Shown piece after piece: positions 1 to 64,000 of a stretch of DNA of 64,000 bases; the stretch's first letter is position 1, and every line of letters starts with the position of its first letter. Position numbers and translations under genes: made by a program. Source of the stretch: Allobosea sp. (lineage in GTDB: Bacteria; Pseudomonadota; Alphaproteobacteria; Rhizobiales; Beijerinckiaceae); NCBI RefSeq assembly GCF_030695125.1, contig NZ_JAUYTP010000031.1, forward strand, positions 62,001-126,000. The letters run 5' to 3'. Under the pieces are notes generated by a model, which saw only the letters and a program-made list of their open reading frames with translations, made no database searches and had not been told where the DNA came from.

Positions 1-314
1 GTGTGGAAGTCGAAGACCGTGGGCTTCTGGAACTTGCGGCCGATGCCGAGATTGGCGATCGCCGCCTCGTCCAGCCGCGTCAGGTCGATCGACCCGCCGA
101 ACATCACCGTGCCGACATCGGGCTTGGTCTTGCCGGTGATGATGTCCATCATCGTCGTCTTGCCGGCGCCGTTGGGACCGATGATGGCGCGCATCTCGCC
201 GGGCTCGATCGTCAGCGAGAGGCCGCGGATCGCCTTGAAGCCGTCGAAGGAGACGCTGACGCCGTCGAGATAGAGCAGTGACGATGTAAGCTGGCCGGGG
301 GTGGGAGCGTTCAT
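1..314 (-). CDS. urtD: UrtD, urea ABC transporter ATPase (partial, C-terminus beyond window)
   Basis: Only the first 104 residues are visible; the gene runs off the left edge. It is one of the two cytoplasmic ATPases that power urea uptake by UrtABCDE. Seen: a Walker A motif GPNGAGKTT near residues 46-54 and the family-typical stretch GRKFQKPTVF near residue 95. The ATG at 314 sits 5 nt after the urtC stop and is preceded by GGAG about 8 nt upstream, inside the end of urtC. The identity rests on the urtABC genes directly upstream and the FQKPTVF signature, which separates UrtD from generic LivG. UrtE should follow outside the window. Confidence 0.93.
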   Translation of the reverse strand, partial: MNAPTPGQLTSSLLYLDGVSVSFDGFKAIRGLSLTIEPGEMRAIIGPNGAGKTTMMDIITGKTKPDVGTVMFGGSIDLTRLDEAAIANLGIGRKFQKPTVFDFH

Positions 315-319
315 GTGCG

Positions 320-1459
320 TCACTCCGCCGGGGCCGGTTCGGGCGTCTTCGCGGGAGCAGGCCTGCGCCGCTTCTCCCACCAGTCCTGCGCCGTGCCGAG
401 GATGCCCTTGGGCATGAAGATGGTGACGAAGACGAAGAGCGCGCCGAGCGCAAACAGCCAGTAGGGCGCCATGAAGCCCGAGGTGAAGATCGTCTTGGCG
501 TAGTTGACGACGACGCCGCCGAGCGCCGCGCCCACCAGCGTGCCGCGCCCGCCGACTGCGACCCAGATCACGGTCTCGATCGAGTTGGCGGGGGCGAACT
601 CGCTGGGGTTGATGATGCCGACCTGAGGCACGTAGAGCGCGCCCGCGACACCCGCCATGCAGGCCGAGACGGTGAAGACGAAGAGCTTGAAGCGGTCGAC
701 CCGGTAGCCGAGGAAGCGCGTGCGCGACTCCGCGTCGCGGATCGCGATGACGACCTTGCCGAGCTTCGAGACGACGATGCCGCGCGCGATCAGGAAGCCC
801 GCGATCAGCATGACGCAGGTCATGGAAAACAGAGCCGCACGAGTCGCTTGCGCCTGGACGTTGAAACCAAGGATGTCCTTGAAATCGGTCAGGCCGTTGT
901 TGCCGCCGAAGCCCATGTCGTTGCGGAAAAAGGCGAGCAGCAGGGCGTAGGTCAGCGCCTGGGTGATGATCGAGAGATAGACGCCGGTGACGCGCGAGCG
1001 GAAGGCAAACCAGCCGAAGACGAAGGCGAGCAGCCCCGGCGCGAGCAGCACCATCAGCATCGCGAAGGGGAAGGAGTCGAAGCCGTACCAGTACCAGGGC
1101 AGCTCCTTCCAGTTCAGGAAGACCATGAAGTCCGGCAGGATCGGGTTGCCATAGGTGCCCCGCGAGCCGATCTGGCGCATCAGGTACATGCCCATCGCGT
1201 AGCCGCCGAGCGCGAAGAAGGCGCCATGGCCCAGCGAGAGGATGCCGCAATAGCCCCAGACGAGGTCGAGCGAGATCGCCAGCAGCGCGTAGCAGAGATA
1301 TTTGCCCCAGAGCGACATGGTCGATGTCGGGACATGGAAGGGCGAGCCGGCCGGCACAAGCAGGTTCAAAGCCGGGATCAGGATGGCGAGGCCGGCGATG
1401 AGGGCGAGGAAGACCGCGCCGCGCCGGTCCATGTCCTGCAGGAGGAAGCGCGCGATCAT
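320..1459 (-). CDS. urtC: UrtC, urea ABC transporter permease
   Basis: A 379-residue inner-membrane permease of the LivM type, the second translocation subunit for urea. Hydrophobic helices fill most of the length, with the LivM-type sequence VWGYCGILSLGHGAFFALGG near residue 70 and the cytoplasmic EAA-like loop AIRDAESRTRFLGY near residue 245. The C-terminal tail is Pro/Ala/Glu-rich. The ATG overlaps the urtB stop by 4 nt (ATGA), which implies translational coupling. Length matches the UrtC family, and membership of urtABCD makes the call secure. Confidence 0.94.
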   Translation of the reverse strand: MIARFLLQDMDRRGAVFLALIAGLAILIPALNLLVPAGSPFHVPTSTMSLWGKYLCYALLAISLDLVWGYCGILSLGHGAFFALGGYAMGMYLMRQIGSRGTYGNPILPDFMVFLNWKELPWYWYGFDSFPFAMLMVLLAPGLLAFVFGWFAFRSRVTGVYLSIITQALTYALLLAFFRNDMGFGGNNGLTDFKDILGFNVQAQATRAALFSMTCVMLIAGFLIARGIVVSKLGKVVIAIRDAESRTRFLGYRVDRFKLFVFTVSACMAGVAGALYVPQVGIINPSEFAPANSIETVIWVAVGGRGTLVGAALGGVVVNYAKTIFTSGFMAPYWLFALGALFVFVTIFMPKGILGTAQDWWEKRRRPAPAKTPEPAPAE

Positions 1460-3057
1460 GCTTCCACCGCCCGGCCCTTGAGCGCGAACAGGCCGCGCGG
1501 GCGCTTCTGGATGAAGAGGATGATGAAGACGAGCAGCGCGATCTTGCCGAGCACCGCCCCCGCATAGGGCTCGAGCAGCTTGTTGGCGACGCCCAGCGTC
1601 ATCGCGGCGACCAGCGTGCCCCAGAGATTGCCGACCCCGCCGAAGACCACGACCATGAATGAGTCGATGATGTAGCTCTGGCCGAGATTGGGGCTGACAT
1701 TGTCGATCTGCGAGAGCGCGACGCCCGCCAGCCCCGCCACGCCGGAGCCAAGCCCGAAGGTGAGCGCGTCGACGCGGCCGGTGCGGATGCCCATGGCCGA
1801 GGCCATGCGCCGGTTCTGGGTGACGGCGCGCATCTGCAGGCCGATCGGCGTCAGCTTCAGGATCGCCAGCAGGGCGGCAAAAACCAGCCCGGCGAAGACG
1901 ATGATCCAGAGCCGGTTCCAGGTGATCGCCATCTCGCCGATCTCGAAGGCGCCCGACATGAAGGCGGGCGCGCCGACCTCGCGGTTGGTGGGTCCGAAGG
2001 CGGTGCGGACCGCCTGCTGCAGGATCAGGCTGATGCCCCAGGTCGCCAGCAGCGTCTCCAGCGGCCGGCCATAGAGGAACCGGATGACGCCGCGCTCGAT
2101 GGCGATGCCCACCAGCCCCGCCACCAGGAAGGCGAGCGGCACGGCGATCAGCAGCGAATAGTCGAACAGGCCCGGCGCACTGGTGCGGATGACCTCCTGG
2201 ACGATGAAGGTCGTGTAGGCGCCGATCATGACCATCTCGCCATGGGCCATGTTGATGACGCCCATCACACCGAAGGTGATGGCCAGCCCGATCGCGGCCA
2301 GCAGCAGCACCGAGCCGAGCGACAGCCCGTACCAGAGGTTCTGGCCGGCCCGCCACAGCGCCAGCCGGCCCTCGATGTCCGAGACGGCGCGAGCCTGGGC
2401 TTCCTTGAGCGAGGCGGAGGCGTCGGCCGGCAGCGAGCGCAGTGTCGCCAGCGCATCCTGGTCGCCGCGCTCGCGCAGCACGTCGATGGCGGCGATCCGG
2501 TCGAAGGGCGGTGCGTCCGGTTTGGCGACGAGGATCGCGGCCTGCGCCTGGCGCAGCGCGGCCTTGGCGCGCGGATCGCTCTCCTTGGCGATGGCGCCTT
2601 CGAGCACGGGCAGGAGCGAGGCGTCGCGCGATTTGAACACGGCCTCGGCCGCAGCGATGCGCCTGCCGGCATCGGGATTGAGCAGGCCAAGCCCGCCGAG
2701 CGCGCCCTGGATGGTGCGGCGGACGCTGTTGTTGAGGCGCACCGCCGCCAGGCCCGCGGGGGCCGCGGCGAGGGTCGCGCCGGTGCGGGCATCGAGCATG
2801 CGGCCATCCGGCATTCGCACCACGACGGCGCCGCCGCCGGCCAGCAGCCGGCCCTCGGCCAGCGCCTCGATGATCACGGCCGCCTGTGGATGCGCCTGGG
2901 CGATCAGCCCTTCGATGGCGCGGTTGGTCTCGGAAAAACTGTCGGCACCGAGCCGGACGAAGGCGTCGTCGGCGCTCTGGGCGGACGCCGCACCCGGTTG
3001 GAGCGCGAGCAGCATCGCCAGCGCCAGGATGCGCAGAAGGCAGGACAGGATCCGCAT
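1456..3057 (-). CDS. urtB: UrtB, urea ABC transporter permease with long periplasmic N-domain
   Basis: A 533-residue permease. It starts with a signal-like segment (residues 1-26, ending GAASAQ), followed by about 200 soluble residues rich in Ala, Arg and Leu, then the LivH-type membrane domain from about residue 240 (GLSLGSVLLLAAIGLAITFG). The extended N-terminal region is characteristic of UrtB and absent from LivH, so length and architecture both support the call. It lies between urtA (147 nt upstream) and urtC (4-nt overlap). The N-domain is thought to face the periplasm; its role is not established from this sequence. Confidence 0.94.
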   Translation of the reverse strand: MRILSCLLRILALAMLLALQPGAASAQSADDAFVRLGADSFSETNRAIEGLIAQAHPQAAVIIEALAEGRLLAGGGAVVVRMPDGRMLDARTGATLAAAPAGLAAVRLNNSVRRTIQGALGGLGLLNPDAGRRIAAAEAVFKSRDASLLPVLEGAIAKESDPRAKAALRQAQAAILVAKPDAPPFDRIAAIDVLRERGDQDALATLRSLPADASASLKEAQARAVSDIEGRLALWRAGQNLWYGLSLGSVLLLAAIGLAITFGVMGVINMAHGEMVMIGAYTTFIVQEVIRTSAPGLFDYSLLIAVPLAFLVAGLVGIAIERGVIRFLYGRPLETLLATWGISLILQQAVRTAFGPTNREVGAPAFMSGAFEIGEMAITWNRLWIIVFAGLVFAALLAILKLTPIGLQMRAVTQNRRMASAMGIRTGRVDALTFGLGSGVAGLAGVALSQIDNVSPNLGQSYIIDSFMVVVFGGVGNLWGTLVAAMTLGVANKLLEPYAGAVLGKIALLVFIILFIQKRPRGLFALKGRAVEA

Positions 3058-3203
3058 GGGCTCGCTTCGAATGATCCGTCGGCGGGCGGAGCGCAGCGCC
3101 GGGTCGTGGTGTCGCGAACACCCCCGGCCCGAGCCGGGGGTGCCGCTGATTGCGAGGGCCGGCCGGACTTTGCGCCCGTGCCGGCCCTCCCCCTCTCAAG
3201 TCG

Positions 3204-4484
3204 TCAGGCGCCGCCGCACTTGCCGGTCTTGGTGTTGAAGTTGCCGCACTTCTTCTCGACCCAGTCGCCGATCAGGTCCTTGGAGCCGTCGAGGTGCTTG
3301 GACCAGGCGTCGCCGGGCACGAGATCGGTCTTCGACACCACGTCGAACTGGCCATCGGCCTTGATCTCGCCGATCAGGACGGGCTTGGTGATGTGGTGGT
3401 TGGGGAGCATCGTCGAGATGCCGCCGGTCAGGTTCGGCGCGGTGATGCCCGGCAGCGCGTCGATCACCTTGTCGGGATCGAAGCTCTTGGCCTTCTCGAC
3501 CGCCTTCACCCACATGGCGAAGCCGATGACATGGGCCTCCATCGGGTCGTTGGTGACGGCCTTGTCGTTCTTCTTGAAGGCCTTCCACTGCTTGATGAAG
3601 GCTTCGTTCTCCGGCGTCTTGACCGACTGGAAGTAGTTCCAGGCGGCGAGATGGCCGACCAGCGGCTTGGTGTCGATGCCGGCCAGCTCTTCCTCGCCGA
3701 CCGAGAAGGCCACGACCGGGATGTCGGTGGCCTTGACGCCCTGGTTGCCGAGTTCCTTGTAGAACGGCACGTTGGCGTCGCCGTTGATCGTCGAGACCAC
3801 GGCGGTCTTCTTGCCGGCTGTGCCGAACTTCTTGATGTCGGAGACGATCGTCTGCCAGTCGGAATGACCGAACGGCGTGTAGTTGATCATGATATCCTCC
3901 TTGGCCACGCCCTTGGCGAGCAGATAGGCCTCGAGGATCTTGTTGGTCGTGCGCGGATAGACGTAGTCGGTGCCGGCCAGCACCCAGCGCTGGACCTTCT
4001 CTTCCTTGGCGAGATAGTCGACGGCGGGAATCGCCTGCTGGTTCGGCGCGGCGCCGGTGTAGAAGACGTTGCGCTCGCTCTCCTCGCCCTCGTACTGGAC
4101 GGGGTAGAACAGGATCGAGTTCAGCTCCTTGAAGACCGGCAGCACGGATTTGCGGGACACCGAGGTCCAGCAGCCGAACACGGCCGAGACCTTGTCCTTG
4201 GTGATCAGCTCGCGCGCCTTCTCGGCGAAGAGCGGCCAGTTCGAAGCCGGATCGACCACGACCGCCTCGAGCTTCTTGCCGAGCACGCCGCCCTTCTTGT
4301 TCTGCTCTTCGATGAGCATGAGCATGACGTCCTTCAACGTCGTCTCGGAAATGGCCATCGTGCCCGAGAGCGAGTGGAGGATGCCGACCTTGATGGTCTC
4401 CTGCGCCGCCGCCGGCAGATAGGACCCAAGCATGGTGGCGCCCGCGAGTGCGGCGCCCAAAACAACGCGACGTGTGGTGTTCAC
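3204..4484 (-). CDS. urtA: UrtA, periplasmic urea-binding protein
   Basis: A 426-residue type I periplasmic binding protein that delivers urea to UrtBC. The N-terminus MNTTRRVVLGAALAGATMLG carries a twin-arginine-like signal peptide with a likely cleavage near AAAQ (residue 28). The mature protein opens with ETIKVGILHSLSGTMAISE, typical of UrtA. I chose the GTG at 4484 because GGGGGA lies about 8 nt upstream and the signal peptide begins there; longer in-frame extensions add only Arg/Gln-rich sequence. It is first gene of urtABCD, with a sigma-54 promoter about 85-100 nt upstream, so nitrogen control is expected. Confidence 0.95.
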   Translation of the reverse strand: MNTTRRVVLGAALAGATMLGSYLPAAAQETIKVGILHSLSGTMAISETTLKDVMLMLIEEQNKKGGVLGKKLEAVVVDPASNWPLFAEKARELITKDKVSAVFGCWTSVSRKSVLPVFKELNSILFYPVQYEGEESERNVFYTGAAPNQQAIPAVDYLAKEEKVQRWVLAGTDYVYPRTTNKILEAYLLAKGVAKEDIMINYTPFGHSDWQTIVSDIKKFGTAGKKTAVVSTINGDANVPFYKELGNQGVKATDIPVVAFSVGEEELAGIDTKPLVGHLAAWNYFQSVKTPENEAFIKQWKAFKKNDKAVTNDPMEAHVIGFAMWVKAVEKAKSFDPDKVIDALPGITAPNLTGGISTMLPNHHITKPVLIGEIKADGQFDVVSKTDLVPGDAWSKHLDGSKDLIGDWVEKKCGNFNTKTGKCGGA

Positions 4485-4566
4485 GGATAATCCCCCGAAC
4501 CGACCCTGGTTGGCCGCGCCCTGGAGCAGGCGTCGGCAGGCCTCCCCGGCCCAGAGCGACGGGCTC

Positions 4567-4582
4567 GCAAGCGACGTGCCAA
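4567..4582 (-). promoter_or_regulatory. sigma-54 (-24/-12) promoter of urtA
   Basis: Read on the minus strand the site is TTGGCACG-TCGC-TTGC, which matches the RpoN consensus YTGGCACG-N4-TTGC at every core position and has the obligatory GG-N10-GC spacing. Transcription would start near 4554, giving a 5' leader of about 70 nt before the urtA GTG. Nitrogen control of urea transport by NtrC and sigma-54 is well established in proteobacteria. Confidence 0.88.
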
Positions 4583-4718
4583 CACCACAACCCTGCGTAA
4601 AGCCCCTCACAAGTCTCTGCTGTTGAGCGCAGGGCGGCGCGATTTCCTGCCGCGCCAGCCCGCCCGGACGCAAAAATCGTGCGGCGACGCTGCCATGGTG
4701 AATTCCTGGGCAATCCGC

Positions 4719-4737
4719 CTGCCTGCAATTGAGGCAG
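4719..4737. promoter_or_regulatory. candidate NtrC-type enhancer upstream of urtA promoter
   Basis: A 6-bp inverted repeat, CTGCCT-N7-AGGCAG, contains a 17-mer that begins TGC and ends GCA (4720-4736), the same frame as the NtrC consensus TGCACC-N5-GGTGCA, but the inner bases differ. It lies about 150 bp upstream of the sigma-54 promoter, a normal distance for an enhancer. This is inference from position and symmetry only. Confidence 0.4.
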
Positions 4738-4858
4738 CTCGCTGCACTGCACCCGCCCGCCCCGCTGCCAGCAGCGATCGGGCGCTTTTTCGCAGCGTGT
4801 TTTTTGACATTTACGCCGCCGCGGGAATCGCCCTAGCCTGCCGGTGTCGGTAACAACT

Positions 4859-4875
4859 GAAAGGAGGTGATCCAG
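4859..4875 (+). promoter_or_regulatory. extended ribosome-binding site matching the full 16S rRNA 3' tail
   Basis: The 17 bases GAAAGGAGGTGATCCAG are the exact complement of the 3' end of alphaproteobacterial 16S rRNA (CTGGATCACCTCCTTTC, recalled). They end on the first base of a GTG codon. Ordinary ribosome-binding sites pair over only 4-8 bases. The AGGAGG core is 8 nt from the GTG, an ideal distance. Confidence 0.85.
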
Positions 4876-4952
4876 TGTCTCATTGTCATCAACCGCTGGT
4901 TCAAAGCGGGCGGACCTGGACTCTTTCCATGTGGGGTTCTTGTTACGCGTGA
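4875..4952 (+). CDS. 25-residue small protein or leader peptide behind an extended Shine-Dalgarno
   Basis: GTG start, 25 codons and TGA. The peptide begins MSHCHQPLVQSG, ends SMWGSCYA and contains two Cys, two His and two Trp. Nothing else in the 646-nt gap between urtA and rnr looks coding. Support comes from the 17-nt anti-16S ribosome-binding site at ideal spacing and a GC hairpin 48 nt after the stop (5000-5025). A TTGACA at 4804-4809 is a possible -35, but no good -10 follows. It could be a free small protein, a leader peptide acting on rnr downstream, or a translated small RNA. I cannot assign a function. Confidence 0.6.
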   Translation: MSHCHQPLVQSGRTWTLSMWGSCYA

Positions 4953-4999
4953 GCTTTTGACCTTCAGGCCCGGTTACCGGGGCTGCGGTACGGCAATGG

Positions 5000-5030
5000 A
5001 AGGGCTGCCCGAAAGGGCGGCCCTTCTTCC
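5000..5030 (+). terminator. GAAA-loop hairpin after the 25-codon ORF
   Basis: An 11-bp stem (5000-5010 with 5015-5025, one G-U pair) closed by a GAAA tetraloop and followed by CTTCC. The stem is strong, but the pyrimidine tract is not a clean run of T, so it may be a terminator, an attenuator or a stabilising 3' end. It lies 100 nt before the rnr start codon. Confidence 0.6.
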
Positions 5031-5130
5031 GTTGCAGGCGAGCCCATCGGCTGTGGTTCTGGCGTCGCGACGGCGCGCATGCCACATCAAGGCATGATGA
5101 TGAATCCAAGCCCGATCGAAAGCTGCAGCC

Positions 5131-7509
5131 TTGTCCGCGCCTGAACCCAGCCGCGAGGCGATCCTCGCCTTCATCGACTCCGAACGCGAAGCCGGCCGCG
5201 CCGTCGGGCGCTCCGAGATCGCCAAGGCGTTCGGGCTTTCGGGCGCCGGCAAGATCTGGCTGAAGCGCCTCCTCAAGGAGCTCGAGGAAGAGGGCGAGAC
5301 CGGCGGCGACGGCGTCGAGCGGCCGGTGCATCCGCGCGGGGCCCTGCCCCCCGTTCTGCTCTGCGAGATCAAGGGCAAGGATCGCGACGGCGACCCCCAT
5401 GCCGTGCCGCTGGAATGGAACGCGGCCGACCAGGGCACCCCGCCGCGGATCCTGATCGAACGGCAGCGCGAGTTCCGCGCCAAGCGCAACGCCGCGCCGG
5501 CGCCGGGGATCGGCGACCATGTCTTGCTCAAGCTGACGCGCCTCAAGGGCGTGGATGGCTATACCTATTCCGGCCGCGTGCTGAAGGTGATGGGCAAGGG
5601 CAAGGCCCAGGTGCTCGGCATCTTCCGCGCCATGCCCGATGGTTCGGGCCGGCTGATCCCGATCGACAAGAAGGCGCAAGGCCGCGAGGCGCTGATCCCC
5701 AGGGGCCAGACCGGCGATGCCGAGGATGGCGACCTCGTCTCAGTCGCGCTGCGCAGCGAGAGCCGCTTCGGCCCGCCGGAGGCGCAGGTGCGCGAACGGC
5801 TGGGCTCGCTGAAATCGGAACGCGCGGTCAGCCTGATCGCGATCCACGCCCATGGCATCCCCCATGTCTTCCAGCCCGCAACGATCGCGGAGGCCGACGC
5901 CGTTCGCCCGGCCGGCACGGTGGGGCGCGAGGACTGGCGCGCGCTGGCGCTGATCACGATCGACCCTGCCGACGCCAAGGACCATGACGACGCCGTCCAT
6001 GCCGCCCCCGACGAGGACCCGGAGAACCCCGGCGGCTATGTCGTGACGGTCGCCATCGCCGATGTCGCGGCCTATGTCCGGCCGGGATCGGCGCTCGACC
6101 GCGAGGCGCTGGAGCGCGGCAATTCGGTGTATTTTCCCGATCGCGTCGTACCGATGCTGCCTGAACGAATTTCCAACGACCTCTGCTCCTTGCGCGAGGG
6201 CGAGGACCGGCCGGCGCTGGCGGTGCGGCTCGTGCTCAAGGCCGACGGCTCCAAGAAGGGGCATTCCTTCCACCGCATCCTGATGCGCTCGGCGGCGAAG
6301 CTGTCCTACCAGCAGGCACAAGCCGCCATCGACGGCCAGGGCGACGAGAAGGCGGCCGCCATCCGCGACACGATCCTGATGCCGCTCTGGGCGGCCTATG
6401 GCATCGCGGCGCGCGGCCGCGACGGGCGCCAGCCGCTCGATCTCGACCTGCCGGAGCGCAAGCTGATCCTCAAAGCCGACGGCTCGGTCGATCGCGTCGT
6501 CGTGCCGGACCGGCTGGCGGCGCACAAGCTGATCGAGGAGTTCATGATCCTCGCCAATGTCGCCGCCGCCGAAACGCTGGAAAAGGCCGGCAGCCAGTTG
6601 ATCTATCGCTGCCATGACGAGCCTTCTGTCGAGAAGATGCGGGCGCTGGGCGAGGTCCTGGCCTCGATCGGGATCAAGCTGCCCAAGGAGGGCGCGCTGC
6701 GGCCGGTGCTGTTCAACCGCATCCTCGGCATGATCAAAGGCTCGGAGAACGAGACCTTCATCAACGAGGTCGTGCTGCGCAGCCAGGCGCAGGCCGAATA
6801 TGTCGCGGAGAATTACGGGCATTTCGGCCTGAACCTGCGCCGCTACGCGCATTTCACCTCGCCGATCCGACGCTATGCCGATCTCGTCGTCCATCGTGCG
6901 TTGATCGCCTCGCAGAAGTTCGGCGATGACGGGCTGCCCAGGGGCACGACGCTGGAGGCGCTACGCGAGGTCTCGACCCGGATCTCGGCGGCGGAACGGC
7001 GCGCCATGGCGGCCGAGCGCGAAACCGTCGACCGGCTGATCGCGCATTTCCTGGCCGACCAGATCGGTTCGTCCTTCGACGGGCGCATCGGCGGGGTCAA
7101 CCGGGCGGGCCTGTTCATCAAGCTCGACGGCACCGGGGCGGACGGCTTCATCCCGGCCTCGACGCTCGGCGCCGACTACTACCGCTATGACGAGGCCATC
7201 CACGCCCTGATCGGCGAGCGCACGGGCGAGAGCTTCCGCCTCGGCGACCGTGTCCATGTCAGGCTGGTCGAAGCGGCCCCCGTTGCAGGCGCGCTGCGCT
7301 TCGAACTGCTCTCCGACGGCCGGGCTGTGACAACGCAGCGCTCTGGCGAACGGCCCGGCCGCGGCCCATTTGCGGGACGGGGCCGAGCCGGATCGCCGTT
7401 CGGCGGACCCGGCGGGGGTGGCCCGGGCCGTTTCGGACCGGGCCGATCCGGCAAGCCGAACTCCGGCAAAGCAAAATCCGGCAAGTCCAAACCCGGCAAG
7501 AGGCGCTGA
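5131..7509 (+). CDS. rnr: Ribonuclease R
   Basis: A 792-residue 3'-to-5' exoribonuclease of the RNB family that degrades structured RNA. Order of parts: N-terminal winged-helix-like segment (residues 1-70), cold-shock/OB domains, RNB catalytic domain with the acidic motif IDPADAKDHDDA near residue 277 and HFTSPIRRYADLVVHR near 570, an S1 domain from about 645, and a basic Gly/Lys/Ser tail ending GKSKPGKRR. The start is TTG at 5131; no ATG or GTG lies in frame after the stop at 5101. The next gene overlaps by one base (TGATG). topA, the usual upstream neighbour in related genomes, is not here. Confidence 0.95.
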   Translation: MSAPEPSREAILAFIDSEREAGRAVGRSEIAKAFGLSGAGKIWLKRLLKELEEEGETGGDGVERPVHPRGALPPVLLCEIKGKDRDGDPHAVPLEWNAADQGTPPRILIERQREFRAKRNAAPAPGIGDHVLLKLTRLKGVDGYTYSGRVLKVMGKGKAQVLGIFRAMPDGSGRLIPIDKKAQGREALIPRGQTGDAEDGDLVSVALRSESRFGPPEAQVRERLGSLKSERAVSLIAIHAHGIPHVFQPATIAEADAVRPAGTVGREDWRALALITIDPADAKDHDDAVHAAPDEDPENPGGYVVTVAIADVAAYVRPGSALDREALERGNSVYFPDRVVPMLPERISNDLCSLREGEDRPALAVRLVLKADGSKKGHSFHRILMRSAAKLSYQQAQAAIDGQGDEKAAAIRDTILMPLWAAYGIAARGRDGRQPLDLDLPERKLILKADGSVDRVVVPDRLAAHKLIEEFMILANVAAAETLEKAGSQLIYRCHDEPSVEKMRALGEVLASIGIKLPKEGALRPVLFNRILGMIKGSENETFINEVVLRSQAQAEYVAENYGHFGLNLRRYAHFTSPIRRYADLVVHRALIASQKFGDDGLPRGTTLEALREVSTRISAAERRAMAAERETVDRLIAHFLADQIGSSFDGRIGGVNRAGLFIKLDGTGADGFIPASTLGADYYRYDEAIHALIGERTGESFRLGDRVHVRLVEAAPVAGALRFELLSDGRAVTTQRSGERPGRGPFAGRGRAGSPFGGPGGGGPGRFGPGRSGKPNSGKAKSGKSKPGKRR

Positions 7510-7955
7510 TGCCCGTTCAGATGAACACGATCCTCGACGAGCCGGTTGCGCGCGACTGGCGCAGCGCGGTCGGCCGTGGCTTGCGCGGACGCTGCCCGCA
7601 TTGCGGCGAAGGGCGTTTGTTCAAGGGCTTTCTGAAGCCGGTGGATGCCTGCGCCGCCTGCGGCGAGCTGTTGCACCACCAGCGCGCCGATGACCTGCCG
7701 CCCTATGTCGTCATCACCATCGTCGGCCACATCGTCGTCGGCGGCTTGCTGATGGCCGAGAAATACGCCGACTGGTCGATGGGCCTGCACATGGCGATCT
7801 GGCCGGCGCTGACGGTGGTCCTCTCGCTGATCCTGATGCAGCCGGTGAAGGGCGGCGTCATCGGGCTGCAATGGGCGATGCGCATGCACGGCTTCGGCGG
7901 GATGCCCGACCTGCCGGAACGCCAACCCCTGCCGCCTGCGGGGCGCCCGTCATGA
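7509..7955 (+). CDS. DUF983 family membrane protein
   Basis: A 148-residue protein of unknown function common in Hyphomicrobiales. It has two CxxC pairs (C29/C32 in RCPHCGEG and C48/C51 in ACAACGE) that probably form a zinc ribbon, followed by two hydrophobic helices (about residues 60-85 and 95-125). The start codon shares a base with the rnr stop, and the stop overlaps the next start (ATGA), so it is translationally coupled in an rnr-DUF983-NUDIX operon. Confidence 0.88.
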   Translation: MPVQMNTILDEPVARDWRSAVGRGLRGRCPHCGEGRLFKGFLKPVDACAACGELLHHQRADDLPPYVVITIVGHIVVGGLLMAEKYADWSMGLHMAIWPALTVVLSLILMQPVKGGVIGLQWAMRMHGFGGMPDLPERQPLPPAGRPS

Positions 7956-8686
7956 ACGATCACGCCGTCACCCTGACCCAGGCCGAGCGCGTCCGCGTCG
8001 CGACCAACATCCGCCCCCGGGATGCCGCGACGATGATGATCCTCGACCGGACGGCGAAGAAGCCGCGCATCCTGATGGGCAAGCGCCATCCCAGTCATAA
8101 GTTCATGCCGGGCAAATATGTCTTTCCAGGCGGCCGGGTCGACCCCGGCGACCGGCACATGGCGGCCACCGGCGCGCTCGCTCAGATCTGCGAAGACCGG
8201 CTCTGCGCCCGCACCGTTCGCCCGACCGTGTCCAAGGCCCGCGCCTTGGCGCTGGCCGCGATCCGCGAGACCTTCGAGGAGACCGGCCTGCTCTTCGGCT
8301 CGGACGAGTACGGCGCGCCGGCCCATCCGCCTGCAGGCAGCTGGAGCGACTTTGCCGGGCACGGCATCTTCCCCGATCTCTCGGCCGTCTCCTATGTGGC
8401 GCGCGCCATCACTCCGCCGCGCCGGCCCAAGCGCTTCGACACCCGATTCTTCACCATCGACGCCGCCGCCAGCGCCAAACGGATCGAGAACGTCGTCGGC
8501 CCCGATTCGGAACTGATCGATCTCGTCTGGGTCGATTTCGACGAGGCCAAGCAATTGGACCTGCCGACGATCACCAAGGTGATCATCCATGAGGTCGAGG
8601 CGCGCATCGCCGCGGGCTTTGCGCCCTATCTCCCTGTGCCGTTCTTCTGGGAGAAGAACGGCAGTTTCGTACGCGAGGAGCTGTGA
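7952..8686 (+). CDS. NUDIX hydrolase
   Basis: A 244-residue NUDIX-fold protein that should cleave a nucleoside-diphosphate-linked substrate. The NUDIX box is split by an insertion: GG at residues 60-61 (FPGGRVDPGD), then about 40 residues, then RETFEETG at 105-112. This longer architecture resembles the NUDT19/RNA-pyrophosphohydrolase-like subgroup with unknown substrate in bacteria. The ATG overlaps the DUF983 stop by 4 nt. Confidence 0.88.
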   Translation: MNDHAVTLTQAERVRVATNIRPRDAATMMILDRTAKKPRILMGKRHPSHKFMPGKYVFPGGRVDPGDRHMAATGALAQICEDRLCARTVRPTVSKARALALAAIRETFEETGLLFGSDEYGAPAHPPAGSWSDFAGHGIFPDLSAVSYVARAITPPRRPKRFDTRFFTIDAAASAKRIENVVGPDSELIDLVWVDFDEAKQLDLPTITKVIIHEVEARIAAGFAPYLPVPFFWEKNGSFVREEL

Positions 8687-8844
8687 AGCCGCTCCTGCCG
8701 TGAAAACGGCCGACGGGGCCGCCATTCGACCTTGACTTCGACGGGCCTTTCCGGCATTCCCCCGCTTGACGGTTTGCCGGGTTCGCCCGGCCTTTATCAT
8801 TTCCCGTGGGCCTCACCAGCCCCGCATGGTTCGAGGATATCCCC

Positions 8845-9012
8845 ATGGCCAAGGCCGTGACCATCAAGATCAAGCTGCTTTCGACCGCCGACACCGGCTA
8901 TTTCTACGTGACGAAGAAGAACTCGCGTACGATGACCGAAAAGATGTCGATGAAGAAGTACGACCCCGTCGCGCGCAAGCACGTCGAGTTCAAGGAAACC
9001 AAGATCAAGTAA
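8845..9012 (+). CDS. rpmG: 50S ribosomal protein L33
   Basis: A 55-residue ribosomal protein starting [20 protein letters not shown] and ending [10 protein letters not shown], the standard alphaproteobacterial L33. It lacks zinc-binding Cys pairs, so it is the C-minus form. It lies 158 nt after the NUDIX gene with its own intergenic space and is followed by a strong terminator. I chose the ATG at 8845 over the upstream in-frame GTG because family members start MAKA. Confidence 0.97.
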
Positions 9013-9047
9013 GGCGCCCTCGCCTGTCGATCTTCGGTCACGATTCG

Positions 9048-9074
9048 AAACCGCCCTTTCCGGGGCGGTTTTTT
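9048..9074 (+). terminator. intrinsic terminator of rpmG
   Basis: A perfect 9-bp stem AAACCGCCC/GGGCGGTTT with a 6-nt loop, followed by a T run, 36 nt after the rpmG stop. Confidence 0.92.
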
Positions 9075-9133
9075 GTTGTCGCGACAGTGCGGATCTCGCC
9101 CTGATCCGCTCACTCTGGGAACGTCCGCACGCC

Positions 9134-9367
9134 ATGAGCAACGATCGGCCCCGCCGCCCCGTGAGCGCCCGCGACAAGGCCGAGGCGCTGTTCAGCGCCG
9201 CTGCGCCGAAGGTCGCGCCGCCGGCCGTGAAGCGCCCTGCCGTCCCCGGCGCACGCGAACTCGTCTCGCTGCGGATCGACAGCGACGTGCTCGAGCATTT
9301 CCAGGAAGGCGGACCGGGCTGGCAGGACCGCATCAACGATGCGCTGCGGCGCGCGTCGGGCCTGTAA
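9134..9367 (+). CDS. BrnA-like antitoxin domain protein, no BrnT partner
   Basis: A 77-residue protein. The C-terminal half VSLRIDSDVLEHFQEGG...WQDRINDALRR is the ribbon-helix-helix pattern of BrnA antitoxins (COG3514). The N-terminal half is basic, Ala/Pro-rich and probably disordered. BrnA is normally encoded just downstream of the toxin BrnT; here the upstream neighbour is rpmG and downstream is a small membrane protein, so no toxin is present. It may be a solitary DNA-binding regulator or a relic. Confidence 0.7.
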   Translation: MSNDRPRRPVSARDKAEALFSAAAPKVAPPAVKRPAVPGARELVSLRIDSDVLEHFQEGGPGWQDRINDALRRASGL

Positions 9368-9557
9368 GGCCGACGCCCCGGAAAAGACCCGGCAGCACGG
9401 CAAGCAAGGCGACGCCATGACCACGCCTCTGCGGCGGATTTGTCACGGCGACGCGCGCCGTTTGGTGCAAGGATGGCGACCGATCCGCATGATGGCCACC
9501 TAGGGCGGTCACCGATACCGCCGTGAGATCCGTCTCTCCTGTCCCGGAAACCCGATC

Positions 9558-9758
9558 GTGACCACCGACGGCCCCCAGCCAGAACCGCGCAGCACCCCCC
9601 ACGGGCCCGGACGGCGCATGCTGAAGATGCTCGTCGAGATCGATTCGGCGCGCCTGCTGCGCACCCGTATCGGGGCCGCGATCGCGCTCATCAGCATCCT
9701 GGCGATCTTCGCCGGCCTCGGCTACGGGGTCCCGGCCCTGCTCTCGCAGTACTTCTGA
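9558..9758 (+). CDS. Small single-pass membrane protein, unknown
   Basis: A 66-residue predicted protein from GTG. It has a polar Pro-rich N-terminus of about 20 residues, an amphipathic basic stretch (MLKMLVEIDSARLLRTR), then one hydrophobic helix IGAAIALISILAIFAGLGYG near residues 38-58. I do not recognise a family. Codon use looks like neighbouring genes. No clear ribosome-binding site precedes the GTG. Confidence 0.5.
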   Translation: MTTDGPQPEPRSTPHGPGRRMLKMLVEIDSARLLRTRIGAAIALISILAIFAGLGYGVPALLSQYF

Positions 9759-10020
9759 ACGCAGAGAGGTGGCCGGCCGGCGGCGGGTCTGAGGAGGCCA
9801 GAGTGTCCGCAACCGGCCGGCCGAGCCCTCCGGTTTCCCAGGAGATGCGGCGGACCTGAGCACCCGAGGGGCGTCGCGAGGCAGCGGATGTCGCTGCGTC
9901 GCGCAAACCCTTGCAGCCGGGCCGCGGACGAATCAACGGGATACCGTCGATTCACCAATGTTCATCGATGCTTAACCTTACCGCGTAACCAGTCGAGCTA
10001 TGCCGGGCGGACAGATGACA

Positions 10021-10042
10021 GACCTGCCCTCGGTGGCAGGTC
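10021..10042 (-). terminator. hairpin after pleD
   Basis: A perfect 8-bp inverted repeat GACCTGCC/GGCAGGTC with a 6-nt loop, 3 nt past the pleD stop on the minus strand. No T run follows, so it may terminate poorly or simply protect the 3' end. The 287-nt gap 9759-10045 holds nothing else I recognise. Confidence 0.5.
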
Positions 10043-10045
10043 ACC

Positions 10046-11422
10046 CTACGCGGCGTTGGCGGCGATGACCCGGTTGCGACCGTTTGCCTTGGCCCGGTAG
10101 AGCGCGTCATCGGCGCGCTTCATGATTTCGGCCGGCGACGCATCCCCGGCCCGGCGGCTGGAGACGCCGATCGAGACGGTGACAGGGATTGCGCGGGTTT
10201 GCCCCTGGATTCCGAAGGGTTCGGCGACGACGCGCTCGCGGATCCGCTCGGCGACGGCGTAGGCGGCATCGAGCGCCGTATCGGGCAGCACCACGACGAT
10301 CTCCTCGCCGCCCATCCGCGCGACCAGATCGATGCCCCGGGTGCAGGCGCGGACGCGATCGGCGAATTCGCGCAGCACTTCGTCGCCGGCATCGTGGCCA
10401 TAGGTGTCGTTGACGGTCTTGAAGTGGTCGATGTCGAGCACCAGCAGCGCCAGCGAACGCGCCCGCAGCGCGGATTCGTCGAACATCGCGGCCATGCGGG
10501 TGTCCATGTAGCGGCGGTTGTGCAGCCCGGTGAGCTGGTCCATCACCGCCATCTCCATCGAGGACTGCACGCTGTCGCGCAGCTTCTCGGTGAAGCGCTT
10601 GCGGCGAACCTGGGTGCGGACCCGCGCCAAGAGCTCGTTGCGGTCGATCGGCCGGATCAGGAAGTCATGCGCGCCGATCTCGAGCCCGCGCAGGATGCGG
10701 GTGCGGTCCTCGGCCTCGCCCATCATCAGCACCGAGACGTTTCGGGTCCGCTCCAGCGAGCGCAGCTGGCTGCACAGGCGCAGCCCGTCATAATCGGTCA
10801 GATCGAGACTGACGATGACGCTGTCGAAGTCGCCCTCGACGGCGCGCAGCAGCGCCTGTTGCGGGTCGGATTCGGTTTCGACGACGTGAAAGGCCGAGAG
10901 CGCGCTCTCCAGCCGCTCGATTACGCGCGGCCGGTCCTCGACCAGCAGGATGCGTCCGTTCAGGCCGGTCTCGGAGGCGGCGGCCGCCAGCGGATCGGCG
11001 ATCCCCAGCCGTCGCGACGCCAGCGCCCGGTTGCGCAATTCGTCGGTCATCGACTTCAGCCGCACCAGGCTGCGCACCCGGGCAAACAGCGCGGTGTCGT
11101 CGAGCGGCTTGGTCAGGAAATCGTCGGCGCCGGCGTCGAGCCCCTTGAGCCGGTCGCCCGGCTGGTCCAGCGCCGTCACCATCACCACGGGGATATGGGC
11201 GGTCGTCGCCTCGCTCTTGAGGCGGCGGCAGACGTCGAAGCCGTTCATGCCGGGCATCATCACGTCGAGCAGGACGATGTCGGCCTCGCCGCGCTCGCAG
11301 ATGGCGAGCGCGTCAGGCCCGTTGAGCGCGGTCACGACGTCGAAATACTCCGCCGAAAGCTTCGCTTCCAGCAGCTTCACATTGGTGACGATGTCGTCGA
11401 CGACGAGAACGCGCGCTGACAT
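10046..11422 (-). CDS. pleD: PleD, two-receiver diguanylate cyclase response regulator
   Basis: A 458-residue regulator that makes cyclic di-GMP and controls the swarmer-to-stalked type cell-cycle transition. Parts: receiver 1 (residues 1-120) with phosphoacceptor D53 in VLLDVMMPG, a degenerate second receiver (about 155-275), and a GGDEF domain with active site GGEEI near residue 369. An RxxD inhibition site (RGID) lies just upstream, so product feedback is expected. It follows divK by 18 nt on the same strand, the classical divK-pleD order of alphaproteobacteria. Confidence 0.95.
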   Translation of the reverse strand: MSARVLVVDDIVTNVKLLEAKLSAEYFDVVTALNGPDALAICERGEADIVLLDVMMPGMNGFDVCRRLKSEATTAHIPVVMVTALDQPGDRLKGLDAGADDFLTKPLDDTALFARVRSLVRLKSMTDELRNRALASRRLGIADPLAAAASETGLNGRILLVEDRPRVIERLESALSAFHVVETESDPQQALLRAVEGDFDSVIVSLDLTDYDGLRLCSQLRSLERTRNVSVLMMGEAEDRTRILRGLEIGAHDFLIRPIDRNELLARVRTQVRRKRFTEKLRDSVQSSMEMAVMDQLTGLHNRRYMDTRMAAMFDESALRARSLALLVLDIDHFKTVNDTYGHDAGDEVLREFADRVRACTRGIDLVARMGGEEIVVVLPDTALDAAYAVAERIRERVVAEPFGIQGQTRAIPVTVSIGVSSRRAGDASPAEIMKRADDALYRAKANGRNRVIAANAA

Positions 11423-11440
11423 GGGTTCGCTTTCGGACGC

Positions 11441-11809
11441 TCAGGCCGCGCCGGCATAGGCGCGGACGGTCTCCAGGAACTTCGCGACCGAGATCGGCTT
11501 GGAGAGATAGGCCTCACAGCCGCCCTCCCGGATCCGCTCCTCGTCGCCCTTCATCGCGAAGGCCGTGACCGCGATGACGGGTATCGACTTGAGGTCGTCG
11601 TCTTCCTTGATCCATTTCGTGACCTCGAGCCCCGAAACCTCGGGAAGCTGGATGTCCATCAGGATCAGATCGGGACGGTGCGCGCGCGCCAGCTCGATCG
11701 CCTCGATGCCGTCGGCGGTCTTCAGCGTGGCGTAGCCATGCGCTTCGAGCAGGTCGTTGAAGAGCTTCATATTGAGCTCATTGTCTTCGACGATCAGAAC
11801 CGTCTTCAT
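11441..11809 (-). CDS. divK: DivK, single-domain cell-cycle response regulator
   Basis: A 122-residue stand-alone receiver beginning [19 protein letters not shown]. The phosphoacceptor is D52 in [13 protein letters not shown], with the acidic pocket E8/D9 and the conserved Lys in YLSKPIS near residue 105. DivK relays phosphate between PleC/DivJ-type kinases and controls CtrA through CckA. Immediate linkage to pleD makes the assignment strong. It is divergent from the DUF3572 gene. Confidence 0.94.
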
Positions 11810-11925
11810 GATGCCGCCCTTCGGTTGCGCCACGGATGATCGGGACCGATCCCCGATTGTCCAAGCTGGCAGCCTCGTCCATTGATGATGCGTAGCATGC
11901 AAGCCGTTGACGAAACGCAAACCCG

Positions 11926-12249
11926 ATGCCCATTTCCGACAGGAGCCTTTCGAGCGCCATGGCCAGATCTCCCAGCTTCGAGGATGCCGAAACGCTGGCG
12001 CTGCGGGCGCTCGGCTTCCTCGCCGCCGAGCCCGAGCGCTTGGAGCCGTTTCTGGCGACCACGGGGCTCGGGCCCGCGACCCTGCGGGCGGCCGCGAGCG
12101 ACCCCGGGTTTCTCGCCGCCGTACTGGACCACATCGGCGGCAGCGATTCGCTGCTGCTCGAGTTCGCGGGGAATCTCGGGGTGCGTCCCGAGCTCGTCGC
12201 TCAGGCCCGCGAGCGGCTGAGCGGGCCGGTGCCCGGTGAGCCGGGTTGA
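11926..12249 (+). CDS. DUF3572 family protein
   Basis: A 107-residue helical protein with the family pattern [14 protein letters not shown] and [20 protein letters not shown]. Function is unknown. It sits divergently from divK, a conserved position in Hyphomicrobiales. The start could instead be the ATG at 11959 (MARSPSF), 11 codons later. The stop overlaps the proposed TTG of dinB. Confidence 0.78.
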
Positions 12250-13604
12250 CGCTGGCACCGCCAGAGGCAGTGCGGCGCGTCCTGTGCCGCGACTGCCTGA
12301 GCGACCATGACGGCGACGCCACCGAGCCGCGCCGCTGCCCGGCCTGCGGCTCGCCAAGGCTGCTGCGACACCCCGAGCGCGATGCCTTGAGCCTGGCGCA
12401 TATCGACTGCGACGCCTTCTATGCGGCGATCGAGAAGCGCGACGATCCGTCCCTGCTGGACAAGCCGGTGATCATCGGCGGCGGCAGGCGGGGCGTGGTC
12501 TCGACCGCCTGCTACATCGCCCGGACCTATGGCGTGCGTTCGGCCATGCCGATGTTCAAGGCGCTCAAGGCCTGTCCGGAGGCCGTGGTGGTCAAGCCCG
12601 ACATGGCGAAATATGTCGCGGTCGGGCGCCAGGTGCGAAGGCTGATGCAGGAGCTGACGCCGCTGGTCGAGCCGATCTCGATCGACGAGGCCTTCCTCGA
12701 CCTCTCCGGCACGGAGCTGTTGCACCATGCCAGCCCTGCTATCACGCTGGCGCGGTTCGCCCGGCGCATCGAGGCCGAAATCGGCATCAGCGTCTCGGTC
12801 GGCCTGTCCTATGCCAAGTTCCTCGCCAAGGTCGCCTCCGACATGGACAAGCCGCGCGGCTTCTCGGTGATCGGCCGGGCCGAGGCGGTGGCCTTCCTCG
12901 CCGCCAAGCCTGTCGGTCTCATTCCCGGCATCGGACAGGCCAGCGCGGCGAAACTGACAGAGGCCGGCTTCCGCCTGATCGGCGATCTGCGCGAGGCGCC
13001 GGTCGAGAAGCTCTTCCGGCTGGCCGGCAAGGACGGGCCGCGGCTGAAGAGCCTGGCCAATGGCATCGATCCGCGCCGCGTCACGCCCGACCGGGAGACG
13101 AAGAGCGTGTCCAGCGAAACCACGCTCGACGTCGATCTCTCACGCTTCGACGAGCTGGAGCCGGTGCTCTGGCGGCTCTGCGAGAAGACCTCGAAGCGCC
13201 TGAAGCATCAGGCGCTCGCCGGGCGGACGATCACGCTGAAACTGAAGACGGCGGAGTTTCACTCGATCACGCGGGCCAGCCGCCTGCCGGAGCCGACGCA
13301 ACTCGCCGCAAGGCTGTTTGCGGCGGGTCGAGAGCTGTTGCGGCGCGAATGCACCGGGGCTCGCTACCGGCTGATCGGGATCGGCGCGACCGATCTCGCC
13401 TCGCCCGAAGACGCCGACCATGGCGACCTCGCCGATGTCGCGACGCCGCGGCTGAAAGCGATGGAAGGCGCGCTCGATGCGCTGCGCGCCCGCTTCGGCG
13501 ATGCCGCGATCGGCAAGGGCTTGAGCCTGCGCCTGCCGCAACGGGCGTCGGAGGGCGCTCCTACTTCGCGCACGCCGCCTGAGGCAGAAGATCCAGACGT
13601 GTGA
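12246..13604 (+). CDS. dinB: DNA polymerase IV (Y-family)
   Basis: A translesion polymerase of 452 residues. Before the catalytic core is a zinc-ribbon-like segment with C14/C17 and C31/C34, as in many alphaproteobacterial DinB proteins. The core shows HIDCDAFYA (residues 52-60) and [13 protein letters not shown] with the metal-binding acids, the helix-hairpin-helix region [15 protein letters not shown], and a little-finger domain to about residue 420. The start is TTG at 12246; a GTG 21 nt downstream is possible. The 3' end overlaps the convergent eipB by 44 nt. Confidence 0.93.
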
Positions 13605-14397
13605 GCGTGCCGCGCAGCGCGAAGCTGCCATAATCGAGCCTCACCGCGCCGGTCACGCCGTTCTCGTAGAGCTCGAACGAAATCGTATAGCTCGGCGTCG
13701 TCTCGCCCGAGCCGACCTTGAAATACGACATCGTGACCGGCCAGCGCGCCAAACTCTCGAATTCGGGCCGCTGCAACGGCGTCTCGCTCGGCTTCGCTTC
13801 GATCTTCCTGCCGATCACCGAGAGCGTCTCATAGACGTCCTTGCCGCCATTGGCCCCGTCATAGAGCCGCACACTCAGCGTGGTCTGGCCGGCGCGCGCG
13901 GCCTGGATCACCGCCTTCATCTGGGCGTTGGGAAACAGGGCCGCAACGGCTTCGCGATGCGTCTCGGGCTTGGGAACCGTCAGCTTGACCTCGTAGCCGC
14001 CATCCTTGCGGGTGGCGATCCCGTCGACCGTCTCGGTCGGCGTGCCGCTGGCCGAGCTTTCCGTCTTGAAGCGGTAGCTCGCCCCGTCGCCGGCCTCGAA
14101 ACTCGTGGTGCGGGCGTCGATGACGCGCGGCCCTCCCTCGCCGCTCTGGAGCTGCGTCACCTGGCGGAAGGACAGCGCATAGCCGTCGCAGGCGTCTCCG
14201 GTGAAATCGAAGGCGATGCGGCCGCGGGCGGATTCGACGTTCTTGGAGGCCTTGCCGCCGTCGAGAACGAGATCATACACCGCACGGTGGGGCACCAGGA
14301 CCACGCGATCGGCCGATTGCGGCTGCGCCAGGGCCGCTCCGCTGCAGAGCACAGCAACGGCGATGAGACCCGCAAGGCCTGGAGCGTTCGTCGTCAT
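13561..14397 (-). CDS. eipB: EipB (DUF1849) periplasmic envelope-integrity protein
   Basis: A 278-residue exported beta-spiral protein. Residues 1-25 form a signal peptide ending GAALAQ. The family hallmark VVLVPHRAVYDLVLD is near residue 35. Cys70 (TGDACDGY) and Cys276 (QAACAK) match the two cysteines that form the disulfide of Brucella EipB. EipB supports cell-envelope integrity and virulence there. The stop region overlaps the 3' end of dinB on the opposite strand. The ATG at 14397 was chosen because the signal peptide begins directly after it. Confidence 0.88.
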   Translation of the reverse strand: MTTNAPGLAGLIAVAVLCSGAALAQPQSADRVVLVPHRAVYDLVLDGGKASKNVESARGRIAFDFTGDACDGYALSFRQVTQLQSGEGGPRVIDARTTSFEAGDGASYRFKTESSASGTPTETVDGIATRKDGGYEVKLTVPKPETHREAVAALFPNAQMKAVIQAARAGQTTLSVRLYDGANGGKDVYETLSVIGRKIEAKPSETPLQRPEFESLARWPVTMSYFKVGSGETTPSYTISFELYENGVTGAVRLDYGSFALRGTLTRLDLLPQAACAK

Positions 14398-14627
14398 GGG
14401 GCACGCCGCTTTCGTTGATGGTGCGTCGAATCTAGGTGCAACGCCGCAGTGGCGCAAACAAGGCGGTCGCCTCTCGGCCAGGGGGCTCGTACGAGCGGAT
14501 TGCGTGGCGCATGGCCGCGCTTGCGGGCGCGCCGGGCATCGGCCATGAAAGACACCTGCAGGAAGCGTGGCTTTGCCGTCGATGCGCGTGATGCCATGCG
14601 ACGGCAGCCCCCGGTGGAGTTGCCCAG

Positions 14628-15101
14628 ATGAATGCCGTCGATACCAAGCTCGCCGAACTCGGCATCACCCTGCCCACGCCGGCCGCGCCGATCGCGAACT
14701 ACGTGCCGTCCGTGATCACCGGCAATCTGCTGGTGATCTCGGGCCAGCTCTGCTTCGGGCTCGACGGCAAGCTCTCCGACGCCCACAAGGGCAAGCTCGG
14801 CGTCGAGATCTTCAACGAGGCCGGGCTCGAAGCGGCGCGGTTGTGCGCGATCAACGTCCTGGCGCAGGCCAAGGCCGCGCTGAACGGCGATCTCAGCCGG
14901 ATCACGCGCTGCGTGCGCCTGGGCGGCTTCATCAATGCCGCGCCGCATTTCGCCGCGCTCCCGGCGATCATGAACGGCGCATCGGACCTCATGGTGGACG
15001 TTCTCGGGGACAAGGGCCGCCACGCCCGCTCGACCATCGGCGTCGCGCAGCTCCCGGCCGATGCCGCCGTCGAGGTCGAAGCGATGTTCGAGATCGCCTG
15101 A
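14628..15101 (+). CDS. RidA/YjgF family enamine deaminase-like protein
   Basis: A 157-residue trimeric-fold protein. Family members hydrolyse reactive enamines/imines made by PLP enzymes. Visible: the substrate-site segment LLVISGQLCFG near residue 40 and LSRITRCVRLGGFINAAPHF near 95. This longer subgroup ends with RSTIGVAQLPADAAVEVEAMFEI, and that Arg normally binds the carboxylate. A GGAG lies 8 nt before the ATG, and the stop shares a base with the next start. Confidence 0.87.
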   Translation: MNAVDTKLAELGITLPTPAAPIANYVPSVITGNLLVISGQLCFGLDGKLSDAHKGKLGVEIFNEAGLEAARLCAINVLAQAKAALNGDLSRITRCVRLGGFINAAPHFAALPAIMNGASDLMVDVLGDKGRHARSTIGVAQLPADAAVEVEAMFEIA

Positions 15102-15876
15102 TGCGCGACCGCCCCCTGCACGACCACGCCCATTCCGGCCTCGACTGGCTGATCGCCCGGCCGATCGCGCATCGCGGCCTGCATGATGTCGCCTCGGGCG
15201 TGATCGAGAACAGCATCCCGGCGGCAGAGGCCGCCATCGCCGGGCGATTCGGGATCGAATGCGACGTCCAGCTCAGCGCCGATGGCGAGGCGATGGTGTT
15301 CCATGATTTCGTGCTCGACCGGCTGACCGGGCAGTCCGGCGCCGTCTCGTCCGTCAAGGCCGAAGCCCTCGCCGCGATCGCCCTGAAGGGCAGCCAGGCG
15401 CGGATTCCGACTCTCTCGGCCTTCCTCGACCTGATCGCCGGACGTGTGCCTGTCGTGATCGAGATCAAGAGCCGCTTCGACGGTGACCTGGCCCTCACCC
15501 GCCGCGCCGCCGAGATCGTCGCCGGCCGCAGCGGCCAGCCGATCGTGTTCAAGTCGTTCGATCCGGACATCGTCACGGCGCTGCGCGATCTCGCTCCCGC
15601 GGTCCCGCGCGGCATCGTCGCGATGAACGATTATTCCTATCCCGACTATGCCCATCTCGATGCTGGCAAGCGCCACGCGATGGCGAACCTGCTGCATTTC
15701 GGCGAGAGCCGGCCCGATTTCGTATCGTGGAAGGTCGTCGATCTGCAGAGCGCCGCGCCCTATCTCTGCCGCACCGCGCTCGGCCTGCCGCTGATGAGCT
15801 GGACGGTGCGCACGCCAGCCGACCGCGAGATGGCGGCGCGCCATGCCGACCAGATCGTGTTCGAGGGCTTCACGCC

Positions 15877-15880
<4 letters not shown>
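15101..15880 (+). CDS. Glycerophosphodiester phosphodiesterase family protein
   Basis: A 259-residue TIM-barrel enzyme that hydrolyses glycerophosphodiesters. Catalytic motifs seen: HRG at residues 24-26 (IAHRGLHD), EN at 36-37, ECDVQ near 52, VFHD near 68 and VVIEIKS near 123. No signal peptide, so it is cytoplasmic like UgpQ. It overlaps ridA by one base (TGATG) and the next gene by four, making a compact operon running to at least 17920. Confidence 0.9.
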
Positions 15881-17080
<1,200 letters not shown>

Positions 17081-17088
<8 letters not shown>

Positions 17089-17920
17089 GGACCGCAGCAC
17101 GGCGGCGGCCCGGCCGCTCGCCTTCTGCAGCGACGATGAGCTGGGCTATCGGCGCAGCCGCACCGTTTTCGCGGACGGCGCCGCGCTCAGGCTCGACGAG
17201 CCTTACCGGCTCGCGCATCTCCCACTGGTCGCGCCTGACCATCCCGGCGCGATCGCGCGGCAGGACGGCCGCTTCTACGAGATGGGCCGACATCCGCGCG
17301 TGTTCTCGCTGGTGCTGCCGGTCGATGGCGCGGGGTTGGCTCAGTCCGAAGCCTTCCTCCAGCTCGACGGCGCGATGCGGCGCGCGCCCTTCGCGGACAA
17401 GATCGCTTGGGACATCCTGCCGCGACGGGCCGACCGGCTGCATGCGACGCTGTGCGGCACGCTGTCGACCGCAGACGCGCCGGCCATCGGCGCGGCCATA
17501 GTCCAGGCGATCGCGGAGATCGGGCCGTTTGAAGTCGAGCTGCGCGGGCTTTTCTCGGGCAACGTCAATCTCGGCCGGCTCTATCTGCGGGTCTATCCCG
17601 AAAAGCGGGACGGATCGAACCCGATCCATGCGATTCAGGCGGCGTTCGGCCGCCCGGCGGGCGACCTCTATCTGGTCGGGCTCTACAATTTAACCGATGA
17701 TCTCGCTGCGCGCGAGACCGCGGCGCTGTCGGATCTGATCGGGCGCTGGTGGGACGTGCCGCTGCTGCGCTGGACGGTGCGGGACCTTCAGATTCTGGGC
17801 GCCTGCGACGACCTCGTGCTCGATGCGGAGATCGCGGCCGTTCTGCCGCTGCATGGCGGCGCTCCGGGTCCGGCCCACAAGGGCGGCCTTGACGGAACCG
17901 GCCCGCTCGCGACAGGCTGA
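17081..17920 (+). CDS. Uncharacterised protein with a single HxT motif
   Basis: A 279-residue soluble protein I cannot assign. HATLCG near residue 124 resembles the first HxT/S motif of 2H phosphoesterases (2'-5' RNA ligase fold), but the matching region downstream, DLYLVGLYNL, has no second HxT/S, so that fold is only a suggestion. It overlaps the previous gene by 8 nt and is 34 nt from a HIT gene, so it is part of the ridA-GDPD-acyltransferase-HIT operon. Confidence 0.7.
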
Positions 17921-17954
17921 AGCCGCCCCCACCCTCACCTGCCCTGGATTGCGC

Positions 17955-18383
17955 ATGACCGCCTATGACCCCGCCAATGTCTTCGCCAGGATCCTGCGCG
18001 GCGAGCTGCCGTCCCAGACCGTCTATGAAGACGCGCAGACGCTGGCGATCATGGACATCATGCCGCGTGCCGACGGGCATGTGCTGGTGATCCCGAAGGC
18101 GGCCTGCCGCAATGTTCTGGATGCTCCCGCTGACGCCCTGCAGGCCGTGGCGCTGACGACGCAAAAGCTCGCCCGCGCGGTCACCGCAGCCTTCGATGCC
18201 GATGGCGTGACGATCCAACAGTTCAACGAGGCGGCGGGCGGACAGGTGGTCTTTCACCTCCACGTCCATGTCATGCCGCGCCATGACGGGCTGAGCTTGC
18301 GGCCCCACACCGGTGCGATGGAGAAGCCGGAGGTTCTGGCGGCGAATGCCGAAAAGATCAGGACCGCTCTGCAGGCGCTCTGA
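17955..18383 (+). CDS. HIT family nucleotide-binding hydrolase
   Basis: A 142-residue histidine-triad protein with the catalytic motif HLHVHVMPR near residues 100-108 and the N-terminal NVFARILRGELPSQTVYED typical of Hint-type enzymes. It should hydrolyse purine nucleotide phosphoramidates or related adenylates. It is the last gene of the plus-strand operon and converges with azlD after 9 nt. Confidence 0.93.
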   Translation: MTAYDPANVFARILRGELPSQTVYEDAQTLAIMDIMPRADGHVLVIPKAACRNVLDAPADALQAVALTTQKLARAVTAAFDADGVTIQQFNEAAGGQVVFHLHVHVMPRHDGLSLRPHTGAMEKPEVLAANAEKIRTALQAL

Positions 18384-18392
18384 ACGGGCGGC

Positions 18393-18764
18393 TCACGCCA
18401 GCAGCCAGTAGGCGCCGCCGATCAGCGTCGCCTCCCCCGCCAGCACCGCCAGCAGGACCCGCCGCCGGTCGAACAGCATGATCGCGAGCGTGACCACGAG
18501 CGCCCCGACGCGCAGCGCCAGCGGCACGGCGGCGAGCGCGCCGGGCGGCGACACGATCAGCTTGGCGACGATTCCCGCCAGCAGCGCGGTCGCCACCGCC
18601 CGCACCCATTCGAGCGCAGGCGAATCCGGGTCGATCCGGCGCGAAAACGCCACCGCGAGCCAGCGCCAGATCTCGGTCGGCAGCACTGCGAAGAGAACCA
18701 GCGCCAGATAGGGCCAGAGCGGACCGTCGAGCCAGGCGATCGGCTGGGTGATCACGGGCGTCAT
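18393..18764 (-). CDS. azlD: AzlD, small subunit of branched-chain amino-acid exporter
   Basis: A 123-residue protein with about four membrane helices and the AzlD pattern LPTEIWRWLAVAFSRRI near residue 28. It works with AzlC to export branched-chain amino acids. The start overlaps the azlC stop by 4 nt, so the two are co-translated. Confidence 0.85.
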   Translation of the reverse strand: MTPVITQPIAWLDGPLWPYLALVLFAVLPTEIWRWLAVAFSRRIDPDSPALEWVRAVATALLAGIVAKLIVSPPGALAAVPLALRVGALVVTLAIMLFDRRRVLLAVLAGEATLIGGAYWLLA

Positions 18765-19483
18765 GGCGCAGCCTTCTTCGGCCGCAGCGCAAACGCGATC
18801 GTCCCGGCGATCAGCCCGGCGACGATCAGGTCGAAGCCGCCGCCGATGAAGCGGTCGCAGATCGGCGCCAGCACAAGGCCGAGCATGATCGCGGCCGCAT
18901 CACCGCGATGGCGCAGGCCCGCCGTGAGCGATGCGAGGAAGAAGATCGGCGTCAGGCAGAGCAAGCCGGCGGCGAAGGGGATCGGCAGCGCGCCGATCAG
19001 GTAATAGCCGAGGAAGGTGCCGATCGAGCTCGTCGCCATGCAGGTGTTGGCGAACCCCAGGAAATAGGCGACCCGCTGCGGCGGCGGCACATGCGGCAGC
19101 CGCCGCAGCCCTTCCGTCCAGGCGGTCACGGCGACGTAATGCGCAAGCAACAGCTGCATCCAGACGCTCTGGCCCGGGCGGCGCAGCAGCGGCAGGATCG
19201 CCACCGTCATCGGCAGGAAGCGCAGCGAGGCGAAACCGACGGCAATCGCGATCGCGCTCCAGGCTGCGCCGGCCGCGATCGAGGCGAAGAAGATCACCTG
19301 GGAGGGGCCGGCCCAGACCAGCATGGTCGACAGCACGGCAACCTCGACGGGATAGCCGACGTCGCGCGCCAGCGAGCCGACGCCGATCAGGCCGAAGCCG
19401 ACGACCCAGGCCGGCAGCGACAGCGCGTCGCGCATCCCGGCCAGCGCCACGCGCCAGGAACTCCACTCGACGGACACGCTCAT
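18761..19483 (-). CDS. azlC: AzlC, large subunit of branched-chain amino-acid exporter
   Basis: A 240-residue membrane protein. The AzlC signature runs from GVGSLARDVGYPVEVAVLST into the helix pattern WAGPSQVIFFASIAAGAAWS near residues 57-76. It has five to seven hydrophobic helices. It pairs with AzlD, encoded downstream with a 4-nt overlap. Specificity for branched-chain amino acids is inferred from the family only. Confidence 0.88.
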   Translation of the reverse strand: MSVSVEWSSWRVALAGMRDALSLPAWVVGFGLIGVGSLARDVGYPVEVAVLSTMLVWAGPSQVIFFASIAAGAAWSAIAIAVGFASLRFLPMTVAILPLLRRPGQSVWMQLLLAHYVAVTAWTEGLRRLPHVPPPQRVAYFLGFANTCMATSSIGTFLGYYLIGALPIPFAAGLLCLTPIFFLASLTAGLRHRGDAAAIMLGLVLAPICDRFIGGGFDLIVAGLIAGTIAFALRPKKAAP

Positions 19484-19648
19484 GATGGGATCAGCACGCG
19501 GGCGGCTCGGCTTCCGGGGGGATCAGCCGGCCCCGTTCAGGGCGAGCCATCGCCCTCTCCTAACGCGTCCGCGGCGCAAGACCGAGCCCCGGTGACGAGC
19601 CTACGGGATTGCGTCGGTCGCAATGGCTGCGGAACGGTCGATCGCGTC

Positions 19649-19927
19649 TCAGCGCGCGCCCTTGAAGACGATGCCGATCAACTCGTTGCCGAAGTCGATC
19701 AGCTCCTTGGGGATGCCGCCGATCGCCTTCACACCGAGATAGATCAGGTAGATGAAGGCGGGCACCAAGATCCAGCCGAGCACCTCCTCGAAGACCTTGC
19801 GCCGACGCCGGCGCCGGTCGCGCTTCTCGAACCAGCTCAGTTTCTGCTTTCGCGCCGGAGCAGCCTGCTCCGGCGCAGGCTCGGCCCCATGCGCGAGCAG
19901 GGTATCGGTCTTGCGCCTGAACAACAC
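19649..19927 (-). CDS. Small basic membrane protein downstream of clpA
   Basis: A 92-residue protein from GTG, starting 4 nt after the clpA stop, so probably translated with it. The N-terminal half is charged, with an Arg cluster (EKRDRRRRRRKVFEEVLG). One membrane helix, ILVPAFIYLIYLGVKAIGG, follows near residues 53-71, then an amphipathic tail. No family recognised. The position suggests a conserved ClpSA operon partner, but that is not tested here. Confidence 0.6.
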   Translation of the reverse strand: MLFRRKTDTLLAHGAEPAPEQAAPARKQKLSWFEKRDRRRRRRKVFEEVLGWILVPAFIYLIYLGVKAIGGIPKELIDFGNELIGIVFKGAR

Positions 19928-19931
19928 GGTC

Positions 19932-22496
19932 TCAAGCCTTCGTCAGCGGGACCTTGGGGACGGACCGGACCGGACGCTGCGCCTTGGGCGCCTCGGGCCC
20001 CTTGCCGCCACCATCACCCTTGCCGCCGCCATCGCCCTTGCCGGGCTTGCCACCCGCCGCGGCAGGGCCGCGGCGCGGGGCGTCGGTGGCCGGCTTGCCC
20101 GCGGCAGAGGCCTTGGCGCGGGGCTTGCGCTCGCGCTTTTCGCCGGCGGCCGCGACATCCTTCTCGGGCTTGGGCTTGACCGGCCCGTCGGGGAATTCGA
20201 GGCCGAGCACCTTGATGCCGGTTTCCGACTGCACGACCACGACCTTGACCGCGCCGCCATTCTTGAGGCGCCCAAACAACACCTCGTCGGCCAACGGCGT
20301 CTTGATCGTCGATTGGATCAGGCGGGCCATCGGTCGCGCGCCCATCGCCTCGTCATAGCCATGCTCGACCAGCCATTCGCGCGCCTCGTCTGAGAGCTCG
20401 ATCGTGACGTTGCGGTCGGCGAGCTGCGCCTCGAGCTGGAGCACGAATTTATCGACGACGCGGGCAACGACCGTCTTCGGCAGATGGCCGAAGGAGATCA
20501 CCGAATCGAGCCGGTTGCGGAATTCCGGCGCGAACAGCTTGTTGATCGCCTCGGTGTCGTCCCCCTCGCGCTTCTGACGGGTGAAGCCATAGGCGTTGCG
20601 GGCCATGTCGGCGGCGCCGGCATTGGTCGTCATGATCAGGATGACATTCCTGAAATCGACCTGCTTGCCGTTGTTGTCGGTCAGCTTGCCGTGGTCCATG
20701 ACCTGCAGGAGGATGTTGAACAGGTCGGGATGGGCCTTCTCGATCTCGTCGAGCAGCAGCACGCAATGCGGATGCTGGTCGATCTGGTCGGTCAGGAGGC
20801 CGCCCTGGTCGAAGCCGACATAGCCCGGAGGCGCGCCGATCAGCCGCGAGACGGTGTGGCGCTCCATATATTCCGACATGTCGAAGCGCACGAGCTCGAC
20901 GCCCAGCGACACCGACAGCTGGCGCGCGACCTCGGTCTTGCCGACACCGGTGGGGCCGGCGAAGAGATAGCAGCCGATCGGCTTCTCGCCGTCGCGCAGG
21001 CCGGCGCGGGCGAGCTTGATCGAGGAGGACAGGGCCTCGATCGCCTTCTCCTGGCCGTAGACCGTGCGCTTCAGCGTCGTCTCGAGATTGCGCAGGACCT
21101 CGGCATCGTCCTTCGAGACGGTCTTGGCCGGGATGCGCGCCATGGTCGCGATCGCCGCCTCGATCTCCTTCACGCCGATCGTCTTCTTGCGCTTGCTCTC
21201 GACCACCAGCATCTGCGAGGCGCCGGTCTCGTCGATGACGTCGATCGCCTTGTCGGGCAGCTTGCGGTCATGGATGTAGCGCGCCGACAACTCCACCGCC
21301 GCCTTGATGGCGTCGTTGGTGTAGCGCAGCTTGTGGAACTCCTCGAAATAGGGCTTCAGCCCCTTCAGGATCTCGATCGTATCGGGGATCGAAGGCTCGT
21401 TGACGTCGATCTTCTGGAAGCGGCGCACCAACGCCCGGTCCTTCTCGAAATACTGGCGGTATTCCTTGTAGGTGGTCGAACCGATGCAGCGCAGGCCGCC
21501 GGAGGCAAGCGCGGGCTTGAGCAGGTTGGAGGCGTCCATGGCGCCGCCCGAGGTCGCACCGGCGCCGATTACCGTGTGGATCTCGTCGATGAACATGATC
21601 GCCTTGGGGTGGGCCTCGATCTCCTTCATCACCTGCTTGAGGCGTTCCTCGAAATCGCCGCGGTAGCGCGTGCCGGCCAGCAGCGTGCCCATGTCGAGCG
21701 AGAAGACGGTCGCGTCCTCCAGCACCTCGGGCACCTCGCCGCGGATGATCTTGAGGGCGAGGCCCTCGGCGATCGCGGTCTTGCCGACGCCGGGGTCGCC
21801 GACCAGCAGTGGGTTGTTCTTCTGCCTGCGGCAGAGGATCTGGATGGTGCGCTGGACCTCGGCCTCGCGGCCGATCAGCGGGTCGATCCGGCCATCGCGC
21901 GCCTTGCGGTTGAGATTGACGCAATAGGCGTCGAGCGCGCTTTCCTTCTTCTTCTTGTCCTTGTCGGCGTCGTTGCCGGGGTCGGCCGCGCGCGAATCGC
22001 GCTGCTGCTCGGGCTCCTCCTCGGCGCCGCGGATCGGGCGCGGCTCGCTGGCGCCCGGGCGCTTGGCGATGCCGTGGCTGATATAGTTGACCGCGTCATA
22101 GCGCGTCATGTCCTGCTCCTGCAGGAAGTACGCGGCGTGGCTCTCGCGCTCGGCGAACATGGCGACGAGCACATTGGCGCCGGTCACCTCTTCGCGACCC
22201 GACGACTGGACATGGATGACCGCGCGCTGGATCACGCGCTGGAAACCTGCCGTCGGCTTGGAATCGTCACGCCCGTCGGTGACCAGATTGGCCAGTTCGG
22301 CGTCGATGTAGTCGACGAGGTTGCGCCGCAGCGTGTCGAGATCGACGCTGCAGGCGCGCATCACCGCCGCCGCGTCCTGATCGTCGACCAGGGCGAGCAG
22401 CAGATGCTCCAGGGTGGCATATTCGTGGTGGCGCTCATTGGCGAGCGCCAGAGCCCGGTGAAGCGCCTGTTCGAGACTGCGCGAGAAACTCGGCAC
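19932..22496 (-). CDS. clpA: ClpA, AAA+ unfoldase of the ClpAP protease, with C-terminal extension
   Basis: An 854-residue Hsp100 unfoldase that feeds proteins to ClpP and takes N-degron substrates from ClpS. Parts: Clp-N repeat domain (1-150), AAA-1 with Walker A GDPGVGKT near 234, AAA-2 with GPTGVGKTE near 516, then the D2-small domain. After about residue 775 there is an extension rich in Lys, Ala, Pro and Gly, including GKGDGGGKGDGGGKG, absent from E. coli ClpA (about 758 residues). ClpS is encoded 48 nt upstream. Confidence 0.95.
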   Translation of the reverse strand: MPSFSRSLEQALHRALALANERHHEYATLEHLLLALVDDQDAAAVMRACSVDLDTLRRNLVDYIDAELANLVTDGRDDSKPTAGFQRVIQRAVIHVQSSGREEVTGANVLVAMFAERESHAAYFLQEQDMTRYDAVNYISHGIAKRPGASEPRPIRGAEEEPEQQRDSRAADPGNDADKDKKKKESALDAYCVNLNRKARDGRIDPLIGREAEVQRTIQILCRRQKNNPLLVGDPGVGKTAIAEGLALKIIRGEVPEVLEDATVFSLDMGTLLAGTRYRGDFEERLKQVMKEIEAHPKAIMFIDEIHTVIGAGATSGGAMDASNLLKPALASGGLRCIGSTTYKEYRQYFEKDRALVRRFQKIDVNEPSIPDTIEILKGLKPYFEEFHKLRYTNDAIKAAVELSARYIHDRKLPDKAIDVIDETGASQMLVVESKRKKTIGVKEIEAAIATMARIPAKTVSKDDAEVLRNLETTLKRTVYGQEKAIEALSSSIKLARAGLRDGEKPIGCYLFAGPTGVGKTEVARQLSVSLGVELVRFDMSEYMERHTVSRLIGAPPGYVGFDQGGLLTDQIDQHPHCVLLLDEIEKAHPDLFNILLQVMDHGKLTDNNGKQVDFRNVILIMTTNAGAADMARNAYGFTRQKREGDDTEAINKLFAPEFRNRLDSVISFGHLPKTVVARVVDKFVLQLEAQLADRNVTIELSDEAREWLVEHGYDEAMGARPMARLIQSTIKTPLADEVLFGRLKNGGAVKVVVVQSETGIKVLGLEFPDGPVKPKPEKDVAAAGEKRERKPRAKASAAGKPATDAPRRGPAAAGGKPGKGDGGGKGDGGGKGPEAPKAQRPVRSVPKVPLTKA

Positions 22497-22544
22497 GGAT
22501 TGCGCTCCTATTCCGATGTCAAAAGGGTGAGCGAACTCAAAACG

Positions 22545-22958
22545 CTACTTCTTCTCCATCACGCATTGGAGCGGATGCATGTGCTTGCGCGCAAGGTCCA
22601 TCACGAGGGTCACCTTGGTTTCGGCGACCTCATAGGTGAAGACGCCGCACTCGCCGACGCCGTTCTGATGCACATGCATCATGATCTGCGTCGCGGCGGC
22701 GCGGTCTTTCTGGAAAAAGCGTTCGAGGACGTGAACGACGAACTCCATCGGGGTGTAGTCGTCGTTGAGGAGCAGGACGCGGTAGAGATTGGGCTTGCGG
22801 GTCCGGGTCCGGGTGAGGACGGCGGTTCCGGTGCCGTCGCGCCCGCCATCGCTGGGCGGGGCGGCCCGGCGCGGGCGGTCGGCCATCGCATGCGGGCGAG
22901 CGAAGGCGGAGGGCGCCGACCTGGCGTCGGTCGCCCCTTTGGCCTCACTCGTCTGCAT
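22545..22958 (-). CDS. clpS: ClpS, N-degron adaptor for ClpAP
   Basis: A 137-residue adaptor that binds N-terminal Leu, Phe, Tyr or Trp and delivers such proteins to ClpA. The core [19 protein letters not shown] contains the substrate-gate residues, and [13 protein letters not shown] and [12 protein letters not shown] close the fold. The first 50 residues are a disordered, basic, Pro/Arg-rich tail longer than usual. The start may instead be the ATG 24 codons in (MADRPRR). The 285 nt between clpS and kdsA is a divergent promoter region with no other feature seen. Confidence 0.94.
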
Positions 22959-23243
22959 CGTGGTGGCTGCCGTCGCTCTCAAGATCGATCCCTGGTGTCC
23001 AGACCGAGATAGTGCTTCGCGAGCGAATTTACAGACCTTGTGGTCGCTTCGCCAGCCCGTTCGGTACGATAACGCAACTCGCCGCCGTCGCAGGGGCGCG
23101 GACCCCGAAGGAGCGTCGAAAAGCGAGCACAGCGATGCCCAAACGTCAGCCGTCCGGTCGGCGGGGCGCCCCGAAGCGGCGGCTTGACCCGCCGCCCCTC
23201 CCGGACCTAAGCCCGGCGCCTCACCTCCACGGAGATGCCTCCC

Positions 23244-24116
23244 ATGACCGCCAATGCCATCGTCTCCGTCGGCGCGGACCTCGCCTCCCCGGTCCGCTTC
23301 GGCAACGGGCTGCCGCTCGCGGTGATCGCGGGCCCCTGCCAGATGGAGAGCCGCGACCACGCGCTCGAAATGGCCTTCGCCCTGAAGGAGATCGCCGAGT
23401 CGCTCGGCATCGGCCTCGTGTTCAAGACCTCGTTCGACAAGGCCAACCGCACCAGCGTCAAGAGCGAGCGCGGCATGGGGCTGAAGGCGGCGCTGCCGGT
23501 CTTCGCCGAAATCCGGGAGCAGACAGGTCTGCCCGTCCTGACCGACGTGCATGAGGCGAGCCAGTGCGCGGCGGTGGCCGCATGCGTCGATGTGCTGCAG
23601 ATCCCGGCCTATCTCTGCCGCCAGACCGATCTGCTGGTGGCGGCGGCGCGCACCGGGCGCGTCGTCAACGTCAAGAAGGGGCAGTTCCTGGCGCCCTGGG
23701 ACATGGTCAATGTCGCCGCCAAGATCACCGAGAGCGGCAACCCCAATGTGATGGTGACCGAGCGCGGCGCCTCCTTCGGCTACAACACCCTGGTCTCCGA
23801 CATGCGGGCGCTGCCGATCATGGCGCAGACGATCGGCGCGCCCGTGATCTTCGACGCCACCCACTCCGTGCAGCAGCCGGGCGGCAAGGGCTCATCGAGC
23901 GGCGGCGAGCGTGAATTCGTCGCCGTGCTGGCGCGGGCGGCGGTCGCCGTCGGGGTCGCGGGCGTGTTCATCGAGACGCATGAGGACCCCGACAACGCCC
24001 CTTGCGACGGCCCCAACATGGTGCCGCTCTCCGCCTTCCCTGCGCTGATTGCAGAGCTGCAAAGCTTTGATCGCCTTGCCAAAGCCAAGGCCAAGCCTAC
24101 GCTGGCTTATGTCTGA
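23244..24116 (+). CDS. kdsA: KdsA, 3-deoxy-D-manno-octulosonate 8-phosphate synthase
   Basis: A 290-residue aldol-type synthase that joins phosphoenolpyruvate and arabinose 5-phosphate for the Kdo of LPS inner core. Seen: [14 protein letters not shown] near residue 28, [12 protein letters not shown] near 58, LPVLTDVHE near 95, the substrate loop [11 protein letters not shown] and [11 protein letters not shown]. The start at 23244 is favoured because GGAG lies 11 nt upstream; an ATG three codons earlier is too close to it. The MFS gene overlaps its 3' end by 8 nt. Confidence 0.96.
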
Positions 24117-25323
24117 TACGCCGTCACCGGCGCCGGCCCCCGCGCCGGCTCCCACTTCGCTCACCCCGCTCATCCTCGTCCTCGGCGCCTGCGGCTTCGC
24201 TTCGACCTTCACGATGCGGATCATCGACCCGCTGATCCCGACGCTGGCCGGCGAATTCAGCCGCAGCGTGCCGCAGATCGTGATGATGGTGACGGGGTTT
24301 TCGCTCGCCTATGCGCTCGGCCAACCCTTTCTCGGCCCGATCGCCGACGCGATCGGCAAGATCCGCACGATCCTGATCTGCCTGCTGGCGCTGGCGCTGT
24401 TTTCCACCCTGGCTGCCCTGTCGCAGTCCTACGAGATCATGGCCGTGGTGCGCGGCGTCACCGGAATCGCCTCGGGCGGCATCATCCCGATCGCGATGGC
24501 GGCGATCGGCGACCGGGCGCCGATGCAGGAGCGGCAGATCGCGCTCGGCCGCTTCCTGGTGCTGATGATCATCGGCCAGATGTCGGGCTCGGCCTGCTCC
24601 GGCCTGATCGCGACGCAGGCCGGGTGGCGCGCGGCGTTCATCGCGGCCGCGCTGGTCGCGACGCTTGCCGCCATTCTGGTGGCGATCGTGCTGAAACCGC
24701 GCCGCAACGTGACACGGAAGACCCTCAGCATCGCCGGGGCGCTGGCCAACTACCGGACCGTCTTCGCCAACCCCCGCACCAAACTGCTCTACGGCCTCGT
24801 CATCGTCGAGGGCATCCTGCTGTTCGGCATCCCGGCCTATGTCGCCGCCATCCTGTTCGAGCGTTCGGGCGTGGGCCCCGCACAGGCGGGGCTCGCCATT
24901 GCGGGCATGGGGTTCGGCTGCCTCGTCTACGGGCTTCTGACGCGGATCCTGATGGAGCGGCTGGGGCCGACCCTGATGACGCGCACCGGCGGCCTGATCT
25001 GCGCGCTGGGACTGGCCCTGTTCGCCTTCGACTGGCCATGGTGGAGCGCGATCCCGCTATTTGCCCTGCAGGGCTTCGGCTTCTTCCTGCTGCACGGCAC
25101 CTTCCAGGCGCAAGCCACCGAACTGGCGCCCACGGCGCGGGGCTCGGCGATGGCACTGTTTGCCTGCTGCTTTTTCCTTGGCCAGGCCACGGGACCGCTG
25201 GTCATGGGGTTTGCCATGCACCTGCTCGGCAACAGCGCCGCGATCCTGCTGTTTGCCGTCGCGATCGCGGTGTTCGGCTACGCCACGCCGCGGATCATGC
25301 CGATCGCGGGCAGCCGAACCTGA
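24109..25323 (+). CDS. MFS transporter
   Basis: A 404-residue major facilitator with about 12 helices. A Pro/Ala-rich N-terminal tail precedes helix 1. The loop 2-3 region reads LGQPFLGPIADAIGKIRT, a variant of the GxxxDRxGRR motif, and helix 4-5 has VTGIASGGIIPIAMAAIGD. This resembles drug or sugar efflux carriers, and the substrate cannot be read. It overlaps kdsA by 8 nt, so it is co-translated with it. Confidence 0.86.
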   Translation: MSDTPSPAPAPAPAPTSLTPLILVLGACGFASTFTMRIIDPLIPTLAGEFSRSVPQIVMMVTGFSLAYALGQPFLGPIADAIGKIRTILICLLALALFSTLAALSQSYEIMAVVRGVTGIASGGIIPIAMAAIGDRAPMQERQIALGRFLVLMIIGQMSGSACSGLIATQAGWRAAFIAAALVATLAAILVAIVLKPRRNVTRKTLSIAGALANYRTVFANPRTKLLYGLVIVEGILLFGIPAYVAAILFERSGVGPAQAGLAIAGMGFGCLVYGLLTRILMERLGPTLMTRTGGLICALGLALFAFDWPWWSAIPLFALQGFGFFLLHGTFQAQATELAPTARGSAMALFACCFFLGQATGPLVMGFAMHLLGNSAAILLFAVAIAVFGYATPRIMPIAGSRT

Positions 25324-25483
25324 GGCGCCCCAGACGCATTTTCCGGAAAAGACCGAGGTTTCGACGGTTACCGGAACGGAATCTCAATATCTCTACGTCA
25401 ATCCTGCGCTGTCGTGAGTAAACGCGCCCAAAATCCGCGCGCGTCACGGTGTGCATGGCTTTTGCGTCAAGAGAGATACAGCG

Positions 25484-26983
25484 ATGAGCCCGTCCGCAAT
25501 GGATCTGTTTGTTCGGCCTGCCCGCCGTTTCAGGCGCCATGAGTCCGGCGCCACCCTCACCCTGTTTGCCATTGCAGGCGTTGCGCTGGTTTGCATGGCC
25601 GGCGTCGTGATCGACTATGGCCGACTGACCAAGGAACACACCTCGCTTCAGGCAGCGACCGACGCCGCCGCGCTGGCCGCGGCGCGTCTGCCCAGCAAGG
25701 ACGCGACCGCGATGCAGGCGGCGGCGAACAAGTTCTTCGTCGCCAACACCGCCAACCTGAACGGCAGCAACATCCAGATCACCAAATTCGGCTTCGAGGA
25801 ATCGACCGGCACCGTCTCGGTGGAGGCCAGCGGGGCGCTCGATACGTCGCTGATGTCGATCGCCGGCGTGAAGACGATGGGCTACAGCTCGCGCTCGGCT
25901 GCGGTGAAGGAAGTGACCGGCACGGTCGAGATGGCGCTCGTGCTCGACAACACCTGGTCTATGTCGGAAAGCGCCGGCGGCGGTGGTTCCAAGATCACGG
26001 TGCTCAAATCCGCGGCCAAGAACCTGATCAACACCATCCTCACGCAGGGTGGCACGAATGTGAAAATCGGGATCGTTCCCTTCGCCGATTACGTCAATGT
26101 CGGCGTCGGCAACCGCAGCCAGCCTTGGATGTCGGTTCCCGCCGACTATTCGGTCCCCAAAACGACGCCGGCCGTGCCCTATACCTGCAAAACCGTCTCG
26201 ACGAAGCAGGTCTGCACGAAGGGCGCCCCCAAGACCTGCACTTCGACCACCGACGGCGTCGTCACGAGCTATGACTGCACGCCGCAGACCTGCGTCCAGC
26301 AGCCGGTGACGCCCTACCAGTCCTGCAGCGGCGGGACGCCTGAGAAGACGACTTATACCAACTACAAGTGGTATGGCTGCGTGCGTTCACGGAAGACCGG
26401 AGAACTGCGCCTGAACGACAGCGAGCCGACGACGCCATACCTGGGATTTCCCGAGACCAGCCAGCGCTGCCTTAACCCAATCGTACCGCTGACATCAGAC
26501 AAGACCGTGCTGACCAGCGCTATCGATAACCTGATCATCAACATCGGCGGCTACAAGCCCTCGACCTACATTCCTGCCGGTCTGCTCTGGGGCGTCAACG
26601 TGCTGTCGCCGACGGCGCCCTTCGCCGAAGGCAAGACCTATGATCCCGCCAACAAAATGCCGCGCAAGGCGCTGGTGCTCATGACGGACGGCGCGAACAC
26701 CATGTATTTCAGGGCCTCGGACGGGACCCATCAGAACGCGACAAACGCCGGGCACGTCACGACCACCAACAACGACACATCGAAGCTATGCGACTATGCA
26801 AAATCCAAGAAAATCGAGGTGTTCACCGTCGCCTTCGCGGTGACAGACGTCGCGGCCAAGACCATGCTGCAGGGCTGCGCCAGCGGTTCGGCCAATTACT
26901 ACGACGCGACGGACTCGGCTGCGCTCTCCGCCGCCTTCCAGTCGATCGGCCAGTCGCTGACCAGCCTGCGCCTGTCGCAGTGA
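25484..26983 (+). CDS. Tad-type (TadG-like) membrane protein with vWA domain and Cys-rich insert
   Basis: A 499-residue protein with one N-terminal helix. The Tad motif (LTLFAIAGVALVCMAGVVIDY, then ATDAAALAAAR) is that of Flp-pilus accessory proteins such as TadG. A von Willebrand A domain starts near residue 146 with EMALVLDNTWSMSE, where the MIDAS reads DxTxSxS. Between about residues 228 and 330 is an insert with eight Cys, likely disulfide-linked outside the membrane. No other tad or cpa gene is nearby. AGAGAG lies 7 nt before the ATG. Confidence 0.82.
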   Translation: MSPSAMDLFVRPARRFRRHESGATLTLFAIAGVALVCMAGVVIDYGRLTKEHTSLQAATDAAALAAARLPSKDATAMQAAANKFFVANTANLNGSNIQITKFGFEESTGTVSVEASGALDTSLMSIAGVKTMGYSSRSAAVKEVTGTVEMALVLDNTWSMSESAGGGGSKITVLKSAAKNLINTILTQGGTNVKIGIVPFADYVNVGVGNRSQPWMSVPADYSVPKTTPAVPYTCKTVSTKQVCTKGAPKTCTSTTDGVVTSYDCTPQTCVQQPVTPYQSCSGGTPEKTTYTNYKWYGCVRSRKTGELRLNDSEPTTPYLGFPETSQRCLNPIVPLTSDKTVLTSAIDNLIINIGGYKPSTYIPAGLLWGVNVLSPTAPFAEGKTYDPANKMPRKALVLMTDGANTMYFRASDGTHQNATNAGHVTTTNNDTSKLCDYAKSKKIEVFTVAFAVTDVAAKTMLQGCASGSANYYDATDSAALSAAFQSIGQSLTSLRLSQ

Positions 26984-27014
26984 GGCTTGGCGCCCGGCCG
27001 TCCGGCCGGGGCCG

Positions 27015-27470
27015 TCAGCGCCCGCGATAGGGCGCGACGCCCTGGTCGGGCAGCCAGAGGCCCTTGGGCGGCTCGCCCGTCTGCCAGAAGACGTCGATCG
27101 GGATGCCGCCGCGCGGATACCAGTAGCCGCCGATGCGAAACCATTCCGGCGCGAGCAACTCGACCAGCGTCTTGCCGATGCCGACGGTGCAGTCCTCATG
27201 GAAGGCGCCGTGGTTGCGGAAAGCGGCGAGATAAAGCTTCAGCGACTTCGACTCCACCAGCCATGCGCCGGGCAGATAGTCGATCACCAGGATGCCGAAA
27301 TCCGGCTGGCCGGTGACCGGGCAGATCGAGGTGAATTCCGGGCAGGTGAATCGCGCCAGATAGGACGTGCCCTGGTGCGGATTGGGCACGCGGTCGAGGC
27401 GCGCCTCTGCGGGCGAGGTGGGCAACCCGGTCTGCTGACCGAGCTGCAGGGTCGAGGCGTCGAGCGACAT
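27015..27470 (-). CDS. queF: QueF, NADPH-dependent preQ0 reductase
   Basis: A 151-residue unimodular QueF that reduces 7-cyano-7-deazaguanine to preQ1 in queuosine synthesis. Catalytic C50 and D57 lie in [14 protein letters not shown], followed by the NADPH-binding ESKSLKLYL near residue 73. AGGAG sits 7 nt upstream of the chosen ATG. The later pathway enzyme Tgt is encoded 5 kb away in this window. The 273-nt gap to 27743 shows no other feature. Confidence 0.95.
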
Positions 27471-27743
27471 CGCAGGCTCCTGAGGTTTGGCGCCTTCTAG
27501 AGCATCGGACGAAACCGGGGAAACGGCTTTTCGCGAGCTGCGATGACGCAGGCCCAGCCGCCACGGCCCGGCAGCCTCCCGAACGGAACCGGGGCCGGGC
27601 GCCAGATGGCTTCCCCGGACGGCATCGCGAGTGGATTTGACCCGACTCACATCGCAAGGATAAGCCGGATGGAGCCGCCGTCGGCTGGCACCGAGGGCCG
27701 GCGACATCTCCCCCTACCCTGAAAGAGCAGCGTCCTTCACACG

Positions 27744-27971
27744 ATGACCGTCGCGGGCATCCTGTTCCTGTCGGGGATCCTGATCGGGCTGTTCGGCAGC
27801 TCTTTCGGGCTCATCGCGGCAAGCCTCGTCACGACACTGGTGATGATCGTGCTTTTGGCGATGCGCGGCGAACTCGGCCTGTTCAGCATCCTGATCGGGC
27901 TGGGTTATCTCTTCGCGCTGCAGAGCGGCTTCCTCGTCGGGGGCTATGTCCGCACGCAAGAGCGCTCCTGA
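27744..27971 (+). CDS. Small hydrophobic protein, two to three helices
   Basis: A 75-residue membrane protein. Almost the whole chain is hydrophobic, with turns around RGELG and LQSG and a short charged C-terminus RTQERS. No family recognised. It ends one base before the stop of a convergent 41-codon gene. Confidence 0.55.
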   Translation: MTVAGILFLSGILIGLFGSSFGLIAASLVTTLVMIVLLAMRGELGLFSILIGLGYLFALQSGFLVGGYVRTQERS

Positions 27972-28097
27972 TCACCAGAACCAGATCGGCCTTCCTGCCA
28001 CCAGGCAGAGCCCGACCCAATACGTGACGGTCGCGGCGATCGAAGCCAGCACAAGCGCCAGCGGGGGCCGGCGGCCGTTGGACATGATCTGGAACAT
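27972..28097 (-). CDS. 41-residue single-pass membrane protein
   Basis: A short ORF: MFQIMSNGRRPPLALVLASI and onward form a polar start of 10 residues, then a hydrophobic helix of about 25 residues ending in WFW. GGGAG lies 7-8 nt before the ATG. It is packed tail to tail with the 75-residue membrane gene without a gap. No family recognised. The 242 nt between it and eno hold no other feature I can support. Confidence 0.5.
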   Translation of the reverse strand: MFQIMSNGRRPPLALVLASIAATVTYWVGLCLVAGRPIWFW

Positions 28098-28306
28098 TGT
28101 CGTCTCCCGATGAAACAGCCCTCGCGGCCGCACCGGCAGAACCGCAAGACGCACGCCTCGTCGGGCCGTCCCGATTCCGGGACGGAGTCGGGCACACGCC
28201 GTTGCGCCCCGGCATCGCGCACGGCACCCGGGAAGGACGCGACCATCGCCTGCCCCCGCGATTGAGGCTTCCCGCGCGCAAGCCCCTTGGCTAGAAGCGC
28301 GGCTGA

Positions 28307-29623
<1,317 letters not shown>

Positions 29624-29627
29624 GCCG

Positions 29628-30299
29628 TCACAGGCGCGGCAGCAGGCTGGAGGCGCGCGACAGCGTCCAGATGCCCGCCGCGCCGACGATACCGACCGCC
29701 CCGGACATCGCGTCGCCGACGCGGGCGACCGGGGTGGGCACGGTTACGCCGAGCAGCCGCAGCGGTGGCTGGGACCGCGCGTCGCCTTCGACCGCAGCCG
29801 CCTGAACGGCCGGAGCGATCGGGAGCGGCGCAGCCTCAACCGTCACAACGGCGCGCTCGATGACGGGCCGGCGGGGCGGCGCCGGCACGGAAGCCTGTGC
29901 CTGCATGGCGCGGCCCGCTGTTTCGCCGGGGACCGACCGGTCCGGCTTCAGCGCCACGATCGCGGCTGTCGGCCGCTCCCAGTCCAGCGTCATCGGCATC
30001 ACGATGGCCGCCGGGCTGATCAGGCCCTGCAAATGGGTTGCCCGCAGGGGCGCCTCTGCGCTGCCGGCATCCTGATGGCGCACACGGATCTTGCCGTCGG
30101 GCGCGACGGGCAAGACCCAGCGCTCGGTGGCCTCCTGCGTCTTGCCGCCATCCTGCCCGCCGGTGAAGAACGGCAGGGTCAGACCGGCCGGCAGAGCCAG
30201 AAACGCTGCCGCCATGGCAGAGGCAGCGAGCGAGACAGCCGCCTGGCTACCGACGCCGCGCAGAAATCCGGTCGCGGCCTTGAAAACGGAACCCGTCAT
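29628..30299 (-). CDS. Uncharacterised membrane-anchored protein
   Basis: A 223-residue protein with one hydrophobic segment near residues 18-42 (AAVSLAASAMAAAFLALPAG) and a mostly Pro/Ala/Val-rich, low-complexity rest. A weak second hydrophobic stretch lies near the C-terminus (GAVGIVGAAGIWTL). GAGGAGG precedes the ATG by about 10 nt. No family recognised. Divergent from the EamA transporter. Confidence 0.6.
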   Translation of the reverse strand: MTGSVFKAATGFLRGVGSQAAVSLAASAMAAAFLALPAGLTLPFFTGGQDGGKTQEATERWVLPVAPDGKIRVRHQDAGSAEAPLRATHLQGLISPAAIVMPMTLDWERPTAAIVALKPDRSVPGETAGRAMQAQASVPAPPRRPVIERAVVTVEAAPLPIAPAVQAAAVEGDARSQPPLRLLGVTVPTPVARVGDAMSGAVGIVGAAGIWTLSRASSLLPRL

Positions 30300-30505
30300 A
30301 TCGGAAGATCCTCCTCGAACGGCGTCCGTTAGAACCTCGCGGCCCGGCGCCAGAACGGCTGAACCAAGGTGCCTTTGCGACGCATTGTTTCGCAGTGCTT
30401 CCGGCGCCATCCGCGGCTGCCGATGTTGCGACTGCGAACGGCGCGCGCGGGCGCCATGCAGCGGCAGCGCTAACGGCGCGCCTGCAATCGGGCGATACCG
30501 GACGG

Positions 30506-31438
30506 ATGGATCCGATCACGCCGCCGCCCGACACGACCCAGCTTCGCGACCGGCGGCTCTGGCGGCTGGCTTTTGGCGGCATGGTGGTCGCCATGCTGAT
30601 CTTCGGGGCGAACTTCGTGGTCAGCCGCCATGCGGTTCTGAACGGGCTGACCTCGCATGACCTGCTCGCCATGCGCTTCGGCATCGCCGGGCTTCTGCTC
30701 CTGCCCGGCTTCCTGGCGGGCGGCGCCGCGACCTGCAACGGCATCGGCTGGGGGCGCGGCATCCTGCTCGCCATCATGAGCGGCTTCCCGATGAGCTTCC
30801 TGCTCCTGACGGGCGTGACCTATGCGCCCGCCGCCCATGGCGCGACGATCGGGCCCGGGCTGGTTACGGTGATCTCGATCATCGGCAGCGTCGTGCTGTT
30901 CCGCGCGATCATCACGCGCCAGCTCGTCATCGGCATCGTGGCGGTGCTGCTAGGGCTGGTCGCGCTCGGCATCGCCGGCACGACGCACACCAACCCGTCG
31001 ATCCTGTTCGGGGACCTCTGCTTCGTTGGCGTCGGGCTGATCTGGGGGATGTATCCGCTGCTGGTCCAGCTCTGGCGGCTCGACGCGCTGAAGGCCACCA
31101 GCGTCGTCGCCGTGCTGTCCATGGTCTATCTGCCGTTCTACGCGTTGTTCTTCTTCCGCGGCTTCGATGTCGCGCCCTGGTGGGTCATCGTTCTGCACGG
31201 CATCAACCAGGGCGTGCTCAACGTCATCCTCGGCCTGTGGCTGTGGAGCGTCGCGGCGCGGCGGCTGGGCCCGGCAGTCGCCGGGCGCTTCCCTCCGACG
31301 ATTCCGGTGATCGGCACCCTGCTGGCCATTCCCGTGCTGGGCGAGATCCCGAGCGGGCTGCAGGTGGCCGGGATCGGCCTGATCATCGGCGGGCTGTTCA
31401 TCGCTTCCTGGCGGCGCTCAGCGCGCAGCCCGGCTTAG
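30506..31438 (+). CDS. EamA/DMT family transporter
   Basis: A 310-residue drug/metabolite-type carrier with ten predicted helices in two EamA repeats (first from about residue 20, LAFGGMVVAMLIFGANFVVS; second from about 170, FGDLCFVGVGLIWGMYPLLV). It probably exports a small metabolite; the substrate is unknown. The C-terminal end overlaps the convergent neighbour by 21 nt. An ATG start at 30506 keeps the polar N-terminus short. Confidence 0.85.
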   Translation: MDPITPPPDTTQLRDRRLWRLAFGGMVVAMLIFGANFVVSRHAVLNGLTSHDLLAMRFGIAGLLLLPGFLAGGAATCNGIGWGRGILLAIMSGFPMSFLLLTGVTYAPAAHGATIGPGLVTVISIIGSVVLFRAIITRQLVIGIVAVLLGLVALGIAGTTHTNPSILFGDLCFVGVGLIWGMYPLLVQLWRLDALKATSVVAVLSMVYLPFYALFFFRGFDVAPWWVIVLHGINQGVLNVILGLWLWSVAARRLGPAVAGRFPPTIPVIGTLLAIPVLGEIPSGLQVAGIGLIIGGLFIASWRRSARSPA

Positions 31439-32203
31439 GCGCATCAACCCGAGATTCCAGGCGACGCAGATCGCCAGCGCCAAGCCCAGCGACCAAGCCG
31501 ACCCCAGCGGAACCGCGGTCAGGTGAACCGACGCCAGCGCCAGCCCGAACCCGATCAGGGCAAGCGCACCATTGGCGATGACGGCCGCGGTCGCAGGGCC
31601 GCCGATCCGGGGCTGGAGCATCGCCATCATGCTGGTGAGGACGATGGGAAGCGCGGCGAGCGAGCCCGACCAGGTCGGCCCGACATGGGCGCTGAGCGTC
31701 GTCACCGTGCCCGCCAGCGTCGCCACGAAGGCCGCGCGCATCGGGATCAGGAACCATGGCCGCGTCGGCGGGGTTTTCGGCCTGGCCGCCAGATAGGGGC
31801 GAAACAGGGCATGAAGCCCGCCATAGAAGACGATCGTGGCGGCGACCATGACGGCGAAGGACGGCTCGAGCCAGCGCAGCAGGACAAGCGTCGCGCCCCA
31901 GGCCGTGAGCGCCGCCGCGACGCAGAGCAGCGTGCCGAAGCGCTGCGCCAGCAGCACATAGGCCAGGCTCAAGCCCGCATTGGCGAGGTTGGAGGCCATG
32001 CCGCCGAGCGCACCCTGCGCGATGAAGGCCCGATCGTGCTCCAGCGCCAGAAAGACGAAGACCGGCCCCGCCGAGATCGGCAGCGTCGCGATCATCGCGG
32101 CGATCATCGGCCCGCTGCGCTCGGCCAGCAGCGAGCAGCCGACGACGACCGCAGCCGCCGTCGCCATCTTGAAGGCCAGCATCAGGAGCCAGGGATCGAT
32201 CAT
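31418..32203 (-). CDS. Uncharacterised polytopic membrane protein
   Basis: A 261-residue protein with about eight helices. It starts MIDPWLLMLAFKMATAAAVV and contains a conserved-looking segment ATLPISAGPVFVFLALEHD near residue 40. The two halves have similar helix spacing and a small-residue motif (ATLPISAGP versus AALPIVLTS), which suggests an internal repeat as in small transporters. No family named. It ends 13 nt before tgt begins its stop, and may share transcription with tgt upstream. Confidence 0.7.
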   Translation of the reverse strand: MIDPWLLMLAFKMATAAAVVVGCSLLAERSGPMIAAMIATLPISAGPVFVFLALEHDRAFIAQGALGGMASNLANAGLSLAYVLLAQRFGTLLCVAAALTAWGATLVLLRWLEPSFAVMVAATIVFYGGLHALFRPYLAARPKTPPTRPWFLIPMRAAFVATLAGTVTTLSAHVGPTWSGSLAALPIVLTSMMAMLQPRIGGPATAAVIANGALALIGFGLALASVHLTAVPLGSAWSLGLALAICVAWNLGLMRLSRAAR

Positions 32204-32216
32204 GCGCGCAGATCGG

Positions 32217-33389
32217 TCACGGCACGGCGGCGGGTTCGCCCCTCGCCCAGCCTTCCTTGGTCTGCGCGACGAAATCCTCCAGCCGCCCCTCAGCGATGGC
32301 GGCGCGCAGCCCGGCCATCAGCTCCTGATAATAGGCCAGGTTGATCCAGGTCAGCAGCATCTTGCCGAGCATCTCCTCGCACCTGACGAGGTGGTGGAGA
32401 TAGGCGCGCGACCAGCCATTGGCGGCGGGGCAGGAGGAGCCCTCGTCGACGGGGCGCGGATCATCGGCGTGCTTGGCGTTCTTCAGGTTCATCCGGCCGA
32501 AGCGGGTGAAGATCTGGCCGTGGCGGCCGGCCCGCGTCGGCATCACGCAGTCGAACATGTCGATGCCGCGGCAGACGGCCTGGACGATGTCGTCGGGCGT
32601 GCCGACGCCCATCAGATAGCGCGGCTTCTCGACCGGCAGATGCGGCTCGACCGTCTCGATCATCGCCAGCATGATCTCCTGCGGTTCGCCGACCGCCAGA
32701 CCGCCGACCGCATAGCCCTTGAGGTCCATCGCCGCGAGCTCGCGCGCGCTCTCGACGCGCAGATGCGGCACCGCCCCGCCCTGCACGATGCCGAAAAGCG
32801 CGCGGCCGGGATGGTGGCCGAAAGCATCCTTGCAGCGCTGCGCCCAGCGCAACGACAGGCGCATCGCCTTCTCGGCGACGGCGTCCTCGCAGGGCAGCGA
32901 GACGCATTCGTCGAGCTGCATCACGATGTCGGAGCCGAGCAGGTTCTGAATCTCGACCGAGCGCTCCGGCGAGAGCATGTGCTTCGAGCCGTCGATATGG
33001 GAGCGGAAGGCGACGCCCTCCTCGGTCAGCTTACGCAGATTGGCGAGCGACATCACCTGGAAGCCGCCGGAATCGGTCAGGATCGGGTGCGGCCAGTTCA
33101 TGAAGCGGTGCAGGCCGCCGAGCCCGGCGATGCGCTCGGCGCCCGGGCGCAGCATCAGGTGATAGGTGTTGCCGAGCACGACATCGGCGCCGAGCGCCCG
33201 CACCTGGTCGGGATACATGCCCTTGACCGTCGCGGCCGTGCCCACCGGCATGAAGGCCGGCGTGCGGATGACGCCGCGCGGCATGCGGACCTCGCCCGTC
33301 CGGGCGGCGCCGTCGCGGGCGTGGAGATGGAAGGTGAAGTCGGTCGCAGGAGCGGGAGCGTCCGACGGCATGGGATGCTGTTCGTTCAT
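32217..33389 (-). CDS. tgt: Queuine/preQ1 tRNA-guanine transglycosylase, zinc ligands lost
   Basis: A 390-residue TIM-barrel enzyme that exchanges G34 of GUN tRNAs for preQ1. Seen: [12 protein letters not shown] near residue 46, [29 protein letters not shown] and the nucleophile region [14 protein letters not shown]. The structural zinc site of Zymomonas Tgt is C318, C320, C323 and H349; here those places are S318, C320, A323 and I349. The catalytic parts are intact, so it is probably active. A Spx/ArsC-like gene lies 59 nt upstream on the same strand. Confidence 0.94.
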
Positions 33390-33448
33390 GCGCTGCGAGG
33401 TAGAGGAGCGCGGGCGATTAGGGAAGTGCGACCCGCGCTGGAGCAACA

Positions 33449-33799
33449 TCAGGCCTTCGCCAGCGCCGCCGCATAGATCTCCGGCTTGAAGCCGATGATC
33501 GTGCGGTCGCCGAGGTCGAGAACCGGGCGCTTGATCATCGATGGCTGGGCCAGCATCAGCGCGATCGCCCTGTCGGCGTCGAGACCCTGCCTGTCGGCCT
33601 CCGGCAAAGCGCGGAAGGTCGTGCCGGCCCGGTTCAGCACCGTCTCCCAGCCATGCTCGCCGACCCAGCGCGCGAGCGCGGCGCGGTCTATGCCGCTCGC
33701 CTTGTAGTCGTGGAAGGCATGCGCGACGCCCTGCCCGTCGAGCCAGGTGCGCGCCTTCTTCATCGTGTCGCAATTCTTGATGCCGTAGATGGTGATCAT
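33449..33799 (-). CDS. ArsC/Spx-family (YffB-like) thioredoxin-fold protein
   Basis: A 116-residue protein beginning [20 protein letters not shown]. It has a single N-terminal Cys (C10) as in YffB, and the C-terminal Arg-bearing motif [13 protein letters not shown] near residue 90. True arsenate reductases have an extra Arg triad and resistance operon partners; neither is seen, so a glutathione-dependent reductase role is more likely. Upstream of tgt on the same strand; overlaps nothing. Confidence 0.85.
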
Positions 33800-33884
33800 G
33801 CCAGCCCCGATGGGTGAGGATTCGTCGGCCAGACGGCCCCGCGCCTTTGCCCGGCCCAGGCTCCCGGAATCGAGGAGATTTTGC

Positions 33885-34466
33885 ATGGCGACGCTCGATC
33901 TCGCGGATAGCACGGATCCCCAAGCGCGTGGAACCGGCCTGCCGCATCGGCGCTGGAAGGCTCATCCGCGCCCCGGCATCGACTTCCCCGACATCAACAC
34001 CGTGGCGGAGGACGCGGCGGTCATCCAGCGCGCCGTGGCCGCGCTGGTCAGTGCGCTCCGCGATGACGTCACCATCGTCGCCGCCATCGATCTGGGGGGC
34101 GCGGCGCTTGCGGGGGCGGTCGCCAGCGCCCGCGGCCTCGGCTTCATACACATCAGGAAGGTGGGCTCGCTGCGGACCGACATCGTCCGCACCGTCGTCG
34201 CCAGCCACGATATCGGGCATGGGCTGGCCCTCACGAAAGGCCTGAAGATTTCCGGCCGGCGCATCGCCCTCATCGACGATTGCCTGCTCAGCGGCGCGAC
34301 GGTGCTCGCCGCGGCGGGATTGCTGCGCGACCTCGGGGCGCATTGCGACCAGGCGCTGTTCGCCTTCGAGATCGAAGGGCTCGGTGGCCGGGCCTTGCTG
34401 GCTCGGGCCGGCATCGCGACCCATGCGGTGGCGACCGTGCCACCGCAGGAGCCTGTCATAGGCTGA
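33885..34466 (+). CDS. Adenine phosphoribosyltransferase-like protein
   Basis: A 193-residue type I PRTase. The hood region [14 protein letters not shown] near residue 28 resembles the APRT N-terminus, and the PRPP loop is [18 protein letters not shown] near residue 132. The two Asp are kept, but the loop after them reads CLLSGAT instead of the usual VLATGGT. It may be an APRT paralogue or salvage enzyme with altered specificity. GAGGAG lies 8 nt before the ATG. It converges with a GST gene after 6 nt. Confidence 0.78.
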
Positions 34467-34472
34467 ACGGGA

Positions 34473-35177
34473 TCAGGGCCGCTTGGGAATCTCGAGCCCG
34501 CGCTGGACGGCCGGCCGCGCCAGGCCGCGCTCGAGCCAGGCCGGCACGGCCTTCAGGCTCGCGTAATCGACCAGTTCGCCCGCGCCGTAGAAGCCGACGA
34601 GATTGCGGACCCAGCCGAGCAGCGCGATATCGGCGATGGTGTAGTCGGCGCCCATGATCCAGTCGCGACCCGTGAGCCGCGCTTCCAGCACGCCGAGCAG
34701 ACGCTTGCTCTCGGCGGCATAGCGGTCGCGCGGGCGCTTGTCCTCGTAGTCCTTGCCGGCGAATTTGTGGAAGAAGCCGAGTTGGCCGAACATCGGGCCG
34801 ACGGCGGCCATCTGGAACATCACCCACTGGATCGTCTCGTAGCGGGCGGCGGGGTCGGCCGGGAGCAGTTTGCCGGTCTTCTCGGCGAGATAGATCAGGA
34901 TCGCGCCCGATTCCCATAAGCCGAAGGGCTTTCCGCCCGGCCCGTCGGGGTCGATGATCGCCGGGATCTTGCCGTTGGGGTTGAGGGAGAGGAATTCCGG
35001 GCCCCAGGTCTCGTTCTGACCGATATTGATGGTGTGCGGCTCGTAGGGAAGGCCGAGTTCCTCCAGCGCGATCGAGACCTTCACGCCGTTAGGCGTCGGC
35101 AGCGAATAGAGCTGGATGCGGTCGGGGTGCTGGGCCGGCCAGCGCTGCGTGATCTGGAAGGCGGAGAGGTCTGCCAT
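34473..35177 (-). CDS. Glutathione S-transferase family protein, YfcG/Ure2p-like
   Basis: A 234-residue GST. The N-terminal thioredoxin fold starts IQLYSLPTPNGVKVSIALEE near residue 21; the TPNGxKV pattern is that of the Nu-class YfcG/YghU disulfide reductases. The glutathione-binding SLNPNGKIPAIID and ESGAILIYLAEKTGKL follow, then an all-helical domain with DWIMGADYTIADIALLGW. It should act as a glutathione-dependent reductase. GGAG lies 8 nt before the ATG. Confidence 0.9.
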   Translation of the reverse strand: MADLSAFQITQRWPAQHPDRIQLYSLPTPNGVKVSIALEELGLPYEPHTINIGQNETWGPEFLSLNPNGKIPAIIDPDGPGGKPFGLWESGAILIYLAEKTGKLLPADPAARYETIQWVMFQMAAVGPMFGQLGFFHKFAGKDYEDKRPRDRYAAESKRLLGVLEARLTGRDWIMGADYTIADIALLGWVRNLVGFYGAGELVDYASLKAVPAWLERGLARPAVQRGLEIPKRP

Positions 35178-35295
35178 GGCGGGCTCCGGGAGGGGGACGG
35201 CACCGCTGACGGGCGCCGGATCAACCGGGAGATAGTCGCGCCGCCCGGCCGCGCAATCGCGCCCGCGCCGCTCCAGGCGCATCGAGACCGCGCGC

Positions 35296-36036
35296 TCAGC
35301 GCGGGGCGGGCGCCGCAAGCGCCTCATGGCGCGGGCTCGCCCCCTCGCCCTGCTCCGCCCGGAAGGCGGCGATAGCCTCCGCCAGCAAGGCCTCGAGCGA
35401 CGGTCCGGCATCGTCACAGACGATCGGGCGCAGTCGCGTCTCGACCAGCGAGAGATGGCTGCTCATCGCCTTGACCGCCCTGCCGCGCTCGCGGCCCGCC
35501 AGTGCCTTGAAGATCAGCCGGTGCTCCTCGCAGCCGCAGGCCGAGCCCAGCGTCGTCTCGTAGCGTTTCACCAGCATGATCGTCCGGCCGATCAGCTCAT
35601 GAGCCTGGCGCTGGACGATCGGGTTGCCGACCATCTCGGCCAGCAGGAAATGGAACTCGGCCGAGAGCTTCAGCCAGGTCGGCTGGTCGCCGCGCCGCAG
35701 CGCCTCGCCCTCGGCGTCGACATGCTCGCGCAACCGCGCGAGCTGCGCCTCGCTGAGATGATCCGCGAGATGGGCAACCATGCCGCTTTCGAGGATACGG
35801 CGGGCCTCGTAGACGACCCTGCCCTCGCGCAGGTCCGGCTCGATGGTGAAGGCGCCGCGGTTCTTGACGATCTCCAGCAGCCGTTCATGGCCGAGCCGGT
35901 GCAGCACCTTGCGGACGCGCTCGCGGCTGACGCCGAAGATCTCAGCGAGACGATGCTCTCCGAGCTTGGTGCCACCCGGCAGCGAGCCCCCCAGCAGCAG
36001 GCGCGAGAGGATCGTGTGGATCGCCGCTTCGTTCAT
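35296..36036 (-). CDS. GntR family regulator, FCD subfamily
   Basis: A 246-residue transcription factor. The winged helix-turn-helix occupies residues 5-70 (LAEIFGVSRERVRKVLHRLG is the recognition part). The FCD ligand domain follows with EARRILESGMVAHLADH near residue 77 and metal-type His residues in FHFLLAEMVGNP and EEHRLIFKAL. It is transcribed away from the ABC operon that starts at 36345, so it probably controls that operon in response to its substrate. Confidence 0.88.
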   Translation of the reverse strand: MNEAAIHTILSRLLLGGSLPGGTKLGEHRLAEIFGVSRERVRKVLHRLGHERLLEIVKNRGAFTIEPDLREGRVVYEARRILESGMVAHLADHLSEAQLARLREHVDAEGEALRRGDQPTWLKLSAEFHFLLAEMVGNPIVQRQAHELIGRTIMLVKRYETTLGSACGCEEHRLIFKALAGRERGRAVKAMSSHLSLVETRLRPIVCDDAGPSLEALLAEAIAAFRAEQGEGASPRHEALAAPAPR

Positions 36037-36119
36037 TCCCGCTCGTCTCGACAGCAGAGCCGGCTCGGCCGGAGGCGGCCGTCTCGGAGCCCTATCCTAC
36101 CACTGGTGGGGACAATTTT

Positions 36120-36149
36120 TATGCACATTCAGGAAGCGATTGTGCACAA
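36120..36149. promoter_or_regulatory. paired TGCACA motifs, candidate operator of the GntR regulator
   Basis: TATGCACAT at 36120-36128 and the perfect 10-bp palindrome TTGTGCACAA at 36140-36149 share TGCACA, with centres 21 bp (two helix turns) apart. They lie between the divergent regulator (35296-36036) and the ABC operon. The 308-nt gap is AT-rich around 36226-36244, unlike its surroundings. They could be operators for the FCD regulator or NtrC half-sites. Confidence 0.45.
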
Positions 36150-36269
36150 ATTTGACGCCCGAGCCTCTTCGGGCAGCACAGGGGCCAATCGAGGAACAGA
36201 TTCCGAGAAAGACTATAGGTATCTGTTATATATATATATTTTTGTCGCAACTTTTACTTGGGGTCCGTC

Positions 36270-36286
36270 CTGGCATGCGGGTTGCT
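36270..36286 (+). promoter_or_regulatory. sigma-54 promoter of the plus-strand ABC/deacetylase operon
   Basis: CTGGCATG-CGGG-TTGCT matches the -24/-12 consensus YTGGCACG-N4-TTGCW with one change (CAC to CAT) and the required GG-N10-GC spacing. Transcription would begin near 36297, about 48 nt before the binding-protein ATG at 36345. Confidence 0.75.
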
Positions 36287-36344
36287 GACAACGGTTCCCG
36301 TCCGCGCCGTTGGAGAGCGCGCCCAATGTTCGAAAGGTCCGACC

Positions 36345-37394
36345 ATGGATAAGCCGTTCGCAGGCATGCCGAGCCGCCGCGCCCTCCTCAAGGGTGGCGC
36401 CGTCGCGACGGCGCTGGTCGCCGCTCCCTCGGTGTTGCGGGCCCAGACGAAGGAGCTCGTCATCGGCGGCGCCGCCGGGCACAAGCCCTGGGTCGAGCAG
36501 ACCGTCGTGCCGATGTTCGAGAAGAAATATAACTGCAAGGTGCTGTTCGAAGGCACCCGGTCTCTCGTCAATCTCGAGAAGATGCAGAAGAACAAGGACA
36601 AGCCCTACATGTCGGTCGTCCAGATGGACGATCCGGTCATGATCCTGGCGGTCAAGGAGGGGCTGCTGGAGCCGCTCACCGTCGCCAAGGCGCCGAACAT
36701 GGCCGATCTGCTGCCGGGCTCGACCCATATGGACGGCATGTGGGCCAATTACCTCCAGCCCTGGCTCGGCGTCGCCTACAGCAAGACTGCGATGAAGACC
36801 CCGCCCTCGTCCTGGGCCGAGATGTTCGAGCCGAAATACAAGGGCCGCATCGTTATTCCCTCGCTGCAAAACACGGAAGGCCTGCCCTCGCTCTTCGTCG
36901 CCGGCCTGCTCGCGGGCGGGACGATGGAGAGCGTCCAGAAGGACACCGATGCCGGCTTCAAGAAGCTCGCCTCGCTGAAGCCGAACCTGCTGACGATCTA
37001 TACGCAGCAGCCGCAGGCCTTCAATCTGCTCGAGCAGGGCGAGGCCTGGATGATCGGGCCGGCGATGTCGTCCTATGCGCTGGAGCGCAAGGCGGCCGGC
37101 GCGCCGATTGATCTAGCCGCGCCGAAGGAAGGCGTCTTCGCCATGCCGTCGGGCATTGCGGTCGTGAAGGGCTCGCCGCAGCAGGAGCTCGCCTTCGCCT
37201 ATGTCAACGAGCTCTTGGGCGCCGAGCTGCAGAACCGGCTGGCCGGGCCGACCTTCTCGATCGGCACCAACAAGGCGGTACCGAAGCCCGAGGGACTCGG
37301 GGCCGACGTGAAGATCCACCAGATCGACTGGGCCAATGTCGCGGCCCAGCGCGGCGACTGGATCAAGCGCTGGGATCGCGAGATGGCGATCTGA
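36345..37394 (+). CDS. ABC transporter substrate-binding protein, spermidine/putrescine-type (PotD-like)
   Basis: A 349-residue periplasmic binding protein. Twin-arginine signal SRRALLKGGAVATALVAAPS at residues 9-28, cleaved near RAQT. The mature chain starts KELVIGGAAGHKPWVEQTVV and has the type II binding-protein pattern with WAEMFEPKYKGRIVIPS. Relatives bind polyamines, thiamine, iron or small organic compounds, so the ligand is open. Followed after 2 nt by its ATPase gene. The start at 36345 is supported by GAAAGG 7 nt upstream. Confidence 0.88.
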   Translation: MDKPFAGMPSRRALLKGGAVATALVAAPSVLRAQTKELVIGGAAGHKPWVEQTVVPMFEKKYNCKVLFEGTRSLVNLEKMQKNKDKPYMSVVQMDDPVMILAVKEGLLEPLTVAKAPNMADLLPGSTHMDGMWANYLQPWLGVAYSKTAMKTPPSSWAEMFEPKYKGRIVIPSLQNTEGLPSLFVAGLLAGGTMESVQKDTDAGFKKLASLKPNLLTIYTQQPQAFNLLEQGEAWMIGPAMSSYALERKAAGAPIDLAAPKEGVFAMPSGIAVVKGSPQQELAFAYVNELLGAELQNRLAGPTFSIGTNKAVPKPEGLGADVKIHQIDWANVAAQRGDWIKRWDREMAI

Positions 37395-37396
37395 GC

Positions 37397-38467
37397 ATGA
37401 GCCAGGGTTTCCTGTCCGTCGCGGGAGCGGCCAAGACCTTCGGCGCCGCCACCGTGCTCGACGGCGTCGATCTGTCGATGGACCGCGGCGAGTTCGTCTC
37501 GCTGCTGGGTCCCTCGGGCTGCGGCAAGACCACGCTGCTGCGGATCGTGGCCGGGCTGATGCGGCCCGACCAGGGCCGCGTCGCGCTCGACGGGCAGGAC
37601 ATCACCCGGCTGCCGCCGCACAAGCGCGACGTCAGCGTCGTGTTCCAGAGCTATGCGCTGTTTCCGCATCTCACGGTGGCGGAGAACGTCGCCTTCGGCT
37701 TGCGGGCGCGCGGCGCGCCCTCAGGCGAGGTCGCGCCGGCGGTGGCGCGTTTTCTCGATCTCGTGCAGATGGGCGCCTATGCCGAGCGCTCGATCAAGGC
37801 GCTGTCGGGCGGCCAGCAGCAGCGCGTGGCCGTGGCGCGTGCGCTCGTCGTCGGGCCGAAGCTCTTGCTGCTCGACGAGCCCTTCTCGGCGCTCGACCGC
37901 AAGCTGCGCGAGACCATGCAGATCGACCTGAAGCGCCTGCTGCGCGAGGTCGGCACCACCGCGATCTTCGTCACGCATGACCAGGACGAGGCGCTGACGA
38001 TGTCGGACCGGATCGCGGTGATGCATCGCGGCCGGATCGAGCAGCTGGATACGCCGGCCGCGATCTATGCCAAGCCGGCGACGCCCTTCGCGCTCGGCTT
38101 CGTCGGCCTCTCGACGCGGCTTCCCGGCACCGTGACCGACTCCACCGACGGCATCGTCACGGTGGCGACGCAGGCCGGCCCGCTGCGCGGCCCGGGCCAC
38201 TTCCTGCCCGGCAGCCCCGTCCTGCTCGGCGTGCGGCCTGAGCGCATCGCGCTCGACCATGGCGGCGCCAACCGGATCGAGGCCCCGCTCGCGGACGCCG
38301 CCTTCCAGGGCGCGCGGGTGCAGTTGCATTTCCAGGCCCCGCCCGACGGGCAGATCCTGGTCGAGACGCCGTCCCTGCCTGCCGCGGCGGGGCCCGGCAC
38401 GTCGCTGAAGATGTCCTGGGCGATCGACGATACGCTGGTCTACCCCGCACCGAGCGCCGCGGCATGA
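37397..38467 (+). CDS. ABC transporter ATPase, PotA/FbpC type
   Basis: A 356-residue ATPase: Walker A GPSGCGKTT at 38-46, Q-loop, signature LSGGQQQRVAVARAL near 136, Walker B LLLLDEPFSALD near 158 and switch His in FVTHDQDEA. The C-terminal 110 residues form a TOBE-type domain (LLGVRPERIALDH). It energises the uptake system with the two permeases whose genes follow, overlapping by 4 nt. Confidence 0.92.
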   Translation: MSQGFLSVAGAAKTFGAATVLDGVDLSMDRGEFVSLLGPSGCGKTTLLRIVAGLMRPDQGRVALDGQDITRLPPHKRDVSVVFQSYALFPHLTVAENVAFGLRARGAPSGEVAPAVARFLDLVQMGAYAERSIKALSGGQQQRVAVARALVVGPKLLLLDEPFSALDRKLRETMQIDLKRLLREVGTTAIFVTHDQDEALTMSDRIAVMHRGRIEQLDTPAAIYAKPATPFALGFVGLSTRLPGTVTDSTDGIVTVATQAGPLRGPGHFLPGSPVLLGVRPERIALDHGGANRIEAPLADAAFQGARVQLHFQAPPDGQILVETPSLPAAAGPGTSLKMSWAIDDTLVYPAPSAAA

Positions 38468-39300
38468 GCGCGTCGCGACGTCTGGACCCGGTGCTGCTGC
38501 TGGCGCTGCCGGCGGTGCTCTATCTCGCCATCGTCTATGGCGTCCCGTTGATGATGCTGCTCGGCCGCAGCATCCTCAACGGCGGCACCCCGTCGCTCGC
38601 CCCCTTCGTGGCCTTCCTGTCCGACCCCTTCAGCTGGACTGTGATCGGCAACACGCTGCGGATCGCGGTGCTGGTGACGCTGCTGTGCCTGCTGATCGGC
38701 TATCCGACGGCCCTGGCGCTGGCGCGGGCGCGCGGCGCGGCGCAGGCGCTGATCCTGGTGGCGATCATCCTGCCGCTCTCGGTCGGCGTCGTGGTCAAGG
38801 CCTTCGCCTGGCAGATCGTGCTGCGGCGCGACGGCGTAGTCTCGCAACTGATGATGGGCCTGGGCCTGTGGAGCGAGCCGCAGCGCCTGCTCTTCACCGA
38901 GGCCGGCCTCGTGATCGGCGCGGCCAACGTCTTCGTGCCCTTCATGATCCTGCCGATCTATTCCGTCCTGAAGCTGGTCGATCCGCGGCTCGGCGAGGCG
39001 GCGGCGACGCTCGGCGCCTCGCCGCTCTACCGCTTCTTCAAGGTCGCCCTGCCCCTCTCGCTGCCCGGCATCGTCACCGGCGTCGCCTTCGTCTTCTCGA
39101 TGGCGGCCTCCATGTACGTCATCCCCAACCTGCTGATCGGTGACCGTTTCCAGACGCTGGCGACGCTAACGGGCCGCTCCTTCCTGTTCATGCGCAACGA
39201 GCAGCTGGGATCGACGACGGCGGTTGTCCTGCTCGTGCTGACAGTGGCGGTCGTGGTCGGCAGCGCCGCGCTCTCGAAGCGGCTGGGAGGCGCGTCGTGA
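38464..39300 (+). CDS. ABC transporter permease 1 (PotB-like)
   Basis: A 278-residue inner-membrane permease with six helices. The EAA loop GEAAATLGASPLYRFFKVALP is near residue 180. It forms the channel together with the next gene product. The ATG overlaps the ATPase stop (ATGA) and its own stop overlaps the following GTG. Confidence 0.9.
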   Translation: MSASRRLDPVLLLALPAVLYLAIVYGVPLMMLLGRSILNGGTPSLAPFVAFLSDPFSWTVIGNTLRIAVLVTLLCLLIGYPTALALARARGAAQALILVAIILPLSVGVVVKAFAWQIVLRRDGVVSQLMMGLGLWSEPQRLLFTEAGLVIGAANVFVPFMILPIYSVLKLVDPRLGEAAATLGASPLYRFFKVALPLSLPGIVTGVAFVFSMAASMYVIPNLLIGDRFQTLATLTGRSFLFMRNEQLGSTTAVVLLVLTVAVVVGSAALSKRLGGAS

Positions 39301-40097
39301 CGGCCATCGAGCGCATCGCCTCGGCCGTCGTCTGGGCGCTGGCCGCCTTCACGGTGGTCTTCCTGCTGACGCCGCTGGTCGTCACCGTGCTGGTGTCGTT
39401 CGGATCGAGCGCCGTCTTCACGCTGCCGGCGCCGAGCTGGTCGCTGCGCTGGTACCAGGCGCTCGGCCGTTCGCGCGAGCTCTGGCCGGTCGTCGCGACC
39501 TCGGTCCAGCTCGCGGCGCTGTCCACCGCAATCGCGCTTGGGCTCGGCACGCTCTGCGCCATCGGCCTGCTGCGCGGCCAGTTCCGCGGCCGCGACGGCA
39601 TCGTCACCTTCCTGGTCTCGCCCCTGATGCTGCCCGGCCTCGTCATCGGCATCGCGATGCTGGAGAGCTTCCGGGCGGCGGGCCTGCGCGACGTGTGGGC
39701 CAGCCTGATCCTGGCCCATGTCGTGATCACGCTGCCTTACGTGGTGCGCACCGTCTATGCGGCGCTCTCACTGTTCGACTTCACGCTGATCGACGCCGCC
39801 CGCACGCTCGGGCTGTCCTATCCCAAGGCTGTTCTCAAGGTGCTGGTGCCCTCGCTCGCCCCGGCCTTCCTCACCTCGGGAATGTTCGCTTTCCTGGCGT
39901 CGATGGATAACTATCCGATCTCGATCTTCTTCACCGACGCCTGGACCAAGACCTTGCCCATCCAGATGCTGCAATATGTCGAGGAAAGCCCCGATCCGAC
40001 GATCGCGGCGATCTCCGCGCTCCTGATCCTGCTCGCCGCCGCCGTGCTCGTCATCGGCGACCGGCTGGTGGGGCTACGTCGGATGGCCGATCTCTGA
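39297..40097 (+). CDS. ABC transporter permease 2 (PotC-like)
   Basis: A 266-residue permease with six helices and the EAA loop IDAARTLGLSYPKAVLKVLVP near residue 165. The N-terminal periplasmic part SLRWYQALGRSRELW is typical of PotC relatives. It starts with GTG inside the previous stop and ends sharing a base with the next ATG, so the operon is fully coupled up to the deacetylase-fold enzyme. Confidence 0.9.
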   Translation: MTAIERIASAVVWALAAFTVVFLLTPLVVTVLVSFGSSAVFTLPAPSWSLRWYQALGRSRELWPVVATSVQLAALSTAIALGLGTLCAIGLLRGQFRGRDGIVTFLVSPLMLPGLVIGIAMLESFRAAGLRDVWASLILAHVVITLPYVVRTVYAALSLFDFTLIDAARTLGLSYPKAVLKVLVPSLAPAFLTSGMFAFLASMDNYPISIFFTDAWTKTLPIQMLQYVEESPDPTIAAISALLILLAAAVLVIGDRLVGLRRMADL

Positions 40098-41002
40098 TGG
40101 CGGCTCTCGAAAGCGACCGCGATTTCCGCGGCTATGGCGACACCCCGCCTGAGATCCGCTGGCCGAACGACGCGCGGCTTGCCGTCTCCGTCGTGGTCAA
40201 TGTCGAGGAGGGCGCGGAGCTCTCGATCGGCCAGGGCGACGAGCGCAACGAGAGCGTCTACGAGGTGGTCGAGGAGATCACTGGCGTGCGCGATCTCTGC
40301 ATGGAATCGCATTTCGAATATGGCCCGCGCGCCGGCTGGCCGCGCATCCGCGCGCTGCTCAGGCAATACGGCGTGGCCGCGACGCTGAACGCCAATGGCC
40401 GTGCCGTGGCGCTCTCGCCCTGGCTGGCGCAGGAGGCAGTGGCCGACGGGCACGAGGTCGCCGCCCATGGCTGGCGCTGGGAGCGCCACGCCCATATGGA
40501 CGAGGCGCAGGAGCGCGAGGCGATCGCGCGCGCGGTTGAAGCGATCACGGAGGCCGCCGGCATGCCACCGGTCGGCTGGCACACGCGCTCGGCGACCTCG
40601 CTCAACACCCGCCGGCTCCTGCGCGAGCATGGCGGCTTCCTCTATGATTCCAACGCCTACAATGACGACCTTCCCTTTCTGGTCGATGTCGAGGGCGGGC
40701 CGCATCTGGTGCTGCCCTATGCCTTCGACACCAATGACATGCGTTTCCAGCGCGGCGGTGGCTTCGTCTTCAGCGACGATTTCGCGCGCTACTGCATCGA
40801 TGCGTTCGACCGGCTCTATGAAGAAGGCGGCACGGCTCCGCGGATGATGTCGGTCGGGCTGCACTTACGCATCATCGGCCGGCCCGGACGGATCGGGGGG
40901 CTCGAGCGCTTCCTGGCGCATGCGGCGTCGAAGCCCGGCGTCTGGTTCGCGCGGCGCGACGCGATCGCGCGACACTGGCTGGCGGAGCTGGGTAGAGGGT
41001 GA
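40097..41002 (+). CDS. PuuE-like polysaccharide-deacetylase-fold hydrolase, copy 1
   Basis: A 301-residue enzyme of the NodB-fold group containing metal-independent allantoinase PuuE. Seen: FRGYGDTPPEIRWPNDARLA at the start, VNVEEGAE in place of the metal-binding TFDDG motif, AAHGWRWERH near residue 121, RSATSLNTRRLL and YDSNAYNDDLPF. It probably opens a cyclic amide or ureide ring imported by the ABC system encoded just upstream (one-base overlap). The exact substrate is unknown. Confidence 0.83.
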   Translation: MAALESDRDFRGYGDTPPEIRWPNDARLAVSVVVNVEEGAELSIGQGDERNESVYEVVEEITGVRDLCMESHFEYGPRAGWPRIRALLRQYGVAATLNANGRAVALSPWLAQEAVADGHEVAAHGWRWERHAHMDEAQEREAIARAVEAITEAAGMPPVGWHTRSATSLNTRRLLREHGGFLYDSNAYNDDLPFLVDVEGGPHLVLPYAFDTNDMRFQRGGGFVFSDDFARYCIDAFDRLYEEGGTAPRMMSVGLHLRIIGRPGRIGGLERFLAHAASKPGVWFARRDAIARHWLAELGRG

Positions 41003-41040
41003 ATGTTCAAGCCCGCCCCGTCATGGGCGGGCATAGAACG

Positions 41041-41160
41041 AGCCCTCATCCTGAGGAGCGCTCCGCAGGAGCGTGTCTCGAAGGATGCTCCAGATGGTTC
41101 AAGAGCCTCCTGGATCATCCTTCGAGACGCCGCGTGCCGCGGCTCCTCAGGATGAGGGCT
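41041..41160. repeat. palindromic intergenic element, CCTCATCCTGAGGAGC type, copy 1
   Basis: A 120-bp imperfect palindrome with perfect 19-bp ends (AGCCCTCATCCTGAGGAGC and its complement) and an inner perfect 13-bp pair GTCTCGAAGGATG/CATCCTTCGAGAC. It lies inside the plus-strand operon between the first and second deacetylase genes. A second copy of the same family is at 57257-57372. Confidence 0.9.
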
Positions 41161-41194
41161 TGCTAGGTTATGATGGCATCGGGGACTTTGAGCC

Positions 41195-42103
41195 ATGACC
41201 CACCGCGACCTCGAAGGCTATGCCGGCGCCTGGCCGGATTTCTCCTGGCCGAATGGCCGGCGGCTTGCCGTCTCGGTCGTGATCAATTTCGAGGAGGGTG
41301 CGGAGCTTCAGGTCGGCGACGGCGATGCGCGCTCGGAGAGCACGGGCGAGGTGATCAGCGTCGTCCCCGCCGGCAAGCGCGACCAGGGCCAGGAGCAGAT
41401 CTTCGGCTATGGCACGCGCGCCGGGCTCTGGCGCATGCTCGACGCGCTCGACGACAGCGCCATCCGCGCGACGATCTTCTTCTGCGGCCGCGCGGTCGAA
41501 CGCTCGCCCGCGCTGGCGAAGGCGGTGGTGGCGCGCGGCCATGAACCGGCCGTGCATGGCTGGCGCTGGCGGCCCCATGCCGACTACGAAACCGCCGAGG
41601 CGGAGGCCGCCGACATCGACGCTTGTGTCGCCACCATCACGGCCGCGACGGGGGTCGCGCCTGTCGGCTTCTTCTGCCGTGGCGGGGAGAGCCCCTGGAC
41701 GCGGGAGATTCTGGCACAGCGGGGCTTTCTCTACACCTCCAACGGCTTCGACGACGACCTGCCCTATTGGGATCGCGCACCGGGGCGCCCGCCTCTGCTC
41801 GTCGTGCCCTATGCGCTCGACAGCAACGACATGAAGTTCTTCCACCCCAACGGCTTCGTCCGAGCCCGCGAGATGGTCGAGTACGTCACCGACGCGCTCG
41901 ACGTGCTGGAGGCCGAGGCCGCGCGCGGCCTGCCGCGGCTGCTCAATCTCGGCTTCCACCTGCGGATCGTCGGGCGCCCGGCGCGCTTCGCCGCCTTTCG
42001 CGACATCATGAACCTGCTGGCGGCCCGGCGCGACCGACTCTGGATCGCGGGCCGCGCCGAGATTGCGCGAGCCTTCATCGCTGCCGTGCCGGAGAGCCCC
42101 TGA
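41195..42103 (+). CDS. PuuE-like polysaccharide-deacetylase-fold hydrolase, copy 2
   Basis: A 302-residue paralogue of the preceding enzyme. It shares LEGYAGAWPDFSWPNGRRLA at the start, INFEEGAE, AVHGWRWRPH near residue 121 and YTSNGFDDDLPYW, but differs over most of the middle, including a longer insert with GKRDQGQEQ and FCRGGESPW where copy 1 has HTRSATSLN. A different but related substrate, or a second step, is likely. It overlaps the racemase-fold gene by one base. Confidence 0.83.
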   Translation: MTHRDLEGYAGAWPDFSWPNGRRLAVSVVINFEEGAELQVGDGDARSESTGEVISVVPAGKRDQGQEQIFGYGTRAGLWRMLDALDDSAIRATIFFCGRAVERSPALAKAVVARGHEPAVHGWRWRPHADYETAEAEAADIDACVATITAATGVAPVGFFCRGGESPWTREILAQRGFLYTSNGFDDDLPYWDRAPGRPPLLVVPYALDSNDMKFFHPNGFVRAREMVEYVTDALDVLEAEAARGLPRLLNLGFHLRIVGRPARFAAFRDIMNLLAARRDRLWIAGRAEIARAFIAAVPESP

Positions 42104-42759
42104 TGCGCCTGCTGCTGATCAACCCCAACACCAATGCCGGCACCACCAGCATGATGCGCGGCATCGCCCAGGCCACGGCATCGGCCGGCACCGTCATCGA
42201 CGCCATGAGCGCGCCCTATGGCGTGCCGCTCATCACCAACGAAGAGGCACTGGCCCAGTCGGCCAAGGCTGTGCAGGCGCTGACGGGGGCGATCACCACG
42301 GCGCCGCCCGACGGCGTCATCATTGCCGCCTTCGGCGATCCCGGCCTGGCGGCGCTGCGGCTGCGCCTCTCCTGCCCGGTCACCGGCATCGCAGAGGCCG
42401 GCATGGCCGAGGCCGGAGCGGGCCGGCGGCCCTTCGCGGTGGTGACGACGACGCCCGATCTCGTCGGCTCGATCACCGGGCTGGCACAGGCCTATGGCCA
42501 TGAGAAGACGTTCCGGGGCGTCGCGCTGACCAAGGGCGACGTCCATGCAATCATGGCCGATCACGCCACGCTGGTGGAGGCGCTGGCCGAAGCCTGCGCG
42601 GAGGCGATCGAGACGATGGGGGCGCAGGCGCTGGTGATCGGCGGCGGCCCGCTCGGCCAGGCGGCGCAATCACTCAATCTGCGCTTCTCGGTGCCGGTGA
42701 TCGCGCCGATCCCCGCGGCCGTGCGGCTGGCGCAGAAGCGGGTTTCGCGGGGGCATTGA
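42103..42759 (+). CDS. Asp/Glu/hydantoin racemase-fold protein lacking both catalytic cysteines
   Basis: A 218-residue protein with the fold of cofactor-independent racemases (LLLINPNTNAGTTSMM at the start, FGDPGLAALR, FAVVTTTPDLV, VPVIAPIPAAVR). Hydantoin and allantoin racemases use two Cys in IACFGDPGL and LGCAGM; here these places are Ala76 (IIAAFGDPGL) and Gly181 (VIGGGPLG). Two-base racemisation by cysteines is therefore not possible. It may be a lyase, isomerase or a binding protein. Last gene of the operon. Confidence 0.82.
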   Translation: MRLLLINPNTNAGTTSMMRGIAQATASAGTVIDAMSAPYGVPLITNEEALAQSAKAVQALTGAITTAPPDGVIIAAFGDPGLAALRLRLSCPVTGIAEAGMAEAGAGRRPFAVVTTTPDLVGSITGLAQAYGHEKTFRGVALTKGDVHAIMADHATLVEALAEACAEAIETMGAQALVIGGGPLGQAAQSLNLRFSVPVIAPIPAAVRLAQKRVSRGH

Positions 42760-42790
42760 GCTTCATCCCAGGTGGCGGGCCTAACCTCCA

Positions 42791-42898
42791 CCGTCATCCT
42801 GGACCGGCCGCGCAGCGGCGCAGGCCGGGATCCATCATAGGGCTCCGACTGCGCTCGATGATGGATCCCGGTTGGCCTTCGGCCGCCCAGGATGACGG
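42791..42898. repeat. palindromic element CCGTCATCCTGG type, between convergent operons
   Basis: A 108-bp palindrome with ends CCGTCATCCTGG/CCAGGATGACGG and an inner arm around GGGATCCATCAT/ATGATGGATCCC. It sits exactly between the ends of the plus- and minus-strand operons, where it could stop transcription from both sides. Confidence 0.85.
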
Positions 42899-42937
42899 CC
42901 GCGATCGCTGAGCCCGGTACCCCAGCAGGTGAGCCCG

Positions 42938-44476
42938 TCAGAAGCGCCCGCTCGGGCGGTAGTAGGGCTCGTCGCCCTGCCCGTCGAGATAGCCGTCATA
43001 GAAGCGCCGGACATGCGGCAGCAGCGCCTGCGAGAGGGCGATGCGGTCCTGCTCGGCCGGCGTCTTCGGCTTCGCCAGCGCCTCGGCGAGGCCGGCCAGA
43101 ACGGTATCCCGGTCGAGCCTCGTGAAGCGGCGCTCGCGATAGACGAATTCGCCGGCGATCATGACGCTGTGGACGGCCTTCGCCTTGGCGCGCTGGACCA
43201 GCACCTCGACGAAGCCGAGGCCATCGTCCTGATAGGGATAGGTCACCGCCGGCCAGTCGAACATCACGAGATCGGCGGCCATGCCGGGCTCGAGACGGCC
43301 GATGCGGCCGGCGAAAGGCGTCGTGCGCGCGCCGCCTTCGGTCGCCATGCGCAGCACCTGCGCCGGCGAGGGATGGGGTGCGTCGATGCCCGGCTCGCGA
43401 TGGGCGCGCAGGACGAGCCGCATCTCCTGCAGCATGTCACGGTCGTCGTTGATGCCGGCCTCGTCGATGCCGATGGCGACGGGGATGCCGCGGGCGAGGA
43501 AGCGGTTGACCGGCGCGACACCGCTTTTCAGCCGGAAATTCGAGCTGCAATTGTGGCAGATGCAGACGCCACGATCGGCGGCGAGCTCGATATCGGCCTC
43601 GCTCATCCAGACGCCGTGGCCAATGGTGAAATGCGGGCCGAGCAGGCCGAGCCGGTCGAGATGGGCGAGCGCCGAGCCGCCCGTGCGCTTGCGGGCATAG
43701 GCCTTCTGATAGGGCGTCTCCAGCACATGCATATGGACCGGCAGCCCGGTGCGGCGCTGCAGCTCGCCGGTAACGTCGAGGGCTTCCTCCGAGAGCCAGT
43801 GCAGGTTGGCGGGCGCGATCTGGATGCGGATTCGGTCACCGTTGCCATGGCGCGACAGCAATTCGTCGAAGACCGCGACCTGGTCGGAGAGCGGCACGGT
43901 GAAGCGCTGGAAGAAGGCTCTGGCCGCCGGACGCAGCTCCTCGGGCAGGCGGGCGACGAAATCCTGGTCGGCCTCGTAGACGAGCCGGTTCTGGTCGCGC
44001 AGCGCCATCGAATAGGAGGCGCGCATGCCGATGTCGCGATAAGCACTGATGACCTTCTCGGCGGCGGCGAGAATGTCGGCCGGCGTTCCCGGCGCGCGGC
44101 TGTGGAGGTGCTGCACGGTGGTGACGCCGCTCTCGATCATCTCGAAGGCCGAGAACAGCGTGTCGGCATAGAGATCGACATCGCGCAGCGCGATGCGGCT
44201 GGCGAACCAGAGTTCCAGCGGGTGGTCGGGCGAGCCGAGCTGCAGCGGCGTCAGGCCGACATGGTGATGCGCGTTGACGAAGCCCGGCGTGATCGCGAAC
44301 TCGCGCCCGCCGGTCACGGTCGCTTCGGGATAGGCCGCCTTCAGATCGGCGAGCGGCCCGGTCGCGACGATGATGCCGCCCTCGCAGGCGACACCGGCGT
44401 CCTGCAGGACGACCGGCTCGCCTGCGGCGTCGAAGCCGGTGAGGAGCGTCCCGCCCCAGATGATCTGTGTGGTCAT
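42938..44476 (-). CDS. Amidohydrolase, cytosine deaminase/TRZ-ATZ type
   Basis: A 512-residue metal-dependent hydrolase. Metal and active-site motifs in order: NAHHHVG near residue 69, HMHVLET near 247, GHGVWMS near 289 and GIDEAGINDDRD near 338. These fit subtype III amidohydrolases that deaminate or dechlorinate heterocycles (guanine, cytosine, triazines, 8-oxoguanine). The final domain contains GMAADLVMFDWPAVTYPY. It starts 2 nt after the NHL-repeat gene and is the last gene of the minus-strand operon. Likely substrate: an N-heterocycle; not resolved. Confidence 0.86.
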   Translation of the reverse strand: MTTQIIWGGTLLTGFDAAGEPVVLQDAGVACEGGIIVATGPLADLKAAYPEATVTGGREFAITPGFVNAHHHVGLTPLQLGSPDHPLELWFASRIALRDVDLYADTLFSAFEMIESGVTTVQHLHSRAPGTPADILAAAEKVISAYRDIGMRASYSMALRDQNRLVYEADQDFVARLPEELRPAARAFFQRFTVPLSDQVAVFDELLSRHGNGDRIRIQIAPANLHWLSEEALDVTGELQRRTGLPVHMHVLETPYQKAYARKRTGGSALAHLDRLGLLGPHFTIGHGVWMSEADIELAADRGVCICHNCSSNFRLKSGVAPVNRFLARGIPVAIGIDEAGINDDRDMLQEMRLVLRAHREPGIDAPHPSPAQVLRMATEGGARTTPFAGRIGRLEPGMAADLVMFDWPAVTYPYQDDGLGFVEVLVQRAKAKAVHSVMIAGEFVYRERRFTRLDRDTVLAGLAEALAKPKTPAEQDRIALSQALLPHVRRFYDGYLDGQGDEPYYRPSGRF

Positions 44477-44478
44477 GC

Positions 44479-45333
44479 CTACTCGTCCAGCAGCCGCAGC
44501 CGCGTCAGGCGGCTCGGATTGCTCTCGGCGAGCAGGATGTCGCCGCCCGGCATGCCGTAGATGCCATGCGCGCCATTGAGGAACGGCCGGCAGCGGCCGA
44601 GGCGCTCGCCATGAGGGCCGATCTTCTGCAGGGTCGGCTGGGTGTCGGTGACATAGGTGTTGCCGTCCTCGTCGCCCCAGATCGCGACGGGGTCGCGGAA
44701 ATGGCTCCAGGTTGCGAGGTGCTGGCCGTTGCGGTCGAAGACCTGAACGCGGTTGTACGTGCGGTCGACCACGACGACACGGCCATCGGCATGAGTCCAG
44801 AGCGCATGCGGCCAGCCGAACTGGCCCTCGCCCGAGCCGTGCTCTCCCCAGCTGTGGAGATGGACGCCATAGGCCGAAAAGCGGTGGATGCGGCTCGCGG
44901 CATAGCCATCGGCGACATAGATGTCGCCCCAGGCCGAAACATGCACGTCGGTCGGATGGTTGAAGGGCGAAAGCGGCTCGCCGCGCTGGCCGAGGCCGCC
45001 CAGGCGCTCGCCGCTCGCCGAGCAGATGACGATCTCATGCATGTCGCGGTCGACGCAGAGGAGACGCCCCTGCGCATCGACGGTGAGCATGTGGGAATCG
45101 GCGATCAGGTCGCCGCCCCAGCCGCCGAGATACTCCCCCTCTGCCGACAGCTCGACGACGCGCGGATCGTCGGGTTGAGTCAGCGGGTCGTGCCGCAGCA
45201 TGACGAAGATGTGCCCGCGGGCGTCGACCGTCACATCGGTGACGAAGCCGGCATTCTGCGGCCAGGAGCCGAAGGGCCGCTCGATCAGGTAGCGGGCATC
45301 GCCGAGGGCGACGATCAAATCGGGCTTGGGCAA
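44479..45333 (-). CDS. NHL-repeat beta-propeller protein
   Basis: A 284-residue six-bladed propeller of the peptidyl-alpha-hydroxyglycine-amidating-lyase-like group. NHL blades are visible as repeats of the form FNHPTDVHVSAWGDIYVADG, FGWPHALWTHADGRVVVVDR and VAIWGDEDGNTYVTDT. No signal peptide is seen, so a cytoplasmic location is likely. In this operon it might be a lactonase- or lyase-like enzyme acting on a ring-opened intermediate. It is directly coupled to the amidohydrolase gene (2 nt). Confidence 0.8.
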   Translation of the reverse strand: MPKPDLIVALGDARYLIERPFGSWPQNAGFVTDVTVDARGHIFVMLRHDPLTQPDDPRVVELSAEGEYLGGWGGDLIADSHMLTVDAQGRLLCVDRDMHEIVICSASGERLGGLGQRGEPLSPFNHPTDVHVSAWGDIYVADGYAASRIHRFSAYGVHLHSWGEHGSGEGQFGWPHALWTHADGRVVVVDRTYNRVQVFDRNGQHLATWSHFRDPVAIWGDEDGNTYVTDTQPTLQKIGPHGERLGRCRPFLNGAHGIYGMPGGDILLAESNPSRLTRLRLLDE

Positions 45334-45366
45334 GGGGGCATCCTATCGTGAAAGGGCTGCGCCCGG

Positions 45367-45443
45367 CGTCATTCTCGGCCGGAGCGCAGAGAAGAGCCGA
45401 GAATCTCCGGCAGGAGATGCTCGGGTCAAGCCCGAGCATGACG
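45367..45443. repeat. palindromic element CGTCATTCTCGG type, copy 1
   Basis: A 77-bp element with CGTCATTCTCGG at one end, an internal CCGAGAAT, and GCTCGGG-TCAAG-CCCGAGC before ATGACG. It lies between two minus-strand genes. A near-identical copy is at 46391-46467. Confidence 0.82.
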
Positions 45444-45447
45444 CGCG

Positions 45448-46356
45448 TCAGGCCGGCTGGAAAGGATGCGTCTTCGCCCAGTGCTTCGAAATATCGAGCC
45501 GGCCGGTCACCCAGACGTTCTCGTGCTTCTGGACATAGTCGAGGAAGCGCGCGAGGCCGGCGGCGCGGGCCGGGTGACCGATCAGGCGCATGTGCAGGCC
45601 GACCGACATCATCTTGGGCTGGGTCGCGCCCTCGGCATAGAGCATGTCGAAGGCATCCTTGTGCCAGTCGAAATAGTCGTTCGAGGTGCCGAAGAAGCCC
45701 GAGCCGAACTTGCCGTCATTGTTGACGAGCGAGTAGGGCACGACGAGGTGCGGCTTGCCGTCGACCACCTTCCAATAGGGCAACTCGTCGTCATAGGCGT
45801 CGGAATCATAGAGGAAACCGCCCTCCTCCACGATCAGCTTGCGGGTGTTCACGCTCGGCCCATAGCGGCAGTACCAGCCCAGCGGACGCTCGCCGACCGT
45901 GGCTTCGAGCGACCTGATCGCTTTGGCGATATGCTCGCGCTCCTCGGCCTCCGTCAGGTCGTAATGCTTGATCCAGCGCCAGCCATGGCAGCAGACGTCG
46001 AAACCGGAAGCCCGGATCGCGGCCGCGGCGTCGGGGTTGCGCTCGATGGCGAGCGCGCAGCCGAACACCGTCATCGGCAGGCCACGCTCCTGGAACAGCC
46101 GCATCAGCCGCCAGAAGCCGACGCGGCTGCCATAGGCGAACATGCCCTCCCCGGCGAGGTCGCGGCCCTTGACCCCGGTCGGCAGGCCGTTCGCCTCGGT
46201 CAGGCCGAGCTCGGTGTAGCCCTCGCCGTCCTGGATCGAGGGCTCGGAGCCTTCCTCGTAGTTCATCACGAAGTTGATCGCGATGCGGGCGCCGCCCGGC
46301 CATTGCGGGTTGGGCGGGTTGGCGCCGTAGCCGATGAGGTCGCGGTCGTATGTCAT
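45448..46356 (-). CDS. PuuE-like polysaccharide-deacetylase-fold hydrolase, copy 3
   Basis: A 302-residue enzyme, closest of the three here to allantoinase PuuE as I remember it: YDRDLIGYGANPPNPQWPGG at the start, FVMNYEEGSE near residue 30, CCHGWRWIKHYDLTEAEERE near 121, GWYCRYGPSVNTRKL and YDSDAYDDELPYW. It should hydrolyse a cyclic ureide such as allantoin or a relative without a metal ion. The ATG at 46356 is preferred because GGAGG lies 5 nt upstream; a start four codons earlier is possible. Confidence 0.85.
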   Translation of the reverse strand: MTYDRDLIGYGANPPNPQWPGGARIAINFVMNYEEGSEPSIQDGEGYTELGLTEANGLPTGVKGRDLAGEGMFAYGSRVGFWRLMRLFQERGLPMTVFGCALAIERNPDAAAAIRASGFDVCCHGWRWIKHYDLTEAEEREHIAKAIRSLEATVGERPLGWYCRYGPSVNTRKLIVEEGGFLYDSDAYDDELPYWKVVDGKPHLVVPYSLVNNDGKFGSGFFGTSNDYFDWHKDAFDMLYAEGATQPKMMSVGLHMRLIGHPARAAGLARFLDYVQKHENVWVTGRLDISKHWAKTHPFQPA

Positions 46357-46390
46357 GTCAGCCTCCATCCCGCAGGCATTCTACCGAACA

Positions 46391-46467
46391 CGTCATTCTC
46401 GGGCGGAGCGAAGCGCAGACCCGAGAATCTCCGGCAAGAGATGCTCGGGGCGAGCCCGAGCATGACG
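46391..46467. repeat. palindromic element CGTCATTCTCGG type, copy 2
   Basis: A 77-bp element with CGTCATTCTCGGG, internal CCCGAGAATCTCCGGCA and GCTCGGGGCGAGCCCGAGCATGACG in the same order as the copy at 45367-45443. It separates permease and deacetylase genes of one operon. Confidence 0.82.
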
Positions 46468-46489
46468 CGCCATATCGCCGTGCGAAGCC

Positions 46490-47308
46490 TCACCCGCTCA
46501 TCCGCCGCGTCAGGCCGGTCAGGCGGTCCATCACGATCATCAGGATCAGCGTCGCGAGGATCAGCACGCCGGCAATGGCGGCGATGCGGACGTCGAGCGT
46601 CGTCTCCATCATCCCCCACATCCGGATCGGCAGCATGGCCGTGCGCGCGGTCGAGAGGAAGAGCGAGACCGGGACATTGTCCATCGAGGAGATGAAGGCG
46701 AGGAAGCAGCCCGCCGCGATGCCCGGCGCGATCAGCGGCAGGGTGATCCGGCGAAAGCCATAGAGGCGGCTCGCGCCGAGATTGGCGGAGGCCTCGAGCA
46801 GGGCCGGATCGAGCTGCGACAGGCTCGCCAGCGTGGTCCGGAAGACGAAGGGCGCGATCACCACGAGATGGCCCGCGATCAGCAGGTTGAGCGAGGGCCT
46901 GATGCCGAGCACGGAGAAGAACATCAGCGCGGCCAGGCCGTAGGACAGCGTCGGCAGCACCAGCGGCGACAGGAAGCTCGCCTCCAGCACGCGCGCCGAG
47001 GGCCGCGCGACCCGTGAAATCGCCAGCGCCGCGAACACGGCGAGCACGCCGCCGATGGCGGTGGCGAGGGCGGCGACCCAGAGGCTGTTGAGCGCTGCCG
47101 TGTGAATCTGGGCCGAGCGGGCCGGGTTGAACAATTCGCCGTACCAGCGCAGCGACAGGCCGGGCGGCGGGAATTTCAGCGTCTGCGAGGTGGTAAAGGA
47201 GGTCGCGATCACGACCAGCACCGGCCCGATCAGGATCAGGATGCCCAGCCCCGCGAGCAGGCCGATGATCCAGGAATAGCCGACGTCACCGAGCGTGGAG
47301 CGCTGCAT
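46490..47308 (-). CDS. ABC transporter permease (PotC-like), minus-strand operon
   Basis: A 272-residue permease with six helices and the EAA loop LEASANLGASRLYGFRRITLP near residue 172. It is organised like the permease at 39297 but only moderately similar, so the two systems are not recent duplicates. GGGGGA lies 7 nt before the ATG. Confidence 0.9.
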   Translation of the reverse strand: MQRSTLGDVGYSWIIGLLAGLGILILIGPVLVVIATSFTTSQTLKFPPPGLSLRWYGELFNPARSAQIHTAALNSLWVAALATAIGGVLAVFAALAISRVARPSARVLEASFLSPLVLPTLSYGLAALMFFSVLGIRPSLNLLIAGHLVVIAPFVFRTTLASLSQLDPALLEASANLGASRLYGFRRITLPLIAPGIAAGCFLAFISSMDNVPVSLFLSTARTAMLPIRMWGMMETTLDVRIAAIAGVLILATLILMIVMDRLTGLTRRMSG

Positions 47309-47322
47309 GGCCTATTCCCCCT

Positions 47323-47449
47323 TGTCATTCCGGGGCGCGCCCACAGGCGCGAACCCGGAACCCACGACTGGGTCAATCGTGCAGGTTGTCTCTCGGCTCG
47401 CCCCGTCGTGGATTCCGGGTTCATCGCTGCGCGATGCCCCGGAAAGACA
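47323..47449. repeat. palindromic element TGTCATTCCGGGGC type
   Basis: About 127 bp with ends TGTCATTCCGGGGC/GCCCCGGAAAGACA (one mismatch) and an inner pair GAACCCGGAA/TTCCGGGTTC. It lies between the two permease genes of the minus-strand operon. Confidence 0.82.
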
Positions 47450-47472
47450 GCTGTGCAGGATCATCACAATCA

Positions 47473-48345
47473 TCAGCTCGTCCTGGCGAAGCGGCCGAGC
47501 CAGCCGAGCGCCATGATGCCCGCCAGCACGGTGAAGAGCAGCGTCAGCGAGGCGACCGCCGCGAAGGGCCAGTTGTAGACCACCATGGACTGCTGCCAGA
47601 TCAGCGAGGGCAAATAGACCAGCCGCGCGCCGCCGATGACCGATTGCGAGATGAAGGCGGTGGTCGCCGAGGCGAAGACCAGCGTCGCACCGGCGATCCA
47701 GCCCGGCAGCGTCAGCGGCAGGATCACCCGGAAGAAGGTCCGCCATTTCGAGGCACCGAGCGCGCGCGAGGCATCGACGAGGTTCTGGTCCATCTGGTTC
47801 ATGATGGTCAGAAGCGGCAGCAGCATCAGCGGCATCTCGATCTGCGTCAGCGCAATGACGAGGCCGAGTTCGGTCTGCAGCAGATTGAGCGGGGTCGAGG
47901 TCAGCCCGAGCCCGATCAGCGTCTGGTTGAGCACGCCCTCGCGCGCCAGGATGACGATCCAGGCGAAGGTGCGGATCACGACCGAGGTCAGGAGCGGCAT
48001 CAGGATGATGAAGATCAGCAGCCGCTGCACGCGCGGGCTCGACGCCCGGAAGACCAGCGCGAGCGGATAGGCGAGCAGCGTCGTCGCCAGCACGGCGAAG
48101 ACGCCAAGCTTGAGCGTGTCGAAGATCACCTTCCGGTAGAAGGCATCGCCATAGAACTTGGTCCAGGAATCGAGCCCCAGCCGCGTCTGCTCGGCATCGG
48201 CATAGAAGCTGATGCCGAGCAGGATCGCGAAGGGGGCTGCGAAGAAGGCGAGATAGGTCAGGCCGAGCGGCGCCGCGAGACGCCAGTCGACCCTGGCCCC
48301 CGGAACACCACCGCTCCCGGCGGCCGCTGCAGCCATGCCTGCCAT
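47473..48345 (-). CDS. ABC transporter permease (PotB-like), minus-strand operon
   Basis: A 290-residue permease with six helices after a Gly/Ala-rich start. The EAA loop VDASRALGASKWRTFFRVILP is near residue 195. AGGA lies 7 nt before the ATG, and the gene begins 9 nt after the binding-protein stop. Confidence 0.9.
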   Translation of the reverse strand: MAGMAAAAAGSGGVPGARVDWRLAAPLGLTYLAFFAAPFAILLGISFYADAEQTRLGLDSWTKFYGDAFYRKVIFDTLKLGVFAVLATTLLAYPLALVFRASSPRVQRLLIFIILMPLLTSVVIRTFAWIVILAREGVLNQTLIGLGLTSTPLNLLQTELGLVIALTQIEMPLMLLPLLTIMNQMDQNLVDASRALGASKWRTFFRVILPLTLPGWIAGATLVFASATTAFISQSVIGGARLVYLPSLIWQQSMVVYNWPFAAVASLTLLFTVLAGIMALGWLGRFARTS

Positions 48346-48354
48346 CGTGGCGTC

Positions 48355-49383
48355 CTACTTGGTGATTTCCTTGTTGAAGCGCTCGATCCAGGCGGCGCGC
48401 TGCGGGTTGATCACCGTCCAGTCATGCGTGACCATCGTCGCCAGTTCGTCGAGCGACTTGATGTCGAGCGTCTCGACCAGCTTCACGTCCTTGTTGATCG
48501 GGACCATGTTGTAGGGCTGCTTCTGCAGCTCGGCCTGAACATCCGACGAGATCGCGGTGTCGATGTACTTGTAGGCGTTGGCGACGTTGTCGGCGCCCTT
48601 CACGATGTGCAGCGTGGTCTGGAAGGTGATCGCGCCGGTCTCGGGCTTGATGAACTCGATATCGACGCCACGACCCTTCAGCGTCGCGACCGTGTTGGTG
48701 TTGGTATACATGATGTCGATCTGCCCCTGCTGGAACAGGCCGGGCATGGCGGCGGGCGCGGCGACCGCGGCCGCCTTCGACACAGCCTTCTTCAGCTCGG
48801 CGAAGACCGGCTCGACATTGGTGGCGGAGCCGCCGAAGACCTTCGCCATCTCGATGATCGAGACCGTGCCGAAGGTGGTCTGGAAGCCGGTGAGGCCCAG
48901 CCGCTCGACATAGGGGCTCTTGAACAGGTCGGCCCAGCCCTTGGGCGGGGTCGCGAACTTCTTGGGGTTGTAGGCGATGCCGACGACCTGGGCGTTGCAG
49001 GTCACGCCATGCGACTTGATCAGGCCCGCGGGCACCTTCGCGGCATTGGTCAGCTTGGCGGGGTCGATCGGCTCGAACAGGCCGGCGGCCTGCGCCGCCG
49101 CGGCCGGGCCGGGATCGAGCACGAAGCAGTCGAAGGGCGGCACGCCGCGCGCGGCGCGCACCTTGGCGACCTGATCGACGGCAAACAGCGCGTCGAAGGC
49201 GACGTCGACACCAGCGTTCTTCTTCAGCGCAGGCGCGACGACGCCGCGATAGGCCTCCTCCCAGGTGCCGGGATAGATCGCGGCGGTGAGGCTGCCGGAG
49301 GCGCTGGCGCGCAGCGGCAGGAGCGACGCCAGGCCGAGCGCGCCGGCGCCGGCCAGGAGATCTCGACGGTTCATCTGTGTCAT
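48355..49383 (-). CDS. ABC transporter substrate-binding protein (PotD-like), minus-strand operon
   Basis: A 342-residue periplasmic protein. MTQMNRRDLLAGAGALGLAS is a twin-arginine signal peptide. The mature part starts GSLTAAIYPGTWEEAYRGVV and has the type II binding-protein pattern with PPKGWADLFKSPYVERLGL. I preferred the ATG at 49383 because GGAG then lies 9 nt upstream. It differs strongly from the protein encoded at 36345, so the two transporters should take different ligands. Confidence 0.87.
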   Translation of the reverse strand: MTQMNRRDLLAGAGALGLASLLPLRASASGSLTAAIYPGTWEEAYRGVVAPALKKNAGVDVAFDALFAVDQVAKVRAARGVPPFDCFVLDPGPAAAAQAAGLFEPIDPAKLTNAAKVPAGLIKSHGVTCNAQVVGIAYNPKKFATPPKGWADLFKSPYVERLGLTGFQTTFGTVSIIEMAKVFGGSATNVEPVFAELKKAVSKAAAVAAPAAMPGLFQQGQIDIMYTNTNTVATLKGRGVDIEFIKPETGAITFQTTLHIVKGADNVANAYKYIDTAISSDVQAELQKQPYNMVPINKDVKLVETLDIKSLDELATMVTHDWTVINPQRAAWIERFNKEITK

Positions 49384-49399
49384 CGGCATGGGCTCCGGA

Positions 49400-50509
49400 T
49401 CAGGGTTGAGAGGCGGGAAAGAGAACGGGGCGGGCGTGGTCGGCGAGCCCGCAATAGGCGGTGCCCGAGCGGCCCGAGGCCATGCCGGGACGGCGCGACA
49501 TGGCAATCTTCAGCGAGCTGCCATCGGCACTGGTGACGTCATGGATCAGTTCGCCGCCGATCGGCAGGCTCAGCTTGAGCTCGACCGGGAAACGGCCCTC
49601 GCCGGCTTCGTCGGCGAGCCGCATCTGCTCGGGACGGACCGAGACGAGAACCGGCTGGCCCGGCGCGAAGCGGGCGGCGGACGGCACGGTCCAGGCGGCG
49701 CCGTTGCCCAGCGTCACCGCGTAGCCGCCCTCGACAGGCGCCGCGATCTGCCCGCTCAGCAGGTTGCTCGAGCCGATGAAGCTGTTGACGAAGAGCGTGG
49801 CGGGCTCGTCATAGATCTGCACCGGCGTGCCGAGTTGCTCGATTTTGCCCTGGCTCATCACGGCGATGCGGTCGGCGATCGCCATCGCCTCGTCCTGGTC
49901 GTGCGTGACCATGATCGCAGTCAGGGCGAACTGGCGCTGCAGTCGCTTGATTTCGATCTGCATGTCGAGGCGAAGGTTCTTGTCGAGCGCCGCGAAAGGC
50001 TCGTCGAGCAGCAGGATGCGCGGCCGCATGGCCAGTGCCCGTGCCAGCGCGACACGCTGCTGCTGCCCGCCGGAGAGCTGCTTGGGCTTGCGGTCGCCGA
50101 AGCCCGCCATCTGCACGGTGGCGAGCATCTCCTCGACACGCTGCGTCTGGACGGAGCGGCTCTCGCCGCGGGCGGCGAGCCCATAAGCGATGTTCTCGGC
50201 CACCGTCATATGCGGGAACAGCGCGTAGTTCTGGAAGACGATGCCGATCTCGCGGCGGTTGGGCGGCAGGGTGTCGATCGGGCGGCCATCGATCAGGACC
50301 TTGCCGTTGCCCTGCTGGATGAAGCCGGCGACGATCCGCAGCAGCGTGGTCTTGCCGCAGCCGGAGGGGCCGAGCAGCGCGACCAGTTCGCCGCCCTTGA
50401 CCTCGAGCGTGACGTTGTCGACCGCCAGCCCGCCGCCATAGCTGTGCGTGATGCCGTCGAGCGTCAGCGGCTGGGCGGACATGGTCGCGGAAGGGGCAGG
50501 CGCAGACAT
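49400..50509 (-). CDS. ABC transporter ATPase (PotA-like), first gene of minus-strand operon
   Basis: A 369-residue ATPase: Walker A GPSGCGKTT near 52-60, LSGGQQQRVALARAL near 148, Walker B LLLDEPFAALD near 172, VTHDQDEAMA and a TOBE domain (LVSVRPEQMRLAD). A longer reading frame starts at 50563, but that start lies inside the sigma-54 promoter at 50553-50568, so the ATG at 50509 is the better choice. Here the ATPase comes before the binding protein, the reverse of the plus-strand operon. Confidence 0.9.
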   Translation of the reverse strand: MSAPAPSATMSAQPLTLDGITHSYGGGLAVDNVTLEVKGGELVALLGPSGCGKTTLLRIVAGFIQQGNGKVLIDGRPIDTLPPNRREIGIVFQNYALFPHMTVAENIAYGLAARGESRSVQTQRVEEMLATVQMAGFGDRKPKQLSGGQQQRVALARALAMRPRILLLDEPFAALDKNLRLDMQIEIKRLQRQFALTAIMVTHDQDEAMAIADRIAVMSQGKIEQLGTPVQIYDEPATLFVNSFIGSSNLLSGQIAAPVEGGYAVTLGNGAAWTVPSAARFAPGQPVLVSVRPEQMRLADEAGEGRFPVELKLSLPIGGELIHDVTSADGSSLKIAMSRRPGMASGRSGTAYCGLADHARPVLFPASQP

Positions 50510-50552
50510 CGTGATGGCGACGATCCTCAGGCGGGCCAGAGCCGCCTCGTGA

Positions 50553-50568
50553 GCAACTGCCATGCCAA
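50553..50568 (-). promoter_or_regulatory. sigma-54 promoter of the minus-strand ABC/amidohydrolase operon
   Basis: On the minus strand the site reads TTGGCATG-GCAG-TTGCT, with GG-N10-GC spacing and the same CAT variant as the promoter at 36270. Transcription would begin near 50541, about 30 nt before the ATPase ATG. Confidence 0.75.
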
Positions 50569-50669
50569 CCGGATTCCGCAGATCCCGTCGCAGATCGCCG
50601 GACGCCTTTCGAGGGCGGGACGCTGCCGTCGCGGCCTTCTGCCTCGATATCTCTCCCGTCCCCGGGCCA

Positions 50670-50692
50670 ATTCGCCCGCTTTGCGAGCGAAT
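50670..50692. promoter_or_regulatory. palindrome upstream of the sigma-54 promoter, candidate activator site
   Basis: ATTCGCCCGC-TTT-GCGAGCGAAT, ten-base arms with one mismatch, about 105 bp upstream of the promoter, a usual enhancer distance. It also lies just past the stop of the SDR gene (50739-51515, minus strand) and could be that gene's 3' hairpin. Confidence 0.4.
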
Positions 50693-50738
50693 GCCTTAAA
50701 TTCAAGCAAGCCCTATCAGGCGACCCCGCTCTATGCGC

Positions 50739-51515
50739 TCAAGCCAGCATGCGGGTGTCGCCGCAGACCGAGATCTCCTGTCCCGAGATCGTCTTGGCGA
50801 AGGGCGAAGCGAGGAAGACGATCTGTTTGGCGATGTCGGCTGGATCGACGAACTGCTTGATCGAGACGCCGGCGAAGAGGCGCTGCGTCATCTCTTCATG
50901 CGAGACGTTGAAACTGCGTGCCTTGTTGGCGATGACGCTCTGGATGCGCGGCCCCTCGACAAGGCCGGGGCAGATCGCGTTGGCGCGGATGCCGAATTCG
51001 CCGAGTTCGGCAGAGAGCGCCTTGGTGAAGCCGATGACGCCCCATTTCGCCGCGGCATAGGGCGAGCGCAGCGGGAAGCCGTGCTTGCCGGCCTGGCTGG
51101 AGAGATTGACGATCGAGGCGTTTGTCGACTGCTTGAGATGCGGGACGGCGAGCCTGGTGCAGTTGAACTGCCCGGTGAGGTCGATGGCGACGCAAGCATC
51201 CCAGTCCTCGGGGGCGATCTCGTCGACGCGTCCCGTCGGGCCCGCGATGCCGGCATTGTTGACCAGGCAGTCGAGCCCGCCCAGCGCCGCCAGCGCCTCC
51301 TCCATCAGCCGCGCGACGGCGGCCCGGTCGGAGACGTCGCAGACCGACTGCGTCATCGCCGGATCGCTCTTCGCCATGTCGGCTAGCGCGGCGCGATCCA
51401 CATCGCAGATATGGACCTTCGCGCCCTCGGCCGCGAAGGCGCGCGCCGTGGCGCGGCCGATGCCGTTGGCGCCGGCCGTCACCAGCACGCGCAGCCCCTC
51501 GATCTGCAGATCCAT
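50739..51515 (-). CDS. SDR family oxidoreductase
   Basis: A 258-residue short-chain dehydrogenase. NAD(P) motif TAGANGIGRA near residue 13, CDVDR (an Asp that favours NAD), NNAGIAG near 87, catalytic Ser in VNLSSQAG and YAAAKWG near 153. The substrate is probably a small hydroxy or keto compound of the pathway around it. It follows the GntR gene by 14 nt on the same strand and so is likely autoregulated with it. Confidence 0.9.
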   Translation of the reverse strand: MDLQIEGLRVLVTAGANGIGRATARAFAAEGAKVHICDVDRAALADMAKSDPAMTQSVCDVSDRAAVARLMEEALAALGGLDCLVNNAGIAGPTGRVDEIAPEDWDACVAIDLTGQFNCTRLAVPHLKQSTNASIVNLSSQAGKHGFPLRSPYAAAKWGVIGFTKALSAELGEFGIRANAICPGLVEGPRIQSVIANKARSFNVSHEEMTQRLFAGVSIKQFVDPADIAKQIVFLASPFAKTISGQEISVCGDTRMLA

Positions 51516-51529
51516 TGCGTCTCTCCCCG

Positions 51530-52285
51530 TCAGGCCCGAAGCTGGCCCGTTTCCGCGATATGCGCGGCGGCGGCCGCGATGTCGTCTTCGAGCGCCGCGC
51601 GGGCGGCCGGCGCGTCCCGGCGGCGCACGGCCTCCAGCAGGCGGGCATGGGCCTGCATGGCGCTGCCGCCTTCCAGCCGGCGCGGCTCGTGGCGCATGTC
51701 GAGATTGAGGATCGGGCCCGCCTTGAGCCAGAGCCGCTCGATCATCTCGATCAGGCTCGGCATGGCGGCCGCCTCGTAAAGCGCGAAATGAAGGTCGCGA
51801 TTGGCGGCGACGGCCGCGGCGCTGTCGGGCGGATCGGCGCTCGCCGCCTGGCGAAAGGCCGCATCAAAAGCCACGATCCGGTCGATATCTGCCGGCGTCG
51901 CCTGCCGCGCCGCCTCCTCCGCCGCGAAGCCCTCGACGACGAGGCGCAGCCGCGTCAGCTCGCGAAACTGCGCCAGCGAGAGCACGGGCACGCGCACCGC
52001 CCGGCCGGGCAGCACCTCGAGCGCGCCATCGGCCGCGAGCCGGCTGACCGCCTCGCGCACCGGCATCATCGAGACACCCAGCGCCTCGGCCACGCGGCGC
52101 AGTGACAGCTTCTCGCCGGGCGCCAGACGGCCCGCAACCAGCAGCGTGCGCAGCTCGCCTGTGACGCGCTCGCCCAGCGTCTCGCGCGGCAGCGCGCCGA
52201 TGGCGTCGAGCGCCGAGGCGTCGGTCTCCCCCGGGGGAGCCGACCGCTCGGAGGCGGTTCGCAAGGGCTGGACAGCGGCGTTCAT
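51530..52285 (-). CDS. GntR family regulator, FCD subfamily, divergent from the Liv-type operon
   Basis: A 251-residue regulator: helix-turn-helix near residues 35-95 (LRRVAEALGVSMMPVREAVS), then an FCD domain with NRDLHFALYEAA and a C-terminal His in MQAHARLLEAV. The ATG at 52285 is chosen because the upstream GTG alternative would overlap the palindrome at 52300-52311. It probably controls the SDR gene and the divergent transporter/BKACE operon. Confidence 0.87.
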   Translation of the reverse strand: MNAAVQPLRTASERSAPPGETDASALDAIGALPRETLGERVTGELRTLLVAGRLAPGEKLSLRRVAEALGVSMMPVREAVSRLAADGALEVLPGRAVRVPVLSLAQFRELTRLRLVVEGFAAEEAARQATPADIDRIVAFDAAFRQAASADPPDSAAAVAANRDLHFALYEAAAMPSLIEMIERLWLKAGPILNLDMRHEPRRLEGGSAMQAHARLLEAVRRRDAPAARAALEDDIAAAAAHIAETGQLRA

Positions 52286-52299
52286 GTCTGCCAACCTAA

Positions 52300-52311
52300 C
52301 TGTGATCACAG
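52300..52311. promoter_or_regulatory. perfect palindrome CTGTGATCACAG, candidate GntR operator
   Basis: A 12-bp perfect palindrome in the 107-nt divergent gap between the GntR gene and the binding-protein gene, the place where FCD regulators usually bind. Followed by a partial repeat GATCACGA. Confidence 0.55.
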
Positions 52312-52392
52312 ATCACGACAAGCGGCATCAGACCGCTAAACACCATCCGCCGACGCCCCAACGGCGCGGCACTCGTTCTGGGAGGAACGTCC

Positions 52393-53655
52393 ATGTCAGA
52401 CCTGTTGAAGACGACCCGACTCTCGCGCCGGCAGGCGCTGGCCGGACTCGGCGCCGGCACCGCCGCCGGCCTGATCGCCAGCCCCTCGCTCATCCTGGCG
52501 CAGACGCCCGACGCGATCCGCTTCGGCCATCTGACGCCGCGGACGGGCTTTCTCGGCCCGCTCGGCGAATATGGCGTGATGGCGGTCGATCTCGCGGTCG
52601 AGGAGATCAACGCGGCGGGCGGCGTCAACGGCCGCAAGCTCGAGGCGCTCAAGGAGGATTCGGTCAATCCGCAGACCGCCTCGACCAAGGCCGAGCGCAT
52701 GATCGAGCGCGACAAGGTCACCTGCATCCTCGGCGAGATCTCCTCGGCCTCCTGCCTGACGATTTCGCAGGTGGCGGCGCGCAACAAGACGCTCTTCGTC
52801 AACACCGGCGGCAATTCCGACGCGCTGCGCGGCGAGAGCTGCAACCGCTACATGTTCCATGTCGAGCACCAGAACTCGATGTATGTGAAGAGCTGCGGCC
52901 GCTCGCTGATGGCGCAGGGGCTGGTGAAGGGCAAGAAGTGGTTCTCGCTCACCGCCGACTACGCTTTCGGCCATGACCTGCTGAAGGTCGCCAAGCGCTT
53001 CATGGAGGCCAATGGCGGCCAGTTCGCCGCCGACAAGCTGGTGCCGACCGACGCGACCGACTTCTCCGCGCTGCTGCTCGAAATCCGCGCCGCCAAGCCC
53101 GATCTCGTGATCTCGAACCTCGCCGGCAATCAGATCACCAACTTCCTGAAGCAGTATTCGGAGTTCGGCCTGACCTTCCCGGTCGCGGGCTTCGGCTTCG
53201 ACACGGCGCTGGCCTGGGCCGCCGGCAAGGACAATTTCGCCGGCATCTGGCCCTGCGTCTGGCACCATCTGATCGACACCCCCGGCACCAAGGCTTTCGT
53301 CGCTGCCTTCACCAAGAAATACGGCAAGCCGCCCGAAAACCAGGCCTGGGGCGACTACATGGCCGTGAAGATCATGGCGCAGTCGATGAACGAGCTGAAA
53401 TCGACCGAGACGGCCAAGATCCTGGAGCATTGGGAGAAGGGCGCGAAGTTCGACGTGCTCAAGGGCCGGCCGGGCTATTTCCGCGCCTCCGACCACCAGC
53501 TCATCAGCGAGATGTACACGATCACGGCGCTGCCGGCCGCGCAGGTCAAGAACCCGTGGGATCTTTTCACCTCCTCGGCCGCCGTGCCCGGCCCCAACGA
53601 GGACATGGAGGTCATCGCCACCAGCGGCGACGAGGCCGTCTGCAAGATGAGCTGA
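52393..53655 (+). CDS. Branched-chain-type ABC substrate-binding protein (LivK family)
   Basis: A 420-residue type I periplasmic binding protein. A twin-arginine signal lies at residues 10-36 (SRRQALAGLGAGTAAGLIAS, cleaved near ILAQ). The mature chain begins PDAIRFGHLTPRTGFLGPLG. Cys residues near 112, 121, 151 and 168 are more numerous than usual. Ligands of this family include amino acids, amides, urea and aromatic acids. GGGAGGAA lies about 8 nt before the ATG. A palindromic element separates it from livH. Confidence 0.9.
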   Translation: MSDLLKTTRLSRRQALAGLGAGTAAGLIASPSLILAQTPDAIRFGHLTPRTGFLGPLGEYGVMAVDLAVEEINAAGGVNGRKLEALKEDSVNPQTASTKAERMIERDKVTCILGEISSASCLTISQVAARNKTLFVNTGGNSDALRGESCNRYMFHVEHQNSMYVKSCGRSLMAQGLVKGKKWFSLTADYAFGHDLLKVAKRFMEANGGQFAADKLVPTDATDFSALLLEIRAAKPDLVISNLAGNQITNFLKQYSEFGLTFPVAGFGFDTALAWAAGKDNFAGIWPCVWHHLIDTPGTKAFVAAFTKKYGKPPENQAWGDYMAVKIMAQSMNELKSTETAKILEHWEKGAKFDVLKGRPGYFRASDHQLISEMYTITALPAAQVKNPWDLFTSSAAVPGPNEDMEVIATSGDEAVCKMS

Positions 53656-53684
53656 TCGGGCTTATTCGCCCCTGACACCCGCGC

Positions 53685-53785
53685 CGTCATCCCGGACAAG
53701 CCGCGAAGCGGCGCCGATCCGGGATCCATTCCTGAACCGTTCAGGCATGGATCCCGGGTCTCCGCTTCGCTCCGCCCGGGATGAC
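53685..53785. repeat. palindromic element CGTCATCCCGG type
   Basis: A 101-bp palindrome with ends CGTCATCCCGG/CCGGGATGAC and inner GATCCGGGATCCAT/ATGGATCCCGGGTC, between binding-protein and permease genes of one operon. Confidence 0.85.
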
Positions 53786-53826
53786 CGCGCGTTTCCTAGC
53801 CTCCATGTCCGACCGGAAGTCATTCC

Positions 53827-54702
53827 TTGCTCACCCTCTTCATCCAGCAGGTGCTGAACGGGCTGCTCGACGGGGTCTATTACCTCCTGATCGCGCTCGG
53901 CCTGTCGCTGATCTTCTCGCTCGGCGGCATCGTCAACCTGGCGCATGGCGCCTTCTATGCGATCGGCGCCTATCTCACGATCGTGCTGGCCCCGCATATC
54001 GGCTTCGGCGGTGCCATGGTGGTCTCGCCGGTGCTGGTCGCTCTGATCGGCATCGTCGTCGAGCGCGGGCTGTTCCAGCGCTTCTACCGCTCGGACCCGA
54101 TCCTCTCGCTGCTTTTGACCTTCGGGCTCGCCATGGTCGCCGAGCAGTCGCTGCGGATGATCTTCGGGGCGCCACCGCTGTCCTTCTCGATCCCGCCGGC
54201 GCTGCGCGGCCAGATCTTCATCGGCGACTTCATCTATTCGCGCTACCGGGCGATGCTGCTCCTGATCGCCGCGGCCTGCGTACTGGGCCTCTGGTTCCTG
54301 CTGCAGCGCACCGCCTTCGGCCGCGTCGTGCGCGCCGGCGTTCAGAATCCCGACATGGTCGGCGCGCTCGGCATTTCGCTGCAACCCTACATGGTCGCGG
54401 TCGCCGGCATCGGCATCGGGCTGGCGGGGCTGGCCGGCGTTCTGCTGGCGCCGATCTATTCGATCCATCCCGCCATGGGGCAGGAGATCATCACCCCCGC
54501 CTTCGTCGTCGTCGTCATCGGGGGCCTGGGCTCGTTCTGGGGCGTGGTGGTGGCTGCGCTGATGGTCGGGCTGGTGAAGGGCATCACCATCGGTCTCGGC
54601 TACACGCAATGGTCGACCGCCGTGATCTACCTGATGATGCTGCTCGTCCTGCTGTTCCGGCCCCGCGGCCTGTTCGGCGAACGCATCCAGCGTTTCGAGT
54701 GA
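53827..54702 (+). CDS. LivH-type ABC permease
   Basis: A 291-residue permease starting MLTLFIQQVLNGLLDGVYYL, with the LivH patterns GGIVNLAHGAFYAIGAYL near residue 33 and VVVIGGLGSFWGVVVAALMVG near 222. The start is TTG, weakly supported by GGAAGT 7 nt upstream. It forms the channel with the N-terminal part of the next protein. Confidence 0.88.
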   Translation: MLTLFIQQVLNGLLDGVYYLLIALGLSLIFSLGGIVNLAHGAFYAIGAYLTIVLAPHIGFGGAMVVSPVLVALIGIVVERGLFQRFYRSDPILSLLLTFGLAMVAEQSLRMIFGAPPLSFSIPPALRGQIFIGDFIYSRYRAMLLLIAAACVLGLWFLLQRTAFGRVVRAGVQNPDMVGALGISLQPYMVAVAGIGIGLAGLAGVLLAPIYSIHPAMGQEIITPAFVVVVIGGLGSFWGVVVAALMVGLVKGITIGLGYTQWSTAVIYLMMLLVLLFRPRGLFGERIQRFE

Positions 54703-54709
54703 GGACGCG

Positions 54710-57235
54710 ATGACTCCCCTCCAGCGCGACCACGCGCCTCTCTTCATCGCCGCTGCCGGCCTCCTCGCTTTGCCCTTCCTGATGGACGTCATCGGGCTCG
54801 GCACGACGTCGGCGACCGAGATCGTCGTCTTCGCCATCGCCTGCATGGCACTGAACATCCTCGTCGGCACGACGGGACTGGTTTCCTTCGGCCATGGCGC
54901 CTGGTTCGGGCTTGCCGCCTATGCCGCCGGGCTGATCCAGCGCAACTGGCTGCCGGGGCAGTTCGCCCTGCCGATCCTCCTGGCTGTGCTGTTCGTCGGC
55001 CTGATCGCGTTTGCGTTCGGGGCGCTGATCCTGCGCCGCAAAGGGGTCTACTTCTCGCTGCTGACGCTGGCGCTGGCCGCCATGACCTACTCGGTCGCTT
55101 TCCGCTGGACGGCAGTGACCGGCGGCGAGGACGGGCTCGGCGGCATCAAGCGGCCGCTGTTCCTCGGCATCGATTTCGAGCAGGCCTCGCGCTTCTATGT
55201 CCTCGTCGCGTTGATCGGCATGGCGGTGGTCTATGGCCTCTGGCGCTTCCATCGCTCGCCCGTCGGCACCGTGCTGGTGGCGATCCGCGAGAACGAGCAG
55301 CGGGCGCGCTTCCTCGGCTATGCCACCGACCGCTACAAGCTGATCGCCTTCACGCTGTCGGCCGCGCTGACGGGGCTGGCCGGTTCGCTGCTGCTGTTCA
55401 ACAACCGGATGACCTCGGCCGAGCCGATCTCGGTCGCCTTCTCCGGCGAATTGCTGGCGATGGTCGTCATCGGCGGCATGCGCTCCTTCCTCGGGCCGGC
55501 GCTGGGCGCGCTGTTCTTCGTGATCTTCCGCGACTACCTCTCCAGCATCACGCCGAACTGGCTGTTCTGGTTCGGCCTGCTCTTCGTCGGCTTCATCGTG
55601 TTCTCGCCGACCGGCATCGTCGGCTTCGGCGAGCGCCTGCTGCGGCCCTTCCGCAAATCAGTCGTGGGCGATGCCGCGATGTCGGAGCGCAAGGCCGGCA
55701 CTGTGACGCTGCCGGCCTTCATGAAGCCGAGCGACCCGACCGACGGGCCGATCCTGACCGCGCGGGGGCTGGCCAAGAGCTTCGGCGGCATCAAGGCGGT
55801 CGAGGGCGTCGACATCACCATGGCCGACCGCCGGCTGCATGCGCTGATCGGCCCCAATGGCGCCGGCAAGACCACGGCCTTCAACCTGATCTCCGGTCTG
55901 TTCCCGCCTGATCGCGGCGAGGTGCGGCTGCGCGAGCGCTCGATCGGCGGGATGTCGCCCGAGGCGATCACGCAGGCCGGGATCGGGCGCGCCTTCCAGA
56001 TCACCAACCTGTTCCCGACCTTGTCGGTCGAGGAGAATGTCAGGCTCGCCGTGCAGGCCCGCGCCAGCGCACGCTTCGGCTTCTGGCGGCCGGCCGGGGC
56101 GCTCGACGAAGTCAACGCCCAGACGACCACCGTGATCGACACGATGGGCCTGCGCGGCATCGAGACGGCGGAGGCGGGATCGCTGAGCTATGGCGGGCAG
56201 CGGCTGCTCGACATGAGCCTGGCACTTGCGACCAAGCCGCGCGTGCTGCTGCTCGACGAGCCGCTGGCGGGCCTGGCGGCGGCCGAGCGCGAGCGCGTCG
56301 GCAATCTGATCAAGTCGATCTCGACCGACCTGCCGGTGCTGCTGGTCGAGCATGACATCGACCGTGTCTTCGCCATTGCCGACCATGTGACGGTGATGAA
56401 CGAGGGCTCGGTGCTGGTCGACGGCACGGTCGAGGATGCGCGCTCATCGCCGCGCGTGCAGGAGATCTATATCGGCTCGGGCGCCCATGCACTCGCCGAG
56501 AAACCGCGCCAGAGCGCGGCGCGATCGGGCGTTCTGCTCGGCCTCGACAAGGTCGATACCTTCTATGGCAAGAGCCACATCCTGCGGCAGGTCTCGCTGG
56601 ACGTGCATGAAAACGAGATCGTCGCGCTGCTCGGCCGCAACGGCGCCGGCAAGTCGACCCTGCTGAAGACCATCACCGGCATCGCCCCGCCGGCGACAGG
56701 CACGATCACGCTGGCGGGCCAGAACATCGCCGGCCAGCCACCGGCCTCGATCGCGCGCGCCGGCATCGCCTATGTGCCGCAGGGCCGCGGGCTGTTCGCT
56801 GGCATGAGCGTCAAGGACAATATGGAGCTCGGCCGGCTCAAGCGCGTCACCGGCAACGGCACGCATTGGGACGACGACAAGATCTTCGCCTTCTTCCCGC
56901 GCATCAAGCAGCGCTGGCACTCGCCGGCGGACTATCTGTCTGGCGGCGAGCAGCAGATGGTGGCGGTGGCGCGCGCGCTCTCGGGCGACACCCGCGTGCT
57001 CCTGCTCGACGAGCCCTTCGAGGGGCTGGCGCCGGCCGTCGTCGAGGAACTGTTCGAGGCCTTCGACAAGCTCCGCCAGGAGATCGGCATCGTCATCGTC
57101 GACCACCATCTCGACCTCGCGCTGGCGTTGTCGGACCGCACCGTCGTGCTGGAGCGCGGCACGGTGGTTCACACCGGCCCCTCGCGGGCGCTGAGCCAGG
57201 ATCTCGCGCTCCGGCGGCAGGTGTTGTGGCTGTGA
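54710..57235 (+). CDS. LivM-LivG-LivF fusion: ABC permease plus two ATPases in one chain
   Basis: An 841-residue fusion of three subunits that are normally separate. Residues 1-315 are a LivM permease (GTTGLVSFGHGAWFGLAAYA near 58; AIRENEQRARFLGYATDRYK near 197). Residues about 345-600 are a LivG-like ATPase (Walker A GPNGAGKTT near 380, variant signature LSYGGQRLLDM, Walker B LLLDEPLAGL). Residues about 605-841 are a LivF-like ATPase (Walker A GRNGAGKST near 642, LSGGEQQMVAVA, LLLDEPFEGL, VDHH). There is no frameshift or stop between parts. GAGG lies 6 nt before the ATG. Confidence 0.92.
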   Translation: MTPLQRDHAPLFIAAAGLLALPFLMDVIGLGTTSATEIVVFAIACMALNILVGTTGLVSFGHGAWFGLAAYAAGLIQRNWLPGQFALPILLAVLFVGLIAFAFGALILRRKGVYFSLLTLALAAMTYSVAFRWTAVTGGEDGLGGIKRPLFLGIDFEQASRFYVLVALIGMAVVYGLWRFHRSPVGTVLVAIRENEQRARFLGYATDRYKLIAFTLSAALTGLAGSLLLFNNRMTSAEPISVAFSGELLAMVVIGGMRSFLGPALGALFFVIFRDYLSSITPNWLFWFGLLFVGFIVFSPTGIVGFGERLLRPFRKSVVGDAAMSERKAGTVTLPAFMKPSDPTDGPILTARGLAKSFGGIKAVEGVDITMADRRLHALIGPNGAGKTTAFNLISGLFPPDRGEVRLRERSIGGMSPEAITQAGIGRAFQITNLFPTLSVEENVRLAVQARASARFGFWRPAGALDEVNAQTTTVIDTMGLRGIETAEAGSLSYGGQRLLDMSLALATKPRVLLLDEPLAGLAAAERERVGNLIKSISTDLPVLLVEHDIDRVFAIADHVTVMNEGSVLVDGTVEDARSSPRVQEIYIGSGAHALAEKPRQSAARSGVLLGLDKVDTFYGKSHILRQVSLDVHENEIVALLGRNGAGKSTLLKTITGIAPPATGTITLAGQNIAGQPPASIARAGIAYVPQGRGLFAGMSVKDNMELGRLKRVTGNGTHWDDDKIFAFFPRIKQRWHSPADYLSGGEQQMVAVARALSGDTRVLLLDEPFEGLAPAVVEELFEAFDKLRQEIGIVIVDHHLDLALALSDRTVVLERGTVVHTGPSRALSQDLALRRQVLWL

Positions 57236-57256
57236 GCCAAACCGTTCTCTTTCTCA

Positions 57257-57372
57257 GCCCTCATCCTGAGGAGCCGCGCAGCGGCGTCTCGAAGGATGGT
57301 CCAGGAGATTCCGGAAGCATCTGGAGCATCCTTCGAGACGCGATCCTGCGGATCGCTCCTCAGGATGAGGGC
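57257..57372. repeat. palindromic intergenic element, CCTCATCCTGAGGAGC type, copy 2
   Basis: A 116-bp palindrome with ends GCCCTCATCCTGAGGAGC/GCTCCTCAGGATGAGGGC and inner GTCTCGAAGGATG/CATCCTTCGAGAC, the same family as 41041-41160. It lies between the ABC fusion gene and the dehydrogenase gene. Confidence 0.9.
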
Positions 57373-57404
57373 CGAAACATGACTTGCCCGAAGGACTACC
57401 TCCC

Positions 57405-58346
57405 ATGACCAGCATCGCCATCGTCGGTTCGGGCCTGATCGGCCGCGCCTGGGCCACCGTCTTCGCCAGCCATGGCTGTTCCGTCGCGCTGCATGACGTC
57501 GCGCCCGGCGCGGCGGAGGCGGCGCGGGCCCATATCGGCACCAATCTCGAGGAACTCGCGGGCCATGGGCTGGTCGCCGACCCGGCGGGCTCGCTGTCCC
57601 GCATCCGCGTCGCCGGCGACCTCGCCGACGTGCTGACCGGCGCCGACCTCGTGCAGGAGAACGGGCCGGAAACCGTCGCGGCCAAGCAGCAGCTCTTCGC
57701 CGAGATGGATGCGCTCTGTCCGCCATCCACCATCCTGGCCTCCTCGACCTCCTTCATCATGGCCTCGGTGTTCAGCGAGACCCTGGCGGGCCGGTCGCGC
57801 TGCCTCGTCGCACACCCGGTCAACCCGCCTCATCTCGTGCCGATCGTCGAGCTGGCGCCGGCGCCCTGGACCGACCCGGCGGTGGTCGAGCGGGCCAAGG
57901 CGATCTACGAGCAGGCCGGCCAGGTGCCGATCGTGCTGCGCAAGGAAAAGCCCGGCTTCGTTCTGAACCGGCTGCAGGCCGTGCTGCTGGCGGAGGCCTT
58001 CCGCATCGTCGGCGAGGGCGTCGCGAGCGCCGAGGATGTCGACAAGACGATCCGCGATGGCCTGGGCCTGCGCTGGTCCTTCATGGGGCCGTTCGAGACG
58101 ATCGAGCTCAACGCGCCCGGCGGCATCCCCGACTACTGCGCGCGCTATTCCGCCTCGCTCGACCGCATGGTGAAGTCGTCCGAGGGGCTCGGCAATCCGT
58201 TCGACACGGCGACGGTCGAGACCGTGATGAGCGAATGGCGCGGCGCGCAGTCGCCCGACCGCGTCAAGCGTCTGAGCGACTGGCGCGACACGCGGCTGGC
58301 GGCACTGCAGGCGCACAAGCGCGCCTCGAAAAGCAAGCCGGAATGA
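57405..58346 (+). CDS. 3-hydroxyacyl-CoA dehydrogenase family protein (lambda-crystallin / carnitine dehydrogenase-like)
   Basis: A 313-residue NAD-dependent dehydrogenase of an L-3-hydroxy acid. The Rossmann motif GSGLIG is at residues 8-13, the catalytic His and Glu lie in AHPVNPPHLVPIVE near 138-151, and KEKPGFVLNRLQ opens the C-terminal domain. LRWSFMGPFETIELNAPGG near 225 is typical of the CRYL1/L-carnitine-dehydrogenase branch rather than fatty-acid oxidation. Next to a BKACE enzyme, it probably forms the 3-keto acid that enzyme cleaves. ATG preceded by AAGGA. Confidence 0.86.
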   Translation: MTSIAIVGSGLIGRAWATVFASHGCSVALHDVAPGAAEAARAHIGTNLEELAGHGLVADPAGSLSRIRVAGDLADVLTGADLVQENGPETVAAKQQLFAEMDALCPPSTILASSTSFIMASVFSETLAGRSRCLVAHPVNPPHLVPIVELAPAPWTDPAVVERAKAIYEQAGQVPIVLRKEKPGFVLNRLQAVLLAEAFRIVGEGVASAEDVDKTIRDGLGLRWSFMGPFETIELNAPGGIPDYCARYSASLDRMVKSSEGLGNPFDTATVETVMSEWRGAQSPDRVKRLSDWRDTRLAALQAHKRASKSKPE

Positions 58347-58357
58347 AGAGCCTTAGC

Positions 58358-58440
58358 CGTCATTGCGAGCGCAGCGAAGCAATCCAGGGGCGGCCGCGCT
58401 CGATGTCCTCCTGGATTGCTTCGCTCCGCTCGCAATGACG
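58358..58440. repeat. palindromic element CGTCATTGCGAGCG type
   Basis: An 83-bp palindrome with near-perfect arms (CGTCATTGCGAGC.../...GCTCGCAATGACG, and AGCGAAGCAATCCAG/CTGGATTGCTTCGCT), between dehydrogenase and BKACE genes. Confidence 0.88.
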
Positions 58441-58484
58441 ATGAGCCGACAGACGATACGAACAGCCGAAAGGACACCTCTGCC

Positions 58485-59417
58485 ATGGCGAAGAACCGCA
58501 AAGTCATCATCACCTGCGCGGTCACCGGCGCGATCCATACGCCGTCGATGTCGCCGCATCTTCCAGTGACGGCGGAAGAGATCATCGACGCGGCGGTGGG
58601 GGCGGCGGAGGCCGGGGCGGCGCTGGTGCATGTCCATGCGCGCAACCCCGTCACCGGCCAGCCCGACCAGTCGCCCGAGGCCTTCGAGCCCTTCCTGAAG
58701 GTGATCAAGCAGCGCTCGAACTGCGTCATCAACATCACCACCGGCGGCGCGCCGACGATGGGCGTCGAGGAGCGGCTGGGCCCCTGCGCGCATTTCAAGC
58801 CGGAGGTCGCCTCGCTCAACATGGGCTCGATGAATTTCGGGCTCTATCCGATGCTGGCGCGGTTCAAGGACTTCCAGCACGACTGGGAGAGGCCCTATCT
58901 CGAAGGCTCGAAGGACCGGATCTTCAAGAACACCTTCCAGGACATCGAAAACATCCTGACCACCTGCGCGGAGAACAACACGCGCTTCGAGATCGAGTGC
59001 TACGACATCGGCCATCTCTACACGCTGGCGCATTTTGTCGATCGCGGACTGGTGAAGCCGCCCTTCTTCGTGCAGTCGGTCTTCGGCATCCTTGGCGGCA
59101 TCGGGCCGCACCCGGAAGACGTCATCCACATGAAGCGCACGGCCGACCGGCTCTTCGGCGATCAGTACCAGTGGTCGGTGCTGGGCGCGGGACGTCATCA
59201 GCTCCCGATCGCCGCCATGGCGGTCTCGATGGGCGGCAATCTGCGGGTGGGCCTGGAGGATTCGCTCTGGCTCGGCCCGGGTCAGTTCGCCAAGTCGAAC
59301 GCCGACCAGGTCCGGGCGGCGCGGATGATCATCGAGGGACTCGGCCTCGAAGTCGCCACCCCCGACGACGCCCGCGCAGTGCTTCAGCTCAAAGGCGCCG
59401 ACAAGGTCAATTTCTAG
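58485..59417 (+). CDS. BKACE family beta-keto acid cleavage enzyme (DUF849)
   Basis: A 310-residue TIM-barrel zinc enzyme. The family reaction transfers the acyl half of a 3-keto acid to acetyl-CoA, giving acetoacetate plus a new CoA ester or the related products. Zinc ligands H49 and H51 in LVHVHARNP are visible. SMSPHLPVTAEEI near residue 21, TTGGAPTMGVEERL and VGLEDSLWLGPGQFAKSNA complete the family pattern. Known members act on 3-keto-5-aminohexanoate or dehydrocarnitine. The adjacent dehydrogenase suggests a carnitine-like substrate, but this is inference. Confidence 0.9.
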   Translation: MAKNRKVIITCAVTGAIHTPSMSPHLPVTAEEIIDAAVGAAEAGAALVHVHARNPVTGQPDQSPEAFEPFLKVIKQRSNCVINITTGGAPTMGVEERLGPCAHFKPEVASLNMGSMNFGLYPMLARFKDFQHDWERPYLEGSKDRIFKNTFQDIENILTTCAENNTRFEIECYDIGHLYTLAHFVDRGLVKPPFFVQSVFGILGGIGPHPEDVIHMKRTADRLFGDQYQWSVLGAGRHQLPIAAMAVSMGGNLRVGLEDSLWLGPGQFAKSNADQVRAARMIIEGLGLEVATPDDARAVLQLKGADKVNF

Positions 59418-59473
59418 ACGCGGCGGCAGACCCTTGCTGCTTCGTCCTGGAGAGCGTGTCGCCAGGGTCTGGG

Positions 59474-60391
59474 TTACTTCCCCCAGCGCAGGGCGAGCGG
59501 ATCGAGTTCGCGGGCGAGCTCGATCAGCCCCTCGCGGGTCTTGGGATGCAGCGGCGTCAGCGGATGGCGCACGGCCTCCGACTTGATCACGCCGCCCTCC
59601 TTCATCACCGCCTTGGCCGAGCGCAGGCCGCATTGGCGGTTCTCGAAGTTGATGATCGGCAGGACCTTCGCATAGAGGGCCGCCGCCTGCTTGCGGTCAC
59701 CCGCCGCATGGGCGGCGAGGATCGGCTTGATCAGATCGGGGATCATGGCTGATGTCATCGTGCCGGTCGCGCCGGCGTCGAGATCGGCCATCAGGGTGAT
59801 CGCCTCCTCGCCGTCGAAGGGGCCCACCACCGCATCGCCGCCGGCCTCGATCAGCGCGCGCAGCTTGTTGGCCGTGCCGGGCACCTCGATCTTGAAATAG
59901 CGGACGAGCGGCACCTCCTTCGCCAGCCTGATCATGAAGGGCACGGTCAGCGTGACGCCCGAGAGCGGCGCATCCTGCAGGATGACGGGCAAGCCGCAGG
60001 CCTCAGTGACCTGCTTGAAATGCTCGATCATGCCCTGCTCGTCGGCCTTCAGGAGCGCGCCGTGATAGGGCGGCATCATCATCAGCATCTTGGCGCCGGC
60101 ATCGGCGGCGGCCTTGGCGCGCTGGGCGGCGATGCGGGTCGAGAAATGCGAGGTGGTGACGATCACCGGCACGCGCCCGGCGACCTGCTCCAGCGAGAGA
60201 TGCATCACCTGCTCGCGCTCGGCATCGGTGAGCAGGAACTGCTCGGAGAAGTTCGCGAGGATGCAGATGCCGTCGACGCCCTGGTCGACCATCAGATCCA
60301 TCACGCGGCGGTTGCCGTCGAGATCGAGGTCGCCATTGTCGTGGAAGATGGTCGGAGCGATCGGCAGGATGCCCTTGTAGGGTTCGGTCAT
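59474..60391 (-). CDS. DapA/NanA-family aldolase-like protein
   Basis: A 305-residue class I aldolase-fold protein. The Schiff-base Lys is K167 in RYFKIEVPG. The usual catalytic Tyr in YNxP is replaced: the segment reads VILQDAPLSGV, with Gln139 at that place. Y109 (PPYHG) is kept. So it is not dihydrodipicolinate synthase; other family members split or dehydrate 2-keto-3-deoxy acids. It stands alone, separated from the MazF-like gene by 67 nt and convergent with the BKACE gene. Confidence 0.84.
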   Translation of the reverse strand: MTEPYKGILPIAPTIFHDNGDLDLDGNRRVMDLMVDQGVDGICILANFSEQFLLTDAEREQVMHLSLEQVAGRVPVIVTTSHFSTRIAAQRAKAAADAGAKMLMMMPPYHGALLKADEQGMIEHFKQVTEACGLPVILQDAPLSGVTLTVPFMIRLAKEVPLVRYFKIEVPGTANKLRALIEAGGDAVVGPFDGEEAITLMADLDAGATGTMTSAMIPDLIKPILAAHAAGDRKQAAALYAKVLPIINFENRQCGLRSAKAVMKEGGVIKSEAVRHPLTPLHPKTREGLIELARELDPLALRWGK

Positions 60392-60458
60392 GGTGGGTCT
60401 CATCGTTGCGGGAAGAGCGGGATGGATTCGGCCGCGCGGCATCGAGGCGGCGGCATGA

Positions 60459-60794
60459 TCAGTCGGACAGGCCGATGACGAAGCCAATCGCGGCGGCGAT
60501 CCGTGTCGTCTCGTCGGAGCTCAGGCGCCCGATCGGGTCCCCGATCCGGCTGCGCATCAGCGTGACGGGCTTGTCGGCCATGACCTGCGAGCGCTCGCGC
60601 AATCCGTTTGTTGGCGTCGGTTCTATCGTGATGCGGAAATCCGGAGCATCGATCAGCAAGGACGTCATCTGGCAAAGGACCACGGAAGCGTGCGCATCGG
60701 GCATGGCCCGGCTCTGCATCACGACCGCCGGTCGCGGCTTGCCATAGTCGCCGGCGGCCGAGACGATCACGACGTCGCCGCGGCGAAGGCTCAT
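60459..60794 (-). CDS. MazF/PemK-type endoribonuclease toxin
   Basis: A 111-residue toxin. MSLRRGDVVIVSAAGDYGKPRPAVVMQS is reflected in the RGDVV and KPRPAVV motifs of the PemK/MazF fold. FRITIEPTPTNGLRERSQVMADKP includes the Thr/Ser region that normally cuts mRNA. It overlaps the antitoxin gene by 4 nt. It may be chromosomal, with no plasmid signs nearby. Confidence 0.86.
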   Translation of the reverse strand: MSLRRGDVVIVSAAGDYGKPRPAVVMQSRAMPDAHASVVLCQMTSLLIDAPDFRITIEPTPTNGLRERSQVMADKPVTLMRSRIGDPIGRLSSDETTRIAAAIGFVIGLSD

Positions 60795-61006
60795 TCGGGT
60801 TCGTCAGGATTGTCGAATTCGGAGACCGACTCGATCCAGCGCAGCGCTGCCAGCTCGTCATCGGGATCGAGGCGGGCGACCTGTTCGGCAATCCGGGCGC
60901 GAACCGCGGGCGAGCGCGCGTCAGGCAACAGCAAGCGCACCTCGCGCAAGCCCTGCTCACGCCGACGTTGCCGCATCTCGCGCATCCGTTCTGCGACCGC
61001 GGACAT
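60791..61006 (-). CDS. MazE-like antitoxin (DUF3018)
   Basis: A 71-residue antitoxin starting MSAVAERMREMRQRRREQGL. The N-terminal basic helix and RLLLPDARSPAVRARIAEQV match DUF3018 proteins that accompany MazF-like toxins, and the acidic tail (ESVSEFDNPDEPE) should block the toxin. It is first in the pair, so it would normally repress its own operon. Confidence 0.84.
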   Translation of the reverse strand: MSAVAERMREMRQRRREQGLREVRLLLPDARSPAVRARIAEQVARLDPDDELAALRWIESVSEFDNPDEPE

Positions 61007-61081
61007 GAGACGGCCTCCCGTTTCGAGCGGAGATCGTAACGCGTTACGCCAGGACCCGCAATCGGTAGCGGCATGGGCGGC

Positions 61082-62599
61082 TCAGCCCTTGGCCGCGACC
61101 GTCACGGTCCGGCCGCGCAACGTGCGGACGGCCGAGCCGATCAGCGGCAGCAGCAGCAGGGCGAGCCCGATGCCCATCAGCGTCGAGACCAGCGGGTTCG
61201 ACCAGAAGATCGAGAGCGAGCCCTGGCTGAAGATCATCGACTGGCGGAAGGCATCCTCGGCCTTGTCGCCGATGACCATGGCCAGGATCAGCGGCGCGAT
61301 CGGATAGTCGAGTTTCTTGAAGATATAGCCGACAATGCCGAAGGCGAGCGCGACCCAGATGTCGAACTCCTTGCTGGCGACCGTGTAGGCGCCGATGAAG
61401 CAGATCATCACGATCAGCGGCGCGACGATCGAGAAGGGGATGCGCAGGATCGAGGCGAAGAGCGGGACCGTGGCGAGCACCACGACCACGGCGACGACAT
61501 TGCCGAGGTACATTGAGGCGATCAGCCCCCAGACGAAGTCCGGGCGCTCGATGAAGAGCATCGGGCCGGGGTTGAGCCCCCAGATCATCAGGCCGCCCAT
61601 CATCACGGCGGCGGTGGCCGAGCCGGGGATGCCCAGCGCGAGCATCGGCAGCATCGCGGCGGAGCCGGCGGCATGGTCGGCCGTCTCGGGCGCGATCACG
61701 CCCTCGGGCTCGCCCTTGCCGAACTTCTCCGGGTTGCGCGACGAGCGCTTCGCCATGGCGTAGCTCATGAAGGAGGCCGCCGTCGGACCGCCCGGCGTGA
61801 TGCCCATCCAGATCCCGATGGCGCTCGAGCGCAACAGGGCGACCCAGTAGCGCGGCAGCTTCGCCGCGGTCCGCAGGACATCGCGGACGCGAACCTTTGC
61901 GGCGACGCCCTCGAAGCGCAGCCCCTCCTCCATCGTCAGCAGCAACTCGCCGATACCGAACAGGCCGATCACCGCGATCAGGAACGAAATGCCGCCGAGC
62001 AGGATGTCGAACTCATAGGTCAGTCGGATGTTGCCGGAGACCGAGTCCATGCCGACCGAGGCGAGCGCGAAACCGACGCCCATGGCGACGACCGCCTTGA
62101 AGGGCGAGGCGCCTCCGAGCCCGATGAAGCTCGCGAAGGTCATGAAATAGACGGCGAAATACTCCGGCGAGGAGAAGCGCAGCGCGAATTTCGCGACCCA
62201 GCCGGAGAGCAGCGTGATCAGGATGACGCCGGCCAGCGCCCCGATGCCAGCCGAGAGGAAGGCGAAGGAGAGGGCTTCCGTCGCGCGGCCCTGCTTGGCC
62301 ATGGGGTGGCCGTCGAAGGTCGTCGCCACCGAGGAGGGCTCGCCGGGAATGTTGAACAGGATCGATGTGGTCGAGCCGCCAAACAGCGCGCCCCAGTAGA
62401 GCGAGGTCAGCAGGATGATCGCCGAGACCGGGTCCATGGTAAAGGTCAGCGGCAGCATCAGCGAGACGCCGTTGGGCGCGCCGAGGCCCGGCAGCACGCC
62501 GACGAGGATGCCCAGCAGCACGCCCGCCATCATCAGCATGATATGGTGGGTGGTGAGCACGACCGAAAAGCCGTGCATCAGCGAGGCGATGTTGTCCAT
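61082..62599 (-). CDS. TctA, large membrane subunit of a tripartite tricarboxylate transporter
   Basis: A 505-residue membrane protein with about 12 helices. The TctA signature LPGLGAPNGVSLMLPLTFTM and TSLYWGALFGGSTTSILFNIPGEPSS (part) is near residues 36-90, and GITPGGPTAASFMSYAMAKR near 275. It uses an ion gradient to import a carboxylate delivered by TctC. The gene follows tctB after 30 nt. Confidence 0.93.
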   Translation of the reverse strand: MDNIASLMHGFSVVLTTHHIMLMMAGVLLGILVGVLPGLGAPNGVSLMLPLTFTMDPVSAIILLTSLYWGALFGGSTTSILFNIPGEPSSVATTFDGHPMAKQGRATEALSFAFLSAGIGALAGVILITLLSGWVAKFALRFSSPEYFAVYFMTFASFIGLGGASPFKAVVAMGVGFALASVGMDSVSGNIRLTYEFDILLGGISFLIAVIGLFGIGELLLTMEEGLRFEGVAAKVRVRDVLRTAAKLPRYWVALLRSSAIGIWMGITPGGPTAASFMSYAMAKRSSRNPEKFGKGEPEGVIAPETADHAAGSAAMLPMLALGIPGSATAAVMMGGLMIWGLNPGPMLFIERPDFVWGLIASMYLGNVVAVVVVLATVPLFASILRIPFSIVAPLIVMICFIGAYTVASKEFDIWVALAFGIVGYIFKKLDYPIAPLILAMVIGDKAEDAFRQSMIFSQGSLSIFWSNPLVSTLMGIGLALLLLPLIGSAVRTLRGRTVTVAAKG

Positions 62600-62629
62600 G
62601 GCGGCGTCCTCGTTGGCGAACGGCGGGCT

Positions 62630-63118
62630 CTAAAGCCCGATCAGGCGCTCGACCGGGCCCTTCAGCAGCCCGATCTGGAAGAAGCGCTCGAACACGAGAT
62701 AGAAGACGAGCGCCGCGCCCAGCGCGCTGGCGACCGACACAAGCCAGCCATAGCCGCCCTGGAAGCGCATCGCGTAGAAGAGATAGGCGATGGTGGCGAC
62801 ATACATGCCGGCGAACGCCGTGATCAGCACGAAGCCGACGAGCGGCGCGAAGAAGGCGATCACGCGGCCGGCCCGCTCGCGATCTAGGAAGATCTCCCCG
62901 ACGATGGGCGCCCCGCGCCGGCGCTGGGCGAAGGTGACCACCAACGTCCCGACACTGGCGAGCGCCACGAGGGCGCCGGTGTAGAAGGGAAAGGCACCGG
63001 GCTGCGGACCCGACGAGTCCCAGCCGATCCCGAATTCGAGCGCGCCCCAGACGACGACCAGCCCGAAGGCGAGCGTGACGAGCGCGGTCGCGGTTTCCGC
63101 CCAGAAGCGCGTGATCAT
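62630..63118 (-). CDS. TctB, small membrane subunit of the tripartite tricarboxylate transporter
   Basis: A 162-residue protein with four helices, beginning MITRFWAETATALVTLAFGL. The central loop GEIFLDRERAGRVIAFFAPL and the last helix pair fit TctB. It is poorly conserved in general, so the call rests on size, helix pattern and position between tctC and tctA. Confidence 0.85.
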   Translation of the reverse strand: MITRFWAETATALVTLAFGLVVVWGALEFGIGWDSSGPQPGAFPFYTGALVALASVGTLVVTFAQRRRGAPIVGEIFLDRERAGRVIAFFAPLVGFVLITAFAGMYVATIAYLFYAMRFQGGYGWLVSVASALGAALVFYLVFERFFQIGLLKGPVERLIGL

Positions 63119-63224
63119 GGAGCGTTTCCTCCCGGCCGGAGCGGCCGCTCGAAACTGGCAGGGAGTGTTCGAAGACAAGCCGGACGGCCGGGAGGCCGTC
63201 CGGAGAGGCATCGGCCGGGCTGCG

Positions 63225-64000
63225 TCAGTTGACGACCCAGCCCTCGGCCTGGAAGACCTTCTTGTTGGCCGCATCGTCCCTGGCGACGAAATCGGCAAGC
63301 TCCTTGCCCTTCATGAACCGGGCGGTCTGGGCCGTGCGGGTAACGAACTCCTGCCACTCCGGCGTCTTGGAGACCTTCTCCAGCACGCCTTCGTAGAAGG
63401 CGACCGCATCGGCGGGCACCTCGGCCGGCAGCCAGACGGTGCGGGGCATCTGGAAGGTCTCGATCGGCAGGCCGGCTTCCTTGCAGGTGGGAATATCGCC
63501 CCAGCCCTTGCCCTCGAAGACGGGCTCGCCCTTGGCGAGGCGCACCGGCGAGAAGACGCAGAGCGGCTTCACCTGGCCGGCCTTCCACTGGCCGATGTTC
63601 TCGTTGGGATTGTTGACGTTGGAGTCGATGTGGCCGCCGGCGAGCTGCACGGCCGCGGCGCTGCCGCCCTGGAACGGGACGTAGATCATCTTGGCGCCAG
63701 TGGCCTCCTGGATCATCATCGTCAGCGTCTGGTCGGTGTCCTTGGACTGGCTGCCGCCCATCTTGAAGCCCATCGGCTTGGCCTTGATCGCCTCGATGTA
63801 GCTCTTGGCATCGGCATAGGGCGCATCGCCCTTGACCCAAAGCAGGAACTCGTCGAGCGCCAGCGCCGCGACCGGGGTCAGGTCGGAGACCTTGTAGCCG
63901 AGCTTGGCGACATAGGGCAGCAGATAGGCGTTGTTGGTGCCGAAGACGACGCGGTGGGCGTCGCCCTTGCCGGCCTTGCCGTGGATATAGCCCTCGGCGC
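63225..64000 (-). CDS. TctC, periplasmic binding protein (partial, N-terminus beyond window)
   Basis: 258 codons of the C-terminal part, reading in from the right edge. The family patterns are VFGTNNAYLLPYVAKLGYKV near the visible start, then GDAPYADAKSYIEAIKAKPM, MIYVPFQGGSAAAVQLAGGH and IDSNVNNPNENIGQWKAG, ending with the C-terminal QAEGWVVN. It binds an organic acid (citrate, tartrate, aromatic acids and so on in relatives). It is the first gene of tctCBA, and its promoter lies outside the window. Confidence 0.9.
   Translation of the reverse strand, partial: AEGYIHGKAGKGDAHRVVFGTNNAYLLPYVAKLGYKVSDLTPVAALALDEFLLWVKGDAPYADAKSYIEAIKAKPMGFKMGGSQSKDTDQTLTMMIQEATGAKMIYVPFQGGSAAAVQLAGGHIDSNVNNPNENIGQWKAGQVKPLCVFSPVRLAKGEPVFEGKGWGDIPTCKEAGLPIETFQMPRTVWLPAEVPADAVAFYEGVLEKVSKTPEWQEFVTRTAQTARFMKGKELADFVARDDAANKKVFQAEGWVVN

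Follow-up and report, generated by a model that had tools for sequence, protein, structure and literature searches.

The element and its parts

The window, i.e., the whole stretch of 64,000 nucleotides of Allobosea sp. DNA that was analysed, carries on its forward strand, at 4851–5024, a full-length match to the Rfam family RF01867 (CC2171), which scores 84.4 bits with cmscan (gathering score 75, E 7.4e-16). An earlier note, made from the letters alone, had described at this site a short open reading frame (ORF) with an exceptionally strong ribosome-binding site and had known of no described family that would fit; on this last point it was wrong, as the element is RF01867 CC2171. The parts of the element and of its surroundings are as follows.

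4804–4809 (+): TTGACA, a −35-like hexamer of a putative promoter of its own (the −10 box is uncertain in the window copy; the upstream T-rich and AT-rich boxes are weakly conserved among 49 family representatives)
4851–5024 (+): whole element, RF01867 CC2171 match (cmscan)
4851–4858 (+): CAACAA-type 5′ leader (consensus around TTCAACAAyC before the Shine-Dalgarno sequence, 49 family representatives)
4859–4875 (+): extended Shine-Dalgarno (SD) sequence, the exact complement of the 16S rRNA 3′ tail, overlapping the G of the GTG start
4875–4952 (+): 25-codon ORF with GTG start and TGA stop, conserved in frame and length, not in peptide past codon 8
4878–4887 (+): 5′ arm of helix P1 (codons 2–5, UC-U-CAUUGUC)
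4892–4896 (+): 5′ arm of helix P2 (ACCGC, within codons 6–8), adjoining P1
4915–4928 (+): mid-ORF mimic of the 16S tail, CCUGGACUCUUUCC, pairing with the SD in the predicted nascent fold (no better than shuffles in the window copy)
4985–4989 (+): 3′ arm of P2 (GCGGU)
4992–5000 (+): 3′ arm of P1, GGCAAUGGA, immediately 5′ of the terminator stem with a 2-base overlap
4999–5026 (+): terminator-like hairpin with a 12-bp stem and a GAAA loop, followed by a T-rich tract

The individual features reported in the earlier note are present. The 17 nucleotides GAAAGGAGGTGATCCAG at 4859–4875 (+) are complementary to the 3′ tail of 16S rRNA, and the second-longest exact match of this kind on either strand of the window covers 10 nt. 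Likewise, the pairing exceeds that of the other starts considered: the predicted SD:16S duplex energy is −32.2 kcal/mol, whereas the best among 1418 candidates reaches −18.9 kcal/mol (a candidate being any ATG, GTG or TTG in a stop-free stretch of 150 codons or longer, provided that over 100 codons remain to the end of the stretch). The ORF at 4875–4952, MSHCHQPLVQSGRTWTLSMWGSCYA, has 25 codons that include two Cys, two His and two Trp, and the GAAA-loop hairpin was located at 4999–5026. The pattern GGAGGTGATCCNNTG is found in three copies in the whole genome, where the two besides that of the element sit within long open frames. Searches of the window's own draft assembly did not find the 16S tail; GGCTGGATCACCTCCTTTCT was found in three of the 21 genomes searched, all of which belong to the genus of the window.

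Distribution and family status

Among 385 sampled alphaproteobacterial genomes, RF01867 was detected in 85 at E ≤ 1e-3 and in 14 above the gathering score of 75. The pattern AAAGGAGGTGATCCNNTGTC, i.e., the tail complement followed by the start codon with at most one mismatch, was found in 89 of the 385, in a single copy except for two in G012, while its reversed form was found in none. The union of the RF01867 and pattern searches covers 99 of the 385 genomes (85 and 14 more); matches in G122, G220, G226 and G239 were left unread in these class searches. In a sample of the phylum, the pattern was present in 49 of 86 Alphaproteobacteria and in none of 213 other Pseudomonadota. A subtype defined by the exact pattern CATTGTCA was found in at least 120 stretches, with hosts that include Sphingomonas, Brevundimonas, Methylobacterium, Microvirga and Bosea among the matches listed. 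Seven plasmid records gave partial matches with no listed gene beneath, where H1–H4 span both ends of the element; no copy was found in the phages searched. Twenty weaker loci were scanned against Rfam and the element reached no family's cut-off (one locus held a tRNA); these lineages therefore lie below the Rfam cut-off.

Removal of duplicates reduced 238 elements to 210 (L242 duplicates L172). Left out before counting were L189 (an RF01867 hit without SD), L188 (altered SD) and L191–L193, of which L192 and L193 match the pattern by chance within open frames; L244–L258 are later finds that enter no statistic. L225, which lies at a contig end and is without terminator, is absent from the P1/P2, mimic, folding and arm-swap sets described below, and L030 from the arm-swap set. 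Across 49 family representatives no variation is seen in the SD between −14 and −6, nor at −4 and −3; this invariance is inflated (and P1 is perhaps favoured) because the loci were found via the SD pattern or RF01867. The earlier note had named lack of conservation of the reading frame or of the extended SD in relatives as an argument against the element; both are conserved across families.

Two observations concern individual genomes. G012 (family f14) harbors two element types, L021 and L190 (CATTGT and CATGGT), and the 11 other genomes of f14 that were searched have a single pattern match in ten cases and none in one. Furthermore, L049 is an alphaproteobacterial copy on a metagenome-assembled contig titled Candidatus Kuenenia stuttgartiensis, a title that looks wrong.

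CC2171 is said to have been named in an earlier study of Caulobacter sRNAs. The accessible portion of the Rfam description files it as an sRNA gene, the structure of which was revised with R-scape in release 15 (PMC11701678). A table for Mesorhizobium, available in part, includes an RF01867 candidate, MH_s33. Literature searches for CC2171, RF01867 and related phrases found no functional study of the family, and no function is given in the available parts of the publications that name RF01867. The element was already known as a catalogued RNA; as a translated, bistable RNA that matches the ribosomal tail it is undescribed in the literature searched. What is added here to Rfam's CC2171 entry is the conserved ORF, the exact 16S-tail complement, the mid-ORF mimic and the lineages below the cut-off.

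The reading frame is kept, the peptide mostly not

An in-frame stop at codon 18–36 is found in 201 of the 210 non-redundant elements, whereas the two alternative frames have one in 49 and 59; counted by family the values are 47 of 49, compared with 11 and 9. From codon 9 onward, dN/dS amounts to 0.87 (278 pairs) or 0.92 (59 non-overlapping pairs), out-of-frame values are 0.80–1.01, and the changes are spread evenly over the three codon positions (854/875/829). In codons 2–8, the in-frame dN/dS is 0.37 (278 pairs) or 0.38 (59 pairs) with out-of-frame values of 0.78–1.0 and 1.05–1.36, and changes at positions 1, 2 and 3 number 89, 90 and 171, i.e., about twice as many at the third. The Ka/Ks comparison proposed in the earlier note thereby gave a divided answer, with an in-frame signal in codons 2–8 and a remainder that behaves like the out-of-frame controls. 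The low ratio together with the third-position excess makes some selection on the first residues likely, beside P1; the signal in codons 2–8 may reflect selection on these residues, the P1/P2 helix located there, or both. By these sequence comparisons, selection acts on the frame and not on the C-terminal two thirds of the peptide; it may act on the first residues. Because length is kept far better than peptide, the element resembles a ribosome-operated RNA switch more than a protein gene.

A metal-binding or secreted peptide, which the earlier note had considered, finds no backing in these data: there is no amino-acid selection past codon 8, and the residues MSHCH are encoded by a strand of the covarying helix, although codons 2–8 carry the in-frame signal given above. 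A conserved peptide or metal site was not favoured for the same reason and because the peptide motifs overlap RNA pairing. In 90 of the 210 elements a Trp is encoded in the mid-ORF mimic part, and the recurrent TWxxAS motif is explicable as RNA (ACC TGG ATC nnn GCC TC) because the mimic lies there. No Pfam family was matched at E ≤ 1 by the five products tested, and no NCBIfam family came near its cut-off.

The length of the frame departs from the usual in a few lineages. L154 and L240 (f106) and L198 and L201 (f53) have the usual extended SD and start with frames of 55–58 codons and a signal-peptide-like N-terminus; in each of these two lineages the short frame may have given rise to a small secreted protein. 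At the other extreme, L062, L129 and L162 have frames of 14 codons; a copy of the 16S tail lies at +25 to +43 inside the ORF in L162 and L062, and the best 16S-tail match of L129 falls outside the ORF.

A long-range helix and a copy of the 16S tail

Codons 2–8 are complementary to the sequence immediately 5′ of the terminator, and the two segments define the helices P1 and P2. When duplex energies of own and foreign arms were compared, own arms gave a mean of −14.6 kcal/mol and the arms of other families −9.7 kcal/mol (93 loci, p = 5e-15); with one locus per family the difference persists (49 families, p = 4e-11). The covarying pairs are, e.g., CAUUGUC/GACAAUG, CAUGGU/ACCAUG, GUGAG/CUCAC and GUGAA/UUCAC, as well as AUGAGAUU/AAUCUCAU and CGAGAUC/GAUCUCG. 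At the level of single loci, 61 of the 93 fall outside the best 5% of mismatched pairings; P1 fails in L171 (rank 89/89), L196 (76/90) and L027 (61/92), and the scored site of L167 (44/92) is close to the end of its contig. In the finished RNA, P1 over codons 2–8 could be a block to translation.

A second segment, located in most families at about +25 to +80, has complementarity to the SD and the start. The pairing of the SD with the interior has a mean z of −1.31 relative to dinucleotide shuffles (49 families, p = 1e-10), where 17 of the 49 are individually below 0.05; 32 are individually not significant, and the window copy pairs no better than shuffles (z = +0.39). This mimic of the 16S tail tracks the variable end of the SD, as seen when own interiors were compared with foreign interiors from elements in which this end differs (family-level p = 0.0013) and when the 9-nt variable part of the SD was considered alone (p = 0.008). 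Examples of SD and mimic are GAUCCAG/CUGGAUC, GAUCCCG/CGGGAUC (L025), GAUCCU/AGGAUC (L029) and GAUCCGAU/AUCGGAUC (L183). The position of the mimic is linked to that of the ORF: its end lies within the ORF in 44 of 49 families (90%), compared with 59% in shuffles (0 of 200 shuffles), and its position correlates with ORF length with a rho of 0.59, compared with 0.19 (0 of 200 shuffles). The mean predicted duplex energies are −30.2 kcal/mol for SD:16S tail and −16.1 kcal/mol for SD:mimic.

Predicted opening and closing of the SD during transcription

Folding of transcripts of increasing length, which left out ribosomes, proteins, kinetics and pseudoknots, predicts that the SD is first closed and then opened. 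Over 49 families the SD is unpaired with a probability of 0.55 at +10, which falls to 0.23 at +70, compared with 0.35 for shuffled bodies (p = 1e-6). At +100 the value is no longer significantly different from shuffles, and at full length the SD is more open than in shuffled RNAs (0.43 compared with 0.33, p = 5e-4). A second set yielded 0.17 at +60, compared with 0.33 (p = 2e-10), and 0.47 at full length, compared with 0.32 (p = 6.5e-10); it consisted of 70 loci obtained from 114 by filtering at <65% identity and removal of identical copies, and it shares genera with the first set. Here the shuffles start at +24, whereas in the 49 families they start directly after the start codon. For 17 Bosea-type loci the predicted values are 0.20 at +60 and 0.56 at full length, with closure significant at +60 and +90 and not at +70 or +80; for the window copy they are 0.16 at +60 and 0.55 at full length.

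The contributions of the two pairing segments were distinguished by replacing each with that of another family (48 families). A foreign 3′ arm lowered the opening of the SD from 0.44 to 0.29 (p = 1.5e-7), and the predicted opening therefore depends on the cognate P1. A foreign mid-ORF hardly altered closure (0.27 compared with 0.25, p = 0.20); the closing is therefore not specific to the cognate segment and rests on a property common to the members of the family.

Neighborhood

In the window, the start of rnr is found about 100 nt beyond the terminator, and the earlier note had considered the element as a leader for this gene. Of 150 loci examined with tblastn, rnr adjoins 17, all of the Bosea type, and some loci end too near the element to tell. 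The 17 also carry urtA or sit in contigs with Bosea in the title (those of L111–L150 were not included here), with the exception of L040, which is titled as a Methylobacterium metagenome-assembled genome. At 35 loci the flanking frames have no gene in common, as judged from the longest frames, without family search and with some frames spurious in GC-rich DNA. Because the neighbors vary among lineages, the reading as a leader for rnr was rejected. The other suggestion of the earlier note, i.e., a compact unit of its own, agrees with what is seen: promoter-like boxes of weak conservation, followed by the SD, the ORF and a terminator-like hairpin.

A translation-rescue neighborhood was considered on account of rnr in the window, an arfB-like frame at L170 and an RF3-like frame beside L047, and was set aside because the neighbors in other lineages are unrelated; the names of these frames were assigned by eye. 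On the downstream side of L170 (family f24) is the frame that resembles ArfB, a ribosome-rescue hydrolase; the frame upstream of this locus resembles a membrane transporter. Elsewhere in the window, 9766–9874 (−) matches Rfam RF02500 (Atu_C6 / EcpR1 sRNA) with 65.1 bits at a cut-off of 60.

A proposed ribosome-docking switch

At the level of sequence, an extended SD, the covarying P1/P2 helices, a frame that is kept with no selection on its peptide beyond codon 8 and an SD-complementary segment that lies mostly within the ORF are established; a closed nascent state and an open finished state are predicted from folding. Our favored interpretation, to which we assign a probability of slightly less than one half (about 0.48), is that the stand-alone CC2171 RNA is a bistable, ribosome-docking switch with the ORF as its moving part. 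In the nascent RNA, the mid-ORF copy of the 16S tail would pair with the SD and hide it, such that ribosomes are kept off during synthesis. Once the sequence before the terminator has been made, codons 2–8 would pair there to form P1/P2, the body would lock and the SD would open. The 30S subunit could then dock by its entire 3′ tail, outcompeting the internal copy, and the ribosome would sweep P1 and the mimic as it moves across the ~25-codon ORF and then leave, with no particular peptide needed. From these elements we infer capture of the 30S subunit in the cell, the output of which would most likely be that of a trans-acting sensor or sponge for free 30S subunits. The ribosome-sequestering and translation-sensing roles that were among the options of the earlier note are close to this interpretation.

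A wider form of the proposal is more doubtful, namely an RNA used throughout the class for sensing or buffering free 30S subunits, in which an exact complement of the 16S tail is combined with an internal mimic of the tail, such that the mimic and the tails of ribosomes compete, and in which translation of the ORF matters through the ribosome's movement rather than through the product. The proposed switch makes a testable device of an unexplained Rfam entry; if it is right, a widely conserved ORF would be selected for translation and hardly for peptide, the 16S tail would compete with an internal copy of itself in a natural RNA, and free-ribosome monitoring in these bacteria would become directly testable. 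According to the accessible part of a Caulobacter study, about three quarters of the genes are initiated without an SD (PMC4117421), which makes the full-length SD on the CC2171 RNA striking; ribosome profiling in the same study showed that two earlier predicted noncoding RNAs are translated (PMC4117421).

Alternative explanations and known systems

The favored switch has to be weighed against more conventional roles. A usual trans-acting, base-pairing sRNA that reaches an mRNA target via an exposed segment, with the ORF and SD mainly for protection or timing, would fit the sRNA class in Rfam and the stand-alone-looking gene with its terminator, and the SD-complementary mid-ORF segment could pair with ribosome-binding sites of mRNAs. 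We nevertheless consider this role unlikely, since conservation peaks at the SD and start rather than at a seed loop and the mid-ORF segment is fitted within the ORF. The conserved frame and length, the in-frame dN/dS of codons 2–8, the recurring TWxxAS and EQPS motifs and the secreted-looking 55–58-residue products of two lineages might instead point to a protein-coding gene, with a functional product of ~25 residues translated from a very strong ribosome-binding site. Such a gene is rather improbable given that dN/dS past codon 8 equals that of the out-of-frame controls, that the recurrent motifs coincide with SD-complementary RNA and MSHCH with the P1 arm, and that the products tested were without matches in Pfam and NCBIfam at the thresholds given above.

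Nascent hairpins that hide the SD, combined with pairing between the 5′ and 3′ ends, are also found in AapA3, the described device nearest to this one, a type I toxin mRNA of Helicobacter pylori with a short ORF, where an anti-SD hides the SD in the nascent transcript (PMC6733600, accessible part). The likeness raises the question whether the element is an mRNA of the type I toxin-antitoxin kind, paired with an antisense antitoxin, a reading to which we give only a slim probability. In AapA3 the SD is hidden in the nascent RNA and again when the RNA is complete (PMC6733600, in the part available), whereas the complete CC2171 RNA is predicted to be open. That is, folding predicts a hidden SD in the nascent CC2171 transcript, as for type I toxin mRNAs, and a long-distance pairing that opens rather than closes the SD at full length. 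Moreover, unlike in type I toxin mRNAs, dN/dS past codon 8 gives no sign of a toxic peptide under selection, and no hydrophobic stretch is common to the peptides listed.

Leader-peptide attenuators likewise bring together a short ORF, RNA folding and a terminator. A leader coding sequence before trpS is mentioned in the accessible text of the Caulobacter study (PMC4117421). A leader or attenuator that controls rnr or other downstream genes would account for rnr in the window and at 17 of 150 loci and for the arfB-like frame downstream in L170. The probability is, however, smaller still: 133 of the 150 loci are without rnr (some end too near to tell), no downstream gene in the same direction is shared among the flanks of the 35 loci inspected, and, unlike in leader-peptide attenuators, no single amino acid is enriched as judged by eye. 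An equally slight chance applies to a role in guiding or chaperoning the 16S rRNA 3′ end during maturation, in which the RNA would pair with pre-16S rather than with the finished 30S subunit; the complementarity does span the whole 16S tail, but a conserved open frame of set length would be needless for such a function. The SD itself has a counterpart in the extended SD sites of Staphylococcus aureus, in which pairing is stretched beyond the core toward the start codon; the available part of that report describes two extra base pairs in the aur mRNA, whereas the CC2171 element has the whole 17 nt and a 25-codon ORF (PMC13009471).
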